Shown here in pieces: positions 1-64,000 of a stretch of 64,000 nucleotides of DNA; positions within the stretch are counted from its first letter, which is position 1; the number at the start of each line of letters is the position of its first letter. This DNA is from Hyphomicrobium album. GTDB taxonomy: Bacteria > Pseudomonadota > Alphaproteobacteria > Rhizobiales > Hyphomicrobiaceae. The stretch covers positions 1,178,001 through 1,242,000 of the forward strand of contig NZ_WMBQ01000002.1 in the NCBI RefSeq assembly GCF_009708035.1, written 5' to 3'. A program made the translations under genes and the position numbers. Under the pieces are notes generated by a model, which was not told where the DNA came from, made no database searches, and saw only the letters and a list, made by a program, of their open reading frames with translations.

Positions 1-552
1 AACACGGCGGCCTTCGCCTTCGCGCTCGGCGTCGTGTTCGTGTTTCTCGTGCTCGCCGCGCAGTTCGAAAGTTTGACGCTGCCCCTGGCCGTCATCCTGA
101 TCGTGCCGATGAGCTTGATCGCCTCGATCACCGGCGTCGTCATGCGCGGAATGGACAACAACATCCTCACGCAGGTCGGCTTCATCGTGCTCATTGGTCT
201 CGCCGCGAAGAACGCGATTCTGATCGTCGAGTTCGCGGCGCAGCTCGAGCAGCAGGGCAAGACCAAGTTCGAGGCGGCGACGGAGGCGGCGCGGCTGCGC
301 ATGCGCCCTATCCTCATGACGTCGCTCGCGTTCATCCTCGGCGTGGTTCCGCTCGTCTGGGCGATCGGCGCCGGCGCCGAGCTGCGGCAGGCACTCGGCA
401 CCGCCGTGTTCGCCGGCATGATCGGCGTCACGTTCTTCGGTCTCATCTTTACGCCGGTGTTCTACGTCACCTGCCGGTGGCTCGGCGACCGCTTCTCGCG
501 CCGTCGTCCAGAGGACGCCGCCCCCGCGGGGGCCGTGCACCCGGCCGAATGA
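1..552 (+). CDS. RND efflux transporter, C-terminal end (partial)
   Basis: The reading frame is open from the first base of the window, so the 5' part lies outside. The 183 visible residues are the C-terminal end of an AcrB/MexB-type inner-membrane pump that expels drugs or solvents using the proton gradient. Visible signs are the hydrophobic helices, the LAAQFESL segment, the LIGLAAKNAILIVEFA segment typical of transmembrane helix 11 of this family, and a MRPILMTSLAF stretch. The protein ends with a polar tail rich in Arg, Pro and Ala. The family is clear; the substrate and partner genes cannot be told from this fragment. Confidence 0.93.
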   Translation, partial: NTAAFAFALGVVFVFLVLAAQFESLTLPLAVILIVPMSLIASITGVVMRGMDNNILTQVGFIVLIGLAAKNAILIVEFAAQLEQQGKTKFEAATEAARLRMRPILMTSLAFILGVVPLVWAIGAGAELRQALGTAVFAGMIGVTFFGLIFTPVFYVTCRWLGDRFSRRRPEDAAPAGAVHPAE

Positions 553-719
553 GCCGCATTGTTTGGAGGCGCCACATGCACCGATCGGTTTTCGCCCGCC
601 GCATGTCGTGGCGCACATAATTCTATCATTGTTGGAGGAGCCCGCCGCCACCTGAAGCGTTGACCTCTGCAACACGTGATTGCTCTGCACCCAGCCAACT
701 CAAGTAAGCGAGGCGCCAG

Positions 720-1178
720 ATGATCAAATTGACTGTCAACGGAGCCCCAGCGACTTTCGACGGCGATCCGTCGATGCCGTTGCTGTGGTTCCTTCGCGAT
801 GTGCAGGGATTGACGGGCACGAAGTTCGGCTGCGGCGTCGCTCAATGTGGCGCTTGCACGGTGCACGTGAACGGCGAGCCGCGCCGCTCCTGCGTGTCCC
901 CCATTGGCACGCTGGAAGGCGCTGACGTCACCACCATCGAGGGCGCGAAGGGCAAGGAGACGGAAGCGGTACGTGCCGCCTGGGTCGCCATCGACGTGCC
1001 GCAGTGCGGCTACTGCCAGTCCGGCCAGATCATGTCGGCCGTAGGCCTGCTCAGCATGAACCCCAAGCCGACGGACGAGGACATCGACCTCGCCATGACC
1101 GGCAACGTCTGCCGCTGCTGCACCTATCACAGAATCCGCGCCGCCATCCACGACGCGGCCGGACGGATGGAGGGCTGA
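720..1178 (+). CDS. (2Fe-2S) small subunit of a molybdenum hydroxylase, IorA type
   Basis: A 152-residue subunit carrying the two [2Fe-2S] clusters of a xanthine-oxidase-family enzyme, passing electrons from the molybdenum centre to cytochrome c. The plant-ferredoxin-like cluster is set by C38, C43, C46 and C58. The second cluster is set by C96, C99, C131 and C133. The usual CRCG sequence reads CRCC here, adding C134. The large subunit starts two bases after the stop, so the genes are co-transcribed. Length and architecture match isoquinoline 1-oxidoreductase alpha subunits and similar aldehyde dehydrogenases; the true substrate is unknown. Confidence 0.93.
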
Positions 1179-1180
1179 GC

Positions 1181-3346
1181 ATGAACGTTCCCGTTTCAGC
1201 CAATCGCCGCCAGTTTTTGCAAGGCTCCGCCGCCGTCGGCCTCGTCGTCGGCTTCCACCTGCCTGGACAAGAGCGCGCGCATGCGGCCGACGCCACGGGC
1301 GAATTCGTGCCGAACGCCTTCATCCGCATCGCCCCCGACAACACGGTGACGGTGCTCTCCAAGCACATCGAGTTCGGCCAGGGACCCTATACCGGTATTG
1401 CCACCATCCTCGCGGAGGAGCTCGACGCCGACTGGGCGCAGATGCGGGTCGAATCCGCACCGGCCGACGCGACGAAGTATGCCAACAGCGCCTTCGGCAT
1501 TCAGGGCACTGGCGGCTCGACGGCCATGGCAAACTCGTGGGATCAGCTGCGTTCGGCGGGTGCCGAGGCACGCGCCCGGCTCGTCGCCGCTGCAGCAAAG
1601 CAGTGGGGCGTCGACGCCGCCTCGATCACGGTCGAAAAGGGCGTCGTCAAGGACGCCTCAGGCAAGCAAGCGACGTTCGGCGAGCTGGCCGAGCTCGCGC
1701 AAAAGACCGAGGTCGCCGGACCCTTCAAGCTAAAGGAGCCGGACGCCTGGAAGCTGATCGGCACGCCGAGGCTGCCGAAGGTCGACACGCTGCCGAAGAC
1801 GAATGGCACGGCGATCTACACCATCGACGTGAAGATGCCGAACATGCTCACCTGCGTGCTCGCGCGGCCGTCGCGCTTCAACGCCAAGGCAAAGTCGTTC
1901 GATCCGGCGCCGGCGCTCGCCATCCCCGGCGTGAAAGAGGTCTTCGCCGTGCCGCAGGGCGTCGCCGTGCTCGCGGAAAACTTCTGGGCGGCGAAGAAGG
2001 GCCGCGATGCGCTCGACGTGATGTGGGACGAGACCGGAACCGAGGCGCGCTCCACCGCCGACATCGTCAAGCAGTACGTCGCTCTCGCCAACACGCGGGG
2101 TACACCGGCGCGCAATGACGGCGACGTCGAGAAGGCGCTCGCGGCCGGCGCGAAGGTGCTCGACGCGACGTACGTCTTCCCCTACCTGGCGCACGCGCCG
2201 ATGGAGCCGAACAACTGCGTCATCCATCGCACCGCCGACGGTGGCGTGGAAATGAACTTCGGGTCGCAGCTGCAGACAGTTGACCAGAACGTCGCCGCCG
2301 CAGTGCTCGGGCTCAAGCCCACGCAGGTGAAGATCAACACTTTGCTCGCGGGCGGCAGTTTCGGCCGCCGTGCGACGCCGGCCGGAGACATGGCAGCGGA
2401 GGCGGCCGAGGTCCTGAAGGGCGCCAAGCACAACGGCCCTATCAAGGTGCTGTGGACGCGCGAGGACGACATCAAGGGCGGCCGCTACCGGCCGATCTTC
2501 GTGCACAAGCTGCGCGGCGCCGTCGACGCGCAGGGAAACATCGTCGCCTGGGACCAGGTGATCGTCGGCCAGTCGTTCATGAAGGGCTCGCCGTTCGAGG
2601 CGGGCATGATCAAGAACGGCATCGATCAGACGATGGTCGAAGGCGCGAGCACGTTGCCCTATCAAATCCCCAACCTGCGCGTTTCGGCGCACATGACCGA
2701 CGTCGGCGTGCCGACCCTCTGGTGGCGCTCGGTCGGCTCGACCCACACGGCGTTCTCGACCGAGACGTTTCTCGATCAGCTGGCCGAGGCGGGCGGCGTC
2801 GATCCGCTCACCATCCGCCGCAAGCTGCTCGCCAAGCATCCCCGTCACTTGGGAGTGCTCGAGCTCGCGGCCGCAAAGGCGGGGTGGGACAAGCCGTTAC
2901 CGCAGGGACGCGCGCGCGGCATCGCCGTGCATGAGTCCTTCAGTTCCTACGTCGCCCACGTCGTCGAGGTGTCTATGGGCGAGGACGGGCTGCCGAAGGT
3001 GGAGCGGGTCGTCGTCGCCGCCGACTGCGGCATCGCCATCAATCCCGATGTGATTGCCGCGCAACTCGAGGGCGGCATGGGTTTTGGCCTGTCGGCAGCG
3101 CTGTTCGCCTCGGTCGATTTAGAGGACGGGCGTGTCGTTCAATCGAATTTTCACGACTATCGGGTGCTGCGGATTAACGAGATGCCCGATGTCGAGGTAC
3201 ATATTGTGCCATCGAAAGAGAAGCCGACCGGCATCGGCGAGCCGGGCACCCCGCCCATCGCTCCGGCCATTGCCAATGCCTGGTCGAAGCTGACCGGCCA
3301 GCGCGTGTTCACGCTGCCGTTCGCGCACTCGGCCGCCAAGGCGTAA
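1181..3346 (+). CDS. Molybdopterin-binding large subunit, IorB-type aldehyde oxidase or dehydrogenase
   Basis: A 721-residue molybdenum-cofactor subunit of the xanthine-oxidase family. The start at 1181 is chosen because it directly follows the small-subunit stop and begins a Tat signal, with RRQFLQG at residues 9-15 followed by a hydrophobic stretch, so the folded complex should be exported to the periplasm. Internal motifs include GGSFGRR, a [10 protein letters not shown] segment and a late GIGEPGTPP segment carrying the expected active-site Glu. IorB-like proteins keep the Tat signal and lack a FAD subunit, which fits the cytochrome c gene that follows. The substrate may be an aldehyde or N-heterocycle; an aldehyde is my inference from the neighbouring alcohol dehydrogenase. 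Confidence 0.92.
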
Positions 3347-3356
3347 GGAGAACACC

Positions 3357-3968
3357 ATGCGTGCAGCATCGATCCTGCTCTCCGGGGCCCTGGCGATCAT
3401 CGCGGTGGGTATGGCTGTGTCCGCCGCGCAGCCCGACCCGGTCCAATCTCTCAAGTCCGTGCAGTCTTTCGCATCGATCGCCGACGACAAGCAGCGCTCG
3501 TTGGCGCTGTTTCAGGAGGTTGGTAAAGTCATCACGCACGCGCGCTGCATGAACTGCCACCCGGCAGGCGACCGGCCTTTCCAGGGCGACGACCGGCATC
3601 CGCACATGCCGCTCGTCGTGCGCGGTGTCGACAACTTCGGCGCCATCGGCATGCGCTGCACCACCTGCCACGGACCGGCAAACTTCGATCCGGGCGGCGT
3701 GCCGGGCAATCCCGTGTGGCACCTCGCCCCGATCGAGATGGCGTGGGTCGGCAAGTCGCTCGGTCATATCTGCGAGCAGATCAAGGACCCGAACCGCAAT
3801 GGCGGCAAATCGATGGACGAGCTTCTTCATCACATGGCGGAAGACCCGCTCGTCGGCTGGGGCTGGAATCCTGGCGTCGGCCGCGAGCCGGCGCCCGGAA
3901 CCCAAAAAGAGTTCGGTGCGCTGTTCAAGGCATGGATTGACACGGGAGCCGTCTGTCCGGCTGCTTGA
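3357..3968 (+). CDS. Di-heme c-type cytochrome, electron acceptor of the molybdenum hydroxylase
   Basis: A 203-residue secreted protein with an N-terminal signal peptide ending near AVSAAQP. Two heme c motifs are visible, CMNCH at residues 64-68 and CTTCH at 101-105. A good Shine-Dalgarno (aaggag) lies just before the ATG, overlapping the end of the large-subunit gene. Isoquinoline-oxidoreductase-type operons often carry such a cytochrome, which takes electrons from the Fe-S clusters. No SBP or membrane anchor other than the signal is seen. The role as acceptor is inferred from operon position. Confidence 0.85.
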
Positions 3969-3995
3969 TACGCGAGCGACGCGCGAGGTGTGCGC

Positions 3996-5012
3996 ATGAA
4001 CGTCATTGCAGCTGACCGGCGTGGAGGCACGGCGCGCGACGCGTGGGATGTAGTGCGCGCCTGGCTCGACGAGCAGGGGCAGGTCGCCATCGCCACCGTC
4101 GTGTCGACGTGGGGATCAGCGCCGGTGCCGGCCGGTGGACAACTCGTCGTGGCGCCCGGCGACCGGTTCGAAGGCTCGGTGTCGGGCGGCTGCGTCGAGG
4201 TTGACGTTCTCGTCGAGGCGGCGGATGTGATGGCCTCCGGCAAACCGCGGCTGATCGAGTACGGCGTTAGCGAGGAAACGGCGTGGCGTGCCGGCCTGCC
4301 GTGCGGCGGCAAGCTCACCGTTCTGATCGAGCCGCTGACCCGGGCTGATATCGCCTTCGTCGACGGCATCATCGAGGCGCGCCGCGAGCGCCGAACGGTC
4401 GTGGTGACCTCGCGCATTGGCGACGGTTCGCGGCGCGTGCACGCCGCAGACGAAGCCTTGCCGACCGTATTGGCAAGTTTCATTGCATCCGCCACCGGCG
4501 GTCTCATCGACACCCCCGAAGGGCAGCTTTTCGTGCAGCCACTCGTGCCGCCGCTGCGCATCATCGTGGCCGGTGCGACCCACATCGGGCAGGTATTCGC
4601 GGAGCTGGCGCGCCAAATCGGCTACGCCGTCACCGTCGTCGATCCGCGCTCTGTGTTCGCCAGCGAAGAGCGGTTCGGGGCCGCGGCGACGATCGCCGAA
4701 TGGCCGGAGGCTTCCTTCGATAAGCTGGGGCTCGACAGACGGACGGCGGTCGTGGCGCTGACCCACGCCTCGCACATCGACGACGAAGCGCTGACGGCGG
4801 CGCTGCGCTCGCCCTGCATGTATATCGGCGCGCTGGGCTCGCGGGCGACGCACGCCAAACGTTTGGATCGCCTGGGCGCCGCCGGCTTCAGCACAGAGGA
4901 TCTGCAGCGCATCCATGCTCCGATAGGTCTCAACATCGGTGCCAAGGGGCCGGCCGAGATCGCCGTATCCATCCTCGCGGAAATCATCAAAGTCTCCCGC
5001 GGTGCGGCCTGA
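3996..5012 (+). CDS. XdhC/CoxI family cofactor-insertion factor
   Basis: A 338-residue XdhC-like protein. Members of this family bind sulfurated molybdenum cofactor and insert it into xanthine-oxidase-type enzymes. The N-terminal CoxI-type region contains VSTWGSAPVPAGG and SVSGGCVE, and the C-terminal half is Rossmann-like with the IGALGSRATHAKR motif. A GTG two codons upstream (3990) is a possible alternative start. The gene overlaps the next one by 11 bases. The position in the operon ties it to maturation of the IorAB-like enzyme. Confidence 0.9.
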   Translation: MNVIAADRRGGTARDAWDVVRAWLDEQGQVAIATVVSTWGSAPVPAGGQLVVAPGDRFEGSVSGGCVEVDVLVEAADVMASGKPRLIEYGVSEETAWRAGLPCGGKLTVLIEPLTRADIAFVDGIIEARRERRTVVVTSRIGDGSRRVHAADEALPTVLASFIASATGGLIDTPEGQLFVQPLVPPLRIIVAGATHIGQVFAELARQIGYAVTVVDPRSVFASEERFGAAATIAEWPEASFDKLGLDRRTAVVALTHASHIDDEALTAALRSPCMYIGALGSRATHAKRLDRLGAAGFSTEDLQRIHAPIGLNIGAKGPAEIAVSILAEIIKVSRGAA

Positions 5013-5613
5013 CGGCGACATCGCCGCCGTGGTGCTCGCCGCCGGCGCCTCGCGGCGCTTTGGTGAAGCCAATAAGCTATTGTCCGAGATCGGCGGACGC
5101 ACTCTGATCGAACGGGTCGTCGCCGCCTTGGCCGCGGCAGACGTCGGCGACATCTTGGTGGTCACAGGTTGGGACCGTGAGGCCGTCGAAGCGGCGCTGC
5201 GCGGCCAACGCGTGCGTTTCGTTCACAATGAGCGCTGGGACGAGGGCATGGGAGCGTCGATCGCGGCAGGCATCGCCGCTGTCGAGGCGGCGGCATCCGG
5301 CGCATTCGTCGTTCCCGCCGACTTGCCTATGCTGACGCCACAAGCCATCGCATCGTTGATCGCGGCATTCCGGGCTGCGGGCGGCAATCGCATCGTCTTC
5401 CCGACCACTTCTGCCGGCGAGCAGCGCAATCCCGTGCTCTGGCCGCGCGCGCATTTTGGCGCGCTTCTGTCATTGCCGCCGGAGAAGGGGGCCAAAGCTC
5501 TGCTGCAGCTCATTGCCGCCCAATGTCTGCCGGTCGCCGTCGACGATGCTTTGCTCAGCGACGTGGACACGTCGGCCGACCTCGACGCGTTGCGTGGCGA
5601 GGATCAGAGTTAG
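5002..5613 (+). CDS. MobA-like nucleotidyltransferase (molybdenum cofactor cytidylyltransferase type)
   Basis: A 203-residue NTP-transferase. The VVLAAGASRRFG nucleotide-binding motif is near the N-terminus and FVVPADLPMLTP holds the metal-binding Asp. The start is taken as GTG at 5002, inside the end of the XdhC gene, because the conserved domain begins about ten residues later; longer starts would add an unrelated basic tail. MocA/MobA-like proteins of this kind attach CMP or GMP to molybdopterin. Xanthine-oxidase-family enzymes in bacteria usually need the CMP form, so MocA activity is likely, but sequence alone does not prove it. Confidence 0.87.
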   Translation: MRPDGDIAAVVLAAGASRRFGEANKLLSEIGGRTLIERVVAALAAADVGDILVVTGWDREAVEAALRGQRVRFVHNERWDEGMGASIAAGIAAVEAAASGAFVVPADLPMLTPQAIASLIAAFRAAGGNRIVFPTTSAGEQRNPVLWPRAHFGALLSLPPEKGAKALLQLIAAQCLPVAVDDALLSDVDTSADLDALRGEDQS

Positions 5614-5800
5614 GCGAAAATGCCCCGCAACTTTTATTCGCCTCCGCGGTCAGGGATAAATTTCCCTATACCTATGGATAAGACTCCCTGCGTTGACAGG
5701 AAATACGGGCAAGCGCAGGCTCCAAAGTTCCCGGCGAGGCTCGCCATGCGAGCTGCTTTCGAGCGGCCGTGCGCGCGCCCGGGCGGGACTGGAGGAAGCC

Positions 5801-7519
5801 ATGAACCGAACGAAGGACGCTCTCGTCCGTTCCTGTATTGGTGCAGCGATCGTTTACTGCGGCGTGAGCGCAGCGAGCGCCCAGGAGATCGAGCAGAGCG
5901 CGGCGAAAGCCGCAGCGAGCGCACCGGCGACGGCGGTCACGCAGGAGCAGCTGAGCGCGGCCGCGAAGGACGCGAACAACTTCCTCCACACCAACGGCAA
6001 CTACGACCAGACGCGCTACTTCCCCGGCAAGCAGATCGACACGTCTAACGTCGGCAAGATGCATCCGGCTTGGATATTCCAGACGGAGGTGAAGGAGTCG
6101 TTGGAGACGACGCCGATCGTCGTCAACGGCGTCATGTATGTCACCACGTCCTTCAATCACGTCTACGCACTCAACGCCAAGACGGGCGAGCAGTACTGGC
6201 ACTACAAGCACAAGATGGGGCCAATCACGACCTACTGCTGCGGTCCGAACAATCGCGGCGTCGCCGTCAATGGCGACAAGGTCTTCATGGGGACGCTCGA
6301 CGCCAAGCTGGTGGCGCTCGACGCGAAAACGGGCAGTCTCGTCTGGGAAACGCAGATCGCCGACCCGGAACTCGGCTACAGCGAGACGATGGCTCCCACC
6401 GCCGTCAACGGCAAGATCCTCATCGGCACTAACGGCGGCGAATACGGTATCCGTGGCTTCGTGCGCGCCTACGATGCCGAGACCGGCAAGCAGGTGTGGA
6501 ATTTCGATACCATCCCCGAGAAGTCGGTTGGCGTGTGGGCGACGCACGATGCGACAGGCCGCGACATGCATCGCGATATCGCGGCGGAGAAGGCGGCGTT
6601 TGAGAAGAACGGCGACCCCTACAAAACACTCGGCGGCGGAGTGTGGCAGAACCCGGCCGTCGATCTCAAGACCAACCGCATCTACTTCGTTGTCGGCAAT
6701 CCGTCCCCTGATCTCGACGGCTCGCTACGTCCCGGCGACAACCTCTATACGGACTCTCTTGTCGCTGTGGACCTGGAGACCGGGAAGTATGTCTGCCACT
6801 TCCAGTACATTGCGCATGACGTGTGGGACCTCGACGCGGTGAGCCCGCCGATCCTGGTCGACGTCAAAGGCAAGGACGGCAAGACGGTTCCCGGCGTTAT
6901 TCACGGCGGCAAGACCGGCCACGTCTATGTGCACAATCGCGACGACTGCAGCCTCATCCGCTTCTCCGACGCCATGGTGGCGCAGGAGAACATGTGGGTG
7001 CTGCCTACCAAGGAGGGCGCGCGCATGCTGCCGGGCGCCAACGGTGGCGTCGAGTGGTCGCCGATGGCGGTCAACCCCGAGCTGGCCCTCGCCTACGCCG
7101 TCAACCTGCATCAGCCGATGACGTACCACGTCGAAAGCTCACCCTATCCGGATGGCAAGCTGTGGCTGGGCGGCGCCTTCAAAGTCATCCCGACCGAGGA
7201 GCAGGCAGGCAACATCACGGCGGTCGACTACAACACCGGCAAGATCAAGTGGCAGGTAAAGACGCCGCAGCCGATGATGGGTGGAGCGTTCACCACTGCC
7301 GGTGGCTTGATGTTCACCGGCGAAGCCAACGGCTGGTTCCGTGCCTATGACGCAGCCAGCGGTAAGGTGCTGTGGTCGTTCCAGGCGGGCGCGGGCGTCA
7401 ATGCGCCAGCATCGTCGTATGGCGTCGACGGCAAGCAGTACATCGTCGTCGGTGCGGGAGGCAACACGCAGATCGACTTCAAGCGCGGTAACAACATTAT
7501 CGCGTTCACCGTGGACTGA
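5801..7519 (+). CDS. PQQ-dependent alcohol dehydrogenase, predicted lanthanide type
   Basis: A 572-residue periplasmic quinoprotein. The ATG at 5801 is preceded by ggagg and opens a Sec signal ending at AASAQE. Adjacent cysteines C146-C147 match the disulfide over PQQ. Repeated DAKTG..W propeller docking motifs are present. Metal ligands by family comparison are E214 in GGEYGIRG and N300 in VVGNPSPD, and the catalytic Asp is D343 in HDVWDLD. The residue two after it is D345; Ca-dependent enzymes such as MxaF have Ala there, while XoxF, ExaF and PedH have Asp, which binds a lanthanide. No mxaG or pqq genes are nearby. Substrate class (methanol or longer alcohols) is undecided. Confidence 0.93.
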
Positions 7520-7562
7520 GGCGGCGCCCTCGCCGAGGGCACCGTGCTCCACTACATTTGGA

Positions 7563-7590
7563 GACGGGGCTACGCCCCGTCCCTTTATTT
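7563..7590 (+). terminator. Rho-independent terminator after the PQQ dehydrogenase gene
   Basis: An 8-bp perfect stem (gacggggc / gccccgtc) with a three-base loop, followed by a T-rich run (ccctttattt). It lies 43 bases after the dehydrogenase stop and just before the cytochrome gene, so it may be partial and set unequal expression of the two. Confidence 0.7.
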
Positions 7591-7614
7591 GTTCGCCAGC
7601 GGAGGAAGATATCG

Positions 7615-8229
7615 ATGCCGCCAAGCTCCGCTCGCGCTAGCAGCATCCTCGCCGCTGTGACCTCTGGTCTTGTCCTCCTGGGTTCACAAGCGTTCGCTCA
7701 AACCATCGAGGAGAAGGCGCAGGTCTGCTCGGCGTGCCACGGCGAGGCCGGCATCCCGCAAGAGAAAACGACGCCGGTCATCTGGGGGCAGAACGAGGGC
7801 TACCTCTATCTGCAGCTGCGCGACTTCAACAAGGGTTCGCGCAAGAATGAACAGATGTCGCCCATCGCCGCCGACCTGTCGAAGGACGACATGAAGGCGC
7901 TGGCCGCATACTTCACGAAGCTCGCGTGGCCCAATCTGCAGCAGCCTTCCGCCGCGAAGGACGTTTCCACCAAGGCACTAACAGCGGTCGGATCCATCGG
8001 CTGTCCGAGCTGCCATCTCGATCAGCTGCAAGGTGACGGCACCACGGCGCGGTTGGCCGGCCAGCAGAGCGCGTATCTAAAGCAAACGATGCTGGCGTTT
8101 CGCGATGGGTCGCGCGGCAATAACCCCGGCATGTCGGACCTGATGAAGGCGATCTCCCCGGAGGACATCGACGCGATATCGCAGTACGCCGCCGGCCTGC
8201 AGATACTCGGCGGCAGCAACGGGCGCTGA
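7615..8229 (+). CDS. Di-heme cytochrome c, c4-like, partner of the PQQ dehydrogenase
   Basis: A 204-residue exported protein with two cytochrome c domains. The signal peptide ends near SQAFAQT, and the heme motifs are CSACH at residues 38-42 and CPSCH at 130-134. The two half-domains resemble cytochrome c4-type proteins. The ATG at 7615 is preceded by ggagg; longer starts would run through the terminator. It lies directly after the alcohol dehydrogenase gene, so it probably accepts electrons from PQQ and passes them towards an oxidase. Confidence 0.9.
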   Translation: MPPSSARASSILAAVTSGLVLLGSQAFAQTIEEKAQVCSACHGEAGIPQEKTTPVIWGQNEGYLYLQLRDFNKGSRKNEQMSPIAADLSKDDMKALAAYFTKLAWPNLQQPSAAKDVSTKALTAVGSIGCPSCHLDQLQGDGTTARLAGQQSAYLKQTMLAFRDGSRGNNPGMSDLMKAISPEDIDAISQYAAGLQILGGSNGR

Positions 8230-8242
8230 CGTCGGCACAGGT

Positions 8243-9175
8243 CTATTTTGCGGCAAGGCGTGCCCGCAACGTGTCGTTCGCTGCAAGGTCCCTTGCAGTT
8301 TTTCCGCTCTTGTCGCGCAGGCTGGCGTTTGCGCCGTGACTGAGCAATAGCTCGGCGGTGGCCGTGTGTCCGACGGCGGCGGCGATCATTAGCGCCGTGC
8401 GACCGCGGTTGTCGGCATCGTCGATGTGCGCACCGCGCTCGATGAGCAGCTTAATAATTTCGGCCATGTCGCCGGTGCCGGCTTCCTCGGTATAGCCCGC
8501 CGCCCACATCAACGCGGTGAGATCGTTGCCGTACCGTGCATTGGAGGCGACGCCGCGCTCGAGCAACTGCCGCACAACGTCGGGAAAGCCGCGGCCGGCA
8601 GCATAGCAGATCGCCGTCTTGCCAGTGCCATCGGCGACGTTCGGGTCGGCGCCCTTGTCGAGCAGCAAGCGGACGAGCGTGTCGCTGCCCATGAATGCCG
8701 CGGCAGCAATCGGCGTTATGCCGGTGCGTCCCGGCAAATTGACGTCGGCACCATGCCGCAGGAGCACCTCGACCGCCGTTCGGTTGCCCGCTTCGGCTGC
8801 GAGGTACAGCGCCGTCGAGCCGTCGAGGTTGCGCGCATTGATCGCCGCGCCGTTCTGCAAGAACAGATCGACGATCTCGGCTTCTCCGGATTGGGCGGCG
8901 CGGCTGAGCGGCATGGCGCCCAATCGATCGCGTGCCTGCAGCGAGGCGCCGTCCGTGAGTAGCCGGCGGGCCAATGCGGCGCAGCCCTTGTCGGCGGCGG
9001 AAAATAGCGCGGCGTTGACCTCGAGCGTTGTCGCGACGGGTTTGATCTGCTCGTAAGCCTGGTCCTGGCCCTGGCAGACACGCACTTTCGCGGCGGCGGC
9101 AGGGTCGCACGTCGTGGCGCCGACCAGCATGGCGACTGCGGCCGCAATGAATCGGGGTTCGGAGTTGCCGTGCAT
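8243..9175 (-). CDS. Exported ankyrin-repeat protein
   Basis: A 310-residue protein with a hydrophobic N-terminal segment (AAAVAMLVGATTCDPAAAA), probably a signal peptide or lipoprotein-like signal, followed by about seven ankyrin repeats. Typical repeat text is visible, such as GSTALYLAAEAGN and GRTALMIAAAVGH. A Cys-containing stretch precedes the first repeat. Ankyrin repeats bind proteins; no partner can be named. It faces the cytochrome gene tail to tail and follows the cystathionine beta-lyase gene on the same strand. Confidence 0.88.
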   Translation of the reverse strand: MHGNSEPRFIAAAVAMLVGATTCDPAAAAKVRVCQGQDQAYEQIKPVATTLEVNAALFSAADKGCAALARRLLTDGASLQARDRLGAMPLSRAAQSGEAEIVDLFLQNGAAINARNLDGSTALYLAAEAGNRTAVEVLLRHGADVNLPGRTGITPIAAAAFMGSDTLVRLLLDKGADPNVADGTGKTAICYAAGRGFPDVVRQLLERGVASNARYGNDLTALMWAAGYTEEAGTGDMAEIIKLLIERGAHIDDADNRGRTALMIAAAVGHTATAELLLSHGANASLRDKSGKTARDLAANDTLRARLAAK

Positions 9176-9236
9176 GCGCTCATGCTTCACCGAAGCGACC
9201 AGCGACGCAAGCCTCCAAACGCCGTCAAGCTTACGA

Positions 9237-10424
9237 TTACTTTGCGGCGTCGAGGCGCTCGAAACCCGCTTCGAGATCGGCGCGCAGGTCGTCGACGTCT
9301 TCCAGGCCGATGTGGAGGCGCAGTGCGGGCCCATCGGCGGTCCACTTCGTGGCAGTCCGGTACGGCTTAGGGTCGAACGGAATGATGAGGCTTTCGTAGC
9401 CGCCCCATGAAAAGCCCATGCCGAAAAGCTGCAGCCCGTCGAGCATCGCAGCGACCGCCTTGTCGCTTGCCGGCTTCAAGACGATCGAGAACAGACCAGT
9501 GGCGCCGAGGAAGTCGCGCTTCCACAGGGCATGCTGCGGGTGGCTCGGCAGCCCCGGATGCAGCACGCGCGCGACCTCGGGCCGGCCTTCGAGCCAGCGC
9601 GCGATTTCCAGGCCCGAACGCTGGTGCTGCGCCAGCCTCGTCGCCAGCGTGCGCAGGCCGCGCATGCCGAGGAACGTCTCTTCCGAGCCTGGGCAGACGC
9701 CAAGCTGTTCCTTGGCAAGGGCGACGTGCTTGGCGGCGCGCGCGTTCGAGGTGATGGCGCCAAGCATCGCATCGGCATGACCGACGATATATTTGGTCGC
9801 CGCTTGGATCGAGACGTCGACGCCGTGATCGAACGGCCGGAAATAGAGGGGGCTCGCCCAGGTGTTGTCCATCAACAGCCACAGGTCGCGCTCGCGGGCA
9901 ACGCGGGCGATGGCCGGAATGTCCTGCACCTCGAAGGTCTGTGACCCCGGGCTCTCGGTAAAGATGATGCGCGTGTTGGGCCGGATGAGGTCGGCAATGC
10001 CGGCGCCGATCAGCGGATCGTAGTAGGTCGTCTCGACGCCGAGCTTTGCCAGCATGTAGTCGCAGAACTTGCGCGTCGGCTGATAGACGCTGTCGACCAT
10101 CAGGATATGGTCGCCGGACTTCACGAAGGCGAGGATGGCCGTGCTCACCGCTTGATAGCCTGAGGCCGTCAGCGCTGTGGCAGCCCCGCCCTCGACCTCG
10201 GCGATGGCCTCCTCGAGCGACCTGACTGTCGGTGTGCTGGAGCGGCCGTAAGTGTAGAGCTGGTCGCGCTTCCACAGCTTCTCAGCCGTGGGAAAAAGCA
10301 CGGTCGAGCCGCGGTAGACGGGCGGGTTGACGAACCCGAAGTTGTCGTGCGGCGCGCGCCCCGAATGGACGACCTTGGTCGCCGGAGCATGCGGACGCGG
10401 GGGCTTCTTGCCTGAGGAGGACAT
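9237..10424 (-). CDS. metC: Cystathionine beta-lyase
   Basis: A 395-residue PLP enzyme of the Cys/Met metabolism family. The PLP lysine is K211 in ATKYIVG, and D186 in MDNTWASP is the residue that contacts the pyridine nitrogen. The TESPGSQTFEVQDIP and LRLHIGLED segments are family hallmarks and resemble MetC, which cleaves cystathionine to homocysteine, pyruvate and ammonia. A related activity (O-acetylhomoserine or cysteine lyase) cannot be excluded. The gene is divergent from the amino-acid binding protein gene across about 190 bp. Confidence 0.92.
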   Translation of the reverse strand: MSSSGKKPPRPHAPATKVVHSGRAPHDNFGFVNPPVYRGSTVLFPTAEKLWKRDQLYTYGRSSTPTVRSLEEAIAEVEGGAATALTASGYQAVSTAILAFVKSGDHILMVDSVYQPTRKFCDYMLAKLGVETTYYDPLIGAGIADLIRPNTRIIFTESPGSQTFEVQDIPAIARVARERDLWLLMDNTWASPLYFRPFDHGVDVSIQAATKYIVGHADAMLGAITSNARAAKHVALAKEQLGVCPGSEETFLGMRGLRTLATRLAQHQRSGLEIARWLEGRPEVARVLHPGLPSHPQHALWKRDFLGATGLFSIVLKPASDKAVAAMLDGLQLFGMGFSWGGYESLIIPFDPKPYRTATKWTADGPALRLHIGLEDVDDLRADLEAGFERLDAAK

Positions 10425-10479
10425 CGGGCGGATCCTGGTCGCCGCGGCTGGCGGCCCGTGTGACGCATGTTTGCCGCTT

Positions 10480-10511
10480 GGTCAAGGTCTTGACCCCATC
10501 CCGGTTCCGGG
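10480..10511. promoter_or_regulatory. Two palindromes in the metC / binding-protein divergent spacer
   Basis: The spacer holds a 16-base palindrome (ggtcaag-gt-cttgacc, 10480-10495) followed by a 12-base perfect palindrome (cccggttccggg, 10500-10511). Either could be an operator for the divergent promoters, or the two could fold in the metC leader. I looked for a SAM-II-like leader and did not recognise one. Confidence 0.3.
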
Positions 10512-10615
10512 AGATTGAGCGGCAACTGATCCTAGAGGCAGGTTTACGCTTCTGCGTGTCGCAGCATCGTGTCCCTTGCGCCTCCCGTCCTATCGCCCCA
10601 CACTGACGCGACGTC

Positions 10616-11656
10616 ATGAAAATGATCCAGCATCTCCGCTGCCTTTTGACCGCGGTTCTCGGGCTTGGCGCGCTCGCCGCCCTGGCGGGGACGGCTGACG
10701 CCGAAACGACGACGCTCGATGCCATTCGAGCGCGCGGCTACTTGCTCTGCGGCATCGGCGAGGTGCAGGTGGGCTTCTCCCAGGCGAGCCCGGCGGGCGA
10801 GCGGTCCGGTCTAGACGTCGATTTCTGCACGGCCCTTGCCTCGGCCGTGTTCGGCAGCAAGGACGCCGTAAAGTTCTGGCCCCTCAGCGCCAATGACCGC
10901 TTCAAGGCGCTGCAGAGCGGCGACGTCGACGTTCTGGCCCGCGGCGCGACGTGGACCTTGAGCCGCGATACCGAGCTCGGGGCGCGCTTCACGGATGTGC
11001 TTTTCTACGATGGCCAGGGCTTCCTCACCCGGCGCGGCAACGCCGTGGCAAGCGCCCTGGAATTGTCCGGCGCGACCGTCTGCGCGCTGCCGGGCGCCAT
11101 GGGTGAGCAGGGGGTTGCCGAGTTCTTCGGCGCGAAGCGCATGCGCTACCAGATCGTCGCCCAGGACAGCTGGGACGATTTGGTCAAAGCCTATGCCGGC
11201 GGGAGCTGCACGGTGCTGACGGGGGACGTCTCGCTTCTTGCCGTGGCACGCAGCAAAATGGCCACGCCCGGCGATCACATGATCCTTCCCGAGCTGATCA
11301 CCAAGGAGCCCCTCGGGCCGGCGGTACGGCAAGACGATGCGCAATGGTTTGGTGTCGTGCGCTGGACGCTGATGGCGCTTGTCGAGGCAGAGGAGCTGGG
11401 GCTCACCAAGGAGAACGTCGATGCGCAGCGCGCCGCGACCGAGCCGAGCATCCGCCGCTTCCTCGGGCTGGAGGCCAATCTCGGGCAGGCGCTAGGGCTG
11501 CCGCGCGACTGGGCGTACCAGGTCGTGAAGAACGTGGGCAACTACGGCGAGGTGTTTGACCGCAACCTCGGTGCCAAGTCCGACCTGAAGCTCGCCCGCG
11601 GCCTGAACAATCTTTGGACCAAGGGCGGCCTGATGTACTCGATGCCCTTCCGCTAA
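10616..11656 (+). CDS. Periplasmic amino-acid binding protein, AapJ-like
   Basis: A 346-residue solute-binding protein of the polar amino-acid ABC family (SBP family 3). It has a signal peptide ending at GTADAET, then the domain start LDAIRARGYLLCGIGE, the SGLDVDFCTALASAVFG ligand segment and DVLARGATWTLSRD. The C-terminal NYGEVFDRNLG motif is typical of AapJ/BztA-type general L-amino-acid binding proteins. No permease or ATPase genes are next to it, so it is an orphan binding protein here. Its partner transporter must be elsewhere, or it acts as a sensor. Confidence 0.88.
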   Translation: MKMIQHLRCLLTAVLGLGALAALAGTADAETTTLDAIRARGYLLCGIGEVQVGFSQASPAGERSGLDVDFCTALASAVFGSKDAVKFWPLSANDRFKALQSGDVDVLARGATWTLSRDTELGARFTDVLFYDGQGFLTRRGNAVASALELSGATVCALPGAMGEQGVAEFFGAKRMRYQIVAQDSWDDLVKAYAGGSCTVLTGDVSLLAVARSKMATPGDHMILPELITKEPLGPAVRQDDAQWFGVVRWTLMALVEAEELGLTKENVDAQRAATEPSIRRFLGLEANLGQALGLPRDWAYQVVKNVGNYGEVFDRNLGAKSDLKLARGLNNLWTKGGLMYSMPFR

Positions 11657-11668
11657 AGGCAGCTTCCC

Positions 11669-12199
11669 ATGGATCCCGCCCTACCGATCGATGTGGGTAT
11701 CGCGTTGGTCGGCTCGTTTATGCTGGCGCTGCTCGTCACGCTCATCGCCCTTGCGCTACGCACCCGCCGCCGCGCGCGTCTAACTATTCCAGCCGCCGAC
11801 GTTCCTGTCGTCGCGAACGAGCGCGCCTTGGATGGTGCCGCGTTGCTCGCCGCCGTCGGTGAGGCGGAGGCCGCCGGGCAAACCCAGCGGCTTCCGGGCC
11901 TCTACTTGTCGCTGGCGCAGTGGCGGCGCGATTTGGGCGAGACGGACGCGGCCGAGGACCTGTTGCGCAGGAGCATCCGCGCCGCGGCGAGCGCCGGCCT
12001 CAAGGAGACGCACGCCAAGGCGCGCGTGGCGCTCGGCGACATCGCCCAGGCAAAAGGCGACCCCGCCACCGCCTGCGAGCATTGGCAGATCGCGCGCGGG
12101 CTGTTCCACGAGCTCAAGCGGCGGGGCGAGCACGACGCTGTCGATGCGCGCATGCAGCGCAACGGCTGCCCCACCGATTGGGTGCTGACCGACTTCTAG
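11669..12199 (+). CDS. Membrane-anchored TPR-like protein of unknown function
   Basis: A 176-residue protein with one N-terminal transmembrane helix (GIALVGSFMLALLVTLIALAL), then a cytoplasmic or periplasmic helical region with TPR-like pairs (LYLSLAQWRRDLGETDAAEDLL and the following ARVALGDIAQAKGD). It begins 12 bases after the binding-protein stop, so the two are probably co-transcribed. TPR proteins are scaffolds; the partner is unknown. Convergent with the next gene. Confidence 0.75.
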   Translation: MDPALPIDVGIALVGSFMLALLVTLIALALRTRRRARLTIPAADVPVVANERALDGAALLAAVGEAEAAGQTQRLPGLYLSLAQWRRDLGETDAAEDLLRRSIRAAASAGLKETHAKARVALGDIAQAKGDPATACEHWQIARGLFHELKRRGEHDAVDARMQRNGCPTDWVLTDF

Positions 12200-12216
12200 G
12201 GCGGTAACCGACCGGC

Positions 12217-13218
12217 CTATTGCATCAGGACCTCGACCTGCGAGACCTCGCCATTGGCGAGGGTGAAGTCGCGCTTGTAGACGCCCGCCGCCGATTTGGC
12301 GGTTACCGAGTACGTGCCCGGTGCGAGGATGTGGGTCGGCAGCGCGCCGACGCTCTGCAGCACGAGCTCGCCATCCGGCGCGTGCACCGTCCATTGCGTA
12401 TCGGGCAGCGCCTCGCCGCCCAGGCGGTTGACGAGCTTGAAGGTGACGCGCGCCGCTGAGTGCGTGACGGTCGCCTCGGTCAGCTTGCCGGCCTCCACCG
12501 TCACGTCCGCCTCGACCTTGGCGTTGGCGTCGCCGTAGCGCGACGCGATGCGGTAGATGCCGGCGTTGAGGCGATTGATCACGTTCGGCTTGGCCCCCGC
12601 GAGCACCCGTACGCGATTGTCGGACTGGTCGCGCTCGCTCGACAGGATGTCATACGTAACCGTATTCGCCGCCGGTTCGACGCCGCCCACCATAACCTTC
12701 ACCTTGAGACCCCCCGCGTTGAGCACGAACTTCTCGCTCGATGCGGTACCCGCCGTCACCACGATCTTGCGGGTGATGTCGGCGCGCCCGAACGCGGCGT
12801 TGACGATGTATTCGCCTGGGTCGAGTTCGATGGTCGGACTGGCCTCGCGTTTTGTCATCACCAGGTTGGGCGCCGCGCGCGGATCGCGCGCCGAAGCAAA
12901 AATGCGCCACACGAGGCCCTTGTCGATGCGTTGGCCGTCGACGGTCAAAAGCGCGACGAGGTTCACCTGCCCACCGGTCGGCACCGTTCCGTCAGCCGCC
13001 GGCGCGCGCGGTACGACGGTGGTGTTTGCGGGCAGTGTCGGGCCGGGCACGACGGGTGACGGAGCCATGCGGCCGGTGTCGGGCGGAAAGGCGCCGCGCA
13101 ATTGCGCGCCGCTGTCCGGCGTCGCCTCTTGCGCCACGGCTTGAGGCATGGCGACGGCGAGCGCCGCGACGACAGCGCCGCCTATCGCATATCGCCACTG
13201 GATGCAATGCCTCGCCAT
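12217..13218 (-). CDS. Secreted protein with beta-sandwich repeats, companion of the VWA protein
   Basis: A 333-residue exported protein with a signal peptide ending at AVAQEA. The ATG at 13218 is preferred over a TTG at 13248. The mature part is Pro-rich at first and then consists of repeated carboxypeptidase-regulatory-like or PEGA-like beta-sandwich units, seen as periodic blocks such as LDPGEYIVNAAFG, LNAGIYRIAS and LAPGTYSVTAKS. The same unit repeats in the upstream VWA gene on the same strand 97 bases away, so the two form one secreted pair. No enzyme motif is seen. Confidence 0.78.
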   Translation of the reverse strand: MARHCIQWRYAIGGAVVAALAVAMPQAVAQEATPDSGAQLRGAFPPDTGRMAPSPVVPGPTLPANTTVVPRAPAADGTVPTGGQVNLVALLTVDGQRIDKGLVWRIFASARDPRAAPNLVMTKREASPTIELDPGEYIVNAAFGRADITRKIVVTAGTASSEKFVLNAGGLKVKVMVGGVEPAANTVTYDILSSERDQSDNRVRVLAGAKPNVINRLNAGIYRIASRYGDANAKVEADVTVEAGKLTEATVTHSAARVTFKLVNRLGGEALPDTQWTVHAPDGELVLQSVGALPTHILAPGTYSVTAKSAAGVYKRDFTLANGEVSQVEVLMQ

Positions 13219-13315
13219 GTTCGCGCCGGTCGGAAGAGTATCGCTCAATCAGCTGTTACAACGCGACCCGCGTGGTCGAAGTGTGACGCCGGAGAGCATG
13301 TCCCCGGCGGGGCGC

Positions 13316-15277
13316 TCACTGCCCCGTAAAATCGAAGGTTCGGTGCTCGTTGGCCTTGACCTCGATGCTGCTCATCAGAGGCGTCGAAGTCTCCGAGCTC
13401 ACCGCGTAGCGCCCCGGAGCCAGCACCGCGGTCGGCTGCGGCTGACTGCTGCGGAGCACGGTTTTCTGCTTCTCGTCGCGCACTTCCCAGAAGATGTCTC
13501 CCGGCGCACCCGTGTCGGTCCGCTTCAGCGTCAGGCTGCCGCCCTGGAGGGGAAGGTTGACCTTCTGCGTTTGACCGGCTCCGAGAGCGAGGTCGACCGC
13601 GGCGATGACATTGCTGCCCCCCAGCGATGCCTCGAACCGATACTGCCCAGCCGAAAGTTCGAACTCGGGATCCTTGGCGAGCGTCCGCGCAATCTCGTGC
13701 GGCTCGGCGCCGAGGCGCACGATGCGATACGTGACCGGCGCGGTGCCGGTTGGCGGCTGACCGCCGAGCGTCGCCGACAACTTCACTTGGGCGAGCGACA
13801 GAGGTAGCGCGCGCTTGACGACATCGCCGGCACCTATGGCGAGCTGGTCGCGTGCCTCCGACGTCGCGGTGCGTGCGGTGACGTAGTAGGTGCCGGACGG
13901 CAGCATGAAGCTCGGAGCCGGGGCAGCCGAGCGCGCCACCTCGCGTCGGCCTTGCGGGGCGTCGGGGTCGTCTTGGTGAAGGATGAAGGTCACGCCGTCG
14001 TCGACCGCGTCTCCAGGGACGGCGGCAGTGCCGCGTGTGGCACTCAGCTCGAGCGTCCCCGAGGCGAGCATGGAATTGAAGCTCGTACCCGTTGCCGCCC
14101 CGATCGTGACGCTGGTCTGCTGGCGTGCCAGGCCGTTCTGTGCCGTGACGACGTAGTCGCCAGCGGGAAGCAAGATCTCGGGCTGGGTATCGCGCCCGAC
14201 CCAGATCGGGGCGTCGCCGGCGTCGGCCTTGGCCGGGCTGACTGTGAACACCGGCGACGTGAGCGGTGGCGCCGCGGTCGTCGATCGCGCCTGCATCTTG
14301 AGGACGCCGGCATTGAGATCGACCCGGACCTGTACCGCCTGGTCGGCAGCGACATCGACCGTCTGGCGCGCGCGGGCCAAGCCGACATCCGCCTCGATGT
14401 CGTAGCTACCCGGCTCGAGCTTCTCGAACACTGCCGCGGCGCGCGTGTCGCGCACGGGCTGCCCGTCGGCACCGGATTTCGTGATCCGCCAATGCACCGG
14501 CGTGTCTAGCGTAGCACTCGTCGGTCCAAGTCCAGCTGAAAGATAGAGTCCCGGCGGTGCACCCGCAGCCGGCTTCTGCGCTTCGGCTTGCGCGGGCTCC
14601 GGCGCCGGAGCGGTCGGCCCGCTCTGCAGCAGCGCCAGCTTGACGGCCTGGCCGATTGCCGAGTTGAACCCGACAGCGTCCTGCGCATCCCACAGCTTGC
14701 CGCCTGTCTGGCGAGGAATGCAGCTAATGTGGTCGAGCTTCGGCTTGTCGAAACCGATCGCTACCGTGTGCACGACCAGGTTGGGGTTCGTGGCGAGAAT
14801 GTCGCCGAGCGCCGTGCAGACGTCCTGTCCGCAGTTATCGAGGTCGTCGGCGACGAGCACGATGCTTGCCGGCGTTGCCCCGGCGATGGCCTGGGCGGAT
14901 TCGCGGAGGGCGAGGACAAGCGGTCCTTTGCCCATTGCGTTGAGTTTCTCGACGGGCTGCGTCAGCCGCTCCGGGCCGTTGATGTCGGGCGGGAGAATGA
15001 CTTCCGCGTCGCCGCAGTTGCCGCGGCGGCGGTGTCCGAACGAGGCAATGCCGATGCGCGCATCGGTGCGCAGGCTCGGCAGAAGCGCGCGCAGCGCCGC
15101 CCGCGCCATTTCGAGCTTGGAAAGCTTTTCGGTGCCGAGGTTACCCCACATCGACCCTGAGCCGTCGAGGACGATCATCGTCGTGGGGGGGGCATCTTGC
15201 CCCTCGGCTCCCGCACAGGCGAGAGCGACGACGGCGGCGACAAGACAACCAGCGAACATTCTCGAAAGCGGCGGCAT
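13316..15277 (-). CDS. Secreted von Willebrand factor A domain protein with beta-sandwich repeats
   Basis: A 653-residue protein with an N-terminal signal peptide. A VWA domain (about residues 30-215) has the complete MIDAS start D38-G-S40-G-S42. The rest is a chain of beta-sandwich units marked by LPAGDYVVTA, LPSGTYYVTA, LSAGQYRFEA and LAPGRYAVSS. VWA domains bind metal-dependent protein ligands; the repeats look like extracellular spacer or adhesion modules. It is upstream of, and probably co-transcribed with, the companion gene at 12217-13218. The target is unknown. Confidence 0.87.
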   Translation of the reverse strand: MPPLSRMFAGCLVAAVVALACAGAEGQDAPPTTMIVLDGSGSMWGNLGTEKLSKLEMARAALRALLPSLRTDARIGIASFGHRRRGNCGDAEVILPPDINGPERLTQPVEKLNAMGKGPLVLALRESAQAIAGATPASIVLVADDLDNCGQDVCTALGDILATNPNLVVHTVAIGFDKPKLDHISCIPRQTGGKLWDAQDAVGFNSAIGQAVKLALLQSGPTAPAPEPAQAEAQKPAAGAPPGLYLSAGLGPTSATLDTPVHWRITKSGADGQPVRDTRAAAVFEKLEPGSYDIEADVGLARARQTVDVAADQAVQVRVDLNAGVLKMQARSTTAAPPLTSPVFTVSPAKADAGDAPIWVGRDTQPEILLPAGDYVVTAQNGLARQQTSVTIGAATGTSFNSMLASGTLELSATRGTAAVPGDAVDDGVTFILHQDDPDAPQGRREVARSAAPAPSFMLPSGTYYVTARTATSEARDQLAIGAGDVVKRALPLSLAQVKLSATLGGQPPTGTAPVTYRIVRLGAEPHEIARTLAKDPEFELSAGQYRFEASLGGSNVIAAVDLALGAGQTQKVNLPLQGGSLTLKRTDTGAPGDIFWEVRDEKQKTVLRSSQPQPTAVLAPGRYAVSSETSTPLMSSIEVKANEHRTFDFTGQ

Positions 15278-15366
15278 GCGTCCCCTGTTTCATCCGCCGG
15301 AGCGCAAGAGGCGGATTCGGGCGGGAGAATAGCCGATCCGACGGACGTGCGGTATCGGGCGCTGGC

Positions 15367-15385
15367 AGGGGCGGCCGCCGCCCCT
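15367..15385. other. GC-rich hairpin upstream of the nitroreductase gene
   Basis: An 8-bp perfect stem (aggggcgg / ccgcccct) with a three-base loop lies about 80 bases before the nitroreductase start. There is no T run, so it is not a classical terminator. Confidence 0.35.
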
Positions 15386-15467
15386 AAGAGCTTAGCCCTG
15401 CGGCAAGCTTGGCCTGCGGCGAATTTGGCTTGGCAGCGCGGGGCCCGGACGGGTAAGGAGGCCTCCC

Positions 15468-16043
15468 ATGGAAAACCCCGTCATCTCCTTCCTCGCCAAG
15501 CGCCGCTCGGTAAAGCCCGACCGGCTGGTGGCGCCCGGCCCCACGGACACCGAGCTCGAAACCATCCTCACCATCGCGTCGCGGGTGCCCGACCACAAAA
15601 AGCTGGCGCCGTGGCGCTTCATCCTGATCGAGGGGGATGCACGGGCGCGGCTCGGCGATGTCGTCGCCGAGGCGTGCGTGGCGGCGGAGAAGGAGCCGCC
15701 CTCGCACGTGCGGCTTGAGACGGAGCGCACACGGCTGATGCGCGCGCCGCTGGTCATTGCCGTGGTGTCGCGGGTCACGCCGCATCGGAGCGCGCCCGAG
15801 TGGGAGCAGGTCCTGTCTGCTGGCGCTGCCTGCTTCAACCTGTGCCTCGCTGCCAACGCGTTGGGCTACGGCACGTCCTGGATCACCGAGTGGATCGCCT
15901 ACAACAAGGCGGTGGGCGCGGCCCTGGGCTTGGGTGAGAACGAGCGCATCGCCGGCTTTGTCTACGTCGGCACGCCCTCCGAACCCTCCGACGAGCGCGA
16001 GCGTCCGGCGCTCACGGACATCGTCAGTCGCTGGCCCGGGTAA
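15468..16043 (+). CDS. Nitroreductase family FMN oxidoreductase
   Basis: A 191-residue FMN-dependent NAD(P)H oxidoreductase of the nitroreductase superfamily. The N-terminal RRSVKPDRLV holds the FMN-phosphate contacts, SRVPDHKKLAPWRFILI is the FMN/dimer segment, and LGYGTSWIT lies where the family binds FMN. The start has a strong Shine-Dalgarno (aaggagg). Members reduce nitroaromatics, quinones or enals; the natural substrate is not evident. Confidence 0.9.
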   Translation: MENPVISFLAKRRSVKPDRLVAPGPTDTELETILTIASRVPDHKKLAPWRFILIEGDARARLGDVVAEACVAAEKEPPSHVRLETERTRLMRAPLVIAVVSRVTPHRSAPEWEQVLSAGAACFNLCLAANALGYGTSWITEWIAYNKAVGAALGLGENERIAGFVYVGTPSEPSDERERPALTDIVSRWPG

Positions 16044-16177
16044 CTTTATTTTCATACCTGTCCCAGCCTGCGGCGATCCTTAACGCGATCTTCACCCTTT
16101 TATTCCTAGCCTCGAGCACTGCCTCTTTTTCGGGCGGGGTTGGTCGTTCGTCCCGCATGCCGTGCGGAGTGCCGCGC

Positions 16178-16903
16178 ATGAGTTCGCTATTCGAGATCCC
16201 GGCCCAGCTCGCGATGCTGCTGTCCCTTGCCGCTTCGACGGCAGGGCACGACGCGCCCGTGGAAGCCGCAAAAGCCTTTCCGGCGACCGCCCCTGAATTG
16301 GCTGAGCCGATCGAGGGTCCGCTGCGCTTCACAGAGCGCGGATGGATGCGGGCGCTATACGAGAACCAAGCGCAAGCGGATGGCCTCGGGGCGCGTATTT
16401 TCGTGACCAGTGCTGGCCGGTACTACGTGCCGGTCGCCAGCGACCGTGGGCGCATCCTCGAAACGCGCCAAAACGTCGAGATCGCAAGCCGCGTGACGAG
16501 CGCGGCAGCCGTCCGCGATGCTGCCCGCATCCGCAACGCCCTGAAACGAGCACCTGCGGCGGCCGACCTTTACGTCGCGCACGTATTCGGTCCCGAGACG
16601 GCGATCAGCTTGATCAAGGAAGTTGGCCGGGCGCCCGATGCCCCGCTCAAAGAATCGTTCCCGATGCTGGCCGCGCTGCCCGAGGTCAGCCAGGGCAACG
16701 GCGCGCCGCCGACAGTCGCCCAGTTCTACCGGCGCCTCGGTGCGGCGCTAGGCGAGCCGCCGCGGCTTGTCGCCATTGGCCTCAGGCCGCCTGCGGTTGA
16801 TCCAGAACCCGGCCATCGCAATGCCGAGCCGCCGGCTCGTGACAGCATCGTGGCTTGGCAGGCAAAGGTAGATATCGCCAGGGTCGGCGGTCGCGCTCAG
16901 TAG
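16178..16903 (+). CDS. Degenerate lytic-transglycosylase-like protein
   Basis: A 241-residue protein. The ATG at 16178 has ggag nine bases upstream. The segment from [14 protein letters not shown] to [16 protein letters not shown] follows the pattern of SLT-type transglycosylases of this order, in which a G-Q-F-x-E-Q-T-W block is followed by an L-Y-x-A-H-F-L-G-P block. The upstream part with the catalytic E-S-x-F is absent, so cleavage of peptidoglycan is doubtful. Its end overlaps the NAD kinase gene by seven bases in convergent orientation. The family assignment comes from remembered family patterns. Confidence 0.6.
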
Positions 16904-17679
16904 CGAAACTGCTCCGCAAGCACGCGCTCGTCGAGGCTGTGGTCGGGATCGAACATCATAAATAGCTCGACGTTACGCGCTTTTTCGACCTCGACGCGGG
17001 TCACGCCGCGCGTCTCGAAGTGGTCGGCCACGGCGCTCACCGGCCGCTTGTCGGCTTCCAGCACTTCAATGGCGATACGCACCTTGTTGGGGAGCAACGC
17101 GCCGCGCCAACGCCGCGGACGGAAGGGGCTAATCGGCGTGAGAGCCAGGAGGGGCGCGTTGATTGGCAGGATCGGCCCGTGGGCGGAAAGGTTGTACGCC
17201 GTCGAGCCGGCCGGCGTGGCGACCATCACTCCATCGCACACCAGCTCTTCCATCCGTGCGGTGTCATCGACGAGAATGCGCAGCTTCGCCGCCTGATGGC
17301 GCTCGCGGAATAGCGATACTTCATTGATGGCGAGCGCCTTGTGGGCCTTGCCGGCTTTGTCGTAGGCGATCATCGAGAGCGGATGGATGCGGCTCACGTC
17401 CGCGTCGGCGAGGCGCTCGCGCAGGTTCTCCTCGCTGTAGTCGTTCATCAGGAAACCGACCGAGCCGCGGTTCATGCCGTAGATCGGCACGCCGTCGTTC
17501 ATGAAGCGGTGGAGCGTCTGCAGCATGTGGCCGTCACCCCCTAGGGCGACGATCGCGTCGGCTTCGGCCGGATCGGAATCGCCGTAGAGGGCTCCCAGGC
17601 GCTCGCACGCAGCTATCGCCTCCGGCATCTCGCTGGCGACGAACGCAATCCTGTCGAATTTGGTCTTCGTCTTTGGCAT
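16897..17679 (-). CDS. nadK: NAD kinase
   Basis: A 260-residue ATP-NAD kinase, which makes NADP. The conserved GGDG is at residues 47-50, followed by [10 protein letters not shown], the NEVSLFRE segment and the second glycine-rich motif [16 protein letters not shown]. The ATG at 17679 ([10 protein letters not shown]) is chosen because it gives the usual family length; the longer frame would overlap the divergent cutA promoter. It is divergent from cutA with a 44-bp gap. Confidence 0.95.
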
Positions 17680-17723
17680 GGTTGGTACTGGGCGGCGGCG
17701 CAAGGCGTGGGAGGCTCGCTCAA

Positions 17724-18062
17724 GTGCAGGAAAACAACAAGCCCGTTCTGATTTATTCGACCTTCCCATCACCGGAAGCCGCCGAAGCGGTCGGACGCGA
17801 GTTGGTCGAGCGGCGGCTGGCCGCCTGCGTCAACATCCTGCCGGGCATGACGTCAATTTATCGTTGGGAAGGGACGATCGCGCGCGACAGCGAGGTGGTG
17901 ATGATCATCAAGACGCGCGAGGCGCTGGCGCCGAGCGTCATCAAGGCGGTGAAGAGCCGCCACACGTACACGAACCCGGCGCTGGTCGTGCTGCCGATTA
18001 TCGACGGAGCGGCCGATTACCTGAGCTGGCTGCTCGCTGAGACCCTGCCGGAGAGCGATTGA
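17724..18062 (+). CDS. cutA: Divalent-cation tolerance protein CutA
   Basis: A 112-residue small trimeric protein of the CutA1 family. Diagnostic parts are [34 protein letters not shown] and [17 protein letters not shown]. The GTG at 17724 is preferred because gggagg lies at the right distance and the length equals that of known CutA proteins. CutA binds copper and is linked to metal tolerance, but the molecular role is unsettled. Confidence 0.94.
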
Positions 18063-18073
18063 GGAGGCGGCGC

Positions 18074-19012
18074 TCAGTAGACGCCGCCAAGGCTCAGCAT
18101 GAGATTGTAGCGCGGCGTCCCGTGGGCCGGCTTGCGCCAGCCGCCAGATTTCTTGGCCTGGCGCTTCTGCGGGGCTGCCGAGGGCGAGGCAACGCCCGGA
18201 TCGAGCGCCGCCGTGGCGACGCCGGGTTGACCGGGCGTGCCAGGAACGAGCGGCGCCTGTTGCGCGGCTGGGAACTCCTTCGGGCCGCCGATCGTCATGC
18301 GGCCGGGCAGCGGCTCGCTGGAGACGACGCTGTTGGGCATCGGCTTATAGAGCGAGTTCGCCTGATTGGCCTTCCAGGGAAGAACCTCGGGCTGCGCCGC
18401 GGCGACCGTGTCCGCATTCTGCGGGTGTGTCGCGACGGTCGTGGTTTCGGCAATGCCGCAGGAGCGACCGCTGTTCTGCTTCAAGAGCGAGAGCAGTAGA
18501 TAGTCGGGCTTGTCGACCGGGAGTGCAGCATTGGTGTTCGACGTGAACGTCCGCAGCGCTTCGCGCGTGGAGTTGTTCCAGGCGCCATTGGCGCGGCCCC
18601 AATAGCAGCCAACGCGCTTCAGTTGCTGTTGGATGTCTACCACGAGCTTGTAACGGCTCTCGGGGTCGGTCGGCTCGAGTGCCGTGCCTGCAGGGGCAGG
18701 GGCGACGCTCGTCTGCCAGTTGGCAACGGATTCGACTTTTGCCGTTGGTGTGGTCGCGGTCGGAGCCGCAGCGGCGAACTGCGCGTTCGATCGTGCAGGC
18801 GACAGCGTCAGGGCAGGGGAGAAGCGCGCTACGCTCGGCGGCGCAGTCGCGGCGACAGGAGCGATCGCGGTCTCACCGCGGGCGGCGACGCGTTCGAACG
18901 TCGCGCGCTTTGCCTGCTCGAGCGTCGTATCTCGGTCGACCGGGGCAGGAAAATAGACGAACAACCCTACGCCTATACCCGCCAACAACACGAAGCCGCC
19001 AAGGCCACGCAT
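18074..19012 (-). CDS. Membrane-anchored protein with a peptidoglycan-binding-like domain
   Basis: A 312-residue protein with an N-terminal transmembrane helix (LLAGIGVGLFVYFP), an Ala/Pro/Thr-rich linker, and a central peptidoglycan-binding-like helical domain (from VVDIQQQLKRVGCYWG to LLLSLLKQN) containing two cysteines that could form a disulfide. The C-terminal part is Pro/Gly-rich and low in complexity. It is convergent with cutA. It probably sits in the periplasm facing the cell wall. No catalytic domain is seen. Confidence 0.78.
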   Translation of the reverse strand: MRGLGGFVLLAGIGVGLFVYFPAPVDRDTTLEQAKRATFERVAARGETAIAPVAATAPPSVARFSPALTLSPARSNAQFAAAAPTATTPTAKVESVANWQTSVAPAPAGTALEPTDPESRYKLVVDIQQQLKRVGCYWGRANGAWNNSTREALRTFTSNTNAALPVDKPDYLLLSLLKQNSGRSCGIAETTTVATHPQNADTVAAAQPEVLPWKANQANSLYKPMPNSVVSSEPLPGRMTIGGPKEFPAAQQAPLVPGTPGQPGVATAALDPGVASPSAAPQKRQAKKSGGWRKPAHGTPRYNLMLSLGGVY

Positions 19013-19751
19013 ATCAATGAACTCCCTACGCTTCCCGACATGCTCGTGGTGCGATGCCGTTCGAGAACGTGCGGCAGCGTTAATCGGTTCGCATGAGCCT
19101 AAGAAGAAGCGATGACAATGAACTTAAGAAGCCGCGACAAAATCCCAGTTTGTAAGTCCCTACCGGGCCTTAACTAAATATATCCGCCCGCGGGCTTATG
19201 CAACCACCGGACTAGCTCGGTCCGCACACAACTCGGAGACCGCCGTGCGGGCACGCCTGTGCAATTTGCACCCGTGCTGGGGGTAACTGTCGTCCAGTCA
19301 GTGGGCAATCTGTGGACGACATCGTGACCGCTTTCCGTGGTTAATTGCGGCCGGATCCTGGCGCCTCCAGCTACAGGGCTGATTCTCTTAACAAAAGATT
19401 TCGAATCGCGTAGCAAAGGCAACTGAGGGGGCAGTCCCGCGTCCGTAAACTTGTCGCCTCGCCCAGTGGGGAAAGTTGCGCACAGGGGGAAATCGAGCGG
19501 CGATTTCCCGCCCGTGCCGGCACCCAAAGGGTGAGGCTCCAGCTCTCGGTACGACGTCTACGTGTGCGGTTGCCGGTCTGCCGGATGCCATTGGGGAATG
19601 GAGCCGGAGCTCAACGGATCGACCAAACCAAGCACGCCAGCACGAAGTGCCCAGTACCTCGTTGGAGATGGAGAGGTTCTGTTCCAGCCCTGAACAGAGA
19701 CAAGCAAGCCCGGCATCGCTGTCATGCGTCGAAAGCCGGCGTCCATAATTC
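19013..19751. other. 739-bp region without a supported gene
   Basis: No reading frame here shows recognisable protein features. The region is AT-richer near 19100-19190 than its surroundings. It contains a 13-base palindrome (gtgcaa-t-ttgcac, 19259-19271) and a 9-bp inverted repeat (tgtcgtcca at 19288-19296, tggacgaca at 19313-19321). These may be promoter or small RNA elements. A short antisense frame over 19388-19765 was considered and not accepted. Confidence 0.4.
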
Positions 19752-21002
19752 ATGAGGGCAAACATGAGACATGCTCTAGGCGTGTTGGGGGTTCTCGCGG
19801 CCGGCGTACTACTCGCCGTTTCGTGCGCGATGAACTGGCGGTTTGGCGTCAGTCTCGGAAGGACCGAGTTCGACGGCCAGATCTACGGAGCGGCCAGCGC
19901 GGCCGCCGACTGCATGAAGGCACTCGTGCCTTTCTTCTTCTTCGCCGCAATACGCAATCGGATGTGGTCGCAGGCTCTCGCCTCCGCCCTCGTCTGGGTC
20001 GTCGTCACGTCCTACTCGCTGACCTCGGCTCTCGGCCACGCGGCGTTGAACAGGTTGGACACGGCCGGCCAGCGCACCGCCTCGGCGGATAGCTACAAGG
20101 ATCATCGTGCCGACTTGGCTCGGGCTCAGGAACAGTTGTCCTGGATCCCGCAGCATCGTCCTGCTCAGGCGGTGCAAGCCGACATCGACGCTGTGAAAGA
20201 CGAGCGCGCATGGGCCAACACCGAGCAATGCAGCAAGGTGACCGGCAGCAAGTCGCGTGGCTTCTGTCAGAAGTATCACGCCCTTTCGGCGGAGCTCGCT
20301 TCAGCGCAGCAATCCATCGCGCTCGAAGCTCGCATTGCCGATATCCAAGGCAAGATGACCAACGTCAATGGTGGTCATGCCGTGATGACTGAGGCCGACC
20401 CGCAAGCTGCGGTTCTTGCCAAGCTCGCTGCGCTGATTGCCCCAACCGTCAAGGTCGAGGACGTGCAGACCGCACTTACGGTCTTCATCGCGCTTCTGCT
20501 CGAAGTCGGATCGGGTTTCGGTATGTACATAGCTTTTAGCCAGTGGCGCCTCTACGACAGCCACTCGCCGGCCGCGCCGCGTATCGCGCCGGTCAGCACC
20601 GCTGCGGCAGCGGTGGCGGCCCCCAAGGCCGTTGCGATAGAAAAGCCGCGTTCTGGAGCGAACGACAACCGATCGACCACAGAAACCAAGGTCGCGTCGC
20701 CGGCTCCACAGAGACTGATCGCTCCCGAAAACGACGTGGAGCGCTTCTATAAGGAGAGAATCGAGACACAAGACGGATCGAGCTTGACTGCAACTTCGCT
20801 ATACGAGGACTACTGTGCATGGTGTGAAGAGCAGCAGAAAGAGCCGCTGGCACTGCCGACATTCGGTCGGGAGTTCGGTGAGCTCGGAGTCCAGAAAGCA
20901 AGGATAGCAGGACGCGTGCGGTACATCGGCATTGCGCTGAAGTCCGCCGGCGAGCTCGAGGAGGATAAGAAGCTGACGGCTTTCAGTGAGAAGGCCGCCT
21001 AG
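19752..21002 (+). CDS. Multi-pass membrane protein with a primase-type winged-helix-like C-terminus
   Basis: A 416-residue protein. N-terminal hydrophobic helices (HALGVLGVLAAGVLLAVSCA; LVPFFFFAAI; ALASALVWVVVTSY) are followed by a long charged helical region, a further membrane helix (LTVFIALLLEVGSGFGMYIA) and a linker. The last about 60 residues (from LYEDYCAWCEEQQ to GRVRYIGIAL) look like the DNA-binding C-terminal domain of phage and plasmid P4-type primases. A membrane protein with such an end is odd; it suggests a mobile-element origin or a membrane-bound DNA-binding role. Function unknown. Alternative start at 19764. Confidence 0.72.
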   Translation: MRANMRHALGVLGVLAAGVLLAVSCAMNWRFGVSLGRTEFDGQIYGAASAAADCMKALVPFFFFAAIRNRMWSQALASALVWVVVTSYSLTSALGHAALNRLDTAGQRTASADSYKDHRADLARAQEQLSWIPQHRPAQAVQADIDAVKDERAWANTEQCSKVTGSKSRGFCQKYHALSAELASAQQSIALEARIADIQGKMTNVNGGHAVMTEADPQAAVLAKLAALIAPTVKVEDVQTALTVFIALLLEVGSGFGMYIAFSQWRLYDSHSPAAPRIAPVSTAAAAVAAPKAVAIEKPRSGANDNRSTTETKVASPAPQRLIAPENDVERFYKERIETQDGSSLTATSLYEDYCAWCEEQQKEPLALPTFGREFGELGVQKARIAGRVRYIGIALKSAGELEEDKKLTAFSEKAA

Positions 21003-21016
21003 AAATAGGCTTCGAC

Positions 21017-21047
21017 GAAAGGCCGCGAGAGCGGCCTTTCTCTTTTT
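21017..21047 (+). terminator. Rho-independent terminator
   Basis: A perfect 10-bp stem (gaaaggccgc / gcggcctttc) with loop gaga, followed by tcttttt, starts 14 bases after the stop of the membrane-protein gene. Confidence 0.9.
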
Positions 21048-21064
21048 CAGCGACTGATTGGACG

Positions 21065-21095
21065 AGGGCGGCTCTCAGGCCGCCCTTTCTTTTTG
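21065..21095. terminator. Second hairpin with T run overlapping the oligopeptidase gene end
   Basis: An 8-bp stem (agggcggc / gccgccct) is followed by ttctttttg on the plus strand. It overlaps the last codons of the oppositely oriented oligopeptidase gene, so it would stop plus-strand read-through from entering that gene. Confidence 0.6.
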
Positions 21096-23210
21096 CCTGA
21101 CGGGCTCGGCCGCCAACCCGGCGATCTTCAGCGCGAACGCATAGTCGGCTGCCATCTCGCGCAGCTGCTCGTAGCGACCCGACGCGCCGCCGTGACCCGC
21201 TTCCATATTGATCTTGAGCAGGATCAAGTTGTCGGAGGTGTTGCGCTCCCGCAGGCGTGCAACCCACTTCGCCGGCTCCCAGTACGTGACGCGAGGATCC
21301 GTGAGGCCACCATACGCAAAGATGTGCGGATAGGGCTTGGCCTCCACGTTCTCGTACGGGCTGTAGGCGTGAATGATCTCAAACTCGTCGCGCCTAGTGA
21401 TCGGATTGCCCCACTCTGGCCACTCCGGCGGCGTGAGCGGCAGGTCCTTGTCGAGCATGGTGTTCAATACATCGACGAAGGGCACATCCGCGATGATGCC
21501 GAGGAACAGATCCGGTGCCATGTTGGCGACGACGCCCATGAGCATGCCCCCGGCCGATCCACCATTGGCGACGATGCGACCGCGCTGCGTCAGGCCCTGC
21601 GCGACGAGGTATTCACCGGCGGCGATGAAGTCGGTGAACGTGTGGACCTTCCGCGCCAGCTTGCCGTCGGTGTACCAGCGATATCCCTTGTCCTTGCCGC
21701 CGCGGACGTGGGCGATGGCATAGATGAAGCCGCGATCGACGAGCGACAGGCGCGTCGTCGAGAACGACGCCGGGATGGAGATGCCGTAGGCGCCGTAGCC
21801 ATAGAGCAGCACCGGCGCTGACCCGTCGAGCGGCGTGCTCTTGTGATGGAGGATCGAGACCGGGACCGTCTCGCCGTCAGCGGTGGGCGCATAGAGGCGG
21901 CGCGTGACGTAGTCGACGGGGTTGTGACCGCTCGGAATCTGCTGGCGCTTGCGCAGCACGCGTGTCCGCGCCTGCATGTCGTAGTCGTAGGTTTCCGCCG
22001 GCGTCGTCATCGATGAATAGACGAAGCGCTGCGTCGTCGTATCGAACTCATAGCCGGGTGAAATGCCGAGCGAGTACGCTTCCTCAGGAAACGCGATAAC
22101 GTGCTCGCTGGCGTCGGCGAGCTGACGCACGACGATGCGCGGTAGTCCATTCTCGCGCTCCAGCCGCACCATGTGATCGCGGTAGAGGACGGTATCGAGG
22201 ATCAGGCAGCCGGGCCGATGCGGCATGATTTCGCGCCAGTTGGCCATGGCGGGTGTGGCGATCGGCGCCTCACAAATGCGGAAGTCCTCCGCCCCCTCCG
22301 AGTTCGTCGTAATCACCAGCTTGTCGCCGTGATGCTCGACTGAGTACTCGTGTCCGATCTGGCGCGGCTCCACCACGACAGGCAATGCCAACGGTGCATC
22401 GGCGTCGATGAGGTGAACCTCGCTCGTCTGATGGTCGTGCGCCTCGATGAGCACGAACCGCGACGACTGCGTCGAGGCGATAGCGACGTAGAAGCCGACA
22501 TCTGTCTCCGCATAGACGAGAACGTCGTCCTCCACCGGCGTTCCGACCACGTGGCGGTACACCAGGAGCGGCCGGTGGTGATCGTCGAGCCGCACGTAGA
22601 ACAGCGTCTTGCTATCGTTGGCCCACACGACGCCACCGCGCGTGTCCGGAATACTGTCGGGGAGATCCTGACCAGTCGCCAAGTCGCGCAGACGAATGGT
22701 GTAGAGCTCGGAGCCCTTGTCGTCGCTGGCATAGGCGAGCAGGCGGTGGTCGGGACTGTGCTGGAAGCCGCCGAGGTCCCAATAGGGCTTGCCCTCGGCC
22801 TCGCGATTGCCATCGAGCAGGACAACCTCGCTCCCACCAGTGCGGGCCTGCCGGCGCACGACCGGGTACTGACCACCGGCGACGAAACCGGTGTAGTACG
22901 CATAGGGGCCATCGGGGGCCGGCACCGAGGCGTCATCCTCCTTGAGGCGACCGCGCATTTCGCGGAACAGATCATCCTGCAGCGGCAGCGTCTCGGCGAG
23001 CTGCGCCTCGCAGTAGGCGTTCTCCGCGTCGAGATAGGCGCGGATGTCCGGGTCGAGCACCGAAGGCTCGCGCATGACCTCCTGCCAGTTGCTGGCCTTC
23101 AACCAAGCGTAATCGTCGACAAGTTCGACGCCATGCCAAGTGTCCACCTTGGGCTGGCGCGCGGCGCGCGGCGGCTTGACGAACGCGTGACGGTCGGCGG
23201 GGCCGGACAT
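21075..23210 (-). CDS. ptrB: Oligopeptidase B (prolyl oligopeptidase family S9)
   Basis: A 711-residue serine peptidase that cleaves small peptides after basic residues in the cytoplasm. The N-terminal beta-propeller is seen with DDYAWLK near residue 30. The C-terminal alpha/beta hydrolase has the nucleophile in NGGSAGGML, Asp in YGGLTDPRV and His in NMEAGHGG. RGGKDKGYRWYTDGK is a PtrB-family segment. There is no signal peptide. The gene stands alone. Confidence 0.93.
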   Translation of the reverse strand: MSGPADRHAFVKPPRAARQPKVDTWHGVELVDDYAWLKASNWQEVMREPSVLDPDIRAYLDAENAYCEAQLAETLPLQDDLFREMRGRLKEDDASVPAPDGPYAYYTGFVAGGQYPVVRRQARTGGSEVVLLDGNREAEGKPYWDLGGFQHSPDHRLLAYASDDKGSELYTIRLRDLATGQDLPDSIPDTRGGVVWANDSKTLFYVRLDDHHRPLLVYRHVVGTPVEDDVLVYAETDVGFYVAIASTQSSRFVLIEAHDHQTSEVHLIDADAPLALPVVVEPRQIGHEYSVEHHGDKLVITTNSEGAEDFRICEAPIATPAMANWREIMPHRPGCLILDTVLYRDHMVRLERENGLPRIVVRQLADASEHVIAFPEEAYSLGISPGYEFDTTTQRFVYSSMTTPAETYDYDMQARTRVLRKRQQIPSGHNPVDYVTRRLYAPTADGETVPVSILHHKSTPLDGSAPVLLYGYGAYGISIPASFSTTRLSLVDRGFIYAIAHVRGGKDKGYRWYTDGKLARKVHTFTDFIAAGEYLVAQGLTQRGRIVANGGSAGGMLMGVVANMAPDLFLGIIADVPFVDVLNTMLDKDLPLTPPEWPEWGNPITRRDEFEIIHAYSPYENVEAKPYPHIFAYGGLTDPRVTYWEPAKWVARLRERNTSDNLILLKINMEAGHGGASGRYEQLREMAADYAFALKIAGLAAEPVRQKERAA

Positions 23211-23808
23211 GGGGATCTCCAGGCGGGGGTTAGCGCAGCAGGTGTGACCGCGGGGGCGGGGTCGAGGCGTCGGCTGTCATCTAGGGGCGCTCACTGGAGC
23301 GGCAATGGCGCCAGCGGGCAGGAGATGAGACGGATAGGTCCATGCCTTGTCAACTTTAGGGAGGCAGCCGGCGCACAACCTCCCCGCGCACATAAGGAAA
23401 GTCGAGTACATGTGTGAAGTGAATAAGGAATTCTAATCAAGAGGCATAGCGGTTCTGGAGCTATCTCGGGACGGCGGCTTGCATAGCGTACCCATTGTTA
23501 GATCGAAAACTTTGCGTCCCGAGCACTTAGTCCGCCGAAATATTAAAACGGGGTCTGAGAACGCCGTTAACAAACGCGCCGGCCCGAAATGACGTTCCCA
23601 AGATTAGCCATATCAAGTGTAAGCATGTTACCTCTTGTTGACTTTACTTCGGGGCGGTGCGAAATCTGCCCTCCGCAGCGTATTTCCCGGTAGTAAATTC
23701 GATGCGACGGCTGTTCAATCTCGCGACGTCTACGCAGCCGGTCGTATTCATTCGGTAACGTCGGTGCATTGCGAATAAGAGCTTGTGCCTTTTCGCCTGG
23801 AGGGCGAC
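23211..23808. other. 598-bp divergent spacer between ptrB and mucR
   Basis: No supported gene. The part from about 23400 to 23640 is AT-richer than the coding DNA around it and should hold the promoters of both divergent genes. MucR proteins bind AT-rich DNA and often control their own gene, so autoregulation here is plausible. No clear inverted repeat was seen. Confidence 0.4.
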
Positions 23809-24216
23809 GTGGAAGACCCAACTGAGCCGGAACTCGTCGAGCTGACGGCCAAGATTGTTTCGGCTTACGTCAGCAACAATTCCGTCGTCGCCAGCGAGCT
23901 GCCGCACCTGATCAGCGAGACCCACGCGGCATTGAGCCGTGCAAGGGGGGGAGCAGTACCCGTCGAGCGCGAGGAGCAGAAGCCGAAGGTGCCGGTGAAG
24001 AAGTCGGTGATGCCCGACTATTTGATCTGTCTCGAGGACGGCAAGAAGTTCAAGTCGCTGAAGCGCCACCTCCGCACGCACTACAATCTCTCGCCCGAGG
24101 AGTATCGCGAGAAGTGGGGCCTCCCGCACGACTACCCGATGGTCGCGCCGAACTATGCCCGTGCCCGCTCCGACCTCGCCAAGAAGATGGGCTTGGGTAC
24201 CCGGCGCGAGAAGTAG
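23809..24216 (+). CDS. MucR/Ros-family zinc-finger transcription regulator
   Basis: A 135-residue regulator. The N-terminal part ([18 protein letters not shown]) is the oligomerisation region of MucR proteins. The C-terminal zinc finger reads [18 protein letters not shown], with one Cys and the second metal position Asp rather than Cys, as in many MucR proteins, followed by [26 protein letters not shown] at 23809 is chosen over GTG at 23785 because ggagg lies five bases upstream and the family begins here. MucR acts as an H-NS-like regulator of envelope polysaccharide, motility and cell-cycle genes. Confidence 0.92.
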
Positions 24217-24519
24217 TTACTCAGACATTGCGGTAGCGGCACATGCGCTCCCACCGCGGCGCATATAAAGCGAAACCTCGGCTCGATAGGCGCGCAGCAG
24301 CTGCGCGTGACGCGCGAGATCGTAAGCCCAATGCCCACCGCGTCCCCGCTGGCGCTCGATGCGCAGGGCACGCCGCATGCGCGCGAGCAGCCGGGCGTGC
24401 TCTCCAAGACTCGCGGCCTCGATCTCGTGCGGCCAAAGGGGAAGCAGACGCGGCAGATCGCGCCGCCGATCGTACATGTGCGCAGCGACGGCGGGTTCGA
24501 CATGTTTTGCGGTTGGCAT
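24217..24519 (-). CDS. Small conserved-looking hypothetical protein
   Basis: A 100-residue Arg-rich protein. Its stop directly abuts the mucR stop on the other strand. The segment DLPRLLPLWPHEIEA and the later GGHWAYDLARHAQLLRAYRAE have the regular Leu/Arg helical pattern of a real protein. I have seen similar text in this order but know no function. ATG at 24519 has a weak gaggg upstream; a longer start at 24564 is possible. Divergent from the DnaA-like gene. Confidence 0.6.
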   Translation of the reverse strand: MPTAKHVEPAVAAHMYDRRRDLPRLLPLWPHEIEAASLGEHARLLARMRRALRIERQRGRGGHWAYDLARHAQLLRAYRAEVSLYMRRGGSACAATAMSE

Positions 24520-24694
24520 GGGACGGCCCTCGGGGAGCCGAACTTGCGCATCGCGGCAGCGCATGGGGATTTCTTCGGCATCGCCGACTTATCCCCCTCG
24601 TTCACCCGGCCCGTAGTTTGCACAGGGGGAGCGAGCGCTTCGCTCGTATGATCCTTCAACGAGTGAACCTGACCGCCGTTTGAGAGCCGCCCGC

Positions 24695-25099
24695 ATGCTG
24701 CAGTCATCTTCTCCTATCGTCCCCGATGTCGCTTCCGCGCGATCGCCGATGCAGAACACGGCGACAGCCCTGCACACGCACTTTCGCCGCGCGGCCATCG
24801 AGCACGCGGTCATTCAGGTCTTCGGGATAGCTGGCCACGACCTGCGCCGTGCCACGCGCGGTCGCGCGAAGGTCGCACTCGCGCGCCAGGTTGCTATGTA
24901 CCTGGCGCACGTCGGCTGCGGGATGTCGCTCACGGAGACAGGGCGCCTGTTTGATCGCGACCGCACAACCGTGGCGCATGCCTGTGGGATCATCGAGGAC
25001 CGACGCGACGATCCGCTTTTCGATCGCGCATTGGACTTGCTTGAATGGGCGGTGCCGGCCCTCGCCACCCGCGCGGTGCCAACAATTGCGACGGCGTGA
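24695..25099 (+). CDS. Stand-alone DnaA domain IV-like DNA-binding protein
   Basis: A 134-residue protein whose core matches the DNA-binding domain IV of the replication initiator DnaA. It reads ARQVAMYLAHVGCGMSLTETGRLFDRDRTTVAHAC, keeping the helix-turn-helix and the basic RDRTTV-H signature. No ATPase domain is present, so it cannot act as DnaA itself. It may bind DnaA-box-like sites or regulate transcription. It lies four bases before the DUF6456 gene, so the two form a unit. A later ATG at 24749 is also possible. Confidence 0.83.
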   Translation: MLQSSSPIVPDVASARSPMQNTATALHTHFRRAAIEHAVIQVFGIAGHDLRRATRGRAKVALARQVAMYLAHVGCGMSLTETGRLFDRDRTTVAHACGIIEDRRDDPLFDRALDLLEWAVPALATRAVPTIATA

Positions 25100-25103
25100 A
25101 AGC

Positions 25104-25661
25104 ATGGAGAGCACCCACGCGCGGCGACGAACCTCCGCCGCCATCAATCCCGACGAGAGTCCCATCGCCTGGTTGCGCCGACGCAAGGATCGGAACGGCG
25201 AGCCGATGATCTCGCAAACGCAGTTCGACGCCGGTGAGCGGCTGCGTGGAGACTTCTGGTTTGCGCAGATGACGCCGCGCACGACTACGAACTGGTCGTC
25301 GTTGTCGCCGCAGCAGCGCGGCCGGCGCTACGGAGCGGCGCGACACTCAGGAGCCGACATGCTCGACAGTGCCGCGGCCGCAGCGGAGCGGGTACGGCGC
25401 GCCCTCTCGTCCGTCGGGCCGGAACTCTCCGGCGTGCTGATCGACGTGTGCTGCCACCTGAAGGGATTGGAAGAGGCCGAGCGCGCCGCGGGTTGGCCGC
25501 AGCGCTCGGCGAAGATCGTGCTGCAGCTCGCACTCACCCGACTAGCGCGCCATTACGGCTTGGAGACCCACACTCCGCCAAATGCAGGGGGCGGAGTGCG
25601 CCATTGGGGTAGCGCGGACTATCGCCCGCAAATTGACGCGCCGTCGGAGCGCGAGGGCTAG
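25104..25661 (+). CDS. DUF6456 domain protein
   Basis: A 185-residue protein. The central and C-terminal parts (QFDAGERLRGDFWFAQM, then LSGVLIDVCCHLKGLEEAERAAGWPQR and LALTRLARHYGL) correspond to DUF6456, known from alphaproteobacteria and often joined to a helix-turn-helix region. The first 30 residues are basic. It follows the DnaA-like gene after four bases and overlaps the convergent sufE gene by four bases. Function unknown; a DNA-related role is inferred from its neighbour. Confidence 0.82.
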   Translation: MESTHARRRTSAAINPDESPIAWLRRRKDRNGEPMISQTQFDAGERLRGDFWFAQMTPRTTTNWSSLSPQQRGRRYGAARHSGADMLDSAAAAAERVRRALSSVGPELSGVLIDVCCHLKGLEEAERAAGWPQRSAKIVLQLALTRLARHYGLETHTPPNAGGGVRHWGSADYRPQIDAPSEREG

Positions 25662-26092
25662 GAGGCATCCGCCGCCTGCGCCATCGCGGACGCATCGGTC
25701 CGGATGCGGGCGACCATCGACGCTAGCCCGTTCGACCGCTGGGGCGTCAGATGCTCATTCAGCCCGAGCTTGGCGAAGACCGGGTGGGGATCGAGCGAGA
25801 CCGCCGCATCGACGCTGCGGCCATTATAGATGGCGGCGAGAATTGCAATGAGACCGCGCACAATGTGTGCATCGCTGTCGGCGACGAAGCCGAACTCGCG
25901 TCGGCCGTCGGTGCCTTTCATGCTCGTCGCGAGCCACACCTGGCTGGCACAGCCACGCACCTTGTTGGCGTCGGTGCGCAGGGCCTCGGGCAGCGGCGGC
26001 AGAGTCCGGCCGAGCTCGATCAGGTAGCGGTAGCGATCCTCCCAATCGTCGAGGAGGGAGAAATCGGCGGTGATGTCCGAAATATTCGGCAA
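25658..26092 (-). CDS. sufE: SufE family sulfur-acceptor protein
   Basis: A 144-residue SufE-like protein, which takes persulfide sulfur from a cysteine desulfurase (SufS) for Fe-S cluster assembly. The active cysteine is C48 in VRGCASQVWL, and LSPH-type residues further on (LGLNEHLTPQRSNGL) match the family C-terminus. No sufS or other suf genes are next to it. It follows the DUF5330 gene on the same strand but is separated from it by a terminator. Confidence 0.93.
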   Translation of the reverse strand: MPNISDITADFSLLDDWEDRYRYLIELGRTLPPLPEALRTDANKVRGCASQVWLATSMKGTDGRREFGFVADSDAHIVRGLIAILAAIYNGRSVDAAVSLDPHPVFAKLGLNEHLTPQRSNGLASMVARIRTDASAMAQAADAS

Positions 26093-26143
26093 GCGCTCGC
26101 CCTAAGAAAAGTTGATGCAACTCCTGACATAGGTTGCCGAAGG

Positions 26144-26182
26144 GTAAAAACGCAAGGGCCGGCGTTTAGGCGCCGGCCCTTG
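26144..26182 (-). terminator. Rho-independent terminator of the DUF5330 gene
   Basis: On the minus strand a perfect 12-bp stem (caagggccggcg / cgccggcccttg) with a six-base loop is followed by cgttttt. It begins 23 bases after the DUF5330 stop, before sufE. Confidence 0.9.
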
Positions 26183-26204
26183 GGATGTGCTCGAAACCTT
26201 CGGC

Positions 26205-26555
26205 CTAGATGCCGCCAGGGCCAGAACCGCGCCAAGCCGGCTCGAGATCGTCCGCGCGCAGCGTGCCGCGCGGTTTCATGTCGACGGCCGGCTCGATGAG
26301 GCTCGGGCTCTGAATCTTGCCAGAGTTCTTCGTGGCGAGCTCGTAAGCCATCGCAGCGCCGAACTGAGCCTTCTTGACGAAGCCAGCCCAGATCACTCCG
26401 GCCTGCTCGCAGGTCGGACCATTGCGATCGCAGAAGGTCGCCGTCCAATGCACGGCGGAGGCGGCCCTGTTATAGAGAGCTGCCTGCTGCTCGCGGTCGG
26501 CCGGCAGAACGGCGACGACGACGGCGACGAGAATTCCTATCTTCAAGATGGACAT
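26205..26555 (-). CDS. DUF5330 family small exported protein
   Basis: A 116-residue protein with an N-terminal hydrophobic helix (ILKIGILVAVVVAVLP) that is a signal anchor or signal peptide. The following region contains TFCDRNGPTCEQAGVIWAGFVKKA, with two Cys likely in a disulfide, a pattern of the DUF5330 family found in this order. The C-terminus is basic and Pro-rich. It has its own terminator. Function unknown; periplasmic location is likely. Confidence 0.8.
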   Translation of the reverse strand: MSILKIGILVAVVVAVLPADREQQAALYNRAASAVHWTATFCDRNGPTCEQAGVIWAGFVKKAQFGAAMAYELATKNSGKIQSPSLIEPAVDMKPRGTLRADDLEPAWRGSGPGGI

Positions 26556-26782
26556 GTTGGTTGCTCCAACCCCGATCCCAGCGTCCTTAATAGCAGGCCG
26601 ATATCAACAAACTGCCTCATGCAATCGGTAAAATTGCGTCGATTTGCATGCTATCTGCACGCCCCCTAGCGCCGCCGCTGCGGGCGATCACGCAACGATC
26701 CGTAAACCAGGGTTAAGAGATCGTTTACACCCTCCGCCGCATACTCGTGCTTCATCGTTAGCAGCGCGTACGGGGTGGAGTG

Positions 26783-27487
26783 ATGCTGCCGAAGCGGATG
26801 ACCGTGCAACTTATTGCCTTCCTCGTCTTGAGCGGAGGCGTTGCCGCAAACGTATTCTTCCTACAGACCAGCGGACGCGGCGCGCCAAGCGCGCGGGTGA
26901 GCGATACGACCGCCTGGAACATCGCCGCCATCGAGGCGGCGGAGTTCAACACAGGCTCGATCGAACGCGGGGCGCGCGATACAACTCAGGCGCCGGCCAT
27001 CAATCTCGCGGCTCCCCCTTCCACGGGCGGCGCGGCGAAGGGCAGCGCCACCGAGGTCACGCGCGCCGTCCAGCGCGAGCTGCAGATCCGCGGCTATGAG
27101 ACCGGCGGAAGCGACGGCATTGCCGGGCTCATGACCCGCGGCGCCATCATGGCCTATGAGTACGATCACAACCTGCCGCTGTCGGGGCAGCCCAGCGATC
27201 GTCTCCTCAAGGCGATCATCCTCGGTGAAGCGGGCAAGGCGAAGGGCAAGGGCGGCGAGGTGAAAACGGCCGAGGCGCAGGACGTCGTCCGCTCGGTTCA
27301 GCGCTCGCTCGTCAAGCTCGGCTACAAGCCGGGTGCTGCCAACGGCCGGCTGACGCCGGACACTCTGCGGGCCATCCGCGCCTTCGAAGGCGACCAGGCG
27401 CTCCCCGAAACGGGCCGCATCTCGGGCCCGCTGATCGCCCGCCTATTGCGCCTGTCGGGTGACGGCCGAGTGGCCGCCGCGCCTTAG
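26783..27487 (+). CDS. Membrane-anchored protein with two peptidoglycan-binding domains
   Basis: A 234-residue protein. An N-terminal transmembrane helix (LIAFLVLSGGVAANVFFL) precedes a linker and two PG_binding_1 domains, at about residues 85-150 (VQRELQIRGYETGGSDGIAG) and 165-230 (VQRSLVKLGYKPGAANG). It should sit in the periplasm and grip peptidoglycan. ATG at 26783 overlaps an upstream GTG start. No catalytic part is present. It heads towards the DUF1491 gene on the same strand, 42 bases away. Confidence 0.87.
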   Translation: MLPKRMTVQLIAFLVLSGGVAANVFFLQTSGRGAPSARVSDTTAWNIAAIEAAEFNTGSIERGARDTTQAPAINLAAPPSTGGAAKGSATEVTRAVQRELQIRGYETGGSDGIAGLMTRGAIMAYEYDHNLPLSGQPSDRLLKAIILGEAGKAKGKGGEVKTAEAQDVVRSVQRSLVKLGYKPGAANGRLTPDTLRAIRAFEGDQALPETGRISGPLIARLLRLSGDGRVAAAP

Positions 27488-27529
27488 CGCCGCTTTGCCA
27501 GCGCGGCCGGTGTGACTAGAGTGCCGGCC

Positions 27530-27883
27530 ATGCGACTGCGCGCGGAATTCTGGGTGAAGGGCTATATCCGCCGGTGTGCCATCGAGGGCGCGTCGGCGGT
27601 CGTCGTGCGCCACGGCGACGACGACGCCGGCGCCATCTTCATCAAGGTCGATCGCCTCGACGGGAGTTGCCTCGTCTTCGGTCCTGCGCCGGCCGGGCTC
27701 GACGGCGCGGATAGCGATCGCCGGTGGACCGCCCCGCTCGGGCCGGCCGTCGTCGACACCGCCAAGGCGGACGAGTTCCTCGCGCGTGAAGCGCGGTTCG
27801 ATACGGACCTCTGGCTCATCGAGGTCGAGGACCGCCGCGGTCGGCACTTCCTGGATGACAGTCTCGTCACAGCCTCCGACTAA
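27530..27883 (+). CDS. DUF1491 family protein
   Basis: A 117-residue protein that begins MRLRAEFWVKGYIRRC and contains DDAGAIFIKVDRLDG and FDTDLWLIEVEDRRGRHFLDD, all diagnostic of DUF1491. This family is restricted to alphaproteobacteria and has no assigned function. ATG at 27530 is chosen because the family starts there; GTG at 27512 and 27521 are alternatives. Confidence 0.9.
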   Translation: MRLRAEFWVKGYIRRCAIEGASAVVVRHGDDDAGAIFIKVDRLDGSCLVFGPAPAGLDGADSDRRWTAPLGPAVVDTAKADEFLAREARFDTDLWLIEVEDRRGRHFLDDSLVTASD

Positions 27884-28015
27884 CCGTTACGCGGCGTTTA
27901 GGTTTTGGTAACGCCTAGGCTTGCCAACTTGTACACTGTGATTCTCGTTGCTCGCGTCGAAGAGACTTGACGACGCGCGCGAATCACTGGGCCGCCATGT
28001 CAACGGGGGAAGCAC

Positions 28016-28204
28016 ATGGCACAGATACTCAGCTTTCGTACCCAAGAGTATAGATCCAGCGACGCCGGGGCGCGTCGTGTCGGCATTTCCGCAGAAGTCA
28101 TTTTATTTCCGGGCGTCCGTTACGAGCGCTGGGGCGATCGCGATGCGGCAGCGGCAAGCGCTGACCGCGATGCGGCGCGCGACGTGCTCGAGCTCGCCGA
28201 ATAG
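28016..28204 (+). CDS. Small hypothetical protein
   Basis: A 62-residue protein. The centre reads ISAEVILFPGVRYERWGD, which looks like a beta-strand core followed by an acidic Ala-rich helix (DRDAARDVLELAE). A Shine-Dalgarno (gggg-aag) is near the ATG. Similar short proteins exist in this order, as I recall, without a known role. It stands between the DUF1491 gene and the convergent DUF1254 gene. Confidence 0.65.
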   Translation: MAQILSFRTQEYRSSDAGARRVGISAEVILFPGVRYERWGDRDAAAASADRDAARDVLELAE

Positions 28205-28224
28205 TTCACCGCGTACTTGATGGA

Positions 28225-28803
28225 TCAGAAGGAACGCGCGGCGCAGTGCGCGTCCTGCAGCACGGCTTCGACCTGCCGCTGGTAGGCGAAGCCCTTGTCG
28301 GGACCCCGCACGATGACGATGCCGCGCGTCGCGGACACAGCCGTCGGCGGCTGCACGTCGCGAGCAATGCCGCGCGCCTCGGGCGTGACGCCGAGGAACG
28401 CGTCTTCCGAAGGCACCAGAGCCAGAGTGATCGGCGTCGGGCGCGATGGCACCGACGCGGCGGCGTAGATGTTGTCGCCTTGCGGCGTCATCACCGTCAG
28501 CGTCCAGCCGAGATCGGGCGGCAAGGTGGCGGCCACGCTGACCGGTCCGCCCCTGGCGTCGAAACGGCACATGGCATAACGCGCATCCGGCGACATGAAG
28601 GGCACCGGTTCGGCGCCCGGAGCGGCGACGCTGAGAACCTGCATGCGATTGACCGGCAGCCCGGGCGCGAGCCGGCTGTACGCAGAGGCAGCTGTCAGAT
28701 ACGGCGACGCCAGCGTCGCGCAGATGTGCAGAATCCCAGCGGCGACGGGTGCCGCGAGAATGAGCTGCCAATTGGCGCGCGATAGAACTTCGGCAATCTT
28801 CAT
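28225..28803 (-). CDS. DUF1254 family exported protein
   Basis: A 192-residue protein with an N-terminal hydrophobic helix (LILAAPVAAGILHICAT). Core segments are FMSPDARYAMCRFDARGGPVSV and VRGPDKGFAYQRQVEAVLQDAHC. The short form of DUF1254 is paired with DUF1214 in this order. The ATG at 28803 forms an ATGA overlap with the DUF1214 stop, indicating translational coupling; an ATG two codons upstream is also possible. Function unknown. Confidence 0.83.
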   Translation of the reverse strand: MKIAEVLSRANWQLILAAPVAAGILHICATLASPYLTAASAYSRLAPGLPVNRMQVLSVAAPGAEPVPFMSPDARYAMCRFDARGGPVSVAATLPPDLGWTLTVMTPQGDNIYAAASVPSRPTPITLALVPSEDAFLGVTPEARGIARDVQPPTAVSATRGIVIVRGPDKGFAYQRQVEAVLQDAHCAARSF

Positions 28804-29384
28804 CGGCATTGCACGCGGCGTATGACGGGCAGCACGCGCGCCTGTTCGGTCTTTCCAAGCATCGGCGTCGCCCCCTCGAAGGTCGTGTACATCAGCGCAA
28901 GGCGCCCGGCGCCGCCGGTCGGTAGCCAGTTGCCCGGGCTCGCCTCGCGTCCCAACCCAACCGCGAAGCTGCCGTCGGGACGCAGCGCGACCGACTGGCT
29001 GGTGTAGGCGTGGCGCTGCGCGGCGTTTGAAATGAGGTCGCCGCGATCATTGAAGACGGTGAGGCTCCACCAGTGGTCACTGGCGTCGCGACCCTCGACG
29101 ACATAGTCGCACGAGGAGTGCAGCCGGTTCCCCTCGCTGTCGGTATAGGCAAGGTAGGTGAGTGCCAGATCGCTGGTGAGCTGCAGCGTGCCCAGTCGCG
29201 CGAAGTGCGCGCGCGTGTAGGGATCGGCGTCCGCCTTGCCGGATGACGTCCACGCAACCCACGGCCCGTGGCGTTCGGTCGTCAGCTTGGTGCCGACGTC
29301 GACCATGTACCAACTGGTGCCGAGGCCGAGGATCAGCACCGCGCCGAGGAAGGCCGCCCAGTCGCCCAGTATCCCGATGAACAT
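28800..29384 (-). CDS. DUF1214 family exported protein
   Basis: A 194-residue protein with an N-terminal membrane helix (LGAVLILGLGTSWYMV). The mature part contains CDYVVEGRDASDHWWSLTVFNDRGDLI, SVALRPDGSFAVGLG and NWLPTGG, matching the DUF1214 domain. It is the upstream partner of the DUF1254 gene and their ends overlap by four bases. The start at 29384 is chosen to put the helix near the N-terminus; a start at 29465 would overlap the upstream penicillin-binding protein gene. Confidence 0.85.
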   Translation of the reverse strand: MFIGILGDWAAFLGAVLILGLGTSWYMVDVGTKLTTERHGPWVAWTSSGKADADPYTRAHFARLGTLQLTSDLALTYLAYTDSEGNRLHSSCDYVVEGRDASDHWWSLTVFNDRGDLISNAAQRHAYTSQSVALRPDGSFAVGLGREASPGNWLPTGGAGRLALMYTTFEGATPMLGKTEQARVLPVIRRVQCR

Positions 29385-29436
29385 CGAGATGCGCTTCTGC
29401 AGGCGATGCAGACCGACGTGAACGGGGGTGAGGGCG

Positions 29437-31755
29437 CTATGGGACAGCACGTGCGGGCGTTCCATCGAGTGGCGGCTGAGCGACGCCTAAGGTTGCGCGG
29501 CGATGATCGGCAGGCACGGTGCCGTCAGCCCGCTTGTTGGGCGGCGGGGGCGGCGGTGATCCCGGTGTGCTGCCGGTACTGTTCGGTGTGGTGGATGGCG
29601 GCGGCTCGGCGATGCCGCCGGCCTTGCGCAATGCCGCGGCCGTCTTGCGCAGCGCGTCGCGGGCCTGGTCGGACATCAGGCTCGAGCTCGTGCGCTGCGT
29701 CTCCGGCCCCGCCGCCGCACCTTCGGGGTGGATGGCGGCGATGCGCTGCTGCTCGGAAACCTGGACCGGGTGCGGCTGCAAGCCGGGGATGGTCGGGATG
29801 TTCATGTCGGTATGCACGACCGACATGAACGAGTGCCACACGGGAGAGGCGAAAACACCGCCCGTCGTGCCTCCCGACATCGGCCGGTTGTCGTCGTTGC
29901 CGAGCCAGACGACGCCGACGTACTTGCCGGTGAAGCCGACGAACCAAGCGTCCTTCGGGCCAGTCGACGTGCCCGTCTTGCCGGCGACATTGGTGAAATC
30001 GAGCTGCGCCCGCTGGCCGGTGCCCTCGGTCACGACCTTGTTCATCATCCAGTTGAGGCCCTCGGCGACCTTGCGCTCAACGACCTGCGGCGCCTCGGGC
30101 TCGTCGCGGTCGCGGCTGTAGACGAGGTCGCCCTTCGAGCTGACGAGGTCGAGGATCGCGTACGGCTTGGCGAGCTTGCCGCCGTTGGCGAAGGTGGCGA
30201 GGCCGCCGCCGTGCTCGAGCGGGCTGATGCCGTAGTCGCCGAGCGCCATGGAGCAGGTCTTGCGGATGCCGGTAATCCCGACGCGCTGCGTCATCTCGAT
30301 GACCTTGTCGCGTCCGACCGCGAACGACAGCTCGGCCGCGACCGTGTTGAGCGACTTCGCCAGCGCGTTCCACAGCGGCATGCGCCCGCCGCCGCCGTGA
30401 CTGCCGCCGTAGTTCTGCGGATGCCAGCGGCCGCAACTGCGCGAGGCGTCGCGCACGGACGTGGTCGGGGTGTAGCCGTTCTCCAGCGCGGCGGCATAGA
30501 CGTAAATCTTGAACGACGAGCCCGGCTGGCGCCTAGCGTGCGTGGCGCGGTTGAACTGGCTTTCGCCATAGTCCGGGCCGCCGGTGATGGCGCGCACGGC
30601 ACCGTCCGTCTCCATCAAGACGATAGCGCCGCTGCCGATGCGGTTGCCGCGGTAGTTGCGCAGCGCTTGCGTAAGCGCCTCGTCCGTCGCCTTCTGCATG
30701 TTGAGGTCGACGGTGGTGCGGGCCGTCAGCACGTATGCGCCGCGGCCGGCAGCGATGCGCTGCACCTCCTCGAAGGCCCAGTCGAGGAACCAGTCGGGAC
30801 TGTTTGGGTTGCGGGTTTCGATGGTCTTGGCCGGGTGGACGCGCGCCCAATGGACTTGTCCGGCGGTGTAGAAGCCGGCTTCGACGAGGTTGTTCAAGAC
30901 CTCGTTGGTGCGCGCCCGCGAGGCCGGCAGGTTGACGTGCGGGGCGTACTTCGTCGGCGCCTTGAAGAGGCCGGCGAGCAAGGCGGCCTCGGCGAGATTG
31001 ATCTGGCGCACCGACTTGCCGAAGTAGAATTGCGCGGCCGCCTCGACCCCGAAGGCGCCGCCGCCCATGTAGGCGCGGTCGAAGTAGAACTTCAGGATGT
31101 CCCGCTTGGAGAAGCGGCTCTCGAGCAGCAGGGCGAGGAACGCTTCCTTGATCTTGCGCTGGAAGGAGCGCTCGGACGACAGGAAGAGGTTCTTGGCGAC
31201 CTGCTGGGTGATGGACGAGCCGCCCTGCACGACCTCGTTGGCCTGCAGGTTGGTGGCAAGCGCGCGGAAGGTACCGTAGACGTCGATGCCCCAGTGCTCG
31301 AAGAAGCGCCGGTCCTCGGTGGCGAGCGCGGCCTTGACCATGGCATCGGGAATTTCGTCGAGCGGCACCGCGTCGTTATGCAGGATGCCGCGTTTGCCGA
31401 TCTCGTTGCCGTTCTGGTCGAGGAACTTCACGGCGAACTGGCCGGTGAGGAACTTGCCCTCGTTGAATTCGTGGAAGGCGGGGATGGCGAGGGCGTACAT
31501 GACGACGAAGCCGCCGGCGCCGAGCGACAGGCCCTCCGAGGCCGCTTCGTTCAGGAGACGCTTCCAGCCGGTAATCTTGAAGCGCGAGAAAAAGCTCGTG
31601 CCGGCGTTCCATACGTCGCGGAACCGCTCCCAGCTCTCGGCGATCGTGGAGTCGATCTTGGAGTCGAGGCTGAGCCAGTCGATGACCCGCTCACGCCGTC
31701 CGCGCTTGAAAAGCCAATCCTGCACGTCGATTGCTGTCCCGGGGTCCGCTTCCAC
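29437..31755 (-). CDS. Class A penicillin-binding protein, PBP1A family
   Basis: A 772-residue bifunctional peptidoglycan synthase. A long cytoplasmic N-terminus (about 75 residues) precedes one membrane helix. The glycosyltransferase domain (GT51) has catalytic E147 in ATEDRRFFEHWG and GGSSITQQVAKNLFL. The transpeptidase domain has nucleophile S413 and K416 in PGSSFK, SLN in AKSLNTV and KTG in AGKTGTS. The C-terminal tail is Pro-rich. GTG start. It polymerises and cross-links the cell wall in the periplasm. Confidence 0.95.
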   Translation of the reverse strand: MEADPGTAIDVQDWLFKRGRRERVIDWLSLDSKIDSTIAESWERFRDVWNAGTSFFSRFKITGWKRLLNEAASEGLSLGAGGFVVMYALAIPAFHEFNEGKFLTGQFAVKFLDQNGNEIGKRGILHNDAVPLDEIPDAMVKAALATEDRRFFEHWGIDVYGTFRALATNLQANEVVQGGSSITQQVAKNLFLSSERSFQRKIKEAFLALLLESRFSKRDILKFYFDRAYMGGGAFGVEAAAQFYFGKSVRQINLAEAALLAGLFKAPTKYAPHVNLPASRARTNEVLNNLVEAGFYTAGQVHWARVHPAKTIETRNPNSPDWFLDWAFEEVQRIAAGRGAYVLTARTTVDLNMQKATDEALTQALRNYRGNRIGSGAIVLMETDGAVRAITGGPDYGESQFNRATHARRQPGSSFKIYVYAAALENGYTPTTSVRDASRSCGRWHPQNYGGSHGGGGRMPLWNALAKSLNTVAAELSFAVGRDKVIEMTQRVGITGIRKTCSMALGDYGISPLEHGGGLATFANGGKLAKPYAILDLVSSKGDLVYSRDRDEPEAPQVVERKVAEGLNWMMNKVVTEGTGQRAQLDFTNVAGKTGTSTGPKDAWFVGFTGKYVGVVWLGNDDNRPMSGGTTGGVFASPVWHSFMSVVHTDMNIPTIPGLQPHPVQVSEQQRIAAIHPEGAAAGPETQRTSSSLMSDQARDALRKTAAALRKAGGIAEPPPSTTPNSTGSTPGSPPPPPPNKRADGTVPADHRRATLGVAQPPLDGTPARAVP

Positions 31756-32374
31756 CGCCCCATATGGCGCCGCCCTTTGGCGGGCTTGAGGCGCGACTCA
31801 GTCGCGTTCGTTGAACGAGGTTACTTATACATAAGGCCGGGTGGAGATGTTAAGGCCGGACTCCGCGGAAAAACCGCTTGAATGGCGCTAGTTACCACGT
31901 CTTTTGGCGGGAGTAGGCGCGGCAGGCTCCGGCTGGGCGAGCGGACGGCGGTAGTTCCCGCTGTCGAGCGCTGGCTTCCGTCTCGGCTGGCGAGCGGCTG
32001 GGTGCCGAAAGTCGGCAACCCAGCCGTCGCACCGCTGACACCTTTGGAGCGACCCGGGGCGTCAGACGTTCAGTTCATGGGAAGTGAAGGACGCGAACTG
32101 CCCCTCGAACGCCGTCCGGGCGTCGCGGTTCCGGGATTTCAGGGCGATCTTGCGCCTTCGATGCCGGTTGTTGCCCGTCGGCACCAGCGATCTGAGCGCG
32201 CGTAGCCCCCCATGGTGCGACCAGCGGGCAATGAATACCCCCGTGTCGGAGGCGTCGCCCGGGCTACGCGTGGGCCGCTCGGAGAGGAGCGGCCCGTTGA
32301 CCCCACGGCCGAGTTAGCAGACAAGAGTGGGTCCACAAGCTGGACATTCAACCCCTACAAGTGAGGAATTTCTC
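31756..32374. promoter_or_regulatory. 619-bp spacer with a structured leader of the cold-shock gene
   Basis: No supported gene. Two strong hairpins are seen: 31995-32026 (cggctgggtgccga pairing with tcggcaacccagccg, one bulge) and 32272-32295 (gggccgctc / gagcggccc, six-base loop). Long, structured leaders are typical of cspA-like mRNAs, so the downstream hairpin may regulate the cold-shock gene by temperature. A 107-codon plus-strand frame over 31882-32205 was rejected as compositional. Confidence 0.45.
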
Positions 32375-32581
32375 GTGGCTCAAGGCACCGTCAAGTGGTT
32401 CAACTCTCAAAAAGGCTTCGGCTTCATTCAGCCGGACGGCGGCGGCAACGACGTGTTCGTGCACATTTCGGCTGTTGAGCGCGCGGGCCTCAGCAACCTC
32501 GGCGAAGGTCAGAAGATCTCCTTCGAGACCGAGACCGGCCGCAATGGCAAGGCGTCGGCAGTAAACCTGAAGGTCCTCTGA
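32375..32581 (+). CDS. Cold-shock protein (CspA family)
   Basis: A 68-residue single-domain RNA chaperone. RNP1 (KGFGFI) and RNP2 (VFVHIS) motifs are both intact. The GTG start gives the family N-terminus AQGTVKWFN, with gaggaat placed seven bases upstream. It binds single-stranded nucleic acid and melts RNA structure. It follows a long structured leader. Confidence 0.95.
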
Positions 32582-32610
32582 CCGAACGACCCGCATCGTA
32601 GCGACATGAT

Positions 32611-32639
32611 CCTCGCGCCAGTCCGATGGCGGCGCGAGG
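32611..32639 (+). other. Hairpin after the cold-shock gene
   Basis: A perfect 9-bp stem (cctcgcgcc / ggcgcgagg) with an 11-base loop begins 29 bases after the csp stop. There is no T run, so it may protect the 3' end or act as a weak terminator. Confidence 0.45.
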
Positions 32640-32719
32640 GTCCCGCTGAGAGGAGCAGGGGTTGAAGATTGAAACCCCGTCGCTCCACTCACCGCTCGCC
32701 CGCCCGCTTCCTCGGCCGA

Positions 32720-33328
32720 ATGTCCGAAGGCGCCAAGCCCGCGCCGTTCCCCGGCTTCGTCGAGCCATGCGGGCCGACGCCGCGCCAGCACCCTCCGTCA
32801 GGTGACGGCTGGCTCCACGAGATCAAGCACGACGGCTATCGTTTCCAGGCGCACGTCCGCGAAGGCGCGGTCGCCCTGTACACCAGCGGCGGCAACGACT
32901 GGACCCTACGCATGCCGACCATTGCCGCCAGCGTGGGCGCGGTGCCGGTCAACAACGTCATCCTCGATGGCGAGCTGGTCGCGGTCGACGCCAAGGGCAA
33001 CGCCGTCTTCTACGAGCTGCCGAGCGAGCTGAAGGCGCGGGTGAAAGCCAAGCTCGTCTACTACGCGTTCGACCTGCTCCACCTCGACGGCTTCGATCTA
33101 CGGGGCGCCGACCTCGTCGACCGCAAGCGCGTGCTGGAGGCACTGCTTGCTGACGCGAAGGGAATGCAGCTGATCAAGTATGTCGAGCACATCGCCGGCA
33201 ACGGCGAGGCGGTGCTCGACCATGCATGCAAGCTCGGCCTCGAAGGCATCGTGTCGAAGCGTGCCGACGCGCCGTACCGCTCGGGCAAGCGGCCGGAGTG
33301 GATCAAGACGAACTGCGCCGTGGCGTGA
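32720..33328 (+). CDS. Stand-alone ATP-dependent ligase adenylation domain, apparent 3' frameshift
   Basis: A 202-residue protein covering only the nucleotidyltransferase domain of LigD-type DNA ligases. Motif I is EIKHDGYR with the AMP-accepting Lys, followed by ILDGELVA (motif III), GLEGIVSKRAD (motif IV) and EWIKTNC (motif V). No OB-fold domain follows, so it is far shorter than real ligases. Skipping one base at the stop lets the frame read WREANRDRFELV to a stop at 33359, which fits the usual end of short homologues and implies a small indel. No Ku gene is nearby. Start could be 32669. Confidence 0.75.
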   Translation: MSEGAKPAPFPGFVEPCGPTPRQHPPSGDGWLHEIKHDGYRFQAHVREGAVALYTSGGNDWTLRMPTIAASVGAVPVNNVILDGELVAVDAKGNAVFYELPSELKARVKAKLVYYAFDLLHLDGFDLRGADLVDRKRVLEALLADAKGMQLIKYVEHIAGNGEAVLDHACKLGLEGIVSKRADAPYRSGKRPEWIKTNCAVA

Positions 33329-33376
33329 GGCCAACCGCGATCGCTTCGAGTTAGTGTAGAAGAAGCGGCAACGCCG

Positions 33377-33700
33377 TCATTGCGGGCGGCAGACGTATTC
33401 GCCACCTTCACAGACGTTGGTGCCGTAGCTGTTCTTGAAACAGGTCCGACCACGCCATTCGCACTCCGGCCCTGCCGCTTGTGGCTCTGGCATTTCCGCT
33501 TGTCGCTGAATTTGACGATGCCTGCGCTTGTGCCTATGGCGGCTGGCTTCCGCACCGATAATCGCGAGAGCTATAATGCCAACGGCGATTCCGGCGGCGA
33601 TACCTCGGCCGCGTCGAGCCTGCGCATCGTTGACCGGAACGACGGCTAGACTCACGGCGACTGCCAGGACGACAAGCGATTTTGTAGCTTGCTGGAGCAT
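33377..33700 (-). CDS. Small secreted hypothetical protein
   Basis: A 107-residue protein with a signal peptide ending at NDAQARR, a Gly/Ala-Ile hydrophobic stretch (GIAAGIAVGIIALAIIGAEAS), a His/Arg-rich segment (RHRHKRRHRQ) and four cysteines near the end (CEWRGRTC, VCEGG, YVC) that may form two disulfides. Such proteins are common in this order but have no known role. The His/Arg cluster might bind metal or nucleic acid; this is a guess. Confidence 0.72.
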   Translation of the reverse strand: MLQQATKSLVVLAVAVSLAVVPVNDAQARRGRGIAAGIAVGIIALAIIGAEASRHRHKRRHRQIQRQAEMPEPQAAGPECEWRGRTCFKNSYGTNVCEGGEYVCRPQ

Positions 33701-34038
33701 GAGCTTACTCCCCCTCGTGCATTAGTCAGTACGCGAAGACGTGGGCGAATTAGAGGCGAGGAGCTGGTAGTTTCTCTGACTGGCTCACGTCGGTCGTCGA
33801 GTGATCGACATGGTCGGCGAGCATCCATCTCAGACGCCGCTTCCCGGCGCTGGTGATCCGCACCTCTGGCGGTGTGAAACCGATACCCCGAACACCGAGA
33901 GTTGGCGGCGCATGGTTCTCCCGCTGAGGAGGACGAGAAGGCCGTCATAAACTCTCTACTAAGCATTTGCTCAGATGTCTGATCATATTGACACCAATTG
34001 CTGTAGATTGAGATGGGACGAAGCGTTTGAGGCATGCC
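33701..34038. other. 338-bp region without a supported gene
   Basis: No convincing frame with a start. On the minus strand the stretch around 33760-33900 reads GIGFTPPEVRITSAGKRRL in one frame without a start codon, so it may be the remains of a broken gene. AT-rich sequence with tgtctgatcatattgacacc near 33980 may be the promoter of the next gene. Confidence 0.3.
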
Positions 34039-34248
34039 ATGACCGTCGAGATACGGCAGGCGGGCGAACATTGGTCCGTTGAAGTGCTCGGAGCTTCAAT
34101 CGGCGTAGCTGAGACACAATCCGAAGCACAACAGCTCGCCGACTATTGGCAGGCGCGGATGAATTCTGTGGCTCGCTGGCGCGGTCATTCTCAGGCGAAG
34201 ACCCGGCTCCCCGCCTGGTTCACTCGCGTGCTCAATCTTCAACGATGA
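34039..34248 (+). CDS. Small hypothetical protein, first of a coupled pair
   Basis: A 69-residue protein beginning MTVEIRQAGEHWSVEVLG, a short beta-hairpin-like pattern reminiscent of DUF2188-type proteins, then a helix (TQSEAQQLADYWQAR) and a basic end. Its stop overlaps the next start as ATGA, implying translational coupling. No function known. An ATG at 34034 is in another frame. Confidence 0.5.
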   Translation: MTVEIRQAGEHWSVEVLGASIGVAETQSEAQQLADYWQARMNSVARWRGHSQAKTRLPAWFTRVLNLQR

Positions 34249-34490
34249 GATTTGCTGTCGTGCGTCGGCATTTGAGCCTTGAGAGACTGATTTCAGAGCG
34301 CGCTCGCGTAGCTCACGACATCTCGAACATCGCCAGTGGTATCGAGGACATGCTGGCGCTGGTGGCCGCACGGCAGATCACCAGCGATCGTGCGGACTGC
34401 GTCGTGGCTCAATGCCGCGAAGAGCACAGGATGCTCGGTGACCGCTTGGAGCTGCTCGACGCGGCGATCGCGGAATGCGGTAAGTTCTAG
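34245..34490 (+). CDS. Small alpha-helical hypothetical protein, second of a coupled pair
   Basis: An 81-residue, fully helical protein (VAHDISNIASGIEDMLALV, then a long charged helix EEHRMLGDRLELLDAAIAE) that could form a coiled coil or helical bundle. Its ATG overlaps the previous stop. Two cysteines are present. No recognised family. Confidence 0.5.
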   Translation: MRFAVVRRHLSLERLISERARVAHDISNIASGIEDMLALVAARQITSDRADCVVAQCREEHRMLGDRLELLDAAIAECGKF

Positions 34491-34540
34491 CATTCGGCTA
34501 TGCGGCCAGAGTGGATCAAAGGGCGGCTAAGCGGCCAGAC

Positions 34541-34762
34541 CTAATCGCCGGCCCCATCGCTGTTCTTAAGCACGCCATAGTCAGCCGACCGCATTCCATG
34601 ATTTGGGCCCGCATTGAGGGCCAGCAGACCCAGCCTCAGAAGCTGCCGCACTGCGGCTGCCCGACTGGGGATCCTGTTTTGAAAGCGGTAGTCGTCAATG
34701 GCGGCGAGCTCCGCGTCATCCAGCATGATTTGCAGGCGCGTCTCGCGAGATAGGCCGGACAT
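34541..34762 (-). CDS. Ribbon-helix-helix-like small DNA-binding protein
   Basis: A 73-residue protein with RLQIMLDDAELAAIDDYRFQNRIPSRAAAVRQLLRLGL, the strand-helix-helix pattern of ribbon-helix-helix regulators. Similar short proteins are frequent in this order. The tail after residue 50 is polar. It could be an antitoxin or regulator, but no toxin-like gene is next to it on the same strand. The two small genes 50 bases away face it in convergent orientation. Confidence 0.75.
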   Translation of the reverse strand: MSGLSRETRLQIMLDDAELAAIDDYRFQNRIPSRAAAVRQLLRLGLLALNAGPNHGMRSADYGVLKNSDGAGD

Positions 34763-34972
34763 CGGGATACCTCCCCAACCGCGTTGAAGTAAGCCAACAA
34801 CGCTAAATTAGGCCATGTAGTTCCATGGGTCAATTGCGTCAGTTACTCATTCCACTAATTAGCCTCCCTTCAAGGCAAACTTGTCTAGTGGTTCGAGCGA
34901 GTTAGCGGCGGATTTACTTGGGTGTCACTGAGCCTAGGTTGGGAGGGGGCAAGTGGGGCCAGGAGTAGGTTT

Positions 34973-35311
34973 ATGATGATCCACGGCAACGAAACCCTGC
35001 AGCCAGAAGAGCTCACTCAACTGGGCGTCGTGTTCGACGAGGTCTGGGCCGAATTTAGCGACACAGCCGGGCAGGAGAACACTGAGCTACGGACATTCCT
35101 CGCCAGTATCCTGTTGCGGCTGGCCAATCTAAAGCAGCTTGGTCCTGAGCAAATGAAGGCGACCGCACTCCGGATTATCCGCGGCGAAGCCATCCAGGAC
35201 ACCCACTCGGATGCGCCGCTTGCAGAGATCGAGTGCCCATCCAGCCTCGCAGAGGAAAGGCAAGGCTGCTCAGCGCCAGCGGCTATCCCGTCTGCTCCCC
35301 AAGGTGCATAA
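34973..35311 (+). CDS. Hypothetical protein
   Basis: A 112-residue protein. The helical region (LTQLGVVFDEVWAEFSD, then LRTFLASILLRLANLKQLGPEQMKATALRIIRG) resembles short proteins common in this order, sometimes next to regulators. An aggag lies about eight bases before the ATG. The final 30 residues are low in complexity and acidic to Pro-rich. Function unknown. Confidence 0.65.
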   Translation: MMIHGNETLQPEELTQLGVVFDEVWAEFSDTAGQENTELRTFLASILLRLANLKQLGPEQMKATALRIIRGEAIQDTHSDAPLAEIECPSSLAEERQGCSAPAAIPSAPQGA

Positions 35312-35318
35312 GTTGGAA

Positions 35319-35630
35319 ATGGTCGTCGAGGACAGGAAAGAAGGTGCCAAGCAATCGCTGCGGCTGGGGAGCCACGAGACCGAGCTCAATCGGATCGACA
35401 CCGCGTTTATAGCCGCGGCCAGGACCGGAAGTCGCCTACCCTCCGCGACCAAGATTTTCGGCGCGCTGACCGACGCGTCGATCGTTTGCGCTGAAGTGAT
35501 CGATTCGTATGAAGCCAGGCCCATTCCGACGAACGTCCGAACCGGCCTCTCTCGGGTCCATTGCGCGATCACTGATCTAGCGGCATCGCTCAAGCTCTAT
35601 GCGGCGCTGTCCGTCTCGAAAAAACACTAA
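35319..35630 (+). CDS. Hypothetical protein
   Basis: A 103-residue protein starting seven bases after the previous stop. It is charged at the start (VVEDRKEGAK) and then contains helices such as TELNRIDTAFIAAAR and TDLAASLKLYAAL. No family recognised. A longer start at 35211 would overlap the previous gene by 100 bases and is less likely. Confidence 0.45.
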   Translation: MVVEDRKEGAKQSLRLGSHETELNRIDTAFIAAARTGSRLPSATKIFGALTDASIVCAEVIDSYEARPIPTNVRTGLSRVHCAITDLAASLKLYAALSVSKKH

Positions 35631-35767
35631 CAGCCCACCTTTCACTGTGGATACGCAAGCAGGCCGCTCGTTCGCGACGAGCGTTGACGCCACGCAACCT
35701 GCGGTAAGCGACGGCGGGGCCGTCCCACCGCGAAAGGGTAGTTACCCCATCGCCGTCGTCGCGCCCA

Positions 35768-35971
35768 TTAGCACTTGAGCGGTCGCTCGCCTTCGCTGTC
35801 CGGCAGGCTCAATTCCGCTTTGAGGCGCGCTCTCTCTTTTTCATCCAGGCAGTTGACGAGCTCCAGCCACTTCTCGGGAAGCGGCTCACGGATAAGACCG
35901 TCGTGCCTGGCGCGAAGCAGCCAGCCGAGGCCGCGCGCAGCATTCGCTCCGTCGAAGCTTCGAGAGCCCAT
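35768..35971 (-). CDS. Possible NepR-like small protein
   Basis: A 67-residue protein with the segment IREPLPEKWLELVNCLDEKE, which resembles the core of NepR anti-sigma factors (pattern x-E-P-x-P-x-x-x-x-x-L-L-x-x-L-D). NepR binds the EcfG sigma factor and is released by PhyR in the general stress response. Neither ecfG nor phyR is near, so this may be a paralogue or a false resemblance. Confidence 0.42.
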   Translation of the reverse strand: MGSRSFDGANAARGLGWLLRARHDGLIREPLPEKWLELVNCLDEKERARLKAELSLPDSEGERPLKC

Positions 35972-36191
35972 CAGACCTGTCCAATGCGTTGGTGTTCCCG
36001 CGAATGCAACGCCTTGGATGACCCGCTGTTCCGTGTTTGGTGGACGGGTGCTGGCACCGCGCTATACGGGGGCCAACGGATCGATTGCGGGCCCAATTTG
36101 TAGCGGGCCAAAATCCGCCGAATGACCGGGGCTTAATGCTGCTTCGGCGTGTCCATTGCGGGTCGCGACCTGCCTACCGCATAAGGAAGTC

Positions 36192-36815
36192 ATGGGGACC
36201 TACCCGCGAACATTGTTCCGGCTACTCGGTTACGCGCCTGTCATGTTGGGCTTGGCGACAGCGCTGACGGTCGTGGCGCGCGCCGCGCCGGACGACAAGC
36301 CTGCAGCGCCGTCGAAGGCGCCGCTCACCGTTGAGCAGCCGGCGGGGCAGATGCCCGACGCCTACAAGCTCAACATGCTGATCCGCACGACTCTTATCGC
36401 TTTGAACCAGGCCAACCAGACAGGCAACTATTCGGTGCTGCGCGATCTGGGCACCCCGCAGTTCCAGTCGCTCAATAGCGATGCGCGCTTAGCCGAAATT
36501 TTTGCGGCCCTCCGCAACCGGAAGCTCGATCTCTCGCCGCTCTTGTTCTTTGATCCAAAGCTCATCCGCGAGCCGGCATTGCTGCCGGGCGGCCTTTTGC
36601 GACTCACCGGCTACATCCCTACCGACCCGAAGCGCATTCTGTTCGATCTCGGGTTCGAGCGCATCGGTAATGACTGGCGCCTGTCGGCCATCGTGATCGA
36701 CGTGCAGCCATTGAAATCGGTGCCGCCGGCCTCGGATCTGCAGTCGAAGGCTGCCTCCGAAAAGAAGTCTGCGCCGGCAAAGGCGGGTGCTCCGGCGCCG
36801 CCCGCTAAACCATAA
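36192..36815 (+). CDS. Secreted hypothetical protein, paralogue A flanking the adhesin
   Basis: A 207-residue protein with an N-terminal hydrophobic segment ending near VVARAAPDD and a Pro/Ala linker. The core (LNMLIRTTLIALNQANQTGNYSVLRDLG, LAEIFAALRNRKLDLSPLLFFDPKLIREP, LTGYIPTDPKRILFDLGFE, WRLSAIVIDV) is shared with the gene at 40787-41392. The C-terminus is Ala/Lys/Pro-rich. The helix-rich start and curved-sheet-like end suggest an NTF2-like fold, which is inference. It lies just upstream of the trimeric autotransporter gene. Confidence 0.78.
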   Translation: MGTYPRTLFRLLGYAPVMLGLATALTVVARAAPDDKPAAPSKAPLTVEQPAGQMPDAYKLNMLIRTTLIALNQANQTGNYSVLRDLGTPQFQSLNSDARLAEIFAALRNRKLDLSPLLFFDPKLIREPALLPGGLLRLTGYIPTDPKRILFDLGFERIGNDWRLSAIVIDVQPLKSVPPASDLQSKAASEKKSAPAKAGAPAPPAKP

Positions 36816-37199
36816 GTCTGCGACAGGTATGTGTTCGGGCCGGGTGCTAGTGGGAGCCGGCTTGTGCGTCGCCGTCAGCGCGGCCGGTATACTCGCGCAC
36901 GGCTAATTCGCTGGTGCCTCCGAGGGTTATCATGCGGCGGCGGATCATGCGGGCGGGAATTTTTCCCGACATGCGAGCGTTGCGCGTTCGCCACGCGGGA
37001 TAATTGAATGTTGCCCACGGGTCCTTTCCTATTGCGGGGCATGCGGACGAAAGGGCTAGCTGTGGGCAACCTGTCGAAAAGTACACAGACAGCGATCAAA
37101 AACGACCGGGGCGAGGGAATTTCAGCCTTAGCAAGCCTCAACCGCGATTGATCGACTGAATTTTAGAGTTGCGTGTTTTTGTGTGGGGAGTTGCGTAAC
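36816..37199. promoter_or_regulatory. 384-bp upstream region of the adhesin gene
   Basis: No supported gene. The last 60 bases are AT- and T-rich (ttttagagttgcgtgtttttgtg) and are the likely promoter and leader of the adhesin. Two short minus-strand frames were considered and not accepted. Confidence 0.4.
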
Positions 37200-40100
37200 A
37201 TGCGTTCGCGTAAAGTGGCGTCTAAGGCCGTTGTGCTGCCCATTCTCCGGTTCCCGCATTGGCGGAACTGCTCGGCCAGCGCTCTGGCTCTGGCTCTCGC
37301 CGTTGGAGCGCCAGTCGCTCTCTACCCCACAGCCTCGATGGCCCTGGAATGCCAGAACAACGCGGCCACTAGTGCCTTCCCAGGCGGCCCCTCCAACGAC
37401 AATAACGGCTCAACGAACACTGCGTGCGGCAGCAACGCCAATGCCGGCCCGGGTACGAATAACTCCGCATACGGAGCGGACTCCAATGCCTCCGGTCCGC
37501 ACGGTACCGCCATCGGCGCCCAGTCCGACGCAACCGACCTCGATACTACCGCGGTCGGCTACTACGCAGAGGCGAGCAACAACGGCGCGACCGCTATCGG
37601 TGGCGGTGGGGCGCTCGATCTCAGTTCCGAAAATGCGGCTCGCGCCCGCGGGGAGAACTCCATTGCAATTGGCGGCGGAAACGGCGACGCCGGGCTCGGA
37701 GGTCCTGACCATGGCGCGCTGGCGCAAGGCAACTTCTCAATCGCCGTAGGTCAGGGTTCGGATGCAATCGGCCCAAGTGCCATCGCGGTCGGTAAGAATG
37801 CAAATGCGGCCAGCGCCGACACGATTGCTTTCGGCTCGGATTGGGACGGAAACGGAACCGGTGCCAACGCAACAAATAGAGGCTCGGTCGCGATCGGCTC
37901 CGACGCGCGTGCGGGCGGTCCCACTCCGGATGACGTAGGCACGGCGGTCGGCACGAACTCGACAGCTACCGGTAGAAGCGCATCTGCGTTCGGCCAGAAT
38001 GCGACAGCGACGGGCGGCGACTCGACGGCCACTGGATACAGCGCCCAAGCTCTGACCTTCGGCTCAACCGCTACCGGTGTAGGTGCCCTCGCGACCGGGA
38101 ACTCTGCCGGAGACAATCAAGCAACTGCAACAGGCTATCTGGCGCGCGCAGAGGGCAGTCAGACCACTGCGACGGGTGCTGGCGCCCAGGCGACGGCCGA
38201 CAGGTCGACGGCGATTGGCGCTGAGACCCACGCCTTCGGTGAAGGTTCGACGGTCGGCGGATGGCTATCGGAAGGCACCGGCGCGCGCGACACCATTTAC
38301 GGTACCAACAACCAGACCGCCCCCGGGACCGGCGGAGACAATACTTTGATGGGCAACGGAATAGACATTCTTGGTGCAGGTAGCGCCAACAATGTCGCCG
38401 TCGGCAAAGGGCATCAGATCACCGGCAGCAATAACACTGCCATCGGCGATCCGATCGACATCGTCGGTGACGGCAACTTCGTCGCCGGCAATGACAGCGA
38501 TGTTTTCGGAAGCAACAATCAGGTCGTTGGCAACAACAACGCGGTTGGGACTGCCATAAACAACGGCAGCAACAATTTCGTCGGCGGCAACGGCAACACT
38601 ACAACCGGGGACAACAACATCCTCGTCGGTCAGGGCAACAATACGGGCGACACCTCCGACAACGTCATCGTTGGCAACAACAATGACAACGTGACCAGCA
38701 ACAACAACGTCGTCGGTAGCGGCAACGACATCATTGGCGGCACGGAAAACAACGTGCTAGGCGACGGCGCCGACATCAGCGGCAACCAGAACGTCGCCGT
38801 CGGCCAGAACGTCAACGTGACAGGCGACGACGCCATCGGTATCGGCACGGGGGCTACAGCAAACGGTCCGGAAGCGATCGCAATCGGCGAGTTCGCCAAT
38901 GCGGACGGCAACTGGACCGTAGCGCTCGGCTCGGCCAGCAACGCCGACGGCCACCATGCCGTTTCCGTCGGCTCGGAGTCGGATGCCACCGGCCTCGACT
39001 CGACAGCCGTGGGCTATTTCTCACAGGCGACTGGTCAGGGCTCCACCGCTCTCGGCGGCGGACCCGGTGCCACGGCGGCCGCCAACGCCGGCGGCGCCTT
39101 CGCCATTGCTGTCGGTGGCGGCGCGGGGGCCGGGGATGGAGCGGATGCGAGCGCCGCCAACTCCATCGCCATGGGGCAGCAGTCGACCGCATCCGCAGCG
39201 GGCGCTGTAGCCATCGGCCAGGGTTCCTCTGCCATAAATGACGCGGGCAACGTTGCGGTCGGCCAGTCATCGCAGGCAACAGGCACCAATTCCACGGCGC
39301 TTGGTGAATTGGCTTTCGCCACGGGCAGCGAATCTACGGCCATTGGCCAGAGCGCCGAGGCGAACCAAGCCGAGTCGACCGCCGTCGGTCAGAACGCCAC
39401 GGCCAGCGCCGTGCAGAGCACGGCGATCGGCGAGGACTCCGACGCTCTCGGGCTCAGCGCCACCGCGGTCGGCAACGACGCCACCGCGCTCGGCGACAAC
39501 TCGACGGCTTTGGGCGATGACTCCTTCGCGCAGGGCGATGAATCGGTCGCCCTGGGCGACAACGCCACCGCCATCGGCGACGACACCACCGCCGTCGGTC
39601 AGAATTCAGCGGCTATCGGCACCAACACCACCGCGGTCGGTCAGAACGCCGCCGTGGTAGGTGCCTTCTCCAACGCCGTCGGTGCGGAGTCGTCGGCGCT
39701 GTTCAGCCTTGGCTCAAATGCGTTCGGCAGCTTCGCGAACGCCGACGGCAGCTTCCAGTCGGACGCGATCGGCTTCTTTGCCAATGCCGAGGACAGCTTC
39801 TTCTCGCAGGCGTCAGGCGCATTCTCGACAGTCGAAGGCAGCGTCTTCTCGGTGGCGAATGGCTACTTCGCCGACGCCAGCGGCCAGATTGGCGCCACTG
39901 CGACCGGTGCCTTCTCCGACGCTGCCAACACGTTCGCGACGTCCTACGGCTTCAACGCTGACGCGTTAGGCACGAACTCGACGGCAGCTGGCGCCAACTC
40001 GCTCGCCGTTGGTGAGAACGACACCGCCTACGGTGCCAACTCGCAAGTGCTCTCGGCCAACGGCACGGCGGCCGGCGCGAATACCACGATCGGGGCTAAC

Positions 40101-40676
40101 TCGGACAACAGCACGGCCTTCGGCTTCGGGGCGACCGTGGCTGCGAACTCACCCAACTCGACGGCCATCGGCTCCAACACGCAGGCCAATGCGCCGGGGT
40201 CCGCCGCCTACGGCGCCGGCGCCGTGGCCAACCTCGCGAACGAGCAGGTGTTCGGTACCACGGCAAACACCTACACGACGCCGGGGATCACTTCCGGCCT
40301 CAGCAAGGCTCGCCAGGATGTCGGTCCGCTAGAGGTCGTAACCTCCGACCAAGCTGGTCATCTCGCCACGGACGGTGGGCTCATCTTCGATGAGCTCAGC
40401 AAGCTCAACGGCGGCGTAGCGGTCGCCATGGCGATGACCAACCCCGACCTAGTCGGCTCGGAAACCTTCGGCCTGTCGGGCAACGTCGCTTACTGGGAGG
40501 AGAACGTCGCCCTCGGCTTCAGCGCCATGGGCGTACTTGGCCGCAATATCTTCGGGGCGGGTGAGCGTCTAGCAGTCTCCGGTGCCGTGGGCGCGAGCGT
40601 CGAGGAGAAATCCTTCGGCCGCCAAGGCAGCAACAACTCGGTTGGTGGCCGGGCCGGCGCGCAGATTACTTGGTAA
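37200..40676 (+). CDS. YadA-type trimeric autotransporter adhesin
   Basis: A 1158-residue surface adhesin. A long signal peptide with a basic front precedes the head, made of about 60 repeats of the YadA 14-residue beta-roll unit (pattern G-x-x-S-x-A-x-G-x-x-A-x-A). At about residues 375-545 the repeat changes to an Asn-rich form (SNNxxxGNNN, GNGNTTTGDNN). Both flanks of this block share a duplicated segment (SDATDLDTTAVGYYAEA versus SDATGLDSTAVGYFSQA). A short neck is followed by a C-terminal anchor of four beta strands ending in GAQITW. There is hardly any coiled-coil stalk. The trimer barrel should insert in the outer membrane. Confidence 0.92.
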   Translation: MRSRKVASKAVVLPILRFPHWRNCSASALALALAVGAPVALYPTASMALECQNNAATSAFPGGPSNDNNGSTNTACGSNANAGPGTNNSAYGADSNASGPHGTAIGAQSDATDLDTTAVGYYAEASNNGATAIGGGGALDLSSENAARARGENSIAIGGGNGDAGLGGPDHGALAQGNFSIAVGQGSDAIGPSAIAVGKNANAASADTIAFGSDWDGNGTGANATNRGSVAIGSDARAGGPTPDDVGTAVGTNSTATGRSASAFGQNATATGGDSTATGYSAQALTFGSTATGVGALATGNSAGDNQATATGYLARAEGSQTTATGAGAQATADRSTAIGAETHAFGEGSTVGGWLSEGTGARDTIYGTNNQTAPGTGGDNTLMGNGIDILGAGSANNVAVGKGHQITGSNNTAIGDPIDIVGDGNFVAGNDSDVFGSNNQVVGNNNAVGTAINNGSNNFVGGNGNTTTGDNNILVGQGNNTGDTSDNVIVGNNNDNVTSNNNVVGSGNDIIGGTENNVLGDGADISGNQNVAVGQNVNVTGDDAIGIGTGATANGPEAIAIGEFANADGNWTVALGSASNADGHHAVSVGSESDATGLDSTAVGYFSQATGQGSTALGGGPGATAAANAGGAFAIAVGGGAGAGDGADASAANSIAMGQQSTASAAGAVAIGQGSSAINDAGNVAVGQSSQATGTNSTALGELAFATGSESTAIGQSAEANQAESTAVGQNATASAVQSTAIGEDSDALGLSATAVGNDATALGDNSTALGDDSFAQGDESVALGDNATAIGDDTTAVGQNSAAIGTNTTAVGQNAAVVGAFSNAVGAESSALFSLGSNAFGSFANADGSFQSDAIGFFANAEDSFFSQASGAFSTVEGSVFSVANGYFADASGQIGATATGAFSDAANTFATSYGFNADALGTNSTAAGANSLAVGENDTAYGANSQVLSANGTAAGANTTIGANSDNSTAFGFGATVAANSPNSTAIGSNTQANAPGSAAYGAGAVANLANEQVFGTTANTYTTPGITSGLSKARQDVGPLEVVTSDQAGHLATDGGLIFDELSKLNGGVAVAMAMTNPDLVGSETFGLSGNVAYWEENVALGFSAMGVLGRNIFGAGERLAVSGAVGASVEEKSFGRQGSNNSVGGRAGAQITW

Positions 40677-40695
40677 ACGGCCTGCTCTGAAAAAC

Positions 40696-40729
40696 GCATC
40701 ACGGACCTTTGGTCCGTGATGCTTTTTTT
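40696..40729 (+). terminator. Strong Rho-independent terminator of the adhesin gene
   Basis: A perfect 12-bp stem (gcatcacggacc / ggtccgtgatgc) with loop ttt is followed by seven T residues, 20 bases after the adhesin stop. Confidence 0.97.
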
Positions 40730-40786
40730 GCCTTTTTTTGGGGGTAGTCGGAGCGTTCGGAGTATTCTTTTGAGGATCATTGCCCG

Positions 40787-41392
40787 ATGCCTATTGATCT
40801 TCGCATTGCGCACCTGCCTGCACTGACCGCCGCACTGTTTTTCGGTTTCATTTCGATCGTCCCGACGTTTGCCCAGGAGAAGGGTAAGGTCGAGGTTCCG
40901 AAGGCGGCCGCGAAGCAGAAAGATGCTGCCCCGGCAGCCGCAAAGCCGGCCGCAGTCTCCCAGCCGATGCCCGACGGCGCTGCGTTGAACATCCTGATCC
41001 GCCGCACGCTGCTAACCGTCAACGACGCCAATATGAGCGGCAACTACTCCGTCCTTCGCGATTTGGCGGCGCCCGGCTTTCAGCAGGAAAACGACGTGAA
41101 GAAGCTGGCCGAGATCTTCGCGGCTTTGCGCAATAGCAAGATCGACTTCGCACCCATCGTCTATTTCGATCCAAAGCTCGTGCGCCAGCCGGAGTTCATC
41201 AAGGAGGGCCGCCTGCGCTTGACGGGTTTCATGCCGACCAAGCCGCAACAAGTGAATTTCGACATGCTGTTCGAAAACATTGCCGGCACTTGGCGCCTTT
41301 ACGGCATCGCGGTGAATACGTCCGCGCAGTCGAAGACATCGTCGGCGGATCCGGCCAAAGCACCCCCCGCTGCAGCACCGGCGAAGAAGTAA
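40787..41392 (+). CDS. Secreted hypothetical protein, paralogue B flanking the adhesin
   Basis: A 201-residue protein with a signal peptide ending at TFAQEK, a Lys/Ala linker, and a core (LNILIRRTLLTVNDANMSGNYSVLRDLA, LAEIFAALRNSKIDFAPIVYFDPKLVRQP, LTGFMPTKPQQVNFDMLFE) that aligns throughout with the gene at 36192-36815. The end is Ala/Pro/Lys-rich in both. The terminator before it shows it has its own promoter. Function unknown; envelope location likely. Confidence 0.8.
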   Translation: MPIDLRIAHLPALTAALFFGFISIVPTFAQEKGKVEVPKAAAKQKDAAPAAAKPAAVSQPMPDGAALNILIRRTLLTVNDANMSGNYSVLRDLAAPGFQQENDVKKLAEIFAALRNSKIDFAPIVYFDPKLVRQPEFIKEGRLRLTGFMPTKPQQVNFDMLFENIAGTWRLYGIAVNTSAQSKTSSADPAKAPPAAAPAKK

Positions 41393-41706
41393 GATCGACC
41401 ATCGTCCTGTGACTGGGTGCCTCCCGCGTTCGAGCGCGGTCAATTGCGTTGTCGCAGAACCACACCCGCGCCTCGGCGCTCGCTCCCGCTTCACCGTGCG
41501 GATGGGCGTCAGACCAGGGTATTACCCGCAAATCGTAGCCGATCTGACACAGGATCGCGTTATCGCCGTTTGAGTGTGAATCCCGAATCGCCTTAGCGAT
41601 CAAGTAGCGCCATTCCGCGCACGGAGCGCCTGATCATCCGGCGCTTCGCGACGAACCCGTTAGTTCACAGATCCGGATACTTGCGGAACCAGCAGGGAGG
41701 TTCGCC
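41393..41706. other. 314-bp region without a supported gene
   Basis: No convincing frame or strong hairpin was seen. A run with ggagg about ten bases before 41707 belongs to the next gene. Confidence 0.4.
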
Positions 41707-42102
41707 ATGTATCGATATTTCATATTGCTTTTGGCCATGTTGATGGCGACGACCACGGTTGCAGCGCGCGACAAGCATCGCTCGAAACCCCGCGAAGACT
41801 CAACAGCGTCGGAGCGGCGAGATGATCGCGGAAGGGGTCGCGTATGCCTCGATCGCGTGCGCGGGCTCGGTACCCAATGGATTGGAGAGCAGGGCGCTTT
41901 GGATGCAGCCAAGAAGGACTGGATGGAGCGCGTTCGCTATTACCACGGCGAAACTTTCCTCGATCTCAGTCACGCCGCGGACTTCGCGAAGCGCTGTGGC
42001 CGCGTGTCCATTGGAGAAGTCGCAGGTCAGGTTTTGTATCGCTGCGAGATTGAAGCGCGCCCGTGCAAGGGCAGCTTCGAGTCCTTGGACGCTCAGAAGT
42101 GA
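41707..42102 (+). CDS. Small exported hypothetical protein
   Basis: A 131-residue protein with a signal peptide (YFILLLAMLMATTTVAA), a charged linker and a conserved-looking core (VCLDRVRGLGTQWIGEQGALDAAKKDWMERV, RVSIGEVAGQVLYRCEIEARPCKG) with four cysteines. I recall similar proteins in this order, of unknown role. Its stop lies 141 bases before the truncated GTA gene. Confidence 0.72.
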   Translation: MYRYFILLLAMLMATTTVAARDKHRSKPREDSTASERRDDRGRGRVCLDRVRGLGTQWIGEQGALDAAKKDWMERVRYYHGETFLDLSHAADFAKRCGRVSIGEVAGQVLYRCEIEARPCKGSFESLDAQK

Positions 42103-42243
42103 ACCGCGATCAACGGGCCCGGCGCTGGCGCGCGCGAACTTTCGACCCCGGCGCGCATCGTCGTTAGGGTCGTCATCCCGCTGGGCCATGCAGGCTCCTA
42201 ATCGATCGTCGCTTTTTAACGGCGAGACGAAGTTATCCCCAGC

Positions 42244-44673
42244 GTGACGCTGCCGAGGTACGCCGCTGACTGGTCAGAATACTTCGGACACCAGCCACCG
42301 GATGGAACGGGCGACGTCTATTTCCATCTCGATCCGCTCTGGGCATCGGACGCGATCGACGCCATCGGCATCGACGTCTACTGGCCGCTCGCCGACTGGC
42401 GCGACGGGCGCGAGCACCTGGACTACCAGGCCGGGACGCGTACCATCTACGATCTCGGCTATCTGAGCGGCAACCTGCGCGGCGGCGAGGGCTTCGACTG
42501 GTACTACGCCTCGCCCGAGGACCGCGCGGCGCAGGTGCGCTCGCCGATCACCGACGGCAGCGGCAAGCCGTGGGTGTTCCGCTACAAGGATATAAAGTCG
42601 TGGTGGCAGAACGCGCACTATGACCGGCCCGGCGGCGTCGAGGCCGCGACCCCGACGGCCTGGGTGCCGCAGTCGAAGCCGTTCTGGCTGACGGAGATCG
42701 GCTGTCCGGCGGTCGACAAGGGTGCCAACCAGCCGAACGTGTTCGTCGACCCGAAAAGCTCGGAAACGGCGCTGCCGTATTTCTCCAAGGGCACGCGCGA
42801 CGACTACATGCAGCGCCGCTTCCTGCGCGCGTTCATCGAGGGGCTCGACCCGGACTCCGACAACTACCTCGCCGGCGCCAATCCGCTGTCGAGCGAGTAC
42901 GACGGGCGCATGGTCGATCTCGACCGCATCCACGTCTACACGTGGGACGCGCGCCCGTATCCGGCGTTTCCCAACGACACGGGCGTGTGGGGTGACGGCG
43001 ACAACTGGCGGCTCGGCCACTGGCTGACCGGCCGCTTCGCCAATGCGACGCTGGCCGAGACCGTGGGGCAGATCCTCGCCGACTACGGCTTTGCCGCGCA
43101 CGCAACGGGCGGGCTTAACGGCACGGTGCCGGGCTACGTCATCGATCGCGTCATGGCGGCGCGCGATGCGCTGCAGCCGCTCGAGCTCGCTTACTTCTTC
43201 GATAGTCTGGAGAGCGGCGGCGCGATCGCCTTCCGGCATCGCGGCGTCGAGGCGACGGCGGTTGAGCTGAGCGAGGCCGATCTCGTCGAGACGCGGGCCG
43301 AGAACGCGCTCCTCACCCTGACGCGCGGGCAGGAGACGGAGCTGCCCGCCTCCGCCAAGCTGCGTTTCATCTCCGCCGCCGGCGACTATGCGCAAGCCGT
43401 TGCCGAGGCACGGCGCATCACGGGTGCGAGCGGGCGCGTCAGCCAAGCCGACATGCCGCTGGTGCTGGAAGGGCAGCAGGCGGACGCCATCGCGGAAACG
43501 TGGTTGTTCGAGGCGTGGGCGGCGCGCGAGCGGGCGAGCTTCGCACTGCCGCCGAGTATGCTGGCGGTCGAGCCGGCCGATGTGGTGCGCGTGACGCATG
43601 CGGGTAGTGAGCGGCTGCTGCGGGTCGTCGAGGTGGGCGAGCACGGCGCGCGCGACATCGAGGCGCGCAGCGTCGATCCGGACATCTACGGACATGGTGC
43701 AGGCAGAGAGCGTCCGGTGCGGCCCGGGGTGCCGGTCATCGGCGGTCAGCCGCTCGTCGAGTTCATCGACCTGCCGCTGTTGCGCGGCGACGAGCCCCCG
43801 GCGGCAGGCTACGCGGCGGCGACGCAAGTACCCTGGCCGGGCAGCGTGGCGGTGTACGGATCGCCGGAGTCGACCGGCTATGCCTTGAAGGCCCTGGCGA
43901 CGGCACCGGCGACGATCGGCGTGACGCTGAACGTCCTCCCCGCGGGACCAGAGGGACGCCTCGACCACGGTACGCGTCTGAGCGTGAGGGTGGAGGGCGA
44001 AGCGCTCGTCTCCTGCACGCTCATGCAACTCTTCGCCGGCCGCAACGTGGCGGCTGTCCGCAACGCCGACGGCGAATGGGAGGTCATCCAGTTTGCGACA
44101 GCGACGCTGACCGCGCCGGGAACCTATGAGCTGACGGGGCTGTTGCGCGGGCAGGGCGGCAGCGAGTTCGCCATGCGGCCGGCGGTGGCGGCGGGGGCGC
44201 GCTTCGTGCTCGTCAGCACCGCGCTGGCGCGCCTCGACCTGACGGCGGCGGAGATTAGGCTGCCGTACAATTGGCGTTTCGGTCCGGCGGCACGCGACAT
44301 CGGCGATGCGTCGTATGCGACCGCGACACACACGTTCCAGGGGCTCGGCCTCAAGCCGCTGTCGCCGGTGCATGTGCGCGCGGCGCGGAGTGGCGGCGAC
44401 GTGGCGCTGTCGTGGATGCGGCGCACGCGTGTCGGCGGCGACAGCTGGGAGACGCCGGAGGTTCCGCTGGGCGAGGACGTCGAGAGCTACGAGGTCGACG
44501 TGCTCGACGGCGCCGACGTGGTGCGGACGCTGGCGAGCAGCGCGTCGGCCGTCGTCTACACAGCGGTGCAACAGGCCGAAGATTTCGGCGGCGCGCAGGA
44601 AAGCTACACCGTGCGCGTCTACCAGCTCTCTTCTTCCTATGGCCGCGGCACCCCCCGCGCCGCAGTGGTGTGA
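42244..44673 (+). CDS. GTA host-specificity / tail-tip protein, 5'-truncated
   Basis: An 809-residue protein matching the C-terminal two thirds of the GTA gp15-type protein, the phage-J-like tail fibre. The text YAADWSEYFGHQP, LDPLWASDAIDAIGIDVYWPLADWRDG and PFWLTEIGCPAVDKGANQPNVF is the second half of the GTA TIM-barrel glycosidase domain; the later part has the phage tail and C-terminal domains. Full homologues have roughly 1300 residues. Here the match begins at the GTG start, so the first roughly 450-500 residues are missing. No stop or shift interrupts what is left. No other GTA head or tail genes precede it. Confidence 0.85.
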   Translation: MTLPRYAADWSEYFGHQPPDGTGDVYFHLDPLWASDAIDAIGIDVYWPLADWRDGREHLDYQAGTRTIYDLGYLSGNLRGGEGFDWYYASPEDRAAQVRSPITDGSGKPWVFRYKDIKSWWQNAHYDRPGGVEAATPTAWVPQSKPFWLTEIGCPAVDKGANQPNVFVDPKSSETALPYFSKGTRDDYMQRRFLRAFIEGLDPDSDNYLAGANPLSSEYDGRMVDLDRIHVYTWDARPYPAFPNDTGVWGDGDNWRLGHWLTGRFANATLAETVGQILADYGFAAHATGGLNGTVPGYVIDRVMAARDALQPLELAYFFDSLESGGAIAFRHRGVEATAVELSEADLVETRAENALLTLTRGQETELPASAKLRFISAAGDYAQAVAEARRITGASGRVSQADMPLVLEGQQADAIAETWLFEAWAARERASFALPPSMLAVEPADVVRVTHAGSERLLRVVEVGEHGARDIEARSVDPDIYGHGAGRERPVRPGVPVIGGQPLVEFIDLPLLRGDEPPAAGYAAATQVPWPGSVAVYGSPESTGYALKALATAPATIGVTLNVLPAGPEGRLDHGTRLSVRVEGEALVSCTLMQLFAGRNVAAVRNADGEWEVIQFATATLTAPGTYELTGLLRGQGGSEFAMRPAVAAGARFVLVSTALARLDLTAAEIRLPYNWRFGPAARDIGDASYATATHTFQGLGLKPLSPVHVRAARSGGDVALSWMRRTRVGGDSWETPEVPLGEDVESYEVDVLDGADVVRTLASSASAVVYTAVQQAEDFGGAQESYTVRVYQLSSSYGRGTPRAAVV

Positions 44674-44683
44674 ACTTCAGCAC

Positions 44684-44820
44684 TGTCATCCTCGGGCTTG
44701 TCCCGAGGACCCACCCATCAACTGGCTCTGTCACAAGTGCTTTGGTGAGAGGCTTCCGCAGACGACATTCGTCGGGCGCAAGCGGAGCGTTGGGTCCTCG
44801 GGACAAGCCCGAGGATGACA
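44684..44820. repeat. 137-bp palindromic repeat, copy 1
   Basis: Two perfect 30-base arms (44684-44713 and 44791-44820, starting tgtcatcctcgggcttgtcc) face each other, and each arm is itself nearly palindromic (cctcggg-cttgt-cccgagg). The spacer is 77 bases. A related element is at 50196-50313. It looks like a non-autonomous repeat placed between the GTA gene and the endolysin gene. Confidence 0.9.
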
Positions 44821-44848
44821 CAAATCTAGAACATCGAGAGTTCGCAAG

Positions 44849-46165
44849 ATGGAACAGCCGGCGTGGCTCGCGGCGGCGTGGGCCGAGCTCGGCCAGCGCG
44901 AGGTGTCGGGTACGGCCGACAACGCGCGCATCCGCGCCTTCTTCCGCGACGTGGGCCAGCCGGCGAGCCTGCACGACGAGGTCGCCTGGTGCGCGGCGTT
45001 CGCCGGTGCGTGTCTCGAGCGCGCCGGGCATGCGTCGACGCGCTCGCTGATGGCGCGCTCGTACTTGCGCTGGGGCGAGGGACTGGACGAAGGGCGCTTC
45101 GGCGCCGTCGCCGTGTTGAGCCGTGGCAGCGACCCGGCGGCCGGCCATGTCGGGTTTCTGCTCGGCGAGACGGACGCACACGTCGTATTACTGGGCGGCA
45201 ACCAGGGCGATGCGGTGAGCGTCGCCGCGTTCCCCAGGGCGCGGCTGCTCGGGTTGCGCTGGCCCAAGGAAATGATCGCACCACCGGCATCGGCACCGGC
45301 GCCGATGCAGGACGACCGGTTGTTCGATGCCGCACTCGGCCACGTGCTCGAAATGGAAGGCGGATTTTCCGACGACGCGTACGACCCTGGCGGCCCGACC
45401 AATTTCGGCATCACGCTCGCCGTCTACGCCGCCTGGAAGGGCGTGGCGCTCACCGAGGCGACGTGCGCGGCCCTGAAAAGTGAGCTGCGGCGCATCGAGC
45501 ACGGGACGGTGCGCGACATCTATTATGCGCGCTACTGGACGCCGGCCTGTTGCGCCGAGATGGCGCCGGCGCTGGCCTTCTTTCACTTCGATGCCGCCGT
45601 CAATCACGGTGTGACCGGCGCCATGCGCCTGTTGCAGCGCGCGGCCCGCACCGACGCCGACGGCGAGATCGGCCCCAACACGCGCGCGGCGATCGCGGCG
45701 CTGCCGCTCGGCGTCCTCCTGCAACGCTATGCCGGGGTGCGCCGCGCCCGCTACCGCGCGCTCCGCCACTTCTGGCGCTTCGGCCGCGGGTGGCTGGCGC
45801 GCGTGGACAAGACGTTGGCGCGCGCCGAAGCGCTTCTCAATGCAAGCGCAACTCAAGCTTCCGAACAGACAAAAGGAGAGAGCGAGATGACCGACACGAC
45901 ATCCGAGACGCAGCCGGCGGCGAAGTGGTGGGGCCAGTCGATCACCATCTGGGGCGCCGTCATCACCGGGTTGTCGACGGTGCTGCCGGCGCTCGGGCCG
46001 GCGTTCGGCATCGACATCACCGGCGACCTCGTGCGCGAAGCGGGCGCAGGAATCGTGCAGACGGTGCAAGCGGTTGGCGGTCTCCTCGGCACGCTGATGA
46101 CGATCTACGGACGCGTGCGGGCCACAAAGCCGCTCGCACAGCGCAGCGTGCAGGTGAAGTTGTGA
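44849..46165 (+). CDS. Endolysin: CHAP-like peptidase, GH108 muramidase and holin-like C-terminus
   Basis: A 438-residue multi-domain lysis protein. Residues 1-140 form a TIGR02594/CHAP-like cysteine peptidase with C48 in VAWCAAF and H100 in AGHVGF. Residues 155-340 are a GH108 N-acetylmuramidase with catalytic E170 in MEGGFSDD, a DPGGPTNFGIT block and a peptidoglycan-binding 3-type end. Residues 347-438 hold two hydrophobic segments like a holin. A Shine-Dalgarno and ATG at residue 347 suggest a separate product as well. It follows the GTA tail gene, consistent with phage-type lysis. Confidence 0.85.
   Translation: MEQPAWLAAAWAELGQREVSGTADNARIRAFFRDVGQPASLHDEVAWCAAFAGACLERAGHASTRSLMARSYLRWGEGLDEGRFGAVAVLSRGSDPAAGHVGFLLGETDAHVVLLGGNQGDAVSVAAFPRARLLGLRWPKEMIAPPASAPAPMQDDRLFDAALGHVLEMEGGFSDDAYDPGGPTNFGITLAVYAAWKGVALTEATCAALKSELRRIEHGTVRDIYYARYWTPACCAEMAPALAFFHFDAAVNHGVTGAMRLLQRAARTDADGEIGPNTRAAIAALPLGVLLQRYAGVRRARYRALRHFWRFGRGWLARVDKTLARAEALLNASATQASEQTKGESEMTDTTSETQPAAKWWGQSITIWGAVITGLSTVLPALGPAFGIDITGDLVREAGAGIVQTVQAVGGLLGTLMTIYGRVRATKPLAQRSVQVKL
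45887..46165 (+). CDS. Nested holin-like small membrane protein (in-frame internal start)
   Basis: In the same frame as the endolysin, ATG at 45887 is preceded by aaaaggagagagcgag, an excellent Shine-Dalgarno at the right spacing. It would give a 92-residue protein beginning MTDTTSETQ with hydrophobic segments (ITIWGAVITGLSTVLPALG; AGIVQTVQAVGGLLGTLMTIYG) and a basic tail, the layout of small phage holins. Holins form membrane pores that release endolysin. It could be a fusion, a nested gene, or both. Confidence 0.55.
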   Translation: MTDTTSETQPAAKWWGQSITIWGAVITGLSTVLPALGPAFGIDITGDLVREAGAGIVQTVQAVGGLLGTLMTIYGRVRATKPLAQRSVQVKL

Positions 46166-46224
46166 CGCGCCGCGGCGGCGCGCATTCATGACGAGTTCAG
46201 GCGCGCCTCCGTAAGAGTACGCCA

Positions 46225-46536
46225 ATGCTCAACGACATTTCGCTCATGCGCCGAATCATTTTTCCCCTCATTGCCGTCGTCGCCACACTGCCGCCCGCCG
46301 TCGCGACGGATGCGTGCATCGCCGATTGGTCGGACGCCGCATCGATCGTGCATCAGAAAAAGCTGACGACCGTCGAGGCGCTATCGCGCCTCGCGGCGGC
46401 CGAGCTTCCCGGCGCCATCGTCAAGACGACGCTGTGCGAGGAGAAGGGGAGCTTCGTCTACCGGCTCGTCGTGCGCGACCCGCAGGGCAAGCTCACCGCC
46501 CACACCGTCGACGCGCGTGCGCCGTTCGGCCGCTGA
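46225..46536 (+). CDS. Small exported PepSY-like hypothetical protein
   Basis: A 103-residue protein with a signal peptide (IIFPLIAVVATLPPAVATDA), two cysteines and a core (TVEALSRLAAAELPGAIVKTTLC, VYRLVVRDPQGKLTAHTVDA) with the strand pattern of a PepSY domain, often an inhibitor of proteases or a metal-linked accessory domain. ATG at 46246 is an alternative start. Function unknown. Confidence 0.65.
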   Translation: MLNDISLMRRIIFPLIAVVATLPPAVATDACIADWSDAASIVHQKKLTTVEALSRLAAAELPGAIVKTTLCEEKGSFVYRLVVRDPQGKLTAHTVDARAPFGR

Positions 46537-46580
46537 CAATCTTTGCCACGCGGGTTCGCAATAGTGCGCGCATGTCCTAA

Positions 46581-46612
46581 GGTTGCGCCAAGCCCCATTT
46601 CGAGGGCGCAAC
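46581..46612 (+). promoter_or_regulatory. Hairpin just before the DUF1428 ribosome binding site
   Basis: A perfect 9-bp stem (ggttgcgcc / ggcgcaacc) with a 14-base loop lies directly before the ggagg of the next gene. It could influence translation. Confidence 0.35.
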
Positions 46613-46627
46613 CAACGGAGGAGCGCA

Positions 46628-46993
46628 ATGGCTTACGTCGACGGATTCGTGCTGGCGGTACCCAAGAAGAACCTCCCAGCCTACAAGAAGCTGGCGCAGC
46701 TGGCCGGCAAGGTCTGGATGGAGCACGGCGCCCTGGAGTTCAAAGAGTGCGTCGCCGACGACGTGAAGGTCGGCAAGCTGACCTCGTTTCCCCAGGCGGT
46801 GAAGCTGAAGGCGGGGGAGGTCGTCGTCTTCTCCTACATCGTCTACAAGAACCGCGCCGCGCGCGACAAGATCAATAAAAAGGTCATGGAGGACCCGCGG
46901 CTGACGGCGATGATGGCGGGCAAGGACATGCCGTTCGACGGCAAGCGGATGATCTACGGCGGCTTCGAGACGCTGGTGACGCTCGAGGCCTGA
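46628..46993 (+). CDS. DUF1428 family protein
   Basis: A 121-residue protein with the family text MAYVDGFVLAVPKKNLPAY, KVWMEHGALEFKECVADDV, KAGEVVVFSYIVYKNRAARDKIN and MPFDGKRMIYGGFE, all diagnostic of DUF1428. The fold is a ferredoxin-like dimer related to ABM monooxygenases; the role is unknown. A good ggagg precedes ATG 46628. The composite repeat starts nine bases after its stop. Confidence 0.93.
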   Translation: MAYVDGFVLAVPKKNLPAYKKLAQLAGKVWMEHGALEFKECVADDVKVGKLTSFPQAVKLKAGEVVVFSYIVYKNRAARDKINKKVMEDPRLTAMMAGKDMPFDGKRMIYGGFETLVTLEA

Positions 46994-47001
46994 CGGCGCC
47001 C

Positions 47002-47077
47002 CTAGTGTGATGATCGAGAAATTCGCCAGCATCAGTGGCGAGGGATCGAGCGAATTTCTCGATCTGACTCACACTAG
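47002..47077 (+). repeat. Module A of the composite palindromic repeat, copy 1
   Basis: Arms ctagtgtgatgatcgagaaa and the reverse form ending tcacactag pair as a long stem around a central, non-palindromic 25-base part. Module B follows after 13 bases. Compare 47899-47974 and the inverted copy at 50560-50635. Confidence 0.9.
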
Positions 47078-47090
47078 AGAATCTATGTTT

Positions 47091-47168
47091 CTAGTGTCCC
47101 TTATGATTCCGAAGTTCGCTCCCGATCCCAGCCGCGCGCGCTGGCGAACTTCGGAATCGGGACACTAG
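47091..47168 (+). repeat. Module B of the composite palindromic repeat, copy 1
   Basis: Outer arms ctagtgtccc and gggacactag, inner arms attccgaagttcgc and gcgaacttcggaat, around a GC-rich centre. It lies 62 bases before the response-regulator start. Confidence 0.9.
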
Positions 47169-47230
47169 GATCGCGCCACCTGCATCGCTATAGTCCCCGC
47201 GAGTCAACGAAGCAGTGAGGGACTGAGGTC

Positions 47231-47902
47231 GTGCGCGTCCTGGTGGTCGAGGATGACAAGGATCTGAACCGGCAGCTCGTCGCGGCGCTGGGCGACGCGG
47301 GCTATGCGGTCGATTCCGCGATGGACGGCGAGGAGGGTTACTTCCTCGGCGACACCGAGCCCTACGACATCGTCATCCTCGACATCGGCCTGCCGAAGAT
47401 GGACGGCATCTCCATCCTCGAGCAGTGGCGTCGCGCCGACCGCAAGATGCCGGTCATTATCCTCACCGCGCGCGACCGCTGGAGCGACAAGGTCGCCGGC
47501 ATGGACGCAGGCGCCGACGACTATCTCGCCAAGCCGTTCCACATGGAGGAGCTGTTGGCGCGCGTGCGCGCCCAGGTTCGCCGCGCCTCCGGCCACGCCA
47601 AGAGCGAGATCGAGTGCGGGCCACTGCGGCTCGACACCAAGACGGCGCGCGTCACCTGCAACGGCCAGCAGATCAAGCTCACCTCGCACGAGTACCGTCT
47701 GCTCGCCTACATGATGCACCACAACGGCCGCGTCGTGTCGCGCACGGAGCTGGTCGAGCATCTCTACGAGCAGGACTTCGACCGCGACTCGAACACGATC
47801 GAGGTGTTCATTGGCCGCCTGCGGAAGAAAATACCCGTGGATGTAATCGAGACGGTGCGCGGACTGGGCTATCGGCTGAGCGAAACGCCCGCTAAGGGCT
47901 AA
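47231..47902 (+). CDS. feuP: OmpR-family response regulator, FeuP-like
   Basis: A 223-residue regulator. The receiver domain has D51 as phosphate acceptor (VILDIGLPKMDG), K101 (YLAKPF) and the acidic pair near residue 8. The C-terminal winged helix contains LTSHEYRLLAYMMHHNGRVVSRTEL and the FIGRLRKKI helix. GTG start. The gene before ccmI with a sensor kinase is named feuP in rhizobia, where it helps osmoadaptation and outer-membrane control. Its stop codon is formed inside the repeat arm that follows. Confidence 0.9.
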   Translation: MRVLVVEDDKDLNRQLVAALGDAGYAVDSAMDGEEGYFLGDTEPYDIVILDIGLPKMDGISILEQWRRADRKMPVIILTARDRWSDKVAGMDAGADDYLAKPFHMEELLARVRAQVRRASGHAKSEIECGPLRLDTKTARVTCNGQQIKLTSHEYRLLAYMMHHNGRVVSRTELVEHLYEQDFDRDSNTIEVFIGRLRKKIPVDVIETVRGLGYRLSETPAKG

Positions 47903-47974
47903 TGCGATGATCGAGAAATTCGCAACCATCTGGGGCGAGCTGTCGAGCGAAATTCTCGATCTGAATCGCATTAG
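47899..47974 (+). repeat. Module A of the composite palindromic repeat, copy 2
   Basis: Same inner sequence as the copy at 47002, but the outer arms read ctaatgcga and tcgcattag. Both sides changed together, so pairing is kept. The first bases provide the stop codon of feuP. Confidence 0.9.
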
Positions 47975-47988
47975 CAAAGCTAAGCCTG

Positions 47989-48064
47989 CAGTGTCCCTTA
48001 TGATTCCGAAGTTCGCTCCCGGCGCCAGCCGCAAGCTCTGGCGAACTTCGGAATCGGGACACTG
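47989..48064 (+). repeat. Module B of the composite palindromic repeat, copy 2
   Basis: Outer arms cagtgtccc and gggacactg, inner arms attccgaagttcgc and gcgaacttcggaat. It ends six bases before the ATG of the sensor kinase gene, so modules A and B fill the feuP-feuQ gap. Confidence 0.9.
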
Positions 48065-48070
48065 AAAAGA

Positions 48071-49456
48071 ATGCGCTTCAACTCGCTCGCGTTCCGTCTC
48101 TTCGCCACCGCCGCAATCTGGACGCTGCTGGTGTTGCCGATTGCCGGCTTCATCATCTATCGGCTCTACCGCGACGACGTGCAGACGAGTTTCGACGGGC
48201 AGCTCCTCAAGCTCGTCAACGCCATCACCGTCGACAGTATGGGCTCCTCGGGCGATACGCAGCCGCTGCCACCGAGCAATCTCTACGAGCCGCTGTTCGA
48301 GGTGACGCATTCGGGCTGGTACTGGCAGATCCTGCCGCTCACCTCGGGCGGCGGCCGCAAGCTCGTCTCCCCGTCGCTCGCCACCTGGTCGCTGCCGTCT
48401 CCCGCGGCGAAGAGCGTGAAGCCCGACGCGTCCGGCGCCCGCTGGATGAATGCCAAGGGCCCGAAGAACGAGCCGCTGCGGCTGGTCGAAGTCATCGACA
48501 CGCTGGGGCACGAGCCGGGCAAGCCGAAGTATTCGATCGTCGTCGCCGGCCCGCAGGACTGGCTCGACCATCTCGTCGGCAATTTCCGCTACCGCTTGAC
48601 GACCGCGCTGGCGCTCGCCGGTCTCGGGCTCGTGGCGGTGACGCTCTTCCAGGTGCGCTTCGGACTGCTGCCGCTGCGCCAGATCGAGCGCGGCCTGGCC
48701 GGCATCCGCTCCGGCACGGCGACGACGCTCGAGGGCGATCTCCCCGCCGAGATCGAGCCGCTGCAATCGGAGCTCAACGCCCTTATCCGCTCCAACCAGG
48801 CGATCGTCGACCGCGCCCGCACGCAGGTCGGCAACCTGGCGCACGCGTTGAAGACGCCGCTCGCCGTCATCACCAACGAGGTGCGCGGCGACAAGACCGG
48901 TCTCGGCGACAAGATCGTCGAGCAGTCCGAGATCATGAAGCAATCGGTGACGCGCTATCTCGACCGTGCCCGCATGGCGGCGCGCGTCGGCGTCATCGGG
49001 CGGGTGACACCGGTTGCCCCCGTGATCGAGCCGCTGGTGCGCACCCTGCAGCGCATCCACCAGGAGAAGGCCGTCGTCATCAAGGTCGAGTGCCCGCCCG
49101 ACGCGCGGTTCTCGGGCGAGAAGCAGGACCTGGAGGAGATGCTCGGCAACCTGCTCGACAATGCCTGCAAGTGGGCACGCCGCGAGGTGGAGCTGACGGT
49201 GGAGGTGCCGCCATCGACCAGCCGTGCCAAGAACCGGCGCCTCGCCATTACCGTCGCCGACGACGGCCCGGGCCTCAGCGAGGAGGAGCGCGCCCGCATC
49301 GGCAAGCGCGGCCTGCGGCTGGACGAGACGAAGCCCGGATCGGGCCTCGGCCTGTCGATCGTGCTGGAGCTGGCACATTCCTACGGCGGCACTTGCCAGC
49401 TTGAGCAGGCCCGGCAGGGCGGCCTGGCGGTACACCTGAACCTGCCGGCGGGATAA
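48071..49456 (+). CDS. feuQ: Sensor histidine kinase, FeuQ-like
   Basis: A 461-residue kinase. Two membrane helices (LFATAAIWTLLVLPIAGFII and LTTALALAGLGLVAVTLFQV) flank a periplasmic sensor part of about 140 residues, followed by a HAMP-like linker. H258 in the AHALKTPL box is the phosphorylation site. The ATPase domain has NLLDNACKWA, DDGPGLSEEE and GSGLGLSIV. It acts with the response regulator upstream. The spacer between them is a double-hairpin repeat, and only a weak Shine-Dalgarno (gaaaag) remains. Confidence 0.92.
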   Translation: MRFNSLAFRLFATAAIWTLLVLPIAGFIIYRLYRDDVQTSFDGQLLKLVNAITVDSMGSSGDTQPLPPSNLYEPLFEVTHSGWYWQILPLTSGGGRKLVSPSLATWSLPSPAAKSVKPDASGARWMNAKGPKNEPLRLVEVIDTLGHEPGKPKYSIVVAGPQDWLDHLVGNFRYRLTTALALAGLGLVAVTLFQVRFGLLPLRQIERGLAGIRSGTATTLEGDLPAEIEPLQSELNALIRSNQAIVDRARTQVGNLAHALKTPLAVITNEVRGDKTGLGDKIVEQSEIMKQSVTRYLDRARMAARVGVIGRVTPVAPVIEPLVRTLQRIHQEKAVVIKVECPPDARFSGEKQDLEEMLGNLLDNACKWARREVELTVEVPPSTSRAKNRRLAITVADDGPGLSEEERARIGKRGLRLDETKPGSGLGLSIVLELAHSYGGTCQLEQARQGGLAVHLNLPAG

Positions 49457-49652
49457 ACTACCCGCAGTCCGATTCGCCCTATTGCCGCCGGTATTTAGTC
49501 ACGGCCGGTGCACATTCGTTGGCTAGTCGGCTACACTGTGATGCAAATACATGGGGCGAGGGCGGCCGGTCCATGCGGAGGTCCATGCGGAGTATGGCTC
49601 CGCCATGACGCTTCGCCAAGACGACAGGCCGCTGTTCGGGGAGACAATCGCC

Positions 49653-50120
49653 ATGCGCAAAGCGCAGCTATTCGCCGTCGCGCTCATTCCCGCGCTGCTG
49701 CCCGCCTGCAGCGGCGAAACCGCTAATCAGGACACCGGTCTTATCGTCGGCGGCATTGCTGGCGGCATCATCGGCAACCAGGTCGGCAAGGGCTCCGGCA
49801 ACGTGCTGGCGACCGTCGCCGGCGCGATGATCGGCGGCATCGTCGGAAGCGAGATCGGCCGCTCGATGGACGAGCAGGATCGCCGTCTCGCCGAGCAGGC
49901 GGAATACGCCGCGCTTGAGGAAGGCGAATCCGATCGCCCGCGCCGCTGGCGCAATCCCGACAACGGCCGCTACGGCGACGTGGTCCCGGGACGCCCGTAC
50001 AAGCGGGCGAGCGTCGACTGCCGCGACTACACGCACACCGTTTATATCGAGGGCAAGCCGCGGACCATGCGCGGCACCGCCTGCCGCAATCCCGACGGCA
50101 CCTGGAAGAACATGGCCTGA
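49653..50120 (+). CDS. Glycine-zipper surface-antigen lipoprotein
   Basis: A 155-residue outer-membrane lipoprotein. The lipobox is LLPAC with C at about residue 18. A glycine-zipper region follows (GLIVGGIAGGIIGNQVG, AGAMIGGIVGSEIG) and a C-terminal domain (VDCRDYTHTVYIEGKP, GTACRNPDGTWKN) as in rickettsial 17-kDa surface antigens. ATG at 49653 is chosen for the signal peptide; longer starts lack one. Located between feuQ and repeats. Confidence 0.85.
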   Translation: MRKAQLFAVALIPALLPACSGETANQDTGLIVGGIAGGIIGNQVGKGSGNVLATVAGAMIGGIVGSEIGRSMDEQDRRLAEQAEYAALEEGESDRPRRWRNPDNGRYGDVVPGRPYKRASVDCRDYTHTVYIEGKPRTMRGTACRNPDGTWKNMA

Positions 50121-50195
50121 CGCTGCCGGGATTGAATGTCGCCTGACGGCGATGGGGCGCACCGTCGCCAGACGGGAGCAGGACGCTGCCGCACG

Positions 50196-50313
50196 TGTCA
50201 TCCTCGGGCTTGTCCAGAGGACCCAGGGTCTGGCAATCTCCGACGTTGATGCTATCCGGCAGACGTCGGAGCCAATGGAGAGTTGGGTCCTCGGCATAAA
50301 GCCGAGGATGACA
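50196..50313. repeat. 118-bp palindromic repeat, copy 2
   Basis: Terminal arms (50196-50225 and 50284-50313) share tgtcatcctcgggcttgtcc and gccgaggatgaca with the element at 44684-44820. The centre differs, and the right arm has a changed inner loop. Confidence 0.85.
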
Positions 50314-50468
50314 GTGGGGGCTTCGCTCGCGATTCCCACCTCTTCCGGGATGCTGTAACCGTACCCGTGTGACCCAACCCCTTAATCCCCCGTCATCTTG
50401 CGCTGCGGCAGAAATCTTGCCGCGGCGCCCGAGGCTTGTCAGCCGCGCCCCCGAGCCCTATTCCAGCC

Positions 50469-50546
50469 CGAGTGCCCCCATACCGAAGTTCGCCGGTGCT
50501 TGCCGCTGGAGGCGGGAGCGAACTTCGGAATGATGAGGGGCACTCG
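50469..50546 (-). repeat. Module B of the composite palindromic repeat, copy 3 (inverted)
   Basis: Inverted relative to the other copies. Outer arms are cgagtgcccc and ggggcactcg, which differ from the ctagtgtccc form on both sides together. Inner arms accgaagttcgc and gcgaacttcgga are kept. Confidence 0.88.
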
Positions 50547-50559
50547 AATTGTCGACTTG

Positions 50560-50635
50560 CTAGTGTGATTCAGATCGAGAAATTCGCTCGATCCCTCGCC
50601 GCTGACTTTGGCGAATTTCTCGGTCATCACACTAG
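50560..50635 (-). repeat. Module A of the composite palindromic repeat, copy 3 (inverted)
   Basis: The reverse complement closely matches the copy at 47002-47077, with the same outer arms. It ends 20 bases before the ccmI start, so the hairpin lies in the ccmI leader. Confidence 0.88.
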
Positions 50636-50655
50636 GGGCGAGGCTTGGATAGCGC

Positions 50656-51783
50656 ATGGTGCTGTGGGTTCTCTTTGCGGTCTTGGCGGCTGCCGTCGTG
50701 TGGGCGGTGACGCGGCCGCTGCTCGCGCCGGGCCCCTCCACCGCCACTGCCGATAGCGAGCTCGCCGTCTACCGCGATCAGCTGGCCGAGATCGAGACCG
50801 AGCGCGCGCAGGGTCTGCTTGGTGGCGCCGAGGCCGAGGGCGCCCGCGTCGAGCTGGCGCGCCGCGTGATCCGCCGCTCCGAAGAAAAGCAGAAAACCGG
50901 CGCCGCGGCGCAGGAGCGGTTTTCGGGAGTGCGCCAGGCAGCGGTCTATGCGGCGGCTGCCATTCCCGTCATCGGCATCGGCATCTATCTCGCATACGGC
51001 TCACCGCAATTGCCGGGACGACCGTACGCGGCGCGCCTCGAGGCGCCGGTCGATCAGTCGACGGCCGCCGATCTCGTCGCGCGTGTCGAGTCGCACCTGC
51101 GCGCCAACCCCGAGGACGGCCGCGGCTGGGACGTGCTGGCGCCCGTGTATCTGCGGATGGGCGACTTCGTGCAGGCCGCCGACGCCTTCCAGCGGGCCAC
51201 GCGTATTTTGGGTGAAAACCCGAAGCGGCTCGCCGGCTTGGCGCGCGCGACGATCATGGCGCAGAACGGCATCGTCGGCGAGACCGCGCGGGTGTCCTAC
51301 GAGAAGCTGCAACGGCTCGAGCCGCAGTCGATCGAGCCGCAGGTCTGGCTCGCCATCGCGCGCGAGCAGGACGGCGACGTCAAGGGTGCGGAAGCCGAGT
51401 ATCGCCGGCTGCTGCCCGGCGCAGAGGACCCGTGGAAGGGCCTCCTCGAGTCGCGCCTCGCGTCGGTTACGGCGAAGCTCGGCGGCGCAACGTCCGAGCC
51501 ACCGAACGTGCGCCCGGCCGATGCCGCGGCAGCCGCGGCGCCGACCAATCCGGCCGACCGGGATAAGATGATCAATCAGATGGTCGACGGTCTCGCCGCC
51601 CGTTTGAAGGATAACGGCAAGGACCTTGATGGCTGGATGCGCCTCGTGCGTTCCTACGTGGTGCTCGGGCGGCGCGAGGAGGCGACGACGGCCCTGGCGA
51701 GCGCGCGCGGCGCCTTCGCCGGGGACGAGAAGTCGCTCGCCGAGCTCAATGTGCTGGCGGAAAGCTTGGGGCTCGGCTCATGA
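50656..51783 (+). CDS. ccmI: Cytochrome c maturation protein CcmI (CycH)
   Basis: A 375-residue membrane protein of System I cytochrome c biogenesis. Two N-terminal helices (LWVLFAVLAAAVVWAVTRPLL and AVYAAAAIPVIGIGIYLAYG) flank a cytoplasmic part with the family text VYRDQLAEIETERAQGLL. The periplasmic TPR domain follows (DGRGWDVLAPVYLRMGDFVQAADAFQRA). CcmI holds apocytochrome c for heme attachment. It is the first gene of ccmIEFH; the cytochromes at 3357 and 7615 would need this system. Confidence 0.94.
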   Translation: MVLWVLFAVLAAAVVWAVTRPLLAPGPSTATADSELAVYRDQLAEIETERAQGLLGGAEAEGARVELARRVIRRSEEKQKTGAAAQERFSGVRQAAVYAAAAIPVIGIGIYLAYGSPQLPGRPYAARLEAPVDQSTAADLVARVESHLRANPEDGRGWDVLAPVYLRMGDFVQAADAFQRATRILGENPKRLAGLARATIMAQNGIVGETARVSYEKLQRLEPQSIEPQVWLAIAREQDGDVKGAEAEYRRLLPGAEDPWKGLLESRLASVTAKLGGATSEPPNVRPADAAAAAAPTNPADRDKMINQMVDGLAARLKDNGKDLDGWMRLVRSYVVLGRREEATTALASARGAFAGDEKSLAELNVLAESLGLGS

Positions 51784-51803
51784 GCAAACGGGTAGGATAA
51801 GGC

Positions 51804-52268
51804 ATGACGCGGAAGCAGCGGCGCGGCGTTCTGATCGGTGTCGGCCTGGCAGTGCTCACGCTCGCCGTCGGCCTCGTGCTGTTCGCGCTGCGCGATTCCA
51901 TCGTCTTCTTCCATACGCCGAGCGACCTCGCCGAAAAGCCGATCGCCACCGGCGAGCGCTTCCGTCTCGGGGGCCTCGTCGCCGCCGGATCGGTGAAGCG
52001 CGGCGAAGGCACGCGGGTTCAGTTCGTCGTCACCGATACCTTGAAGACCATTCCCGTCGCCTACGAGGGCGTGCTGCCGGATCTGTTCAAGGAAGGGCAG
52101 GGCGTGATCGCCGAAGGCAAGCTCACGGACGACGGCACCTTCCACGCCGACAGCGTGCTCGCCAAGCACGACGAGAACTACATGCCGCCCGAGGTGGCGA
52201 AGGCGCTGGAGGCGAAGGGCGTCAAGCTCGGCAAGACGGCGCCGCACCCTGCGGAGGCCACGCAATGA
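51804..52268 (+). CDS. ccmE: Heme chaperone CcmE (CycJ)
   Basis: A 154-residue periplasmic heme chaperone. One N-terminal helix anchors it. The OB-fold carries the covalent heme ligand H122 in AKHDENY, with Y126 in the expected position, and [13 protein letters not shown] and [11 protein letters not shown] are family segments. It passes heme to CcmF. Its stop overlaps the ccmF start in an ATGA. Confidence 0.96.
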
Positions 52269-54244
52269 TCGTCGAGATCGGACATTTCGCGCTGGTGCTG
52301 GCGCTGCTGGTCGCCATCTTCCAGATGGTGGTGCCGGCCTACGGCGCGCAGGTGCGCGATCCGCGCCTCATGGCCGTCGCCGATCCGGCGGCGCTCTGCC
52401 AGTTCGGCCTGCTGCTCGTCGCGTTCCTGGCGCTGACGATTGCCTACGTGACGTCGGACTTCTCGGTCGTCAACGTCGCCAACAACTCGCATTCGACGAA
52501 GCCGATCCTCTATCGGATCTCCGGCGTGTGGGGGAACCACGAAGGCTCGATGGTGCTGTGGGTGCTGATCCTCACGCTCTTCGGTGCCGCCGTCGCCGCG
52601 TTCGGCCGCAACCTGCCGCCCACGTTGAAGGCCAACGTGCTCGCCGTGCAGTCGTCGATCGCCGTCGCCTTCATCCTCTTCATCCTGCTGACGTCGAACC
52701 CGTTCCTGCGCATCGATCCGCCGCCGGCCGACGGTAACGGCCTCAACCCGATCCTGCAGGACCCGGCCCTCGCCTTCCATCCGCCGTTCCTCTACACGGG
52801 CTACGTCGGCTTCTCGATCGCCTACTCGTTCGCGATGGCCGCGCTGATCGACGGCCGCATCGACGCCGCCTGGGCACGATGGGTGCGGCCGTGGACGCTC
52901 GCCGCCTGGATGTGCCTGACCATTGGCATCGCCATGGGCTCGTGGTGGGCCTACTACGAGCTCGGTTGGGGCGGCTGGTGGTTCTGGGACCCGGTCGAGA
53001 ACGCCTCGTTCATGCCGTGGCTCGCCGGCACAGCACTCTTGCACTCGGCGCTGGTGATGGAAAAGCGCGACGCACTCAAAGTGTGGACGGTGCTGCTCGC
53101 CATCCTCACCTTCTCGCTGTCGCTGATGGGAACCTTCCTCGTCCGCTCCGGCGTTCTCACCTCGGTGCACGCCTTTGCCGTCGATCCGCAGCGCGGCGTG
53201 TTCGTGCTGGGCATCATGGCGCTGTTCACCGGCGGCGGCCTGGCGCTGTTCGCGCTGCGCGCCCGCGATTTGCGGCAGGGCGGGATTTTCGCGCCGATCA
53301 GCCGCGAGGGCGCGCTCGTTCTCAACAACATCATCCTCACCGTTGCGTGCGCGACGGTCCTCGTCGGCACGCTCTATCCGCTGTTGCTGGAGTCGCTGAC
53401 CGGCGACAAGATCTCGGTGGGGCCGCCCTACTTCGATTGGACGTTCGGGCCGCTGATGGTGCCGCTGCTGCTGGCCTTGCCGTTCGGCCCGTTCCTCGCC
53501 TGGAAGCGCGGCGACGTGCTGGCTGTTGCGCAGCGACTAATGTTTGCGGCGATGCTGGCGGTGGTCATCATGGTCGTCGGTATGATCGGGATGCAGCGCG
53601 GCCCGTGGCTGGCGCCGTTCGGCATTGCGCTGGGCGTGTTCGTGATGGCCGCCTCGCTGTCCGATCTCGCGTGGCGCGTGCGGCTCGGCGACGTGCCGCT
53701 GGGCGAAGCTTGGCGGCGGTTCGTCAACCTGCCGCGCTCCGCGATTGGCACGGCCATCGCCCATTTCGGCGTCGGCATGATGGTGGTCGGCGTCGTGGCG
53801 ACGAGCGCCTACCGCGAGGAGCACATCCTGGTGATGAAGCCGGGCGAGCAGACATCCATCGCCGGCTACGATTTGACCTTCCGCGGCGTGGCGCCGGCGA
53901 GCGGTCCCAACTACCGCGAGGAGCTGGCCGTATTCGACGTGAGCCGCGGCGGCAGCGCCGTGACGCGGCTCGAGCCGTCGCGGCGCATCTACGACATGCC
54001 GCCGGAGCCGACCACGGAGGCCGGCATCCACGCGGCGTGGCGCGGCGATCTCTACGTCGTGCTGGGCGACAAGCAGAACGCCGGCGGCTATGCGATCCGC
54101 ATCTATTTCAATCCGCTCGTCCGCTTCATCTGGCTGGGCGCGGTGGCGATGTTCATCGCCGGCGCGGTGTCGCTGTCGGATCGGCGATTGCGCGTCGGCG
54201 CGCCGGGCCGCGCCCGCCGCATCGCCGCTGCCCCCGCCGAATGA
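52265..54244 (+). CDS. ccmF: Heme lyase subunit CcmF (CycK)
   Basis: A 659-residue integral membrane protein with about 15 helices. The WWD heme-handling motif reads [20 protein letters not shown]. Conserved His residues and the [15 protein letters not shown] block are present. It attaches heme to the CXXCH motifs of apocytochromes together with CcmH and CcmI. ATG at 52265 overlaps the ccmE stop by four bases, and its own stop overlaps ccmH in the same way. Confidence 0.97.
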
Positions 54245-54744
54245 GGCGGTTCGCGACATATCTCGGTGCGGTGGCCGCCATGCTGCTGGCCGCCGGCGTA
54301 GCGCTCGCGGTCGATCCCGACGAGATCATGCAGGATCCGGCACTCGAGGCGCGCGCGCGGGCCCTCTCCGCCGGCCTACGCTGCCTCGTCTGCCAGAACC
54401 AGTCGATCGACGACAGCAATGCGCCGCTGGCGCGGGACTTGCGCGTCTTGGTGCGCGAACGGCTGAAGGCCGGCGACAGCGACGCGCAGGTGATGCAGTT
54501 CGTCGAGGATCGCTACGGCGAGTTCGTGCTGCTGCGGCCGCCGCTGAGCTGGCGCACCCTGGTCCTCTGGGCATCGCCCATCCTGGCGCTCATCGTTGCG
54601 GTATGGATGACGGCGCAAGCCTGGCGGCGGCGGCAGATGCCGGCGGCACCGGGCGGAGCGACCGCGCCTCTCTCAGCCGACGAGGAAGAGAAGCTGCGCG
54701 CGATCTTGGCCGAGAACGAGGGTGAGCCGCCGGGGCGCGACTAG
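54241..54744 (+). CDS. ccmH: Cytochrome c maturation thiol protein CcmH (CycL)
   Basis: A 167-residue protein with a signal peptide, the redox motif C48-x-x-C51 in [10 protein letters not shown], and a C-terminal helix ([17 protein letters not shown]). It reduces the CXXCH cysteines of apocytochrome c. It overlaps ccmF by four bases, and its end overlaps the convergent protease gene by four bases. Confidence 0.96.
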
Positions 54745-55880
54745 CGCCCGGCCGCGGTTTCCATTCCAGGAATTTTTCCGGTCACCACATCGCTCTCGCC
54801 GACGAGGGCGTGCAGCACCGTGTGGGTTGCAAGCCCCGTTACCGGCATGTGAGACGCCCGCTCGAAAACCTCGATCGAGGCGCGCAGCACCGGTCCGAAG
54901 CGGCCGTCGCGGGTGCCGATATAGAGACCGCGCGCGGCGAGCGCATCCTGTAGTTGCCGGACATCGCGGCGCTCGGTGAGCGTGTCGGCGGCGACGAAGG
55001 TGGCGAACGCCGGCGCGAAGGCCGAGGCATTGACGCCGGTGTTGGCGACGTCGTCCGACTTGAAGCGATGCAGCACCTCGCCGTTGAGCATGATCACCTT
55101 CGACTGCACGTAGGTGCCGACGTTGATGCCGACGACCTCCGGGCCGTCGGCTCCGTCGACGAGCAGCGGCGAGCCCGACGACGCCGCGCCGGTATCGCAG
55201 GTGTGCAGCAGCAATTGATCGGGATTTGAGAAGTCGCGGCGGATGGTCTGCCAGTCGGCGTCGGCGAAGTCTCGCTTGATGCTGCAGCCGGTGTTGAGCA
55301 TCGGCTGCCACTTCGGCAGGTCGCGGTGGTAAGCGATGTTGAACACCTGGCCGGTGCCGGCGAGCTTCATCACCTCGTCGACCGGCTTGCTCGACACCTT
55401 GAACACGCCGGCTGTGCACGCCGGATGCGCCAGGCGCACCAATGCCCAATCACGTGTGGCGTCGATCGGCGGGTGCACCTTGAGCTTGGTCGAGCCGGAG
55501 GTGACGTTGGCTTCGGCCGCCCCGGTCTGGGCGCCGGCAATCTTCACGGGCTTGGCCGCGCCGTCGAGGCGGAAGAACAGGTCGGAGAGCCGCAAGGGCT
55601 GCTCGCCGCTGGTGCGGTAGAGGCAGTGGGCGGCGGTGGCGACGACGTCGGGGGCCACGCAAAAGGCTGTGCACACCGAATGCGAGGCGGCGTCGGAGAA
55701 GACACCCAGCTTCGCCGCCGCGGGGCGCAAACTCTGGGGGAGAGGGACGCGCTCGTCGGGGCCGAAAACCGAGGCCGCGGCTGGCGGTCCCGTCAGGCCG
55801 AGGCAGGCCAAAATCCCTAATGTTGACAAGGCCGGCAGCCGCCGGAGGGTGTCTAAAACGGGACTCCTGGGACGCTTCAT
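54741..55880 (-). CDS. Secreted trypsin-like serine protease with a C-terminal peptidoglycan-binding domain
   Basis: A 379-residue exported protein. The signal peptide ends near PAAASVFG. A chymotrypsin-fold peptidase carries the triad His in TAAHCLY, Asp in RDWALVRL and Ser in [11 protein letters not shown]. Cysteine pairs fit disulfides. The last 70 residues ([30 protein letters not shown]) look like a PG_binding_1 domain. It probably cuts periplasmic or cell-wall-associated proteins. Convergent with ccmH and divergent from degP. Confidence 0.85.
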
Positions 55881-56026
55881 ACGTTGCTGCCTCGGCTCGC
55901 CAGCATGGTGAACGGTCCCTTTATTACCAACTGTTAAGGCAATCGAAAGGCTGCCGTAATCCCCGTTTCGCTAGGCCTCGAAGGGAAAGAGAATTTTCTC
56001 ACTTCGCTGAATGGAGGTCCGTGCGC

Positions 56027-57589
56027 ATGCCAACCCAATCCAACTCGCCCGAGGTCGAAGCAAAGAGCGGGCCAACGAAATCACTCGGCCGCGATTTGCG
56101 GCGACTGGCCGCCATCGCGGTCGTCGGTGCCGGATTGGTGGGCATCGGCATTGCCGAGCACGCAGGTCCGGCGGTCGCGCAGTTCAAGCCGGGTACTCCG
56201 GCTGAGACGCTGTCGTTCGCTGACATCGTCGACCGCGTGAAGCCGGCCGTCGTGTCCATCTCGACGACCAACGAGGTGAAAGTCGCCGACCGTAAGGGCG
56301 GCCCGGGTGGTCCGGGTGGTCAGGGCGGCCGTCCGTTCGAGGGGATTCCCGGTCTTCCCGACGATCACCCGCTGAACGAGTTCTTCAAGAACATGCCGCA
56401 AGGCCCCGGTGGCGGCGGCAACCCGATGCAGCAGCGGCCGCGTCAGGCTGCGGGCTCTGGCTTCGTCGTTTCGTCCGACGGCTACATCGTGACCAACAAC
56501 CACGTCGTCGACGGCGCCACCAAGGTGAAGGTGAGCTTCGACGACCAGGAAGAGATCGATGCCAAGATCGTCGGCACCGACTCGCGTACCGACCTTGCGC
56601 TGCTGAAGATCGAGCCGAAGAAGCCGCTCACGGTTCTCAAGTTCGCGAACAAGACCCCGCGCGTCGGCGAGTGGGTTCTGGCGGTCGGCAATCCGTTCGG
56701 TCTCGGCGGCACGGTGACTGCCGGCATCGTCTCGGCGCTCGCCCGTAACATCGGCGGCCCGTACGACTACATGCAGATCGACGCTGCCGTGAACCACGGC
56801 AACTCCGGCGGTCCGACCTTCAACCTCGAAGGCGACGTCGTCGGCGTGAACACTGCGATCTACAGCCCGACCGGCGGCAACGTCGGCATCGCGTTCGCGG
56901 TGCCCGCCGAGACGGTGAAGCGCGTCGTCGAGCAGCTCGAGAAGGGTGGCACCGTCAGCCGCGGCTGGCTGGGCGTGAAGATCCAGAATATCGACAAGGA
57001 TCTTGCCGGCAGCCTGGGACTGAAGGAGCCGAAGGGCGCCATCGTCAGCGAAGTGATGAAGGACGGCCCGGCTGCCGATGCCGGTCTGAAGGTCGAGGAC
57101 GCGATCCTGTCGATCGATAGCAAGCTGATCGAGGACAGCCGCGATCTCGCCCGCACCATCGCCGACTTGCCGGCCAAAGCGACGGTCGACGTCAAGGTGT
57201 GGCGGAACAAGTCCGAGCAGAGCGTGAAGGTGAAGCTCGGAACGTATCCGAATACCGCGGCGACCGAGGAAGGCACGACCGAGCCGGAAGAGCCCAACAA
57301 GGAGCTCGGCGGCAACGTTGATCTGAAGCAGCTCGGCCTGAGCGTGAAGAGCGGTCCGACCAAGGACGTCATCATCTCTGACGTCGACCCGAACTCGGAC
57401 GCCGCGTTGAAGGGCATCAAGGAGGGCGACATCGTCCTCAAGGCCGGCAACGAAACGGTCAGCTCGCCTCAGGACGTCGCCAAGGCGGTCAAGAAGGCCC
57501 AGGACGACGGACTGCCCGCCGTGATGTTCCACATCAAGCGCGGCAGTGATCAGACGGTGCTCGTCGCCATCCCGCTCAACAAGAGCTGA
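56027..57589 (+). CDS. degP: Periplasmic Do-type serine protease (DegP)
   Basis: A 520-residue HtrA protease and chaperone. N-terminal signal anchor (AAIAVVGAGLVGIGIAEHA), Gly/Pro-rich LA loop, then catalytic H159 (TNNHVVDG), D189 (RTDLALL) and S260 (HGNSGGPTFN). Two PDZ domains follow, with RGWLGVKIQNI opening PDZ1. ATG at 56027 has ggagg nine bases upstream. It removes or refolds damaged envelope proteins. This position between cytochrome c maturation and a two-component pair is conserved in the order. Confidence 0.96.
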   Translation: MPTQSNSPEVEAKSGPTKSLGRDLRRLAAIAVVGAGLVGIGIAEHAGPAVAQFKPGTPAETLSFADIVDRVKPAVVSISTTNEVKVADRKGGPGGPGGQGGRPFEGIPGLPDDHPLNEFFKNMPQGPGGGGNPMQQRPRQAAGSGFVVSSDGYIVTNNHVVDGATKVKVSFDDQEEIDAKIVGTDSRTDLALLKIEPKKPLTVLKFANKTPRVGEWVLAVGNPFGLGGTVTAGIVSALARNIGGPYDYMQIDAAVNHGNSGGPTFNLEGDVVGVNTAIYSPTGGNVGIAFAVPAETVKRVVEQLEKGGTVSRGWLGVKIQNIDKDLAGSLGLKEPKGAIVSEVMKDGPAADAGLKVEDAILSIDSKLIEDSRDLARTIADLPAKATVDVKVWRNKSEQSVKVKLGTYPNTAATEEGTTEPEEPNKELGGNVDLKQLGLSVKSGPTKDVIISDVDPNSDAALKGIKEGDIVLKAGNETVSSPQDVAKAVKKAQDDGLPAVMFHIKRGSDQTVLVAIPLNKS

Positions 57590-57613
57590 GGCGATCTACA
57601 ACGATGAAGACGT

Positions 57614-57648
57614 GGCGGCCCGCACCCTCAGGCAGAGTGCGGGCCGCC
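57614..57648 (+). terminator. Strong hairpin after degP
   Basis: A 12-bp stem (ggcggcccgcac / gtgcgggccgcc) with an 11-base loop, 25 bases after the degP stop. There is no T run; it may attenuate transcription into the two-component genes. Confidence 0.55.
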
Positions 57649-57723
57649 TCGACGTTCAGGCCCCCCCAGGGCACAATGCGAATCGAGGCGGTTAAGCCTC
57701 GCCAACGACGACGCGGTGAGACG

Positions 57724-58404
57724 ATGCACGTGCTGGTGGTCGAGGACGACCGGGAAACCGCCCACTTCCTGCAAAAGGCGTTGAAGGAAAGCGGCCACGC
57801 CGCTGACCTCGCCGAGGACGGCGAGACGGGCCAGTCGCTGGCCGAGCAGGGCGTCTACGACGTGCTGATCGTCGACCGGATGCTGCCGCGGCTCGACGGA
57901 CTGTCGATGATCCGCGAGCTGCGCACCAAGGGCATCCGCACGCCGGTGCTCATTCTCTCGGCGCTGGGCGAGGTCGACGACCGCGTCAAAGGCTTGCGCG
58001 CCGGCGGTGACGACTACCTGACGAAGCCCTACGCCTATTCCGAATTGCTGGCGCGCGTCGAGGCCCTGGCGCGCCGCGCCGTGCCCGAGGAGCAGGAGAC
58101 GCGCTACGTCGTCGACGGGCTGGTGCTCGACCGGCTGTCACACCGCGTGACGCGCGACGGCGAATCCATCCAGTTGCAGCCGCGCGAATACCGGCTGCTC
58201 GAATACCTGATGAAGCACGCCGGGCAGGTGGTCACGCGCACCATGCTGCTCGAGCACGTGTGGGACTATCACTTCGATCCGCAGACCAACGTCATCGACG
58301 TGCACGTCTCGCGGCTCCGGGCCAAGATCGACAAAAACTTCGACAAGCCTCTACTGCATACGGTGCGCGGGGCGGGATATACGATCCGCGATGGCTCTGC
58401 CTGA
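57724..58404 (+). CDS. OmpR-family response regulator
   Basis: A 226-residue regulator with phosphate acceptor D51 (LIVDRMLPRLDG) and K101 (YLTKPY), and a winged-helix output domain (LQPREYRLLEYLMKHAGQVVTRTMLLEHVWDY). ATG at 57724 starts the receiver domain. It overlaps the kinase gene by 14 bases. Together they probably sense envelope stress, as inferred from degP just upstream. A copper- or heavy-metal-type (CopR/CusR) role is another option. Confidence 0.93.
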   Translation: MHVLVVEDDRETAHFLQKALKESGHAADLAEDGETGQSLAEQGVYDVLIVDRMLPRLDGLSMIRELRTKGIRTPVLILSALGEVDDRVKGLRAGGDDYLTKPYAYSELLARVEALARRAVPEEQETRYVVDGLVLDRLSHRVTRDGESIQLQPREYRLLEYLMKHAGQVVTRTMLLEHVWDYHFDPQTNVIDVHVSRLRAKIDKNFDKPLLHTVRGAGYTIRDGSA

Positions 58405-59782
58405 TCGCCTTGCACGCATCGTCTCGACGACCGCCTTCCGGGTCGCCGCCATTACTGTGGCGGTCTACCTGGCGTTCGCCGGGCTCGTGGTCGGCCTCTT
58501 GCTGTGGCAGACCAATCGCGTCCTGACCAACGAGGTGCTGGCGACGCTGCGGTCCGAGGCCGCGCTGCTGAAGGCCGAAGCACAGGACGGCGACGCAGCG
58601 GCCCTGGTGCGCGCCGTCGAGACGCGCAGCCGCCCGGGCGGGCCGGGCCTCTACTATCTCGCCGATCCGTCGGGCAAAAAGGTCGCCGGCAATTTGAGCC
58701 GCCTGCCGCCGGAGATCGTCGACAGCGCCGCCGGCGGCGTGTTCCGCTACGCGCCCGATGCGATCTCCACCCGCGAGCGGTTGGCCGTTGCCATTCCCGT
58801 CGACATCAGCGGCGGCGTGCAACTGATCGTCGGCCGCGACGTCGAGGAGTTGCGCCGCTTCGCCGGCGAGATGGGCACCGTCTATTTCCTGGCGCTGGGC
58901 TTTCTGACACTCGGCGGCCTCGTCGCTGGTTTCGCCGCCAGCCGCGTCGCGCTGAAGCGGATCGAGACGATCAACGTCGCGGCCCGCTCGATCATGGCCG
59001 GCGACATGTCGCGGCGCATCTCCGTCACCGGCGCGGACGACGAGTTCGACGCGCTCGCCACCAACCTCAACGCCATGCTGGAGCGCATCGAAGCGCTGAT
59101 GAGCGGCCTGCGCGAGGTATCCGACAACATCGCTCACGATTTGAAAACGCCCCTGACGCGGCTGCGCAACTCGGCGGAGGCCGCGCTGCGCGAAACGGGC
59201 GAGGACGCCTACCGCGAGGGCCTCGAGCACACGATCGAGAAGGCCGACGAGCTGATCAAGACGTTCAATAGCCTCTTGCTGGTGGCACGGCTGGAGGCCG
59301 GCGCTCTCGAAGGCAACGCCGAGCGCTTCGACATCGGCCGCGTGGTGCGCGACGTGGCTGAGCTCTACGAGCCGGTCGCCGAAGAGCGGGGGATGCAACT
59401 CGCGGTCAACGTGGGGGCGGGCCCGGAGTTCACGGGCAACCGGCAGCTCATCGTGCAGGCGGTCGTCAACCTCATCGAGAACGCGATCAAGTATTCGGCC
59501 AAGCCCGGCACCGCGACCGACGGCGCAATCTCCATCGACCTTGTCAATGGCACCGCGGGCGTCGAGATCGCCGTGGCCGACAACGGCCCCGGCATTGCGC
59601 CGGAGGATCGCGAGCGCGTGCTGAAGCGCTTCGTGCGGCTGGAGAAGAGCCGCACCGAGCCGGGCACTGGCCTGGGCTTGAGTCTCGTGCAGGCTGTCGC
59701 GCGCCTGCACGGTGGCTACGTGCGGCTGGAAGACAATCGACCAGGATTGCGAGTGGTGCTGACGCTTCCGAAACGCGGCTAG
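58391..59782 (+). CDS. Sensor histidine kinase with HAMP domain
   Basis: A 463-residue kinase. Two membrane helices (VAAITVAVYLAFAGLVVGLLL and VYFLALGFLTLGGLVAGFAA) flank a periplasmic part of about 130 residues, followed by HAMP. H249 in NIAHDLKTPLTRL is phosphorylated. The ATPase domain has NLIENAIKYS, DNGPGIAPED and GTGLGLSLV. It overlaps the response-regulator gene, indicating coupled translation. Confidence 0.94.
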   Translation: MALPDRLARIVSTTAFRVAAITVAVYLAFAGLVVGLLLWQTNRVLTNEVLATLRSEAALLKAEAQDGDAAALVRAVETRSRPGGPGLYYLADPSGKKVAGNLSRLPPEIVDSAAGGVFRYAPDAISTRERLAVAIPVDISGGVQLIVGRDVEELRRFAGEMGTVYFLALGFLTLGGLVAGFAASRVALKRIETINVAARSIMAGDMSRRISVTGADDEFDALATNLNAMLERIEALMSGLREVSDNIAHDLKTPLTRLRNSAEAALRETGEDAYREGLEHTIEKADELIKTFNSLLLVARLEAGALEGNAERFDIGRVVRDVAELYEPVAEERGMQLAVNVGAGPEFTGNRQLIVQAVVNLIENAIKYSAKPGTATDGAISIDLVNGTAGVEIAVADNGPGIAPEDRERVLKRFVRLEKSRTEPGTGLGLSLVQAVARLHGGYVRLEDNRPGLRVVLTLPKRG

Positions 59783-59796
59783 AATCGGGGCACTAG
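59782..59796 (+). repeat. Possible remnant of a module B end
   Basis: The 15 bases gaatcggggcactag match the right end of module B (gaatcgggacactag) with one change and lie at the kinase stop. No left arm is seen nearby, so this may be a decayed copy or chance. Confidence 0.3.
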
Positions 59797-59845
59797 GACG
59801 GCTAAGAGGTAGGCCCCCTGAGCGCCGGGCCGCGAGGCAGCGACA

Positions 59846-62794
59846 ATGACGGCCGACACATCGACCAATCAGCCGCTCGTCGCCCGCATCGGTGAGACGC
59901 CGCTGGCGCGCGGCGATCAGCGCGCGCGCGCCGCGGTGCAGGCGCTGAAGGACCGCGCCGCGGCCGATCCGTTGCTGGCGCCGCTTGGGCGAGCCCTGGC
60001 CGAACCGCACGCGACGGACCTGTTAGAGGGCATTTTCGCCGGCTCGCCCTACCTTTCCGGTTTGATCGAGCGCGATCCGCTGCGTATCCAGCGCATTCTG
60101 ACCACGGCGCCGGAAGCCCGGCTCGCCGAGCTGAAGACCGAATTTGAGAATGGTCTCAGCGCCGTGGCGACGCGCGCCGACGCCATGCGCGCGCTGCGCG
60201 GGTTCAAGGCCGAGGTCGCCCTGCTGACGGCGCTGGCTGACCTCGCCGGTGTCTGGCCGGCGCTGCAGGTGACGGGTGCCCTGACCGAGTGCGCCGATGC
60301 GGCGCTCAACGGCGCGGTCGACTATCTGTTTCGCGATGCAGTCGCGCGTGGCCAGTGGAGGGCCGAGGCGGACGGCCGCGTGACGTCCGCCGGTTACATC
60401 GTGCTCGCCATGGGCAAGTACGGTGCCGGCGAGCTGAACTACTCCAGCGACATCGACCTGATCGTCTTTTTCGAGCGCGAGCACGTGCGCACTGCGCCGA
60501 ACGTCGAGCCGCAGGAGTTCTTCGTCCGCCTGACGCGCGATCTCGTGCAGATGATGTCGGAGCGCACCGGCGACGGCTACGTGTTTCGCACCGACCTCCG
60601 GCTGCGGCCCGACGCGGGGGCGACGCAGCTCGCGCTGTCGACCGAGGCGGCGCTGATCTACTACGAAAGCTTCGGGCAGAACTGGGAACGTGCCGCGCTC
60701 ATTAAAGCGCGCGCCTGCGCCGGCGACATCGACGCCGGTCGCGATCTAATCCGCGAGCTGGCGCCGTTCATCTGGCGTAAGTACCTCGACTACGCCGCGA
60801 TCGCCGACGTGCACGCCATGAAGCGGCAGATTTTCGCGCATCGTGGCTTCGGGCGCATCGCGGTGGCCGGCCACAACATCAAGCTCGGGCGCGGCGGCAT
60901 CCGCGAGATCGAATTTTTTGTGCAGACGCAACAGCTGATCGCCGGCGGGCGGCAGCCGGAGTTGCGCTCGCGGCAGACGCTCGAGGCGATGGCGAAGCTC
61001 GTCGAGCGCGGCTGGATCAAGGCGCGCGTCGCCGAGGAGCTGGCCGAGGCCTATCTGTTCCTGCGCCGCATTGAGCATCGGCTGCAAATGGTCGCCGATG
61101 AGCAGACGCATGAGGTCCCCGACGATGCTGCGCGGCTCGAAAGCTTCGCGCATTTCTGCGGGTATCCCGATACGGCGACGTTCTCGCGCGAGCTCACCAA
61201 GCGCCTGGAGACGGTACAGAAGCACTACGCGGCGCTGTTCGAGGATGCGCCGGTGCTGTCGTCGGGCGGCGTCAACATGGTGTTCGCCGGCGAGAAGGAC
61301 GATCCCGGCACGGTGGCGGCCCTGAAGGATCTCGGCTTCTCGCAGCCCTCGGAGGTGCTCGCCATCGTCCGCGGCTGGCATCATGGCCGCTATCCCGCCG
61401 TGCGCAGCGCGCGGGCTCGCGAGCGGCTCACCGAGGTGCAGCCCTTGCTCATCACGGCGCTCGCCGACACCGCCGATCCCGATCGCGCCCTCGCCAGCTT
61501 CGACCGCTTCATCGCCGCCCTGCCGGCGGGTGTTCAGCTCTTCTCGCTGCTGCGCGCCAATCCGGGGCTCCTACGGTTGCTCGCCGACATCATGGGTTCC
61601 GCGCCGCGGCTGTCGCACAGCCTATCGCGCCGCCGTCGCCTGCTCGATGCCGTGCTCGATCCTGGCACGCTCGACGCGCTACCGACGTCCGAGGAGCTCG
61701 ACCGGCTCATCGCCGCCGAGATCGGCGACGGCGAGCACGACATGCAGTACGTGCTCGATCGCGCCCGGGTGGTCGGCAGCGAGCAGCAGTTCCTCATCGG
61801 CGTGCGCGTGCTCTCCGGCGCCATCAAGGCGAACCAGGCGGGCGGCGCTTACGCGCTGCTCGCCGAGCGGCTGATCGATGCCTTGAAGCGTGCCGTGGAG
61901 CGCGAGCTTGCCCGCGCGCATGGAGAGGTGCCGGGCGGCGCGGTGGCGATCATCGCCATGGGCAAGCTCGGCGGGCGCGAAATGACCGCGGCCTCCGACC
62001 TCGATCTCATCATCATCTACGACTTCGACGACACGGCCGTGCACTCGAGCGGATCGCGGCCGCTGGCGCCGACGCAATACTACGCGCGCCTGACGCAACG
62101 CCTGATCACCGCGCTGACGGCAGCAACCGCCGAGGGGTCGCTGTACGAGGTCGACATGCGGCTGCGCCCTTCAGGACAAAAGGGGCCACTCGCCACGCAG
62201 CTTAAAAGCTTCGTCGACTATCAGACGAGCGAGGCGTGGACCTGGGAGCACATGGCGCTCACCCGGGCGCGCGCCATCGCCGGCCCGCCGGAGATGCGCG
62301 CCCGCGTCGAGGAGGCGGTGCGTGCCGCGCTGGTCAAGCCGCGCGACCGCGCCAAGATCGCGGCCGACCTCATCGAAATGCGCGAGCGGGTGTTCAAGGA
62401 GAAGGGCAGCGCCGATATCTGGGAGCTGAAGCAGACGCGCGGCGGCCTTGTCGACGTCGAGTTTCTCGCCCAGTACCTGCAACTCATTTATGCGGCCGAA
62501 CATCCGCAAGTCCTCGACCAGAACACGGTCGAGGCCTATCGCAAGCTGCGCGATGCCGGCGTGCTGGCGCCCGAGCACGCCGACGTGCTGATCCCGGCGA
62601 CCCGGCTGCTGCACGACCTCACCCAGATCCTGCGCCTGTGCCTCGATGGGCCGTTCGATCCGGCGACCGCCCCGCACGGGCTCAAGGAGCTTCTGGTGCG
62701 GGCCGGGGACGCCCCCGATTTCGCCGAGCTGGAAAGCCGGCTGCGGGACACGCAAGCCCGCATTTCCGAGCTTTTCCGCCTGCTGGTCGTCTGA
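59846..62794 (+). CDS. glnE: Glutamine synthetase adenylyltransferase / adenylyl-removing enzyme
   Basis: A 982-residue bifunctional enzyme that adds or removes AMP on glutamine synthetase according to nitrogen status. It has two nucleotidyltransferase modules. The N-terminal deadenylylase reads GKYGAGELNYSSDIDLIVFFE (about residue 190). The C-terminal adenylylase reads MGKLGGREMTAASDLDLIII (about residue 705). Each is followed by a helical GlnD-PII-uridylyltransferase-like region with DVEFLAQYLQ near the end. Full length. Confidence 0.97.
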   Translation: MTADTSTNQPLVARIGETPLARGDQRARAAVQALKDRAAADPLLAPLGRALAEPHATDLLEGIFAGSPYLSGLIERDPLRIQRILTTAPEARLAELKTEFENGLSAVATRADAMRALRGFKAEVALLTALADLAGVWPALQVTGALTECADAALNGAVDYLFRDAVARGQWRAEADGRVTSAGYIVLAMGKYGAGELNYSSDIDLIVFFEREHVRTAPNVEPQEFFVRLTRDLVQMMSERTGDGYVFRTDLRLRPDAGATQLALSTEAALIYYESFGQNWERAALIKARACAGDIDAGRDLIRELAPFIWRKYLDYAAIADVHAMKRQIFAHRGFGRIAVAGHNIKLGRGGIREIEFFVQTQQLIAGGRQPELRSRQTLEAMAKLVERGWIKARVAEELAEAYLFLRRIEHRLQMVADEQTHEVPDDAARLESFAHFCGYPDTATFSRELTKRLETVQKHYAALFEDAPVLSSGGVNMVFAGEKDDPGTVAALKDLGFSQPSEVLAIVRGWHHGRYPAVRSARARERLTEVQPLLITALADTADPDRALASFDRFIAALPAGVQLFSLLRANPGLLRLLADIMGSAPRLSHSLSRRRRLLDAVLDPGTLDALPTSEELDRLIAAEIGDGEHDMQYVLDRARVVGSEQQFLIGVRVLSGAIKANQAGGAYALLAERLIDALKRAVERELARAHGEVPGGAVAIIAMGKLGGREMTAASDLDLIIIYDFDDTAVHSSGSRPLAPTQYYARLTQRLITALTAATAEGSLYEVDMRLRPSGQKGPLATQLKSFVDYQTSEAWTWEHMALTRARAIAGPPEMRARVEEAVRAALVKPRDRAKIAADLIEMRERVFKEKGSADIWELKQTRGGLVDVEFLAQYLQLIYAAEHPQVLDQNTVEAYRKLRDAGVLAPEHADVLIPATRLLHDLTQILRLCLDGPFDPATAPHGLKELLVRAGDAPDFAELESRLRDTQARISELFRLLVV

Positions 62795-62798
62795 AACT

Positions 62799-62817
62799 GC
62801 CCCCACTGCATGGGGGC
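62799..62817 (+). terminator. Weak hairpin after glnE
   Basis: A 7-bp stem (gccccca / tgggggc) with a five-base loop, just after the glnE stop. No T run follows, so termination is uncertain. Confidence 0.4.
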
Positions 62818-62950
62818 GTGGCGAGCGACGGATTTACCCAGCCCCAGCGTTGATAGCTTCAAAGGTCGCAAAATGCGGCCATTGGGCCCGCCGGCAAGGT
62901 CACAGAACCGGCCCAACCGGCGCTAGACTGGAGCGGAACGTTCGGTGGCC

Positions 62951-63586
62951 ATGTCGAGGCTAGCGGTGGTGGCAAAGGGACCGGGGCCCGGCACGCACGG
63001 AGATCGCGTGATGGGGGCTGAGGCGAGGGAGGACGCCGCTTTGGTGGCGGCCGCGGCGCACGGCGATGCCGCTGCGTTCCGTACCCTTGTCGACCGGCAT
63101 CTCGCCGGTGTGCTCGCAGTGGCCCGTCGCATGTTGCGCGACGACGCGGAGGCCGAGGACGTGGCCCAGGAAACGATGCTGCGGCTGTGGCGCTCGGCGG
63201 ACGGCCTGGAGGTCGGCCCCCCCGGCCTGCGTCCCTGGCTGCGGCGCGTAGTTTCGAATTTGTGCGTCGACCGCATGCGCTCGGGCAAGCGGCTGAGGGT
63301 GACCGATGAAGTGCCGGAGCAGATCGAACCGGCAACGCAGCATTCGCAACTCGAGGCGCAAGATACGAGCGAGCGCGTCGAGGCGGCACTCAGGGCTCTG
63401 CCCGACCGGCAGCGGCTGGCGCTCACCCTCTTCCACTACGAGGGCTTGAGCCAGATCGAGGTCGGCAAGGCAATGGGCATATCGGACGAGGCAGTTGAAT
63501 CGCTGCTCGCCCGCGCCCGAAGAACGCTCAAGGCGGCGCTCCGCGATCAGCTGAGCGAATTGCTCGCCGACTCTCACTACGAATAA
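62951..63586 (+). CDS. ECF (sigma-70 family) RNA polymerase sigma factor
   Basis: A 211-residue sigma factor. Region 2 (FRTLVDRHLAGVLAVARRMLRDDAEAEDVAQETMLRLW) and region 4 (ALPDRQRLALTLFHYEGLSQIEVGKAMGISDEAVESLLARARRTLKAAL) are clear. The N-terminus before region 2 is longer than usual; ATG at 63011 is an alternative start. The next gene starts 45 bases later and probably encodes its partner regulator. Confidence 0.93.
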   Translation: MSRLAVVAKGPGPGTHGDRVMGAEAREDAALVAAAAHGDAAAFRTLVDRHLAGVLAVARRMLRDDAEAEDVAQETMLRLWRSADGLEVGPPGLRPWLRRVVSNLCVDRMRSGKRLRVTDEVPEQIEPATQHSQLEAQDTSERVEAALRALPDRQRLALTLFHYEGLSQIEVGKAMGISDEAVESLLARARRTLKAALRDQLSELLADSHYE

Positions 63587-63631
63587 GACGAAGTACAGAC
63601 AGGCGCGATTTTAGAGACGAGACGAACAGAG

Positions 63632-64000
63632 ATGACGAACAAGGACACACAGGCAACGGATCGGGAAGCGCTGGCGCGCCTCTTGGAAATCCACGGTGCC
63701 GATCGGACGCGCTGGCCTGCGCGCGAGCGGCTGCGGTTTGCCGGCGTCATCAGCGAGGACAAGACGGCGGCGAAGTTGCTTGCCGAAGCGGAGGCGCTCG
63801 ACCGACTGCTCGATCAGGCGCCGCGCGCAAGCGCTGCCGGCATCGAGGCGCTGAAGGAGCGCATCGTGGCCGCGGCGTTGCGGACGCACGAGCCGCATCT
63901 GGCGGTCATTGCCGGCGGCAAGAAGGTTGCGGTGCTGCCGCAGGCGCGCCTCGGCCGCCGCTCGCTGGTAACGCGCTTTGTCGAGTGGCCGGCAGCGGCG
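63632..64000 (+). CDS. Protein downstream of the ECF sigma factor, probably an anti-sigma or membrane partner (partial)
   Basis: The frame is open from ATG 63632 to the end of the window (123 codons), so the 3' end is outside. It starts MTNKDTQATDREALARLLEI and then HGADRTRWPARERLRFAGVI, which looks like the cytoplasmic start of a conserved protein paired with ECF sigma genes in this order. The linker is Ala-rich. A membrane helix, if present, would lie beyond the window. An anti-sigma role is inferred only from position. Confidence 0.7.
   Translation, partial: MTNKDTQATDREALARLLEIHGADRTRWPARERLRFAGVISEDKTAAKLLAEAEALDRLLDQAPRASAAGIEALKERIVAAALRTHEPHLAVIAGGKKVAVLPQARLGRRSLVTRFVEWPAAA

Follow-up and report, generated by a model that had tools for sequence, protein, structure and literature searches.

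Double-hairpin repeats of Hyphomicrobium album are probable IS630-related MITEs inserted at CTAG

What are the paired hairpins that recur around a response-regulator/histidine-kinase gene pair of Hyphomicrobium album, and why do their stems stay folded? The window (the whole stretch of 64,000 nucleotides analysed here, contig positions 1178001-1242000 of a 3.9-Mb genome in three contigs) holds three real copies of a 167-base element, each made of a 76-base module A, a 13-base spacer and a 78-base module B. Module A runs from a short outer arm through a 23-base loop to a long inner arm; module B consists of a long inner arm, a loop of about 24 bases and a short outer arm. The long arms are thus the inner ones, with 3-4 extra bases, so that the two modules mirror each other.

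Copy 1, on the forward strand, comprises the module A hairpin (47002-47077), whose short outer arm resembles one IS630 end and whose inner arm, beyond a variable loop, carries the 3-4 extra bases; the spacer (47078-47090); and the module B hairpin (47091-47168), with its long inner arm, its loop and a short outer arm resembling the other IS630 end. It lies upstream of a response-regulator gene (47231-47902) of the PhoP/PmrA type, an assignment resting on best NCBIfam matches below cut-off. Copy 2, on the same strand (module A, 47899-47974; spacer, 47975-47987; module B, 47988-48065), begins with the bases CTAA, which contain the stop codon TAA of this gene, and ends 5 bases 5′ of the histidine-kinase start codon at 48071; it occupies almost all of the gap between the two genes. 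Copy 3 is inverted, its minus-strand modules lying at 50469-50546 (B) and 50560-50635 (A) on either side of the spacer at 50547-50559. The module A end is 20 bases from a ccmI-like gene at 50656, which copy 3 precedes and which matches TIGR03142 above cut-off. A preliminary description had given the three copies, the two-hairpin plan and the coordinates correctly, except that it ended copy 2 at 48064 rather than 48065, and the outer-arm differences that it quoted are present, module A differing between copies 1 and 2 and module B between copies 1 and 3. Its gene name feuPQ finds no confirmation: the two genes align with families of response regulators and of histidine kinases, and no match listed passes its NCBIfam cut-off. 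All six modules are predicted to fold stably as RNA (z-scores from -5.4 to -8.0; for each module 0 of 200 shuffles was as stable), and an Rfam search of 46500-51000 gave four weak matches, all below the gathering score. A separate pair of 30-base inverted repeats (TGTCATCCTCGGGCTTG...), found at 50196-50313, looks like an alphaproteobacterial CGTC/TGTC-tagged REP dimer.

The preliminary description had proposed looking for the modules in this and related genomes and building a covariance model, and reckoned with the case that the three copies were a recent local duplication with no others anywhere. That case is excluded. The genome itself (G000) carries about 30 copies, besides remnants and related mixed-module variants, and copies 2 and 3 sit at the same sites in the sister genome G005. 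BLAST of copy 1 against the own genome returned 81 matches, a figure that includes fragments and self-matches of the modules on the opposite strand; a generic arm pattern gave 41 matches and its reversed control none. With the DNA query at E 1e-3, matches were found in 11 of 39 relatives, all 11 of the same family, and none in the 16 genomes of other families; copy 1 had no match in plasmid and phage collections at the same threshold. The covariance model R1, built from 61 copies, reached further: at E 1e-6 it had matches in 43 of 297 genomes from the order, a figure that includes the own genome and covers 17 families by our count; the matches listed span the whole model. In the class survey it matched 12 of 289, again with the own genome among them. 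Both surveys scored nine candidates per genome, so that copy numbers there are to be read as "at least". In G009, arm patterns matched 80 times forward and 80 times reverse (controls, 0), and the 20 copies inspected were nearly identical. Among the matches listed, the exact module B pattern occurs in Hyphomicrobium, other Hyphomicrobiales, Xanthobacteraceae, Bradyrhizobium, Phenylobacterium and Caulobacter, and at 70 of 80 module B loci it is part of a four-arm unit of 160-170 bases or of a tandem of two such units; the other 10 are shorter groups or, in one case, show no arm at all by the pattern used. The observation was right, and the preliminary description understated it.

Several variant forms accompany the standard one. 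A second module type (arms CTAGTGTCCTGATCGCGAAATTCG) is joined with A-type modules in L214-L218 of the own genome, which are mosaic subfamilies within one genome. Two G009 loci, one with module A, spacer and CTAG lacking module B (L240) and one with module B only (L243), indicate that modules can be lost or exist singly. Compact forms of 117-131 bases with very short loops (L385-L388) are found in G370 and G586, and among the elements inspected, forms of 117-133 bp were confined to these two genomes and G460; in G370, loops shrink to four bases in elements of 117-121 bases, and the module B bulge is lost in one of three copies inspected. A tandem arrangement in the own genome (L012/L016, C2:894925-895253) corresponds to a single copy in G005; its A modules are identical and its B loops differ. 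By eye, the loops of both modules, in the own genome and in distant elements, seem to have faint GCNGC-type motifs in common, although loops evolve fast.

Covariation of the stems, the central claim of the preliminary description, is borne out at two depths. The first alignment, A1, holds 61 full A+B copies (24 from G000 and 37 from G005, shared copies entering once per genome and C-type variants left out). In it, 97.0% of cells are paired and 21 of 49 pairs have two-sided changes, with 76 two-sided cells against 9.8 in shuffles and 4 to 11 when partners are slid by 1-3 columns. The second holds 44 distinct elements, mostly from other genomes (49 rows minus two repeats of an element and three weak partial matches), with widely different arm sequences; these were fitted to the covariance model, one strand each, and the fit leans towards the structure. 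Here 98.7% of cells are paired and 41 of 49 pairs show two-sided changes (459 two-sided cells; 118 in shuffles). The asymmetry of the arms is systematic. On the inner side, 59 of 61 copies show a 1-by-4 internal loop in module A and 56 of 61 a 4-by-0 bulge in module B; of the 44 distinct elements, 42 have a 1-by-4 or 1-by-5 internal loop, 40 a 4-by-0 bulge and 41 a 13-base spacer.

Empty sites in relatives point to how the element arrived. At the copy 1 site, five relatives without the element carry CTAG at the right-hand junction, although the left flank is too diverged for alignment and one of them, G006, has a second CTAG nearby. Exactly one CTAG marks the empty sites of L009 in G005 and G006 and of L018 in G005. 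In the clearest cases the occupied site thus has two CTAG in place of the single one of the empty site. Joined flanks of 14 other own-genome sites were searched in four relatives: in G005, 12 lack the element, that of L007 still holds a remnant and that of L014 some 45 additional bases, and only two of the 14 show an exact CTAG, the others, L007 and L014 apart, being diverged at the site. The empty sites of copy 1, L009 and L018 suggest that a TA target, within CTAG, is duplicated upon insertion. The tandem copies L012 and L016 overlap by one CTAG. IS630 itself, according to Tenzen et al. in 1990, is said to insert into CTAG.

A first search for an autonomous partner, made with single arms in G009, gave remnants, deletion forms and one inverted loop; the partner came by way of PF13358 (DDE_3). 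(A YTAR-type partner of the IS701/IS5 kind was dropped once IS630 ends turned up.) G009 encodes an IS630-family transposase scoring 288 bits against NF033545 (cut-off 100) and also matching PF13358. Its element, 1,176 bases long, is present as two identical tandem copies with one CTAG common to both, the same overlap as in L012/L016. The ends, TAGTGTCCTGATCGATAAATTT and TAGTGTCCTGATTCCGAAGTTT, both begin with CTAGTGTCCTGAT. The module B arm of the window agrees with the second of them at 23 of 26 positions and the module A arm with the first at 21 of 26, each cross-comparison giving 18 of 26. The contrast between the two IS ends is much the same as that between the two modules.

The resemblance extends beyond G009. 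We compared 46 outer arms, from 23 elements chosen by us at one per genome, with 38 ends of 19 IS630 elements; these were selected visually, for their clear CTAG-type ends, from 40 scanned loci, with two IS630 loci of another subgroup as control. Mean best identity was 13.1 of 18 positions, against 8.7 for shuffled ends, and for 42 of the 46 arms no more than 5% of 200 shuffled sets reached the observed identity; the other four did not beat shuffled IS630 ends. One outer arm, from G257, agrees at 18 of 18 positions with an IS on a Sphingobium plasmid. IS630 elements from plasmids of Sinorhizobium, Rhodovastum and Bradyrhizobium have ends of the G009 type, and that of the Sphingobium plasmid has ends of a related type. 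The pairing of element with resident IS is not tight, as in both genomes with a resident IS end in the set (G009 and G160) the best-matching end came from another genome, and one Sphingobium plasmid IS was the best match for 20 of the 46 arms. Across the order, related IS630 elements were found in 33 of 297 genomes, the repeat in 43 and, by hand count, both in 11 (hypergeometric p 0.003, relatedness ignored); at E 1e-20, no IS630 relative was found in 32 of the 43 genomes with the repeat. Of six element-bearing genomes searched with PF13358, G009 and G013 gave matches and G000, G005, G010 and G020 none, which suggests that the mobiliser is missing from, or has been lost by, these four.

The repeat is very probably a non-autonomous miniature inverted-repeat transposable element (MITE), related to IS630/Tc1-mariner insertion sequences, that inserts at CTAG and whose resident hairpins are constrained after insertion; the mobile origin envisaged in the preliminary description gains support from the transposase-type ends. 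An IS630-type transposase would have placed the 167-base unit as a whole at CTAG by cut-and-paste, with duplication of TA. Each end of the unit would be joined to its own inverted copy, and the additional 3-4 bases of the inner arms would shift the transposase-binding box off the inner CTAG, restricting cleavage to the outer ends. Once resident, the hairpins may serve the host as DNA or RNA structure.

Evidence for constraint comes from copies at the same sites in two species. Eight independent copies are common to G000 and G005, the tandem duplicate pair L012/L273 having been removed before the test. Their arms differ at 50 of 859 positions (5.8%) and their loops at 64 of 375 (17.1%); the arm count includes internal-loop bases and gaps, and Fisher's test, treating sites as independent, gives p 3e-9. 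When only paired columns are taken for the arms, the mean differences are 4.9% and 16.7%. Arms changed less than loops in seven of the eight copies (Wilcoxon p 0.023); arms exceeded loops in one copy, and the two were about equal in one. For nine pairs, tandem duplicate included, the spacer differs at 28 of 117 positions and the flanks at 170 of 1,056. Bias from detecting only well-kept copies is probably mild, since copies with as little as about 70% identity are still picked up and 12 of the 14 G005 sites without a detected copy hold none. Stems that diverge less than loops suggest that the hairpins are constrained after insertion, though the PF13358 search found no IS630 transposase in G000 or G005. 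Decay occurs too: a single site could be aligned across four species, and there the copies of G003 and G006 have decayed, and the response-regulator/kinase gap of these two genomes retains a trace of the element at most.

One reading of this constraint, possible though rather unlikely in our estimate, is a domesticated RNA element, in which intercistronic hairpins act in the mRNA on stability, RNase III processing or translation of the next gene. Stable folds and constrained arms agree with it, as does placement: of 61 copies, 47 are flanked by co-directional genes, and among those 47 the upstream TAG stop is the exact starting point of 20, and 35 have the same orientation (35 to 12, p 0.001). 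These counts depend on gene calls by a predictor of our own, with 14 ORFs as its training set. The pattern persists when shared copies are counted once and one tandem duplicate is dropped (39 of 52 co-directional, 15 of 39 on a TAG stop, orientation 29 to 10, p 0.003). However, 18 of the 25 CTAG sites of the window that fall outside genes are likewise in co-directional gaps or on stop codons, so that placement may merely reflect the supply of targets; relative to these sites, the element shows no significant deficit of convergent positions (p 0.21). Nor do mismatches point to RNA: on the mRNA strand of the 47 copies, G-U mismatches number 19 and A-C mismatches 25, with no excess of the former. 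Of the preliminary proposal that selection acts on the folded form as RNA or as DNA, the covarying stems are supported; the form that is kept may be either, and the wobble test does not favour the RNA level.

Covariation could also arise with no selection on folding, as a mutational by-product of template switching from arm to arm. Private variants mirrored on both arms do occur, in the 61-copy alignment and also, several times over, in the G006 copy L225, whose stems are perfect; the module A loop of L246 (2947-3020, G009), inverted relative to other copies, is likewise as expected from recombination between arms. We nevertheless consider this distinctly improbable. Arms change at one third of the loop rate, the internal loop and bulge keep their lengths in the great majority of copies in both alignments (59 and 56 of 61; 42 and 40 of 44), and between the sister species one-sided changes outnumber paired two-sided ones by 28 to 4. 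Still less probable is that the stems are kept for CcrM (GANTC) methylation sites. The 61 copies do contain 145 GANTC, a density of some 14 per kb where the window has 1.28, and the module A site is kept in 54 of them; yet the module B site is present in only 36, the third window copy has a single site, and L214, L217 and L218 have in identical form a variant long arm, CTAGTGTCCTTCAGATCGCG, that is without GANTC and still has the extra bases. Finally, the inverted pair of asymmetric hairpins and the conserved tetranucleotide might suggest an element of the REP/BIME type that owes its mobility to a RAYT (Y1 tyrosine) transposase. This is hardly credible, as the tetranucleotide is CTAG at both ends rather than GTAG at one, the ends resemble those of IS630, and PF01797 has no match in G000, G005 or G009 (it is present in 4 of 23 genomes searched, the element-bearing G010 among them).

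With an IS630-related MITE as the preferred reading, the statement of the preliminary description that the element belongs to no named family is partly right, although its two-stem-loop plan had been described before. By description, the closest kind is the CIR repeats of Caulobacter and Brucella, the Caulobacter CcrM-associated intergenic repeats of Chen and Shapiro (2003), known to us through excerpts of PMC2229807 and PMC10969869. As those excerpts have it, CIR are alphaproteobacterial and intergenic, with a linker connecting two long independent stem-loops, with TA termini and with GANTC sites, all features in common with the present element; they differ in being about 110 bp long with GANTC at or near a terminal loop, whereas most elements here measure 163-172 bp and have their GANTC in the stem. 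Target duplication of CIR is listed as unknown, and their mobility as unresolved, in the 2007 excerpt (PMC2229807). The compact forms L385-L388 come near the reported CIR size and may connect the two families. Bacterial MITEs linked to IS630, RUP among them, are in the same partial account (PMC2229807) likewise non-coding, 100-200 bp long, with a TA target and IS630-like ends; there, elements other than CIR pair end to end, whereas in the present element each end has a hairpin of its own, mirrored and with inner bulges. The RIME (Rhizobium intergenic mosaic elements) are alike by description in being intergenic and reported within a two-component system (parts of PMC2573895 and PMC2245857). 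GTAG/CGTC REPs also form hairpins, often as inverted pairs, and differ in their 20-40 bp units, other tags and, for GTAG, the RAYT link (PMC3733652, in excerpt). IS630 elements proper have the CTAG target and terminal inverted repeats in common with the repeat; they encode a transposase, and the G009 IS ends lack the inner inverted arm. Among the titles and openings of abstracts listed by searches of an open-access library, none names a 167-bp CTAG two-hairpin element, which may still be in print. What is new here is thus the IS630-linked, CTAG-targeted, mirror double-hairpin MITEs, set apart from CIR by description.

More tentatively, and with the balance somewhat against it, mirror double hairpins might form a class-wide superfamily whose shape persists while the arms are rewritten together with IS630 ends, the hairpins being selected by the host, even after loss of the transposase, in a recurrent domestication of a transposon end into a structural or regulatory element. 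For the alphaproteobacterial two-stem-loop repeats, whose mobility was left open in the excerpted 2007 review (PMC2229807), the present element offers an origin, in IS630, and a target rule, CTAG. Its order-wide covariation and its copies in sister species also make up a large natural data set for asking whether mobile hairpins persist as DNA or as RNA.
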